A DNA stretch of 21,469 nucleotides from a virus: positions 1 to 21,469 of IMG/VR virus record IMGVR_UViG_3300028393_001974; one strand, written 5' to 3'. The notes beneath the pieces were generated by a model. The model ran no database searches. It was not told the DNA's origin and saw only the letters and a program-made list of their open reading frames with translations. Each line of letters begins with the position of its first letter. The first letter of the stretch is position 1. The translations under genes were made by a program, and so were the position numbers. This document shows positions 1 through 21,469 of this stretch, one piece after another.

Positions 1-3000
1 CATTCCAGTTAGAACGCTCAGCAGCCTGAGATACTCCAGCCTTTTTTAACTTATCCATTTGAGCAAGGTGTGCTTGTTTCTGTTGAGCAATATAGTTATT
101 TCCAGCGGCTGTATAATAAGAAGATAGGAAATCTTGAGGAGTTTTATTTGCCCGAAGGTGCATCTTAATAACTTCATCGTGGATAGCCTGAGCATCACCC
201 TCAAGATCAGTTGCTTGTGGGATAAAGAAAGCAGCACCATTAGCGTTCTTGCTATTAATTAAATCTTGATTTCCTTCAATCCAATTGATAGCCTTATTTG
301 TATAAGGAATCATTGAACCTTTAATTGCAGCCTCTGTACGAGAGATAGTATATGAAATAGCACTATCGCCGTGTTTATCTAAGAAAGTATTTAAAGCCTC
401 TATATAAGTATAAGGCTTGCCTGTAACTGGAGACTTTTCTTTAAGCATCTTATAGAACTCATCGCGTAAGCCTGGATCTTCTTGGCTTACTGCTGGTGCT
501 AAAGGACTCATTGTTCCTAGTAATGCTTTCATAATCATAATTGATTTAGCATTATTTTTAATACGATCAACAAATGCTTGTTTTTCTAATGGTGAAGCAT
601 CAGCACTTGGTACTTTACCGTGATATTGTGCTGCTGATAAAGCGGCAATAGTTGCATTATAAAAAGATGATTCAGTTTCTTTTGCATCAATAGCGTGGAA
701 AACAGTTCTTGCTACTGAGTTAGGCATTAGTTGGTCAAATAAACTCTTTGAAAATCCTGCTCCGCCAACAACCTTTTTAATTTCACGATCTAAGGTTGGG
801 TCAAATGAACCAATTGTATTTGCTGCAATTGATACGAATGGAGATACTCCAGGAGTATTAAACTCTGGGAGTACTGTTTTTAAAGATTCTAAATTACCAG
901 TTACAGTTACTGGCAGTCCTCCTACTACTGGCAATCCAAAGGCTGCGGCACCACTTAATACCATAGAACCAAATTCACCAATTACAGGAACTGTTAAATG
1001 TTTTTGTCCATTAGCATCTTCTTCAACAAACCCTGGATCATTTAATCCCTGTTGAATTAATTGATACTGACGGAAGGCTGCTGGGTTAGTAGAGATTAAA
1101 GCACCAGCACGGCGCATAGCCTGCTCTTGTGCAAAATAGAATGGTAGATAGTTACGTACCAATACGCCAAATTGTGTACGCATTGCAGTATTGTGAATCT
1201 GAGGAACCATAGCAAATGAAGCACGGGTCATAGCAATACGCAGACCTTCTTCTTCGCTAATCTTTCCAGTGTTTATAGCATATTGAACGCTACGAAGTTC
1301 GTTTTTAACGTGGTTAAAAAATAAAGGTTGGCGAGACATATTATTGATAATTGGATCAATAACTTTTTCAAAACCAAAGTTGGTAATACGTTGTTGTAAG
1401 TTTGGTCCAACTGTTATTTCATAACGTTGACCTGCTACACCTTTTGGTTTTAAACCCAATTCAAGAGATTTAATTTCTTCAAGGCCAACTTTTTCGCCTC
1501 TAGCAATTTTCTCCATAAATTTAATATTTGTATTACCATCAAGACGTCCAGTAAATAAATTACGCATAGTATCTACGCGACGAGCAGAAAAAGCAGCAGG
1601 ATTTTCATTTGTGTATCCAGCCATAACTGCACGTTCTGAAGCATATGGATCATCTTTGGTTGGCTTGCCCATAAAATTTGGTGAAGTTTCATTAAACTCT
1701 ACTTTACGAATACGGGCTTCATCTTTTAGACGAGCAATTTCCCAAGCCTCATCTACATCAGCACCACGTTTTAATTCAGTTAAAGCATCTGCAACAATTT
1801 GACGACGTGCTTTACCATCTGCAGATTTTGCTAATTGGCTAAAATAATGTAAATCAAATTGTTCGTCAACATTTGTAAAATGACTATATTCACCAGTAGC
1901 GGCTAAGAATTGACGCTTATGACGCTGTGAAGCAATATCAGTTAATTGACGTAAAAATTCTTGTTGTTCTGCTGGGATGCCATATCCAGTAAATGTAGCA
2001 CCAGTTGCCATATGACCACGAGTTGCAATAGTAATACGTGCTGCTAAATCTAAATCATCTTCAGATGCTAATTTTGCTAAACCTTTGGCAATAGTTTTGC
2101 GAATTGGTTTTCCTTCAACTGCAGCAGCAGCCTTTGCAAGATATTCAACTGGATCGGTACCTTGAGATACTGCGTGAATAGCATTTTCCAAAATTGCATC
2201 ATCTTCGCCTTTGGCAAGTTTATAATTCATTTTTTGAGATGAGCCAGCAATTTTAGATTTTGCTATTTCAAATGAACCAAATCTAAATACTGAAGGTATA
2301 AGTTCAGATGCTGCAATACGTAAACCAAATCCACCAGTAAGAAGTGCTAATGGTTTAAAGATACCGTCTGTGTATGTAGCACCAAAGTTATCAATACGTC
2401 CATATAACTTTCCGTATTTACTAAGGTTACGCATAGCACCTTTGACTTCACGAAAATCTGGCATTGAAAAGAAACCACGTTGATCTTCAAATAAACCTTG
2501 TGTGGTACTACGACCATTTAATTGAACTACAGATGCACCTTCACCTGATTTTTCACCAAATCCATATGCTGTTTTATCTAATGGACCGTGGACAAGTTGT
2601 GCTACTTTATCCATTGTTTTAGTAACAAATGTTGAATCATCTGGTATACCAGCAGCCTTTAACATTTCGTGTACAGCGCCAGTATAAATATCTTTTTTTT
2701 CGCCAATATTGCCACGCAAAAATTCTGTAGCCTTTTGTTTAGCCATTTGATCTGACATTGAAAATCGCATAATGCGATATACAGATACTAAAGATGCTGG
2801 ATCTTCTGGATCAAATTTTAGGTTTGATAAATCTAATGTCTTAGTATCAATTGTGTATGGTAAATAACCAGAGAATGTTCTAGTTTTACTAGCAAGTGCT
2901 GACTTCCAAGCATCACCTGACCAAGGTCTAAATACTACAGGTAAAACTGTTTGTATTTGACCAGTATTAATTACATTACCAGCCTCATCAAGCGTTAATT

Positions 3001-4246
3001 TTTCTGCTTTACGAGGCAAGAAAAAGTTTGCCTGATTGCCACGTAAATACAATTCATCATTTGTATCCCATTGGCGTAATTTATCTGCTACTTTTGAAGT
3101 AGCGGCACGAAGCACTGTTCTATTTGGAACCATAGCGGCACCATTTACAGAAAATGCTTTCATAAAATCTACATCATATTGAGCATTTAAAAATACATTA
3201 TGTATATCATCGCGAGTTAATTCGCCAGTTTCAGGTTTCTTTAAATACTTTGCTAAACCTTGAAGTCCTGGATAGCTTTGAACTACTGCTAATTCTCCGC
3301 CACCTTCTTTGATTGATTTATTTATTAAAGACGTAATGTCATCTAATGCTCTTATATAACGAGTTCCAGCCCCGCCAAATGCACGATCTAATACTGTAGG
3401 GTTTTTACCTGCTTGATATAAAGAATCTAATTGTTCCGTTGAGCCAAATGTTCTTAAACTATTACGCTCTAAGAAACCTTGAATACCTTGCTGAATACTA
3501 CGGAAAGGAATTTTATTTGTTAATACAGGTTTACCTTCTTCAGTTTTTAATGACCTAATTAGGTTTCCCTGTTGAACTGCTGTTTTTGCTTTAGCGGCAA
3601 CAACTAATGGATCTAAGGTAAAGTCAAATACAATATCACCTGCACCAGATACAACTTTACCTAAGCCTTTATCTGTGTTACGTAAATCACCTAGTCCAGG
3701 AACTAACGCTGCGGCGTTTGCAAAATCTCTACCAAATGAAACTTTATAATCTGGGTTTTCTGAATCTTGAATTGAATCTCTGTATGTAGTTCCAAATAAT
3801 CCTGCAAGTTTGCGTTCTAATGCGCCCGCTGCGGCTACACCAGCAGCAGTACCTTCTGGGCCAAAAAATGAACCAAGAACTCCACCGCCAACAATTCCTG
3901 CTGTAGCCATAAAGCCATTAATAATACCGTGACGTGTATAAACTGAATGAATAAATTTATAATCGCGTTGAACTTCTTGTAATGGTTTTGCCATCCATTT
4001 TAGGCTACCACTTACAACTTTAGCAGCGCCACCAAACATAGATTGAAATATGTTTTCGCTACCGTGAGTAGCAATATTATCTTGAACCGCTTGTTGAAAA
4101 GCAACGCCATTATTTAAATGACTAATATTGGTTGCTGCAACTGCAGGGTTTGGTGAATTTAAAACATCTCCAACTAATGCAGGGGTATGCTGTAGTTGTG
4201 GATTATCTGCAAGAACTTGGTTGGCTTGTATAACTTTATCTGCCAT
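1..4246 (-). CDS. Giant virion-associated protein, 3' end outside window
   Basis: An open frame starts at ATG 4246 and stays open to the left edge, giving 1415 codons with no stop, so the C-terminus is missing. I recognise no enzymatic motif. A Gly/Ala-rich hydrophobic stretch at residues about 107-142 could insert in a membrane. A second Gly/Ala/Val-rich stretch lies near residues 1092-1115, and the rest is mixed charged, mostly helical-looking sequence. It follows terminase, portal and four small genes on the same strand, so a structural role is inferred. Very large proteins at this place in short-tailed phages are often internal ejection proteins; a tape measure or large polyvalent protein is possible. 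Codons are more AT-rich than in the plus-strand block. Coding status is very likely; function is a guess. Confidence 0.85.
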   Translation of the reverse strand, partial: MADKVIQANQVLADNPQLQHTPALVGDVLNSPNPAVAATNISHLNNGVAFQQAVQDNIATHGSENIFQSMFGGAAKVVSGSLKWMAKPLQEVQRDYKFIHSVYTRHGIINGFMATAGIVGGGVLGSFFGPEGTAAGVAAAGALERKLAGLFGTTYRDSIQDSENPDYKVSFGRDFANAAALVPGLGDLRNTDKGLGKVVSGAGDIVFDFTLDPLVVAAKAKTAVQQGNLIRSLKTEEGKPVLTNKIPFRSIQQGIQGFLERNSLRTFGSTEQLDSLYQAGKNPTVLDRAFGGAGTRYIRALDDITSLINKSIKEGGGELAVVQSYPGLQGLAKYLKKPETGELTRDDIHNVFLNAQYDVDFMKAFSVNGAAMVPNRTVLRAATSKVADKLRQWDTNDELYLRGNQANFFLPRKAEKLTLDEAGNVINTGQIQTVLPVVFRPWSGDAWKSALASKTRTFSGYLPYTIDTKTLDLSNLKFDPEDPASLVSVYRIMRFSMSDQMAKQKATEFLRGNIGEKKDIYTGAVHEMLKAAGIPDDSTFVTKTMDKVAQLVHGPLDKTAYGFGEKSGEGASVVQLNGRSTTQGLFEDQRGFFSMPDFREVKGAMRNLSKYGKLYGRIDNFGATYTDGIFKPLALLTGGFGLRIAASELIPSVFRFGSFEIAKSKIAGSSQKMNYKLAKGEDDAILENAIHAVSQGTDPVEYLAKAAAAVEGKPIRKTIAKGLAKLASEDDLDLAARITIATRGHMATGATFTGYGIPAEQQEFLRQLTDIASQRHKRQFLAATGEYSHFTNVDEQFDLHYFSQLAKSADGKARRQIVADALTELKRGADVDEAWEIARLKDEARIRKVEFNETSPNFMGKPTKDDPYASERAVMAGYTNENPAAFSARRVDTMRNLFTGRLDGNTNIKFMEKIARGEKVGLEEIKSLELGLKPKGVAGQRYEITVGPNLQQRITNFGFEKVIDPIINNMSRQPLFFNHVKNELRSVQYAINTGKISEEEGLRIAMTRASFAMVPQIHNTAMRTQFGVLVRNYLPFYFAQEQAMRRAGALISTNPAAFRQYQLIQQGLNDPGFVEEDANGQKHLTVPVIGEFGSMVLSGAAAFGLPVVGGLPVTVTGNLESLKTVLPEFNTPGVSPFVSIAANTIGSFDPTLDREIKKVVGGAGFSKSLFDQLMPNSVARTVFHAIDAKETESSFYNATIAALSAAQYHGKVPSADASPLEKQAFVDRIKNNAKSIMIMKALLGTMSPLAPAVSQEDPGLRDEFYKMLKEKSPVTGKPYTYIEALNTFLDKHGDSAISYTISRTEAAIKGSMIPYTNKAINWIEGNQDLINSKNANGAAFFIPQATDLEGDAQAIHDEVIKMHLRANKTPQDFLSSYYTAAGNNYIAQQKQAHLAQMDKLKKAGVSQAAERSNWN

Positions 4247-4249
4247 AAG

Positions 4250-4726
4250 TTAGTACACCTGATTGATACGTTGAGCCAAATATTTAAGTGCTGGTGAAGC
4301 CATAGGGCTTGCTGCCAGTGCTTGAACTTGATCCCTTGCAGTTTGATATTGTGATAAATCTTGTGATTGTAGATTTAATGCTTCAACACCACGTCCTGCT
4401 CCAAGAGCAGCACCATCTGTAACTGCAACACTTGGTTGTTGTGTAGGTGCAAGTAAGCCAGTAGGTTGTGCCATACCTTGCATAGCAGCATCACGAACTT
4501 GTGCTGCTGGCATTGGTTTTGCGTTTGGTGTTGCTGCCAAAGGTGCGCTAGTGCTTATGTCCATTAAGTCCTGACCATCTCCCCAATTTGGCATACCTGA
4601 GATATATTGCGCTGTTTGCTTTGATGCTGGTCCGCCATCGGTGCGTTGGCTCAATGAGCCTGGTAGTGATGGTGTTGTGGATGGGTTATTAGGCTTTTGA
4701 TAGCCACCTTTTCCTGCCATATTCAC
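4250..4726 (-). CDS. Small Ala/Pro/Gln-rich protein of the virion block, unknown
   Basis: This 158-residue protein lies between the giant gene and a small membrane protein. Its start overlaps the upstream stop by 4 bases (ATGA), and its stop lies 4 bases before the giant gene start, which fits translational coupling. The first 50 residues are rich in Gly, Pro, Ser and Asn, the middle is Ala/Gln/Pro-rich, and the last 40 look helical. There is no Cys and no recognisable domain. The composition is common in phage head or scaffold-like accessory proteins, but nothing in the sequence proves that role. Confidence 0.7.
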   Translation of the reverse strand: MNMAGKGGYQKPNNPSTTPSLPGSLSQRTDGGPASKQTAQYISGMPNWGDGQDLMDISTSAPLAATPNAKPMPAAQVRDAAMQGMAQPTGLLAPTQQPSVAVTDGAALGAGRGVEALNLQSQDLSQYQTARDQVQALAASPMASPALKYLAQRINQVY

Positions 4727-4947
4727 TCACCTTTTCTTAATTTCTCAATGGTTCGGGCTGCATACTCGTGAAATGATAATTTCTCATCCACGAAATCTGC
4801 TTGTGCAATTAACATATTTGTTAACCCGTTAAAAAAATTTGTTATTGATAAAGATAAATTTAAAAATAGACTTGCAACCAAAGCGAGGATATCCCAGTAG
4901 GTTACCCTCAGCGGGATCTCATCCTCGCTGTGGTCGTGTTCGTGCAT
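4723..4947 (-). CDS. Small single-span membrane protein
   Basis: A 74-residue protein with an acidic, His-rich N-terminus (HEHDHSEDE), one hydrophobic segment at about residues 17-50 (DILALVASLFLNLSLSI and following), and a charged C-terminus ending KLRKGE. One membrane helix is the clearest feature. It overlaps the upstream gene by 1 base and the downstream gene by 4 bases, so it belongs to the virion operon. A holin-like or ejection-accessory role is conceivable for a short membrane protein here, but I cannot assign a family. Confidence 0.65.
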   Translation of the reverse strand: MHEHDHSEDEIPLRVTYWDILALVASLFLNLSLSITNFFNGLTNMLIAQADFVDEKLSFHEYAARTIEKLRKGE

Positions 4948-5243
4948 TAATTTCCTTTTGCTGCCTTATTATCAGGATGAACAAAAGATTTACCAGTACT
5001 TACTGGCTTAGAGTTTGGACCTTGTGCAATATAATTTGCACGAGATGCAGTTTTTTCACGATCTACTTTTTGTTGTGCTGCTACATTTTCAGAAGCCTTG
5101 GTTATATCTTCTCGTGTAATAACGCCTTTAGTTTCTTTAAGTTGGGCGTGAGCAGCAGATCGTGCGCTATTAGAATCAGCACTAACATTTTTAGCACGAT
5201 TAGTTGCTGCAAGAGCCTTTAATCTTTGTTCAGCACTTCCCAT
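4947..5243 (-). CDS. Small basic, Ala/Lys-rich protein, unknown
   Basis: A 98-residue, Ala-, Lys- and Ser-rich protein with no Cys and few hydrophobic residues, predicted soluble and partly disordered. Its stop overlaps the ATG of the next gene by 1 base. The opposite strand carries a 127-codon open frame over the same bases; I read that as a shadow because this strand keeps gene order, overlaps and direction with its neighbours. The basic, low-complexity character would suit DNA or portal contact inside the capsid, which is inference only. Confidence 0.6.
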   Translation of the reverse strand: MGSAEQRLKALAATNRAKNVSADSNSARSAAHAQLKETKGVITREDITKASENVAAQQKVDREKTASRANYIAQGPNSKPVSTGKSFVHPDNKAAKGN

Positions 5244-5248
5244 TTTGG

Positions 5249-5428
5249 TTACTTAGCACCCTTATTAGAACCACGAGTTCCTGATGGTTGCTTGCTGTAT
5301 ACGATTGTTCCAATCTTAGGCTTGTTTGCTGCTGCCTTTGGTTGGATCTTTGCTGGTTGTACATTTGCTGCGGCCATTCCGCCTTGATTGGCAGGCTTAG
5401 GCGCCTTTGTTGTCATTGATGATTTCAT
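5249..5428 (-). CDS. 59-residue basic protein, unknown
   Basis: ATG at 5428 follows a good Shine-Dalgarno AGGAG (5436-5440, minus strand) at 7 bases spacing. The frame encodes 59 residues, starting MKSSMTTKAPK and ending GSNKGAK, and stops with TAA at 5249-5251. It is rich in Lys, Ala, Pro, Gly and Asn with almost no hydrophobic core, so it is probably disordered and nucleic-acid-binding or scaffold-like. It sits between the portal gene and the 98-residue gene, which has similar composition. No family is recognised. The strong ribosome site supports real translation. Confidence 0.6.
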   Translation of the reverse strand: MKSSMTTKAPKPANQGGMAAANVQPAKIQPKAAANKPKIGTIVYSKQPSGTRGSNKGAK

Positions 5429-5457
5429 TTGTTTTCTCCTATAGGGGTTTATGTTTA

Positions 5458-5484
5458 GGCAACCGTGATATCAGACGGGTTGCC
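5458..5484 (-). other. Stem-loop across the portal stop codon
   Basis: Arms GGCAACC (5458-5464) and GGTTGCC (5478-5484) pair perfectly, and the stem grows by two more pairs if one C bulges. It covers the portal stop codon and lies about 20 bases before the next ribosome site. No U-tract follows on the minus strand, so it is a weak terminator candidate; an mRNA stabiliser or processing point between portal and downstream genes fits better. Confidence 0.35.
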
Positions 5485-7303
5485 TTCTGAGAACGCCAGC
5501 ACTTAAGTTGGCCTGCCCAGAAGAATTAAGTCCAGCAAGTAATGTTTGTAGTGCTGGTCTACCTCCAGGAGCCATTCCCTGTTGTCCAGGTGCTACTCCT
5601 GATAAACGTCCTGATGCTTGCAGTCCTGCTGGAAGATTAGGTTCTCCAGAAGGGGCCTGACCTGGGGCGACAGCCTCACCAGCGGTACTCTGCGCTTCTG
5701 GAGAAACTTCAGGTTGTGGTTTAGGAGCAAATGCTTCCTGTACAACTTCCTCAATAGATTTACCTTTTTGACGGCCATCAATTACGGCTGCCATTGCAGT
5801 AAGAATTTGTGAAGGATCTTGCCCTTGCGCAGCCATAGCAGGTAACGCTTGTGCATAACCAGAAACTGCTTGAATCAACGAATCTCTTAGTTGTTCAATT
5901 TCAATCTTTTCTTCTTCCATAGTGACATTAATTTCCCAAGGCATTTGACGGCGTAGGAAATCACGAGAAATTAATTTATCTCCACGAGCCTGTAATCCAA
6001 ATACTAATGCTCTGTTTGGATCAAGTCCTGCCATAAGGCCATAAGTAACATCACACCAATAGTCACCTTGAATGGCTTCTTTTGGCTTATAGGTAATCTC
6101 ATAAGGAGCGCCAGCGTTAACACCGCGTACTTCTTTCTCAACATCACCAAATAATTCTTCATCCATCTTAAAACATACACGCATTACGTGACGGAATGTT
6201 TCCGCTAGTACTGCTTGTGCTGTTTTAACTTGTGTATCAAAACCACCCATAAGTGCTTGCACACCACGACCAGTTACAATAGAACCTGATTGTTGTCCTA
6301 GACGACCTTCTGGATAACGTGAACCAACACGCATTTCTTGATCTAGGTTTGCGTTCTCTTGAAAGATTCCTGCTGGTATGTCTAATGCAACGCGGCGGAT
6401 TTTTTCTGGATTGGCTGATCTAATAGTGGCATCTGGACCAATTTCCAATACGTTCACATCTGCGGGTAACGCGAAAGGTGCTTGAACAGATTTTTGTGCT
6501 GCTTCTAAAGCCAAAGTTGCAAAGCGAGAACGTGCTACTTGAACCCACATAACATCATCAAATTGTCCGCGTTGGTTCTCATCTGAGTCCACTCCTGGAC
6601 GAATTGCAATAACTACTGTTAGTTCACCAAGTTCATTTTTGGCTTGTGCTAATACTAAGTTGTTGCGTTCTGGTAAATATAAAACTGTCTGATCTTTGTC
6701 TTGGTAACGGTACATCTCAAGCATACGCTCAGATTCACGTTTCTCATAAGGTCCACGAATTGATGACTCGTGTTCTGGGAACTCATTACATAATTCACGA
6801 ACACTCTTGGTGTATCTCTTTGTATATGTAAGTAACTTGCCAAAGCGATCCCATTCAGGGTAAGCACCGATTGGAGAATCAATACGAATCATTGGGCGAT
6901 TATTTTCATAATCAGGTTCAATAATAAATGGCAACATACCAAAAGTGATATAGCGATCTGCACCTGTGTACATTGTGGTTTGTAAGTTACAAGAGTCTCT
7001 ATATCCAGCAGCAATCATACTTCTGATATCAGCACGCTTGCGTGCGCGATCAGAGGTGCTGTTAGTAGTCATACAAGAGAATGTAGGTAGTGGAGCAATT
7101 ACTTCTGCTACATCTCGTGCTGCCACATCAATAAAGTTAGCCACCATAGGCTTTGGATAATCGTCTGGGAACTGGCTAGGAAATACTTGTTGGATGTTAC
7201 CTTGACGGATTGAGAGTAAGTCGGCATAGCGAGAGTCACGAGTGCTGTACTTCTCACGTAACTTCTTTACCTTGCCACTGATCTCTATAATGTCTAGTGC
7301 CAA
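5471..7303 (-). CDS. Portal protein
   Basis: A 610-residue protein directly downstream of the large terminase, overlapping it by 10 bases. That order and length are typical of phage portals, the dodecameric ring at the packaging vertex. The N-terminal part has an Arg/Asp-rich helix region and a segment around FIDVAARDVAEVIAPLP like the start of portal core domains. Long helices follow at residues about 430-510 (GLDPNRALVFGLQARGDK onward), as in portal stem/clip regions. The last 90 residues are Pro/Gln/Gly/Ala-rich and probably disordered. Identity rests on context plus general sequence character, not a diagnostic motif. Confidence 0.85.
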   Translation of the reverse strand: MALDIIEISGKVKKLREKYSTRDSRYADLLSIRQGNIQQVFPSQFPDDYPKPMVANFIDVAARDVAEVIAPLPTFSCMTTNSTSDRARKRADIRSMIAAGYRDSCNLQTTMYTGADRYITFGMLPFIIEPDYENNRPMIRIDSPIGAYPEWDRFGKLLTYTKRYTKSVRELCNEFPEHESSIRGPYEKRESERMLEMYRYQDKDQTVLYLPERNNLVLAQAKNELGELTVVIAIRPGVDSDENQRGQFDDVMWVQVARSRFATLALEAAQKSVQAPFALPADVNVLEIGPDATIRSANPEKIRRVALDIPAGIFQENANLDQEMRVGSRYPEGRLGQQSGSIVTGRGVQALMGGFDTQVKTAQAVLAETFRHVMRVCFKMDEELFGDVEKEVRGVNAGAPYEITYKPKEAIQGDYWCDVTYGLMAGLDPNRALVFGLQARGDKLISRDFLRRQMPWEINVTMEEEKIEIEQLRDSLIQAVSGYAQALPAMAAQGQDPSQILTAMAAVIDGRQKGKSIEEVVQEAFAPKPQPEVSPEAQSTAGEAVAPGQAPSGEPNLPAGLQASGRLSGVAPGQQGMAPGGRPALQTLLAGLNSSGQANLSAGVLRRQPV

Positions 7304-9210
7304 AACGTTCCCCCGTTTACTGCGTGCTTCTCTTGAAGTTTCGCATATTCTTCTAAGTTAACAACCTGACGTTTGCGTAGGTCATTTGGTGTAAGGAATG
7401 GATTCTTAACCCAAGACCCTCCATAAGCACCTGACTGGTTGATGTAACTTCTCATTTGAGTTTCAGCAAACCAGAGAGCCATAGGACCGTCTTGTTTATT
7501 TTTTGTTCCCGCTGACCAAGTAATTAATTGCTCAATCAGTGCCTTGATATGTTCATTATCTGTTCTAGGTAATTCTAAAAGATTATTCTTTAAATGTTTT
7601 CCAGTTGCATCCGATGATCCAAATAAAGGTGCCATAGAAGCAACACCAAACTCAGCATCCATTTTGTTTACACCTGTATAGTGCTGAACTAATCTGATAC
7701 CTCTAGTAGCCAAGAACTTGTTGATCTCTTCATCTTGGGTAAGGAATAGTTGGAAAGCGTTCTTCTCAATTACCCATACTTTAGGTTGGTATCTTTCAGT
7801 CCAAGCAAATATTAATTCTCTAATTGCCGCAGGTGTAGGTGCTGGCATCCTGCTTGCATCAAGCAAGTACCGCTTGCCAGTGCCACGATCTCCTGCTAAT
7901 ACTACGGAGAATGTATCTCCACTCATTGCTGGGTCCATAGAGCAAACTACATATTGAGATGTAACTGTCTCTGGGTGTCCAGGAGCGCCTGCTATTAGAG
8001 GTCCTACAGATCTCATACCTGCTACAGATCCTCTTACACACTCAGGTGAAAAGACGGCGGTAGATTCAACATCTTGTTGCTGGTAAACCATTGCCCAAGT
8101 CTTTGGGTCTAATACTCCGCGCCTCTTACGAAGATTGACTCCATCCCATCTAGGATATAAGCCATTCTCATTAGCAGGTGTTAAATCATTTGCCCAAGGC
8201 CGATCTGACATAGGCCATAAAGTTTTCCATTTGCTAGGTTCATCATCAAATTCTAAAACTGCTGGCATAGCCAAATAGGTCCAAGGTGACTTATCATCTG
8301 GATATCTTTCTGGGTTACGCATCTCACGGTAAAGATCCATAGGATCTACGCGGGTGCCTACAACTAAAATCTTGCCAGTAGGACCAACACGGGTTAAAAC
8401 TTCCTGTTGGATCCATCTAATCTGTTTTTCATACTCATTAGCATTTGCCAGAGTCACACAGTCGTCTAGGATAATCAGATCAGCACGTGCGCCGTAAATC
8501 TGACCACCAATACCTAAGGCCTGAAGTGTGGGATCTTTTTCTCCTGAGTCACGCTCTAGGTAGATAGCGTCTTGCGTCCACTTCTCAGAGGTAGCCTTAT
8601 AGCCCTCTACTGGCGCATAGCGCCGTTGAAGATCAATATAGTTTGGATGGGTAAGTCTTTGCTTAACTGCATATAAAAATTCTTTTGCCATTGACTGAGT
8701 CTTAGATACCAGTTTGATCCGAACATTGGGATCTATGCAGATCCGATAAGTGACGTAGTCAATAGATACTGTCATTGACTTAGCGTGTTCAGGAGGCATA
8801 TTGACTAGGACGTAGTTTGGCATCCCTGGTTCATAAATCATATTTTCGTGAACCCAAGCAGGCTTGCCTTCTTCAAGAAGGCTGATGACGTTCCTCTGAT
8901 GGGGGAAGGTCTGGGATGAAAGGTAGGTTGCTCTAAAGTCCTCAAATGTGATTGAGGCATCTTCTGGGGAAACTACACCCTTACGATTTCTTACCTCACG
9001 AGATAGGTCAATTGCTTTTTTAAAATCTGGATCACTAGCCCGATAATATTCATAAGACTTTATAGATTTGCCAACTGCGCGGCAAGAATCTTCTACCGTG
9101 TGACCTTGGTTGATTAAATCAATAATCTTCTGTTTGGCATCAGTGCTGGAAAATGATGCACCTGGGGCAAGTTTAAATCTGTTGTTGTCGCCTGGTCTAG
9201 GTTTAGACAT
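7294..9210 (-). CDS. terL: Terminase large subunit with small-subunit-like N-terminal helix-turn-helix
   Basis: Packaging ATPase and nuclease. Numbering from a possible TTG start at 9264: Walker A-like MPPEHAKSM at 156-164 (the PPxHxKS form common in TerL), Walker B LIILDD at 263-268, coupling motif VVGTR at 301-305, and an RNase H-like nuclease with D444 (CSMDPAMSGD) and E500 (WVIEKN). Residues about 42-90 resemble a terminase small-subunit helix-turn-helix (HTVEDSCRAVGKSIKSYEY), and no separate small terminase gene is visible. I chose ATG 9210 (638 residues) because the 18 extra codons from TTG 9264 lie in a strong inverted repeat and add a Pro/Lys-rich tail. Either start is possible. Confidence 0.93.
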   Translation of the reverse strand: MSKPRPGDNNRFKLAPGASFSSTDAKQKIIDLINQGHTVEDSCRAVGKSIKSYEYYRASDPDFKKAIDLSREVRNRKGVVSPEDASITFEDFRATYLSSQTFPHQRNVISLLEEGKPAWVHENMIYEPGMPNYVLVNMPPEHAKSMTVSIDYVTYRICIDPNVRIKLVSKTQSMAKEFLYAVKQRLTHPNYIDLQRRYAPVEGYKATSEKWTQDAIYLERDSGEKDPTLQALGIGGQIYGARADLIILDDCVTLANANEYEKQIRWIQQEVLTRVGPTGKILVVGTRVDPMDLYREMRNPERYPDDKSPWTYLAMPAVLEFDDEPSKWKTLWPMSDRPWANDLTPANENGLYPRWDGVNLRKRRGVLDPKTWAMVYQQQDVESTAVFSPECVRGSVAGMRSVGPLIAGAPGHPETVTSQYVVCSMDPAMSGDTFSVVLAGDRGTGKRYLLDASRMPAPTPAAIRELIFAWTERYQPKVWVIEKNAFQLFLTQDEEINKFLATRGIRLVQHYTGVNKMDAEFGVASMAPLFGSSDATGKHLKNNLLELPRTDNEHIKALIEQLITWSAGTKNKQDGPMALWFAETQMRSYINQSGAYGGSWVKNPFLTPNDLRKRQVVNLEEYAKLQEKHAVNGGTFWH

Positions 9211-9227
9211 AACTATCCCATCTTTAG

Positions 9228-9400
9228 GGGGTCCTTCAGTGGACCCCTTCTTGGGGGGTCGCAAGGCCTTAAGCCTTGCTTCCTATTGGGAGAGCGTGGG
9301 GCTGAAAGCCCCTAAGCGATCCGTTCGTCTCAACTGCATTGTTCGCTTGAGGCTCACACTGCCGTGAGCCGAACGGGGGATTAGCGTTTATTTAATCCCC
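9228..9400 (-). other. Array of hairpins in the terminase leader
   Basis: Inverted repeats follow one another upstream of terL: GGGGTCC/GGACCCC (9228-9234, 9241-9247), GCAAGGC/GCCTTGC (9261-9267, 9273-9279), GGGGCT/AGCCCC (9298-9303, 9307-9312), GGCTCAC/GTGAGCC (9351-9357, 9364-9370) enclosed by CCGTTCG/CGAACGG (9321-9327, 9370-9376), and GGGGATTA/TAATCCCC (9376-9383, 9393-9400). If the late promoter lies further right, all would be in the 5' leader of the packaging mRNA. A packaging/cos-type site next to terL is another option. No T-run marks them as ordinary terminators. Confidence 0.5.
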
Positions 9401-9448
9401 TACTATATACTAAGGCGGGAGATTTGCCTTTTATCCCGCATTGCGTTA

Positions 9449-9464
9449 CGTGATCTTAATCACA
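9449..9464. promoter_or_regulatory. CRP/GlxR-like operator
   Basis: The sequence CGTGATCTTAATCACA matches the TGTGA-N6-TCACA palindrome used by CRP-family regulators (CRP in mycobacteria, GlxR in corynebacteria) at 9 of 10 conserved positions. It lies in AT-rich DNA between the divergent blocks, next to another short palindrome AGTATTTTATACT (9478-9490). A host cAMP-type regulator could act on one or both divergent promoters. One site in one genome may be chance, so confidence is moderate. Confidence 0.4.
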
Positions 9465-9518
9465 TTGTATATAGATAGTATTTTATACTGGCTTTGAGCC
9501 TAAAGTATTTTTATCACC

Positions 9519-9555
9519 GTCTCAATATATGAGATGCTATCTTAATATGTGAGAC
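9519..9555. repeat. Paired operator-like repeat AATATRTGAGA
   Basis: AATATATGAGA (9524-9534) and AATATGTGAGA (9544-9554) repeat directly at exactly 20 bases, two helical turns apart. The outer bases GTCTCA (9519-9524) and TGAGAC (9550-9555) also form an inverted repeat. The spacing puts both copies on one face of the DNA, as expected for a cooperative repressor or activator site. It sits in the AT-rich part where the divergent promoters should be. Confidence 0.35.
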
Positions 9556-9908
9556 TATATTTAGAAAAAATATTGTGGTGGATAGTACGTATAACCCACC
9601 GCCCGTATAAAAATGGGGCGGGTCGTTGCCTAAGCGAGCGCGGTTATCGCGTGCTTACCCCCACGCTAGGCGCTCGCATCTACCCACAATTAGGGACGCG
9701 TTGCGCGTCCATTGCAAGGCATTGCCCACCGTATTAGGGGCGTTTGCATCTATATAAGCGCGTTAATTGGTTATTAAGCGGGTTTGGATAGACACTACCT
9801 ATCGCCATCATTAGGCCCTATAGGCGCCAGGATTCCCGCCAGATCCAGGCTATCCGCTGCCAGGATCCTGGACCCCTAACCCGCTGCAACTAGTGGCGTA
9901 GATCACTG

Positions 9909-9927
9909 GCGTGTCCTATTGACACGC
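9909..9927. repeat. Inverted repeat overlapping a TTGACA box
   Basis: GCGTGTC (9909-9915) and GACACGC (9921-9927) are a perfect 7-base inverted repeat around CTATT. The right part contains TTGACA (9919-9924), a consensus -35. The nearest -10-like box, TATAAG at 9945-9950, is 20 bases away, too far for a normal promoter, so I call an operator-like palindrome rather than a promoter. It is the closest such element upstream of the first rightward gene. Confidence 0.35.
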
Positions 9928-10002
9928 GCTGCCTATGCTGCAATTATAAGCCCTATCGCTAGACTGGCGATGCTTTAAAATAGAATGAAGGGTAATAAAT
10001 AA

Positions 10003-10167
10003 ATGACTAGATCATCCATTAATACACTATTAGACGGTTACGATTATGATAACCAGGCCTGGTATCGCGGCGGCGTATATATCCGCTGCGGGCATCCAGA
10101 ATCTATGGACTGCCGCTGCTACGGTTTGATTAATGAAGGTTTGCCAGTAATAAAGGTGGCGATCTAA
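10003..10167 (+). CDS. Small cysteine-rich protein, unknown
   Basis: A 54-residue protein starting MTRSSINTLLDGYDYD. Its leader AATGAAGGGTAATAAAT (9984-10000) contains the AAGGG ribosome site and is repeated exactly before the LPD29 gene (11717-11733). Residues 29-39 carry CGHPESMDCRC, which could bind a metal with Cys29, His31, Cys37 and Cys39. The stop TAA overlaps the next ATG (TAATG), so it is coupled to the ArdC-N-like gene. No known family is recognised. It is the first gene of the rightward block. Confidence 0.65.
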   Translation: MTRSSINTLLDGYDYDNQAWYRGGVYIRCGHPESMDCRCYGLINEGLPVIKVAI

Positions 10168-10538
10168 TGGCCAGATCTAAGGAGGATAAGCAGCAATTTA
10201 TTAAGGATTTACGCGCTGCTGCTGCAGCGATAGATCATCCAGGCCTGGCGATTCCAGTATCTATTGGCCGCGCTTATTCCAGGTTTAATGCTTTATGTAT
10301 CTTAAGCCAGGATCCACGCGCCACCAATTGTGCGGGATTCTACGCCTGGCGTGATGCAGGCCGCGCCATTAATAAGGGATCTAAGGGAATTGCGATCCTG
10401 GTACCAATGGGGACTTATGGCAATGAAGACGGGGAAGACGTGATGAGATTCTCCTGGCGTTACGTGTTTGATATTAAGCAGACGCATCCAATTACCGATG
10501 CGGACGTTAAAACACTTAAGCAACACCAGGACGCTTAA
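10167..10538 (+). CDS. ArdC N-terminal-like (ssDNA-binding, antirestriction-type) protein
   Basis: A 123-residue protein resembling the N-terminal domain of ArdC (PF08401 type). It has an N-terminal basic helix, then RFNALCILSQDPRATNCAGFYAWRDAGR, then the typical turn INKGSKGIAILVPM, then an aromatic strand WRYVFDIKQTHP. ArdC proteins come from conjugative plasmids, bind single-stranded DNA and protect incoming DNA from restriction; the full ones add a metalloprotease domain, absent here. The short form suggests a stand-alone DNA-binding part. It starts by TAATG overlap with the upstream Cys-rich gene. Assignment is from motif recognition only; a protective role is inferred. Confidence 0.7.
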   Translation: MARSKEDKQQFIKDLRAAAAAIDHPGLAIPVSIGRAYSRFNALCILSQDPRATNCAGFYAWRDAGRAINKGSKGIAILVPMGTYGNEDGEDVMRFSWRYVFDIKQTHPITDADVKTLKQHQDA

Positions 10539-10541
10539 TAC

Positions 10542-10575
10542 TGGACTATTGGCCAGGGATCCGATACCCTGGCCA
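10542..10575 (+). promoter_or_regulatory. Palindromic promoter/operator, copy 1
   Basis: TGGACT (-35, 10542-10547) and TACCCT (-10, 10565-10570) are 17 bases apart. The palindrome TGGCCAGGG (10550-10558) / CCCTGGCCA (10567-10575) overlaps the -10 with its right arm. The next gene starts at 10619. Two further copies with the same architecture lie at 10970 and 11651. A repressor bound to the palindrome would block polymerase; an RNA hairpin at the transcript start is the other reading. Confidence 0.5.
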
Positions 10576-10618
10576 GTGGCCTAGGATTAATGACTACCTA
10601 GGAGAATGAAGGGATGCA

Positions 10619-10783
10619 ATGACTAGCAATTATATCTGCCCTAATTGCGGATCCGCTGCTGCGGTATCTGCAGACTTTAAACCGATTCACTTTACTGGCC
10701 GCCTGGCCAGATTAAGTGAAGGATACTGCACAATAAATTGCGCTAAGTCTGCCTTAATAGGTTGCAGACACTTAACGCGATGA
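10619..10783 (+). CDS. Small zinc-ribbon-like protein
   Basis: A 54-residue protein from ATG 10619 with GAAGGG upstream. CPNC at residues 7-10 and Cys37/Cys41 (CTINC) could make a four-cysteine zinc knuckle, with a further Cys49. An ATG five bases earlier ends after two codons and is not the start. The gene stands alone between promoter copy 1 and a hairpin just after its stop, so it may be a single-gene transcript. No family is recognised; a small nucleic-acid-binding or adaptor role is a guess. Confidence 0.6.
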   Translation: MTSNYICPNCGSAAAVSADFKPIHFTGRLARLSEGYCTINCAKSALIGCRHLTR

Positions 10784-10785
10784 GC

Positions 10786-10803
10786 GGCGGCAAACTAGCC
10801 GCC
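10786..10803 (+). terminator. Possible terminator hairpin
   Basis: GGCGGC (10786-10791) and GCCGCC (10798-10803) flank AAACTA, three bases after the stop of the zinc-ribbon gene. The tract after the stem (AGTTTAGGTT) is only weakly T-rich, so termination may be partial. Confidence 0.4.
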
Positions 10804-10825
10804 AGTTTAGGTTAAGCAGATGCGA

Positions 10826-10869
10826 TCCGCTGCCTATTATCGGACCAGGCTACTGGTCCGCTGCCTATT
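10826..10869 (+). repeat. Direct 13-base repeats around a hairpin
   Basis: TCCGCTGCCTATT occurs at 10826-10838 and again at 10857-10869, 31 bases apart. Between and partly overlapping the second copy, CGGACCAG (10841-10848) and CTGGTCCG (10853-10860) form an 8-base-pair stem with a 4-base loop. Related words (CCGCTGCC, GCGCTGCCTAT) occur at about 9854 and 9926. It lies upstream of the clamp gene in a 266-base gap without a gene. An iteron-like or regulatory role is possible. Confidence 0.4.
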
Positions 10870-10969
10870 CTGGACCGTTGCGCTTATCGCGGCGTATCTA
10901 ATCGTTAATAGTATCTGGTGGACCGATGGCGGATATTGCATCGGATCCAGTATTAATTGCGTTAGGTGA

Positions 10970-11003
10970 TGGACTTAGGCTTAAGGGTAGGGGTATCCTT
11001 AAG
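10970..11003 (+). promoter_or_regulatory. Palindromic promoter/operator, copy 2 (clamp gene)
   Basis: TGGACT (10970-10975) and TATCCT (10994-10999) are 18 bases apart, 50 bases before the clamp ATG. CTTAAGG (10980-10986) and CCTTAAG (10997-11003) pair around GTAGGGGTAT, so the right arm starts inside the -10. Sequence and spacing closely match copy 3 at 11651, with the outer stem pairs changed on both sides. Confidence 0.55.
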
Positions 11004-11049
11004 TCTAGGCCTGGTACCTTGCCAGGATCTTATGAAGGGATCTAAATAA

Positions 11050-11637
11050 ATGACTACTGCAACACTGGAGAAAATAGACGTTACGGTTAACGATCTATAC
11101 GATCTATTAACTGGCGCTGCAATTATGGCTGATAAGGATAATTCCAGATCATCCATTAATGGCGTACACTTATCCGCCGCCGATGGTAAATTATACGTTA
11201 AGGCGACGGACCGTTACCGATTAATTATCGGTAGCGTGGATTATTCTGGCGATCTGCCAGAATCATTAATCCCACTGGACCAGATTAAAAAAATTACCGA
11301 TCTGCTTAAGTCTAATTTAAAAAACACCAGTAATCTACCAGTAGAATTAAACGTCGCTGACACTTACTTAACCGTAGGTTTATTGGGTAGTACTCTAAAG
11401 GTTAGCCTAGCCGATGGTCAATTCCCATCGGTTGAGAAGATAATCAACACCGAGCCAGTGGCCACTAGTGAGATAAGCATAAACGGTAAGTTTTTGGCCG
11501 ATTTTGCTAAGGTACCAGCGGTAAAGTCTCACCAATTAAAACTGCGATTCCAGGGAGATAATAAGCCCGTGATCGTTGAGATTTTGCACGATTCTATTAA
11601 CTGGACCGCGCTACTTATGCCAATGCGGGTTAAGTAG
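11050..11637 (+). CDS. Short DNA sliding clamp homologue (beta-clamp family)
   Basis: A 195-residue protein with clear bacterial beta-clamp features: NGVHLSAADGKLYVKATDRYRL (residues about 37-58), like the domain II strand ending in ATDxxRL; LADGQFPSVEKII (about 119-131), like the loop between domains II and III; and the C-terminus LLMPMRVK, like the ...VVMPMRL end of bacterial DnaN. Normal beta clamps have about 370 residues in three domains. Here there is room for about one and a half: one whole domain II-like unit and the second half of domain III. The start follows GAAGGG and its own promoter. A processivity clamp is the likely role; how the ring closes is unknown. Confidence 0.8.
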   Translation: MTTATLEKIDVTVNDLYDLLTGAAIMADKDNSRSSINGVHLSAADGKLYVKATDRYRLIIGSVDYSGDLPESLIPLDQIKKITDLLKSNLKNTSNLPVELNVADTYLTVGLLGSTLKVSLADGQFPSVEKIINTEPVATSEISINGKFLADFAKVPAVKSHQLKLRFQGDNKPVIVEILHDSINWTALLMPMRVK

Positions 11638-11650
11638 TACGCGGCGGATC

Positions 11651-11685
11651 TTGACTTAGCCGCAAGGGTAGCAATATCCTTGCGG
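11651..11685 (+). promoter_or_regulatory. Palindromic promoter/operator, copy 3 (LPD29 gene)
   Basis: TTGACT (11651-11656) and TATCCT (11675-11680) are 18 bases apart. CCGCAAGG (11660-11667) and CCTTGCGG (11678-11685) pair around GTAGCAATAT. Compared with copy 2, the -35 context GACTTAG, the loop GTAG-N3-TAT, the inner AAGG/CCTT pairs and a downstream TAGGCC are kept, while the outer stem pairs differ but still pair. Confidence 0.55.
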
Positions 11686-11731
11686 GTAGGCCAGCATCCG
11701 ACTAGGAATCTGGATTAATGAAGGGTAATAA

Positions 11732-12268
11732 ATGAGCAGACAATATATAAACTGCGCTGATACCGCTAAACTTATGCGTGCTGCGCTTAAGGCGCAATTC
11801 CCAGGCGTAAAGTTCAGCGTACGATCTAGCGTTTATTCTGGCGGCGCATCCATTAACGTATCCTGGACCGACGGTCCGTTTAAGGATCAAGTGGAAAGCC
11901 TAGCCGAGCGTTACGAAGGCGCAACGTTTGACGGAATGAATGACCTAAAGGAATATCACACTAGCCTGGTTTATTTTGATGGCGATCCAGTGCCTAGGGA
12001 AGTACGTTACGGGTCCGATTTTGTCTTTTATAATCGTGACCTATCCGATGAATACGTGCAGGCCTTATCTTATGAAGGCCAGCAGGTATTAGATCGTAAC
12101 CAGGACACCAGCGGCCAGGTATTCGGGCTGCAGACACAATATAAAGCGGCGGTCCTAGCCAGCGATTATGGCACGATATACGGTCCATATATTTACGGCC
12201 AGAATATCGTTTACCATTTAAGCCAACATATACCAGCACGCAATAATCAACCGATGGGAGTTAAATAA
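11732..12268 (+). CDS. LPD29-domain protein
   Basis: A 178-residue protein whose first 75 residues match the pattern of the large polyvalent protein-associated domain LPD29: CADTAKLMRAALKAQFPG, VKFSVRSSVYSGGASI, NVSWTDGP and a helix ending FDGMNDLKEYH. LPD domains occur in giant multi-domain proteins of phages and conjugative elements and also alone; their biochemical role is unknown. The second half (about 76-178) is Tyr/Asp-rich without a known motif. Its leader AATGAAGGGTAATAAAT is an exact copy of the one at 9984, and it has promoter copy 3 upstream. The stop overlaps the next ATG (TAATG). Confidence 0.8.
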   Translation: MSRQYINCADTAKLMRAALKAQFPGVKFSVRSSVYSGGASINVSWTDGPFKDQVESLAERYEGATFDGMNDLKEYHTSLVYFDGDPVPREVRYGSDFVFYNRDLSDEYVQALSYEGQQVLDRNQDTSGQVFGLQTQYKAAVLASDYGTIYGPYIYGQNIVYHLSQHIPARNNQPMGVK

Positions 12269-12435
12269 TGTCTATAAGTGCAGAGAAGGCTAACGCATAT
12301 GTACTTAACTTTATGGCCGAGATAGATAAGGATGGATGGAGCGGCCAGAGTGATGAATATATTCGCGGCGTTAAAGAAACGCTATCTCATATTAATGGGC
12401 TATTGACTGGATCTATCCAATGGGCGAGTAAATGA
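12268..12435 (+). CDS. 55-residue microprotein, unknown
   Basis: Starts inside the stop of the LPD29 gene (TAATG) and ends by ATGA overlap with the next gene. It encodes 55 residues, MSISAEKANAYVLNF to GSIQWASK, a probably helical acidic protein with three Trp/Tyr-containing turns. No Cys and no known domain. The tight overlaps at both ends and codon use like its neighbours support translation. Confidence 0.5.
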   Translation: MSISAEKANAYVLNFMAEIDKDGWSGQSDEYIRGVKETLSHINGLLTGSIQWASK

Positions 12436-12578
12436 CCAACACAAGCAAAGCCGAGCCGACCATCAACGATCTTAAAAAATCTGCGATGGAAAGCCTAGCC
12501 GATGAAATAAAGTTCACACTATCCTGGTGTGATGAAGTAGAAAAACGACTAAATGAAGGGAAAACGTATAGTGAATGA
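12432..12578 (+). CDS. 48-residue microprotein, unknown
   Basis: Starts by ATGA overlap with the upstream microprotein. It encodes 48 residues, MTNTSKAEPTINDLKK to EGKTYSE, and looks like a single amphipathic helix pair. Residues 20-24 are ESLAD, from the DNA word AAAGCCTAGCCGAT, nearly the same as in the LPD29 gene and the next microprotein. No family is recognised. Confidence 0.45.
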   Translation: MTNTSKAEPTINDLKKSAMESLADEIKFTLSWCDEVEKRLNEGKTYSE

Positions 12579-12711
12579 CGACGATTTAACTGGCCAGGTA
12601 TTATTGGAAAGCCTGGCCGATGCAGCAAATAAATTAATTAAACTTACCAATGAACGCAAAATAATCCTTTCTAGATTGGAAAGGATAATAGAAGGGGAAA
12701 AAAATGATTAA
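12571..12711 (+). CDS. 46-residue helical microprotein, unknown
   Basis: Starts with GTG 12571, ten bases after GAAGGG; the nearby ATG at 12575 gives only four codons in another frame. It encodes 46 residues beginning MNDDDLTGQVLLESLADAANK, a charged helix with leucine spacing that could be a coiled coil. It overlaps both neighbours by 8 bases. ESLAD is shared with the preceding microprotein, which may point to a duplication. Function unknown. Confidence 0.45.
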   Translation: MNDDDLTGQVLLESLADAANKLIKLTNERKIILSRLERIIEGEKND

Positions 12712-12949
12712 AGAAATTACTTTATACCGACAAATAAAATCTAATATAGAAGGCGATTGGTGGGAGTGTAGTTGTGGTAATCAACCTGACTATGAAGGGT
12801 TCTATGCTTGCGACCAATTAGGAAACCCACAACACGACGAAGGCGGTAGCCCTGATGACAAATGGGACACAACCTATTACTACTGCAACAGATGTAAAGC
12901 AGTTATTAACCAATACACAAACGCAATTATTAAGGAAGGGGTAATGTAA
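12704..12949 (+). CDS. Small zinc-binding-like protein, unknown
   Basis: An 81-residue protein with Cys22 and Cys24 (ECSCG), Cys36, and a C-terminal pair CNRC, consistent with one zinc site, set between acidic Gly/Asp-rich loops. GAAGGGG lies upstream at good spacing. From here on the DNA is more AT-rich than upstream. The stop overlaps the next ATG (TAATG). No family is recognised. Confidence 0.6.
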   Translation: MIKEITLYRQIKSNIEGDWWECSCGNQPDYEGFYACDQLGNPQHDEGGSPDDKWDTTYYYCNRCKAVINQYTNAIIKEGVM

Positions 12950-13149
12950 TGACAGCGCAAGAACAGTTAGACAAACTAACCGAGAGCGTGGGCAAAGCCC
13001 TAGCCGACAGTTATGAAACAGGATATAGCCACGCTAGTAATGAGATATTAGCCGAAGTTATTAATGCGCTAACAGAACGGCAAAAAACTAGCCGTGATAG
13101 TGCTGGATTAGACGCAGCAATAGCAATAGTAAAGGGATTTCAGCAGTGA
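12949..13149 (+). CDS. 66-residue helical protein, unknown
   Basis: Starts in the stop of the zinc-like gene. Sequence MTAQEQLDKLTESVGKALADSYETGYSH and onward reads as two amphipathic helices, with no Cys and no membrane part. It ends overlapping a GTG start. ALAD at residues about 17-20 comes from CCCTAGCCGAC, the DNA word that recurs through this block. Function unknown. Confidence 0.5.
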   Translation: MTAQEQLDKLTESVGKALADSYETGYSHASNEILAEVINALTERQKTSRDSAGLDAAIAIVKGFQQ

Positions 13150-13226
13150 TTATTGTTATCGCTATTGGGGCAGGTATAGCAGGGGTTTACCTAGCCGACC
13201 TATTACACAAATGGGAAACTGAGTGA
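13146..13226 (+). CDS. 26-residue membrane microprotein
   Basis: GTG 13146 overlaps the upstream stop and TGA 13224-13226 overlaps the WhiB GTG. The product has one hydrophobic segment, MIIVIAIGAGIAGVYLADLL, and a charged tail HKWETE, enough for one short membrane helix. It is too short for homology, but the double overlap and clean membrane profile favour a real gene, perhaps a translational bridge to WhiB. Confidence 0.4.
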   Translation: MIIVIAIGAGIAGVYLADLLHKWETE

Positions 13227-13627
13227 GGTTTGATACCACCAACGCTAATTGTATAAACCAAGACCCAATATATTTTTTTCCTGAAACAGAACGCAACAGT
13301 AGCGAGGACAGGAAAATGGAATTGGCTATGAATACAGTTAAAGGATTACAGATCTGCGCAAGTTGTCCTATTAGACAAGCGTGTTTGGATAATTCTTTTA
13401 CTTCCATTGATACAATTAACTATGGCATATTTGGTGGCACGCTACCTTATGAAAGGCGAGAAGCAATAGGCAAGATGTCCCGTGAAATCAAACAAAACAC
13501 AACCTATTACCAACATACATACCGCAAACTGGCAGATGAACACGGAGTTCCCCGTCATTACATCAAGCCAAGAGAGGTGAGTGGAGATTTATGGCACGGA
13601 ATATATCAAGACGAACAAAGTGCGTAA
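13223..13627 (+). CDS. WhiB-family iron-sulfur transcription factor
   Basis: A 134-residue protein with the WhiB hallmarks: Cys10 followed by a DP..FFPE segment (residues 14-21), then CASCPIRQAC with Cys45, Cys48 and Cys54 (C-x2-C-x5-C), then GIFGG (68-72) and ERRE (77-80), the turn and start of the basic tail. WhiB proteins hold a 4Fe-4S cluster and usually bind host sigma factor region 4 to redirect transcription. The Cys10-Cys45 gap (34 residues) is longer than usual, and the basic C-terminus is extended by about 50 residues. GTG start with 4-base overlap to the membrane microprotein. Confidence 0.88.
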   Translation: MRFDTTNANCINQDPIYFFPETERNSSEDRKMELAMNTVKGLQICASCPIRQACLDNSFTSIDTINYGIFGGTLPYERREAIGKMSREIKQNTTYYQHTYRKLADEHGVPRHYIKPREVSGDLWHGIYQDEQSA

Positions 13628-14052
13628 CAGTATTAAGTATAGGAGTGCTTATACTTTCAGCCGTATGCTGGAATATAAGCCCGTTAAAGGCTATCCTAAA
13701 CCCAATCAAGGGGATAGTAGAGCCGAACATAAGCGTCAAACAAACGAAAGCGACACAAAATGAAAAAGAAAACAACAGACAACTGGCCGAAGCCTACGCT
13801 TACGCTGGTTGGGGGTGGCAAGATGCCGAGTGGCTCTGCCTCAACACCCTTTGGACCAGTGAGAGCAGGTTTGACCACCTTGCAAAGAACCAGCGAGGAT
13901 CAACTGCTTACGGAATTGCTCAACGACTTGGAGAAACAAGCGACGATCCTTCAATACAAATCCTCAAGGGTCTTAGATATATTTTTAAGCGACACCACAC
14001 ACCTTGTAACGCCTACCGATACTGGCTTAACTCAAGCCCACACCACTACTGA
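13591..14052 (+). CDS. Membrane-anchored lytic transglycosylase-like protein
   Basis: A 153-residue protein with basic N-terminus, membrane helix at about 11-27 (CVTVLSIGVLILSAVCW), a linker, and a C-terminal SLT-like domain: GWGWQDAEWLCLNTLWTSES, catalytic Glu likely E91 before RFDHLA, then GSTAYGIAQ (103-111) and a final helix with AYRYWL. This layout matches small lysozyme-fold transglycosylases and aggregation-promoting-factor-type domains that cut peptidoglycan. It may be an endolysin with a signal anchor or an entry enzyme. GGAG four bases before ATG 13591 supports the start, although it overlaps WhiB by 37 bases. Confidence 0.7.
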   Translation: MARNISRRTKCVTVLSIGVLILSAVCWNISPLKAILNPIKGIVEPNISVKQTKATQNEKENNRQLAEAYAYAGWGWQDAEWLCLNTLWTSESRFDHLAKNQRGSTAYGIAQRLGETSDDPSIQILKGLRYIFKRHHTPCNAYRYWLNSSPHHY

Positions 14053-14351
14053 TGAGTGCTAAACCAACAGAGTTACGCAAACTCATAGCCTTACTTGAAG
14101 GTGAGGCAGATGACGTAGAACAATTAGCCAAATGGGTATGGAAATTAGTAGAGGATTGTTTGGCGGATAGGGAACAGTATGTAATCTTTGCTGTTCACCC
14201 TACCTTGTTCAATCTAGTCCAAGCAGTTGGACCATACACCACCAAAGCACAAGCATTAAAAGATTACAGCAAGCGTATCAACGCTTATGACACAAACTCT
14301 TATGCCCGAATTGCACTATTGAGAAATCCTGATAAGATTATATCTGATTGA
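14052..14351 (+). CDS. 99-residue soluble protein, unknown
   Basis: Starts in the stop of the transglycosylase gene (TGATG). Sequence MSAKPTELRKLIALLEGEADD is an acidic helix; the middle has YVIFAVHPTLFNLVQAVGPYTTKAQA, a strand-helix pair, followed by RINAYDTNSYARIALL. It is the last gene of the rightward block, and its stop codon begins the long stem at 14349. I recognise no family. Confidence 0.6.
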   Translation: MSAKPTELRKLIALLEGEADDVEQLAKWVWKLVEDCLADREQYVIFAVHPTLFNLVQAVGPYTTKAQALKDYSKRINAYDTNSYARIALLRNPDKIISD

Positions 14352-14417
14352 TCTGCTATATCTTCCGTCGGGTTGGAGTTCTTAGAGAGTACTTACCAAC
14401 CAAGACTTAGTAGATCA
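14349..14417 (+). other. Structured 3' untranslated stem-loop
   Basis: TGATCTGCTATATCTT (14349-14364) pairs with AAGACTTAGTAGATCA (14402-14417) with one G-U pair and two mismatches. Next comes a one-sided bulge CCGTCG (14365-14370) and a 6-pair stem GGTTGG/CCAACC (14371-14376, 14396-14401) with a 19-base loop. It begins at the stop codon of the last rightward gene and precedes the terminator, so it would be in the mRNA 3' end or a small RNA. It does not fold as a tRNA. Confidence 0.45.
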
Positions 14418-14455
14418 AAGCGTTGCTCCCTCACCCTTCAGAGGTTGTAGCAACA

Positions 14456-14488
14456 AAGAACCCCCCACCTAGTCAGTGGGGGGTTCTT
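14456..14488. terminator. Strong bidirectional terminator between convergent blocks
   Basis: AAGAACCCCCCAC (14456-14468) and GTGGGGGGTTCTT (14476-14488) are perfect 13-base arms around CTAGTCA. The rightward block ends at 14351 and the leftward block ends at 14520, and both strands have T-rich bases after the stem, so it should stop transcription in both directions. Confidence 0.9.
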
Positions 14489-14519
14489 GCTTTGTGTGTC
14501 TTCCCCGCTACACACAAAC

Positions 14520-14705
14520 CTATCGTCGTGGATTATCAGTGGAGTAAAACCCACTGCTTAAAAACCTTACTGGTGGGGCAGAGAATATACGACGCATAGA
14601 TTCTGAGCAAGTATCACAATTAGGGGCGGGTAGGTCAGCAAAGACCGACGCTTCTAATATCTTATATGTTCCACAAGCATCACAACTAAACTCATAACTT
14701 GGCAT
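14520..14705 (-). CDS. FmdB-type zinc ribbon protein
   Basis: A 61-residue protein with the FmdB zinc-ribbon pattern: MPSYEFSCDACG (Cys8, Cys11), CDTC (Cys30, Cys33), an SxxxRxxxS-like turn and the C-terminal SSGFYSTD. The family is common in bacteria and phages, named for a formamidase regulator; its molecular role is unclear. It ends the leftward replication block next to the terminator and overlaps the small 39-residue frame upstream by 14 bases. Confidence 0.85.
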   Translation of the reverse strand: MPSYEFSCDACGTYKILEASVFADLPAPNCDTCSESMRRIFSAPPVRFLSSGFYSTDNPRR

Positions 14706-14811
14706 TGTCCACCTTACAATTCTTTACGCATACCCAATATAATTCATAGTAAGAATGATCTACCACTGGTCTGATCTCTGTTCTACACAACTTACTATGC
14801 TTAATCTCCAC
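14692..14811 (-). CDS. 39-residue Cys-containing small protein (candidate)
   Basis: GTG 14811 lies eight bases after GGGAGAG, a good ribosome site at the end of the sigma-like gene. The frame gives 39 residues, MEIKHSKLCRTEIRPVVDHS to the C-terminus with YYELYWVCVKNCKVDNAKL. Cys9, Cys28 and Cys32 and aromatic content suggest a small zinc- or protein-binding unit. It overlaps the sigma-like gene by 11 bases at its start and the FmdB gene by 14 at its end, and it fills an otherwise empty gap in a gene-dense block. Confidence 0.45.
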   Translation of the reverse strand: MEIKHSKLCRTEIRPVVDHSYYELYWVCVKNCKVDNAKL

Positions 14812-15433
14812 GAGAGTATCTCTCCCAAGGGTTATCTCCACCTAGTTTATAACACAACCTACGAAGTGCGCCACGCACCTTACGATCAGCAGTTGAATCA
14901 GATACCTGTAAGGTAGTTGCTATCTGCGATAGCGTAAGGTTCTCAAAGAATCTAAGTTCAAGCACCATACGATCTTGAACATCAATCTTTTCTAACCCTC
15001 TTTTAATATCTATCACGCTAACAATATAGTTGCCACCCTCAGCAGGGTTACCACCACCTGAAACTTTTGGCTTAGAAGTATCTTTAGCCTCTGCTATCTC
15101 ACCCCACACATAAGGCAATACTTCAGTAAGGATTGCTGGCGTGTAGTAAACTTCATCTCTTAACTCATAACCTAATGATTGTGCCTTACGCCTTCTGCAA
15201 TATCTATCAGCGTGGCGACTTAAAGTTTTACCAAGATACCTAACACCGCGTTCGCGTTCTTCTTTATTCTTTGTTGGATCTAACCACATCTTAACTTTAT
15301 CTTCACGCTTGATACACCACACAAGCAACTCTTGGCGCAGGTCAGACACATCAAAGTAAGGTTGATACTTCTTATGCACCTGTCTTGCTATCTGAGTGGC
15401 AATATCGGTGGCTTCATCAAGCCAATTATCCAT
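14801..15433 (-). CDS. Sigma-70-like transcription factor
   Basis: A 210-residue protein. Residues 1-90 look like sigma region 2 (FDVSDLRQELLVWC at about 27-40, then an Arg/Lys-rich helix RYLGKTLSRHADRYCRRR). Residues about 150-205 look like region 4: a helix DRMVLELRFFENLTLSQIA and a helix-turn-helix TLQVSDSTADRKVRGALRRL. An Asp/Gly-rich linker joins them. Such phage proteins may direct host polymerase to late promoters. Starts by TAATG overlap with the Nmad1 gene. A sigma-like regulator without core binding is the alternative. Confidence 0.75.
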   Translation of the reverse strand: MDNWLDEATDIATQIARQVHKKYQPYFDVSDLRQELLVWCIKREDKVKMWLDPTKNKEERERGVRYLGKTLSRHADRYCRRRKAQSLGYELRDEVYYTPAILTEVLPYVWGEIAEAKDTSKPKVSGGGNPAEGGNYIVSVIDIKRGLEKIDVQDRMVLELRFFENLTLSQIATTLQVSDSTADRKVRGALRRLCYKLGGDNPWERYSRGD

Positions 15434-15828
15434 TAAGATTCAGGCCAATTACCATCAATAACCATTAGTGCTATTGCACTGTAATTAAGTAAATCAAGAA
15501 AAGAATCACGCAACGATTCATTCTCAGGTGTAGCACCACTATCTATTAAGTGATTGATACGTGCTGTCTTGTCGTGCATACGCACACGCAAACCATTAAG
15601 CGGACCGCCAGGAGAGCGAGATATATTTGTTGGACCATAATCTTTATGCTTACTTAATAATAAATTACCTGCACTATCTAACACCTGCCACATATCTGTT
15701 ATGAATTGCGAGTTGGTGGTAGAGATACTGTGATCTCCCCCGTCTTGTAATTTACACGCACAATTTTCAACCCCACACTTGTTAATAATCTCAAGGCCAT
15801 CTCTAGTTCTTCCTGATTCATTGTTCAT
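15433..15828 (-). CDS. Nmad1 (DUF1599) protein
   Basis: A 131-residue protein with the DUF1599 pattern: LLLSKHKDYGPTNIS, then PLNGLRVRMHDKTARINHLI, then an acidic helix pair ESLRDSFLDLLNYSAIALM. DUF1599 is also called nucleotide modification associated domain 1 because it travels with nucleotide kinases and modification enzymes in phages; its fold relates to MazG-type nucleotide pyrophosphohydrolases. A role in the phage nucleotide pool is the usual inference. The N-terminal 35 residues carry extra Cys (CGVENCAC) and are not part of the domain. Confidence 0.75.
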   Translation of the reverse strand: MNNESGRTRDGLEIINKCGVENCACKLQDGGDHSISTTNSQFITDMWQVLDSAGNLLLSKHKDYGPTNISRSPGGPLNGLRVRMHDKTARINHLIDSGATPENESLRDSFLDLLNYSAIALMVIDGNWPES

Positions 15829-16033
15829 TCGCTTCCTCTTTTCCGATTGTCTTGGATTCTATATAAATAAAGTTATGCGTGTGTTCATCTAATTGGTACA
15901 AAGCGTATGAAATGGTATCAAATCCGACATCTGTTGGCAACTTAACTTCATCCAAAAACCAGTAAGGCATTGGCACAAGGCCACCATCAAAAGGTCCATT
16001 GATATAGGTCGGCGACTTAGAAGTTATAGGCAT
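15818..16033 (-). CDS. 71-residue protein, unknown
   Basis: Lies between the nuclease-like gene upstream (17-base overlap) and the Nmad1 gene downstream (11-base overlap). Sequence MPITSKSPTYINGPFDGGLV, then PYWFLDEVKLPTDV and an aromatic beta-rich middle, ending KEEANEQ. The aromatic, compact make-up suggests a small beta fold. I recognise no family. Confidence 0.55.
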   Translation of the reverse strand: MPITSKSPTYINGPFDGGLVPMPYWFLDEVKLPTDVGFDTISYALYQLDEHTHNFIYIESKTIGKEEANEQ

Positions 16034-16400
16034 ACTTGACGTGAAAATATCCCACTAATTTATTTCTGTGACCTTTATCGTTAAACTCAGTTGTGTTAGG
16101 TAACCATTTATGAAACCATTTAGGTTCATCAACATCAGATAAGTCAAAGCCATAAACACCATCAGGTGTTGAGTTTATATACCAAGGCACTGCGCCTTTA
16201 GCACTAGCAGTATCTAGTAAGTGATGATACTTTGTAGATTCAATTAACAATTCATCATAATGTGTCTTGCGAGATTTAAGTTCAACATATACCTCATACT
16301 CATATGACTCACAATCAAAAGAATCAAACTGTCCTTTAGATCTTTCAAGATCAGACCAGTAATTCTCTTTCAAATACGCAAAGAGTTCCTGCTCTTTCAT
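16017..16400 (-). CDS. PD-(D/E)XK-like nuclease candidate
   Basis: A 127-residue protein with a possible nuclease core: Asp26/Asp29 (FDSFDC), then YEVYVELKSRKT with Glu40-x-Lys42 as ExK, then a helix LLIESTKYHHLLDTA, then a strand region VPWYINSTPDGVYGFDL. The order acid - ExK - helix matches the PD-(D/E)XK superfamily, shared by resolvases and restriction-type enzymes. The core is small and motif spacing loose, so a non-enzymatic relative is possible. It follows the Ntn hydrolase gene by a 1-base overlap. Confidence 0.5.
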   Translation of the reverse strand: MKEQELFAYLKENYWSDLERSKGQFDSFDCESYEYEVYVELKSRKTHYDELLIESTKYHHLLDTASAKGAVPWYINSTPDGVYGFDLSDVDEPKWFHKWLPNTTEFNDKGHRNKLVGYFHVKYAYNF

Positions 16401-16960
16401 TACTCCGACTGGCTGTATATCAGTAATGGCTCACCGCTTTCAGTATCATATTGACAGGCTATGGATAAGGCTGTTCTTATTACTAACGTTGCGGTTGCTA
16501 TAGATTTGGGTAATGCGTAAGTAGCCATAGCACCCAAAGCATAGTCCCCACCTGAACCTAATGCGTAGTAGCCACGCCGATCTTTAGTCCAAGAGTAATC
16601 ATAACTAATGGCATATAGATTGCCATACACTGCAACTAATATATCTGTTCCACTATCTCCATCTTTAGGAACGTAAGCATTATCAGCATAACACTGCTGT
16701 AATGCAGGTATAAATCTTGAACCAATAAACTTATCTAACTTATAGGTAGATGTAAATGGTGGTGGCTTAGGAAAATTAAAGTTAAAAGCAAGAATGTTTG
16801 TTGGTCTAAAATCGCCCACAGTAGCCACATAATATGGGCCACGCTTCATAATTTTACCCAAACCTTTGGTAGTTGAGTAGGCACGACCACCCTCAGATAC
16901 CTGAGAATCAGCACCTAATACACACCAGCCATCACCTTGGATGCCAACAACGGTACTCAT
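16400..16960 (-). CDS. Proteasome/HslV-like Ntn hydrolase
   Basis: A 186-residue protein aligning to the HslV/proteasome beta pattern. If Met1 is removed, Ser2 matches HslV Thr1, Asp18 in VLGADSQ matches Asp17, and Lys36 in GLGKIMKRG matches Lys33 with a two-residue insertion. Later, YYALGSGGDYALGAMATYAL (about 130-149) is the usual conserved strand-turn-helix, and the C-terminal helix is followed by a DTESGEP loop. It would be a self-compartmentalised peptidase or a related amidohydrolase; no ATPase partner is visible here. Start by TAATG overlap with the primase gene. Confidence 0.72.
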   Translation of the reverse strand: MSTVVGIQGDGWCVLGADSQVSEGGRAYSTTKGLGKIMKRGPYYVATVGDFRPTNILAFNFNFPKPPPFTSTYKLDKFIGSRFIPALQQCYADNAYVPKDGDSGTDILVAVYGNLYAISYDYSWTKDRRGYYALGSGGDYALGAMATYALPKSIATATLVIRTALSIACQYDTESGEPLLIYSQSE

Positions 16961-17595
16961 TATGCAGCAACTCGTTCATTAAACCAATCAGATCCATACT
17001 TTAATAACACTTCATTAACATCAGTGTTGTCAGGTAGGTGGACTACTGTTGCTTTATCTAACTCTTCTTTAATTCTTTTCGCAAGTTCTTGCCCAGGATT
17101 ACGGCCATCTTCTTTAACATCATTGTCCGCAAAAATGAGGACACGCAAGTAAGGTTCAAATAAGTTTTTGAACCACGGCTTCCATTGGGATACACCAGCA
17201 ACTCCAACTGACGGTATTCCAACAACGCCCGAAAGAATAATCGTATCAATCTCTCCTTCACAAATGGCAATAGTGTCGCTATGCTTATGCAAATCATTAA
17301 CATTAAATAGCCCAACCTTTTGACCTGTAGGCCAAAGGTACTTAGGGTTTCCATCATCTAATCTCCTAAACTTCATACCAACTACACCTGATGGTGTCAT
17401 ATAAGGAATGGATAACATACCAACTGCTTGCTCGTGTCCGCTTGCAGGATCAGCGACGCTTCCAAGCAGGTACGTATCTGCGACTGTCTTGCTTATGCCG
17501 CGAGCCAGTAGGTAAGAGGCTGTCGCCTCGTTGCGTGAGTTGGAGTATCTTTGCGCTGCGTCCGTTAGCAAGTTGCGCTGCTTTTCGTTTAACAT
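16960..17595 (-). CDS. Primase TOPRIM subunit
   Basis: A protein of about 211 residues with a DnaG-type TOPRIM domain: acidic motif IAICEGEID (about 112-119, catalytic Glu) and LIFADND (about 155-161, DxD metal site), between helices. Residues 1-105 match the spacer before TOPRIM in phage primases (GMLSIPYMTPSGVVGMKFRR). ATG 17595 has AAAGGGG seven bases upstream; a TTG at 17601 is possible. It lies in another frame from the zinc-domain gene and overlaps it, so the primase is in two polypeptides. Primes replication together with the zinc part. Confidence 0.8.
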   Translation of the reverse strand: MLNEKQRNLLTDAAQRYSNSRNEATASYLLARGISKTVADTYLLGSVADPASGHEQAVGMLSIPYMTPSGVVGMKFRRLDDGNPKYLWPTGQKVGLFNVNDLHKHSDTIAICEGEIDTIILSGVVGIPSVGVAGVSQWKPWFKNLFEPYLRVLIFADNDVKEDGRNPGQELAKRIKEELDKATVVHLPDNTDVNEVLLKYGSDWFNERVAA

Positions 17596-17770
17596 TATCA
17601 AACCCCTTTAAGTTTTCTTTCGCTTTGACTAACTCGTACACATCACCAACTACGTTACATACCAAACAATTGTACACCTGTAAGTCTAAGTTATACGCGG
17701 CTGATGCGTGAGCATCGTCGTGTATTACACACCTACAAGGAACCCAACCGTGCCTATCTTGCACATCCAT
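17450..17770 (-). CDS. Primase zinc-binding (CHC2-type) subunit
   Basis: A 106-residue frame with a CHC2-like zinc finger: Cys14-x2-His17 (CRCVIHDD) and Cys35-x2-Cys38 (CLVC), followed by VGDVYELVKAKENL, as at the start of DnaG-like primases. The first ATG is 17770, but the frame continues upstream with residues reading SAILTHYG, typical primase sequence, back to a stop with no ATG, GTG or TTG. So the real start may be non-standard. The last 50 residues overlap the TOPRIM gene in another frame and look less like real protein. Confidence 0.65.
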   Translation of the reverse strand: MDVQDRHGWVPCRCVIHDDAHASAAYNLDLQVYNCLVCNVVGDVYELVKAKENLKGFDNVKRKAAQLANGRSAKILQLTQRGDSLLPTGSRHKQDSRRYVPAWKRR

Positions 17771-17804
17771 ACCGTAATGGGTAAGGATTGCAGATAAGTC
17801 AGGC

Positions 17805-18158
17805 TTACTCTTTATTGTTATTCACCCATTGATCTAGGGTTTGGATTACCCAAGCCTGATCTAGTCCTGAACTAGCACGTTTTACTATTACATAAGCAGG
17901 TGGTGCTTGCTCTAAGCCACGAGCCTTAGCATAATTACCTGCCTCAACTGTAGCCTCGCGCCAAAACTGTGGTAAATCTAGTTTAACTCTTGCTTTTAAT
18001 TCAAAGATCATAGGTTTGCCAGCCACAAAACAAACTATGTCGCCTTCATCATTAGCACCAGCCTTAGATAAACGCTCTGCTAATAATCCTTTTGACCTAA
18101 GCCATTTAAGAATACCTGTTTCAAAGGCTGCGCCTTTACGCTTACCGTAACTAGACAT
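17805..18158 (-). CDS. Holliday junction resolvase-like nuclease (Hjc type)
   Basis: A 117-residue protein with the Hjc/PD-(D/E)XK layout: N-terminal Lys/Gly/Glu (GKRKGAAFE, Glu13), Asp40 in DEGDIV, FELKAR with Glu53 and Lys55 as ExK, then helix REATVEAGNYAKARG and a final strand AYVIVKR with WVIQTLDQW. Cleaves four-way DNA junctions in recombination or before packaging. It overlaps the next gene upstream by 8 bases, and its stop lies where the primase zinc frame begins. Confidence 0.78.
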   Translation of the reverse strand: MSSYGKRKGAAFETGILKWLRSKGLLAERLSKAGANDEGDIVCFVAGKPMIFELKARVKLDLPQFWREATVEAGNYAKARGLEQAPPAYVIVKRASSGLDQAWVIQTLDQWVNNNKE

Positions 18159-18633
18159 AAACTATTTCCTCAACTGGCACACGCCACCCATTGATACTCT
18201 CATCTCTATAGTTATCTGACATAAATTCATTTGCTTTAAAACTACCATAGACTTCTACTTGAGAGTAGTATTCCTCATCAATTATTTTCGTGCCAAATAT
18301 ATATTTATTTGAATCTTTATCCCAAAAAGGAATAGCGGTTTGAGTACGCACAGTTCTTACCTCGTGATAAGTCCCAACATCACCAATATCTTTACGCTTT
18401 GGGTGTAATTCATTTGGATACCAAGGCACAGACCAACTCAAATTATAGTGTTTAGCAACTGCCCACTCAGATATGTTTGCCCTAACGTTGGCAAGTAGTT
18501 CGTGTTCTAATCTACCTGTTAACTTACCTGCGGCATAGTTAGGTTTATCTTTTGAGTTAAACTTAGCAAGCCAACGCTCTACTGCTAGGTTTGAACAAAC
18601 CCTAACTTCGTCTTGGCTTAATTGGACTATCAC
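18151..18633 (-). CDS. 160-residue protein, possibly nuclease-related
   Basis: Residues 52-70 read NVRANISEWAVAKHYNLSW, with an E-x2-VAK helix typical of PD-(D/E)XK proteins, followed at 82-95 by DIGDVGTYHEVRTVRT with a possible D...E-x-R core. The C-terminus is aromatic (EVYGSFKANEFM, GWRVPVEEIVYV). The ExK lysine is replaced, so activity is uncertain. It overlaps neighbours by one and eight bases within the recombination block. Function is unassigned; a nuclease-superfamily link is only a suggestion. Confidence 0.5.
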   Translation of the reverse strand: MIVQLSQDEVRVCSNLAVERWLAKFNSKDKPNYAAGKLTGRLEHELLANVRANISEWAVAKHYNLSWSVPWYPNELHPKRKDIGDVGTYHEVRTVRTQTAIPFWDKDSNKYIFGTKIIDEEYYSQVEVYGSFKANEFMSDNYRDESINGWRVPVEEIVYV

Positions 18634-18827
18634 TATGTAACACTCTTATCCCCTCTAAGGATTCGGATTGCCCATTCCATACCCATATTAAGACCATCGC
18701 CCCATTCATCTGTGGCTTTAATCTTTGCTGCTTCAATCTTTTCTATATGCTTATTTATTTCAATCTTGAGTTCAGCGTGAAGCAACTCCTTCACTCTAAT
18801 CTCTACATCTAAATCTTCGTTAATCAT
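18633..18827 (-). CDS. Small helical acidic protein, unknown
   Basis: I chose ATG 18827 (MINEDLDVEIRVKELLHAE...), giving 64 residues, because sequence before it overlaps the ATPase gene out of frame and has no protein character; a longer frame begins at 18905. The product is an amphipathic helix rich in Glu, Lys and Ile (residues 8-45) with WAIRILRGDKSVT at the end, probably a coiled coil. It sits between the ATPase and the 160-residue gene. No family recognised. Confidence 0.5.
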   Translation of the reverse strand: MINEDLDVEIRVKELLHAELKIEINKHIEKIEAAKIKATDEWGDGLNMGMEWAIRILRGDKSVT

Positions 18828-19683
18828 ACCTCTGTGTCCAATCCCGCACATAGTTATGGTTTGTTGTGCTGGTGTGAGCCACAATGATATCAGAAGTTCG
18901 CTCATTATGTATCAACATACGAGACGCGTCGGTCCACAATGTAACAAAGCGTTCTCCAGTTGCAGAGTTCTTAGCAAAGCGATTCTTTACACAAGCAATT
19001 CTAAACTCACCAGTATCAGGTACTAATGCCACAGTTAAAATCATTTCAGGCAACTGACTAATCTTGCCTTGAATAGATTTACGGCTAGGTGGTAAGTCAG
19101 GCTTACCTTCTGCTTCAGATGTATGGTGAAGTAAAATCACTCCTGCTTCAGTCTCACGAGCAATATGGTGCATAGCCTTGGCTATCTCACGTAGTCCTGA
19201 CCATTCATTTTCGTGCATAGATACTACGTTCATAGCATTATCTACAATAATCATATGAGGATATTGCCCATATGATTCTGCGTATGCTCTGATTGCTAAA
19301 TCAATCTCATCTAATGTAGGGCTTGGAGAAAAATCAAACTGTAAATGATTAATGCTTTGCAATTCTTGAGTATAAAATTCTTGACCTGCGCCATTGGCAA
19401 AGGCTTCTTCAACAGTCGTTACCTTATTGCCAGTAATCATTGACGCTGCTCTAATGGCAGTTGTATAGCCATCAGTGTCTGCTGATATGTACAGCGTTGG
19501 CACCTTCATTTGCACCGCCATCCATAACGCTAATAAAGATTTACCTGCGTTAGGTGCGCCAGCAATCATAGTCAATTGCCCCCGTCTGAACCTAATCCCT
19601 TCCTGTTGTAAGGTTGGGAATAGGTCAGGCAGTAGTGCGTAATCATTTGTGCTTTTCGCTGCCGCTTGAGTTAAGGACAGCAT
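18820..19683 (-). CDS. RecA-fold ATPase, DnaB-type helicase or recombinase
   Basis: A 287-residue protein with Walker A GAPNAGKS (42-49), Walker B MIIVDN (144-149), and LLHHTSE (about 184-190), the usual sensor in DnaB/RecA-like ATPases. KNRFAKNSATGERFVTLW near 235-252 resembles the DnaB DNA-loop region, where KNR and a following G are typical. It lacks the DnaB N-terminal domain, as do many phage helicases of the AAA_25 type. A replicative helicase working with the split primase is the likeliest role; a recombination ATPase is possible. Confidence 0.82.
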   Translation of the reverse strand: MLSLTQAAAKSTNDYALLPDLFPTLQQEGIRFRRGQLTMIAGAPNAGKSLLALWMAVQMKVPTLYISADTDGYTTAIRAASMITGNKVTTVEEAFANGAGQEFYTQELQSINHLQFDFSPSPTLDEIDLAIRAYAESYGQYPHMIIVDNAMNVVSMHENEWSGLREIAKAMHHIARETEAGVILLHHTSEAEGKPDLPPSRKSIQGKISQLPEMILTVALVPDTGEFRIACVKNRFAKNSATGERFVTLWTDASRMLIHNERTSDIIVAHTSTTNHNYVRDWTQRYD

Positions 19684-19689
19684 TAGATA

Positions 19690-20073
19690 TTAGCGAACGA
19701 ACTTAGGTTCGCACTGATCGGCAGTACCCTTTGGAGAAGGACAGAACCAACCCTTCCAAGCCTTTGGTGCGCCTGGCTTTGACTCACGCCAAACTAAATC
19801 ACCGTGTTTACAAGAGTTAGCACTTGTTGCACCAACTGGAACTGCACCTAATGCAGTCTTAGCATATGCAACTGCTGCTGAAGATTGTGTTGGTGCTACA
19901 CGAACAACAGAATTTGTTAACGCTCCTGCTGTAGAAGCAATTAATGAAACAGTATCTTGAATAGTAGTTAGGCTACCTTCAAGTTCTGTCGCTGAGTTTG
20001 CATATATGTTTACTAAGGTACCGTCAGGTAACTTGTAATTGATTTGGAACTTGGTTCCTTGTTCTCCAGCCAT
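19690..20073 (-). CDS. Candidate ssDNA-binding protein with zinc tail
   Basis: A 127-residue protein. The N-terminal part starts GEQGTKFQINYKLPDGTLVNIYANS, beta-rich; the middle is Ala/Ser/Thr-rich and flexible; the end is a Cys/His tail CKHGDLVWRES ... GWFCPSPKGTADQCEPKFVR with His and three Cys, likely a zinc knuckle. Small phage proteins with this tail, between helicase and nuclease genes, are often ssDNA-binding. A strong AAGGAG site precedes the ATG. No OB-fold motif is obvious by eye, so the call is tentative. Confidence 0.5.
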   Translation of the reverse strand: MAGEQGTKFQINYKLPDGTLVNIYANSATELEGSLTTIQDTVSLIASTAGALTNSVVRVAPTQSSAAVAYAKTALGAVPVGATSANSCKHGDLVWRESKPGAPKAWKGWFCPSPKGTADQCEPKFVR

Positions 20074-20083
20074 TTGTTTCTCC

Positions 20084-20743
20084 TTATTTTATTGTTGCTA
20101 GTGGGTCGTAAAGTTGTGCTAGTTCCCCACCAGTAGCGTAGCAGTAATCCTTCACGCCACAAGTAGAGCAAGCCATACCTATATTAGGTAGAAATATTTG
20201 ATTCTCCACACCACGATTGAACTGAGCAAACAGTTCAGTAAGTAATGGGATAGTCCAGCGATGTAACCCTTCAGCCTCTAAGAAAGTAGCCTTACGGGAA
20301 GAATAATAGTAACCTCTAGTTGGTCTTGTGCCAAACTTCATCTCCATAGCACAAGCGTAAATGCCCAATTGAAGGGCTGAGTCGGGCGTATAAGCCCCTG
20401 TCTTGAAGTCAACCACTACTAGTTCACCACCAGCAGTAACTGCTATTAGATCGGCGTATGCCTTAACTAAAACATCACCAAAGTTTGAGTTAAGTTCTAT
20501 CTCAATTCCTGAAACACCCTGAGGTGATTCCCATATGGTTAGTTGTGAGTCTTTCCAAGCAGTAATAAAATCAAGAAACATTTTCTTTCCATTGACATCC
20601 CACCAAGCCTTGTTCTCTTTGTCAGGATTAGCAATAGATACTCTGCCACCACGACGCCAATCAGTTGGATTAGTCTTTGACTTAGCCTCTGTCTCGGCTA
20701 TTGCTTCTAAGAATGATTGATCCCATATCTCTTCTAAATTCAT
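20084..20743 (-). CDS. Cas4/RecB-like exonuclease, C-terminal part
   Basis: A 219-residue protein carrying the catalytic core of a PD-(D/E)XK RecB/Cas4-type nuclease: KAYADLI (Asp98), VVDFKTG (Asp112, Lys114), QLGIYA (Gln125 to Tyr129), and the iron-sulfur end ACSTCGVKDYC (Cys192, Cys195, Cys201). Three of the four cluster cysteines are here; the fourth lies in the fragment at 21273. Actinophage nucleases of this family are usually one protein of about 280-300 residues. Here the first quarter is a separate gene, with three small genes between. Own ribosome site GGGAG; ATGA overlap with the upstream gene. Confidence 0.82.
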   Translation of the reverse strand: MNLEEIWDQSFLEAIAETEAKSKTNPTDWRRGGRVSIANPDKENKAWWDVNGKKMFLDFITAWKDSQLTIWESPQGVSGIEIELNSNFGDVLVKAYADLIAVTAGGELVVVDFKTGAYTPDSALQLGIYACAMEMKFGTRPTRGYYYSSRKATFLEAEGLHRWTIPLLTELFAQFNRGVENQIFLPNIGMACSTCGVKDYCYATGGELAQLYDPLATIK

Positions 20744-20925
20744 TGGACTTCTCCCGCCACTATTTTTTTTGCAGTTTGTAGTCCTTTAATTATATCAGCA
20801 TTTGTTTCTCTATCTATCTCTGTCTGAATCATCTTGCCTAGGGCAAGTCGCATAATCATTTCAGACTCAACAAAGGCTGTGCGAAAAGCATCTTGCCCCA
20901 TTATCTTAGATTTGCGTGCGCTCAT
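20740..20925 (-). CDS. 61-residue helical protein in the nuclease gap, unknown
   Basis: Sequence MSARKSKIMGQDAFRTAFVE and two more helices (EMIMRLALGKMIQ, ADIIKGLQTAKKIV) look like a small helical bundle, with no Cys. It starts by ATGA overlap with the zinc-ribbon gene and ends by ATGA overlap with the nuclease C-terminal gene. It is one of three genes between the two nuclease pieces. Function unknown. Confidence 0.5.
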   Translation of the reverse strand: MSARKSKIMGQDAFRTAFVESEMIMRLALGKMIQTEIDRETNADIIKGLQTAKKIVAGEVQ

Positions 20926-21068
20926 TTACAACTCGTACAATAGTTAGATACTCTAATATTTCCATATGTAACATAGTATTTATGACCACAATGGAAACAA
21001 ACAATCTGTACTAAAGTATCAGTTTTTATATCTGTATAATAAAACGGATTACGTATTCTTAATCTCAC
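20922..21068 (-). CDS. 48-residue zinc ribbon
   Basis: GTG 21068 has AAGGGAA six bases upstream. The product has CFHCG (Cys24, Cys27) and a C-terminal CTSC (Cys44, Cys47), a compact C-x2-C ... C-x2-C ribbon with aromatic strands between. It overlaps the upstream stop by 4 bases and the downstream start by 4. Probably nucleic-acid- or protein-binding; no named family. Confidence 0.55.
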   Translation of the reverse strand: MRLRIRNPFYYTDIKTDTLVQIVCFHCGHKYYVTYGNIRVSNYCTSCK

Positions 21069-21280
21069 GTTAGATTCCCTTCATAAGGTGCGACGGCGAG
21101 TGAGTCGCAGAGCATACATCGCATATCCAAGAAGTAAATACCAATTGCTCCGTCATCGTCAAACTTACATTTGACGTTCCATACTTCAGATCCACACGGA
21201 CAGACTCTGATCGGACCAAGCGCCCTGTAGTCCCCTTCTCCACCTTCATTAGGTTTGACATAAGCAATATCCTTAGCCAT
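21065..21280 (-). CDS. Zinc-binding phage protein, 71 residues
   Basis: ATG 21280 overlaps the stop of the nuclease N-terminal fragment by eight bases. Start MAKDIAYVKPNEGGEGDYRA; the core has CPCG, then WNVKCKFDDDGAIGIYFLD, then CMLC, so CPC, Cys and C-x2-C can hold one zinc. Proteins of this type are common next to the Cas4-like nuclease in actinophages, to my knowledge, which supports the start. A longer frame to 21340 overlaps the nuclease fragment further and is less likely. Confidence 0.6.
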   Translation of the reverse strand: MAKDIAYVKPNEGGEGDYRALGPIRVCPCGSEVWNVKCKFDDDGAIGIYFLDMRCMLCDSLAVAPYEGNLT

Positions 21281-21464
21281 TCTTTTTTTCAAATTCGGCA
21301 AGCAGATACTTCTCTGCTGCTGAGTGGAACGCTGATCCACCCACGAACCACCACGCTGGAGATTGTGGTGCTTCTAATATTTTTTCCAACTGATAAGCCT
21401 TACCGCATCTTATCCACGTGGAAAATTGTGAAAACGATTTGTGACCTACTGCTATTTTTTCCAT
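21273..21464 (-). CDS. Cas4/RecB-like exonuclease, N-terminal fragment
   Basis: A 63-residue frame near the right edge. SFSQFSTWIRCGKAYQLEKI (Cys20 is the missing first iron-sulfur cysteine of Cas4-type nucleases) and PAWWFVGGSAFHSAAEKYL (His47, motif I) are the start of the RecB/Cas4-like family. It stops after EFEKKNG, exactly where the separate C-terminal protein (MNLEEIWDQSFLEAIA) would continue. Five window bases remain beyond the ATG, so an earlier start outside the window cannot be excluded. Together the two pieces would have all motifs of one active enzyme. Confidence 0.75.
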   Translation of the reverse strand: MEKIAVGHKSFSQFSTWIRCGKAYQLEKILEAPQSPAWWFVGGSAFHSAAEKYLLAEFEKKNG

Positions 21465-21469
21465 ATGAG

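Follow-up and report, generated by a model that had tools for sequence, protein, structure and literature searches.

The right end of the window (the whole stretch of DNA analysed here, 21,469 nucleotides of the IMG/VR record IMGVR_UViG_3300028393_001974) carries on its minus strand two parts of a nuclease gene with three small genes between them, in the order N, I1, I2, I3 and C, with stops and starts that overlap by 4–8 nt. The features are as follows.

21273..21464, minus strand: N gene, 63 aa, N-terminal part of a putative Cas4/AddB-type PD-(D/E)XK Fe-S exonuclease, with Cys20 and G-x-x-x-H (GGSAFH, His47)
21273..21280, minus strand: stop/start overlap ATGGCTAA, 8 nt, holding the N stop and the I1 start
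21065..21280, minus strand: I1, a 71-aa zinc-ribbon protein between N and C
20922..21068, minus strand: I2, a 48-aa zinc-ribbon-like protein, the gene in the variable slot (cluster CL5)
20740..20925, minus strand: I3, 61 aa, helical by appearance, with tblastn matches between N and C in loci with a multi-gene insert
20084..20743, minus strand: C gene, 219 aa, with Asp98, Asp112-x-Lys114, Gln125-xxx-Tyr129 and Cys192/195/201
19690..20073, minus strand: Phage_gp49-like gene (weak Pfam match, PF25690), the conserved downstream neighbour, which marks the syntenic position
18820..19683, minus strand: DnaB/RecA-like ATPase (phrog_243, E 4e-71), next in the module

The overlaps are ATGGCTAA for N/I1, an arrangement also present in the related loci L003-L007, GTGA for I1/I2, and ATGA for both I2/I3 and I3/C. 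The start codon of I1 is the ATG at 21280-21278, which corrects the earlier call: the window translated from 21277 reads AKDIAY..., and the relatives read MAKDIAY.... With this correction, the original prediction of a nuclease split over two genes with three small genes between them stands, each ORF lying where it had been placed. The N gene begins 5 nt from the window edge; since L003 and L004, which include upstream sequence, use the same Met, the gene is complete. Further genes of the module near the locus are a RusA-like resolvase and a Toprim primase (Pfam/PHROG profile matches). Taken with the gp49-like gene and the ATPase, they are similar to the actinophage replication module.

Both pieces can be assigned to the same family. 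N matches the exonuclease family phrog_69 (E 5e-11) and, in the phrog_1870 profile, positions 14-66 (E 6e-5); C matches phrog_1870 over positions 77-296 (E 4e-32) as well as Pfam PDDEXK_1 (E 3e-11), so that the two genes account for successive stretches of a single profile; judged by these scores, the homology of both to the exonuclease family is far above chance. The Cas_Cas4 Pfam model gave an E of 0.048, below the cut-off. A CRISPR adaptation Cas4 is rejected because the neighbours are the gp49-like gene, the DnaB-like ATPase, the resolvase and the primase, not cas1/cas2.

Residue conservation was assessed in an alignment of 161 non-identical joined sequences, comprising 82 with inserted genes (INSERT), 61 that are split and uninserted (OVERLAP), and 18 that are FUSED. 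Invariant positions are Cys20, Gly43 and His47 in N, and Glu81, Asp98, Asp112, Lys114, Gln125, Tyr129, Cys192, Cys195 and Cys201 in C. The catalytic motifs GxxxH, D, DxK and QxxxY are all present, His47 being supplied by N and the remainder by C, as are the four putative Fe-S cysteines, one in N and three in C. One would expect a Cas4/RecB-type exonuclease to be one polypeptide; at this locus there are two ORFs separated by three genes, and a single chain is found only in the fused relatives.

The break can be placed on a predicted structure. AlphaFold2 models the fused relative L230 with a pLDDT of 94 and a pTM of 0.90, and by alignment the break maps to loop 61-66 of this model, between helices 44-60 and 67-78. 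The top PDB matches of the L230 model in Foldseek are AdnA, ACE1 Cas4-family proteins, AddAB, EXO5 and SSO0001. The model of C alone has a pLDDT of 85.5, falling to 60-74 over the last 40 residues, where the C cysteines are located, and it retrieves the same families (ACE1/AdnA/Cas4) with a less complete match; given its reasonable predicted core, C might have some function without N. In these models, the Cas4/AddB/AdnA/EXO5 Fe-S nucleases appear to have their fold and motifs in common with the window nuclease. To our knowledge, the solved structures of that group keep all four cysteines on one chain.

The split is not peculiar to this record. A first scan of IMG/VR gave 80 loci in which C is 63-98% identical to that of the window, and N is present as a gene separate from C in all of those that cover the upstream region, with 365-750 bp from the N stop to the C start. 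A second scan, with the C gene of OX376640 (ct2KA10) as the query, yielded 80 loci from a sister lineage broken at the same position. OX376640 is Planktophila phage LanE43AprE7 (E7) and OX376641 is LanE43AprF5 (F5); in both, the nuclease is broken at the same place as in the window and has no insert, and C is ~35% identical to the window's. E7 and F5 are lytic isolates in culture, phages of freshwater Nanopelagicales ('Ca. Planktophila') (PMC10202952). The original prediction allowed for an assembly error joining the genes; this is ruled out, as the split is seen again in many contigs that were assembled independently and in the genomes of two isolates. No relatives were confirmed in bacterial or archaeal genomes, and I1 had no match in isolated phages.

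Other genes in the window fit an actinophage, namely a WhiB-like regulator (13223-13627, plus strand), a sigma-70-like factor (14801-15433, minus strand) and a beta-clamp-like gene (11050-11637, plus strand). A WhiB-like regulator and a sigma-70-like factor are also reported for the Planktophila phages E7 and F5 (PMC10202952). The 195-aa beta-clamp-like protein matches the clamp profiles for the central (PF02767) and C-terminal (PF02768) domains alone and falls in PHROG families described as RusA-like or processivity factor. Elsewhere, the gene at 10167-10538 (plus strand) encodes a 123-aa protein with a partial match to the N-terminal domain of the anti-restriction factor ArdC (PF08401), an HslV/proteasome-like peptidase (phrog_1040) is encoded at 16400-16960 (minus strand) within the replication-side operon, and a 1416-aa open frame at 2-4249 (minus strand), whose position makes a large virion protein probable, runs off the left contig end.

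Relatives lacking the insertion, the comparison proposed at the outset, do exist, and they come in both fused and split forms. The FUSED state is seen in isolated actinophages and in L229-L231, L234-L246 and L341. The same exo-to-DnaB order with a single-chain exonuclease is found in phages of Mycobacterium, Rhodococcus, Thermobifida and Propionibacterium (Cutibacterium is also listed). These Cas4-family/RecB-like exonucleases of actinophages (phrog_1870, phrog_69) share with the window nuclease their family, their catalytic and cysteine residues and their position upstream of a DnaB-like gene, but they are single-chain, whereas in the window Cys20 and GxxxH are encoded by a gene of their own, separated from C by others. 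On one 90-kb contig (IMGVR_UViG_3300046678_000420) there are two fused copies of the exonuclease ~45 kb apart (L239, L243).

Between the fused form and that of the window lies a series of junction states. In L232 and L233, an in-frame TAG separates the halves, with a TTG after it. In the OVERLAP state, the frame of C is +1 relative to N and there is no insert; this is found in the E7/F5 lineage and in L207, L211-L218, L222, L223 and L226. An insert of I1 alone is present in L219-L221, L224, L225 and L227, and the multi-gene inserts combine I1 and I3 with a varying set of genes placed between and around these two. All through the window lineage, I1 separates N from C, and I2 (CL5) is confined to the closest relatives, its slot being filled by other genes in other lineages. 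A few members of the E7/F5 lineage have unrelated genes at the same junction (L124, L125, L127 with 961 bp, L152 with 302 bp, and L158 with 326 bp). The search for relatives of I1 returned 451, many of them at other genome positions; in the case of L311/L321, an I1-like gene follows DnaB, the exonuclease is a single open frame with no I1 at the junction, and a gene similar to the gp49-like neighbour is again found downstream of the exonuclease. Such genes, therefore, move.

On a tree of the sequences, these states require at least seven changes. A single clade for the inserted state of the window lineage is rejected (AU p 8.5e-6). Grouping all splits as one clade is not rejected (AU p 0.10), but is rejected without L232 (p 0.014), which leaves a single fission, several, or the re-fusion of some fused forms all possible. 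The tree by itself does not set the direction of the insert changes; fission before insertion is, on these sequences, the more economical order.

The principal rival to that order is that the cassette of small genes itself split an intact gene by inserting into it, as mobE did in the nrdA of Aeh1, and that the uninserted splits are later losses. The mobility of I1-like genes, found at other genome positions in relatives, and the repeated gain or loss of I1 within L218-L225 both speak for it. However, the E7/F5 lineage is almost entirely uninserted at the same break and its few inserts are unrelated, the inserts include no clear endonuclease, and a broad uninserted OVERLAP group (L207, L211-L217, L226) lies inside the window's own clade. 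We consider this account improbable, and the original prediction that a mobile cargo split an essential gene, a view also at odds with the one-gene inserts, probably has the order of events backwards.

One should also keep in mind that a single protein may still be produced, by ribosomal frameshifting, read-through or intron splicing. Given the +1 frame of C in the uninserted relatives and the in-frame TAG of L232/L233, such recoding is imaginable there, but the junction sequences differ and show no common slippery motif on inspection, and no intron family was found. Furthermore, with 200-960 nt of other genes between the halves, recoding cannot bridge them, which makes this explanation very improbable. 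A group I/II intron or an intein was rejected: Rfam gave no match, and N and C each have a start and a stop of their own and do not share a frame.

Selection on the two halves was examined through pairwise dN/dS. For N, the values are 0-0.10 in the window group (against L003-L007) and 0.14-0.33 in other groups with the variable tail included; those for C are 0.08-0.20, for I1 0.07-0.17, and for I3 0-0.16. By this measure, N is under purifying selection. That the gene is decaying, N being a non-functional remnant and C having a reduced or altered function, is hardly credible: fission can come before loss, and C alone does retain a well-modelled metal-binding core, but N has a dN/dS near 0-0.1 and Fe-S and GxxxH residues that are 100% conserved across large divergence, and all first-scan loci that span the whole region have it.

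A PDDEXK_1 search of 17 larger records with the split nuclease found no intact second copy, and returned either the two pieces or C alone, the short N often being below threshold. The 64-kb record G013 has one additional PDDEXK match elsewhere. In a Mantel test of distances, N and C correlate with r 0.63, N and I1 with 0.45, and I1 and C with 0.68; given the high I1-C value, the test does not single out N and C as a pair.

The reading that we prefer, and regard as highly likely on sequence grounds, is that one Cas4/AddB-type Fe-S nuclease is made as two polypeptides that assemble in trans, with fission first and the cargo later. Very probably the enzyme functions with its two pieces assembled, as indicated by the invariant residues distributed over both halves, the low dN/dS of N, the lack of an intact second copy in 17 larger genomes and the presence of the split in cultured phages. 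Of the two alternatives originally put forward, it is the assembly of a nuclease from two polypeptides that is well supported by the same observations. The 63-aa N subunit would contribute the conserved histidine of GxxxH and the first of the Fe-S cysteines, and the 219-aa C subunit the other three cysteines along with the metal-binding core; the two would associate physically and share a single Fe-S cluster. An ancestral single-chain actinophage exonuclease would have been broken in the inter-helix loop, giving two overlapping ORFs that are translationally coupled, presumably by re-initiation. The resulting stop/start junction, being harmless, would then have been invaded by small genes, the zinc-ribbon I1 first and later I3 with changing others, each incoming gene preserving the overlaps so that the halves remain on one coupled message. 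The predicted exonuclease activity would probably be used for DNA end resection in replication/recombination.

The C-terminal tail of N deserves separate mention. In the inserted window-type lineage, 36 of the 49 distinct tails have Pro-Phe as their last two residues, usually preceded by acidic ones (loci in L008-L081, L169-L201 and L228; e.g., KDTEIPF in L016), compared with none of 28 uninserted tails (17 from the E7/F5 lineage and 11 from the window-type lineage). The tail codons vary (CCG, CCA or CCT for Pro; TTC or TTT for Phe) and the following genes differ, so the constraint seems to act on the protein. The window and its nearest relatives have no such tail, and their N ends within the I1 start. 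These acidic Pro-Phe endings resemble the C-terminal peptide of SSB, given as DDDIPF in PMC5872125. A search of 18 of these phage records gave no PF00436 match, and so no phage-encoded SSB that might serve as the model for the tail, which makes a tie to the host SSB or its partners conceivable. A more daring idea, one that we find rather unlikely, is that N has become a separate, exchangeable control piece, having gained its Pro-Phe tail in most inserted lineages. Through this tail the nuclease could be anchored to the host proteins that bind SSB, or the tail could compete for these proteins, and the coupled zinc-ribbon proteins would act as accessory subunits in a single complex.

That a split phage enzyme can reassemble is already known. 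Examples of phage genes in pieces are the nrdA of Aeh1, split by mobE, the T4 topoisomerase gene 60, split by mobA, and gp43A/gp43B of phages 25 and 44RR, a split gene possibly invaded only after splitting (PMC2988022). As in those phages, the enzyme of the window is encoded as two polypeptides, with both fragments conserved and jointly covering the whole enzyme. Unlike them, the break has no clear homing endonuclease, the inserts being zinc-ribbon and other small proteins, the putative Fe-S ligands are on both chains, and the intermediates have been found. I2 has a weak partial match to the HNH family phrog_559 (E 0.001, 35 residues around the zinc ribbon), and I1 has none. A limited literature search found no report of a split phage Cas4 nuclease, and the word 'split' is absent from the Cas4 phylogenomics paper. 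Within the literature searched, what appears to be new is an Fe-S nuclease with its putative cluster ligands on two gene products, together with preserved intermediates and a break that repeatedly receives small genes with no clear homing endonuclease.

For those annotating such genomes, the locus carries a warning, as a 63-aa half is easily labelled 'hypothetical' and the nuclease misread as truncated. The relatives would form a natural series, from a single-chain Fe-S nuclease through a two-gene enzyme to a break that gathers new genes, and this suggests that a break can turn into a lasting insertion site with no homing endonuclease involved. The locus also provides a putative natural Fe-S nuclease of two chains, open to testing in phages that are in culture and infect a very abundant freshwater bacterium.
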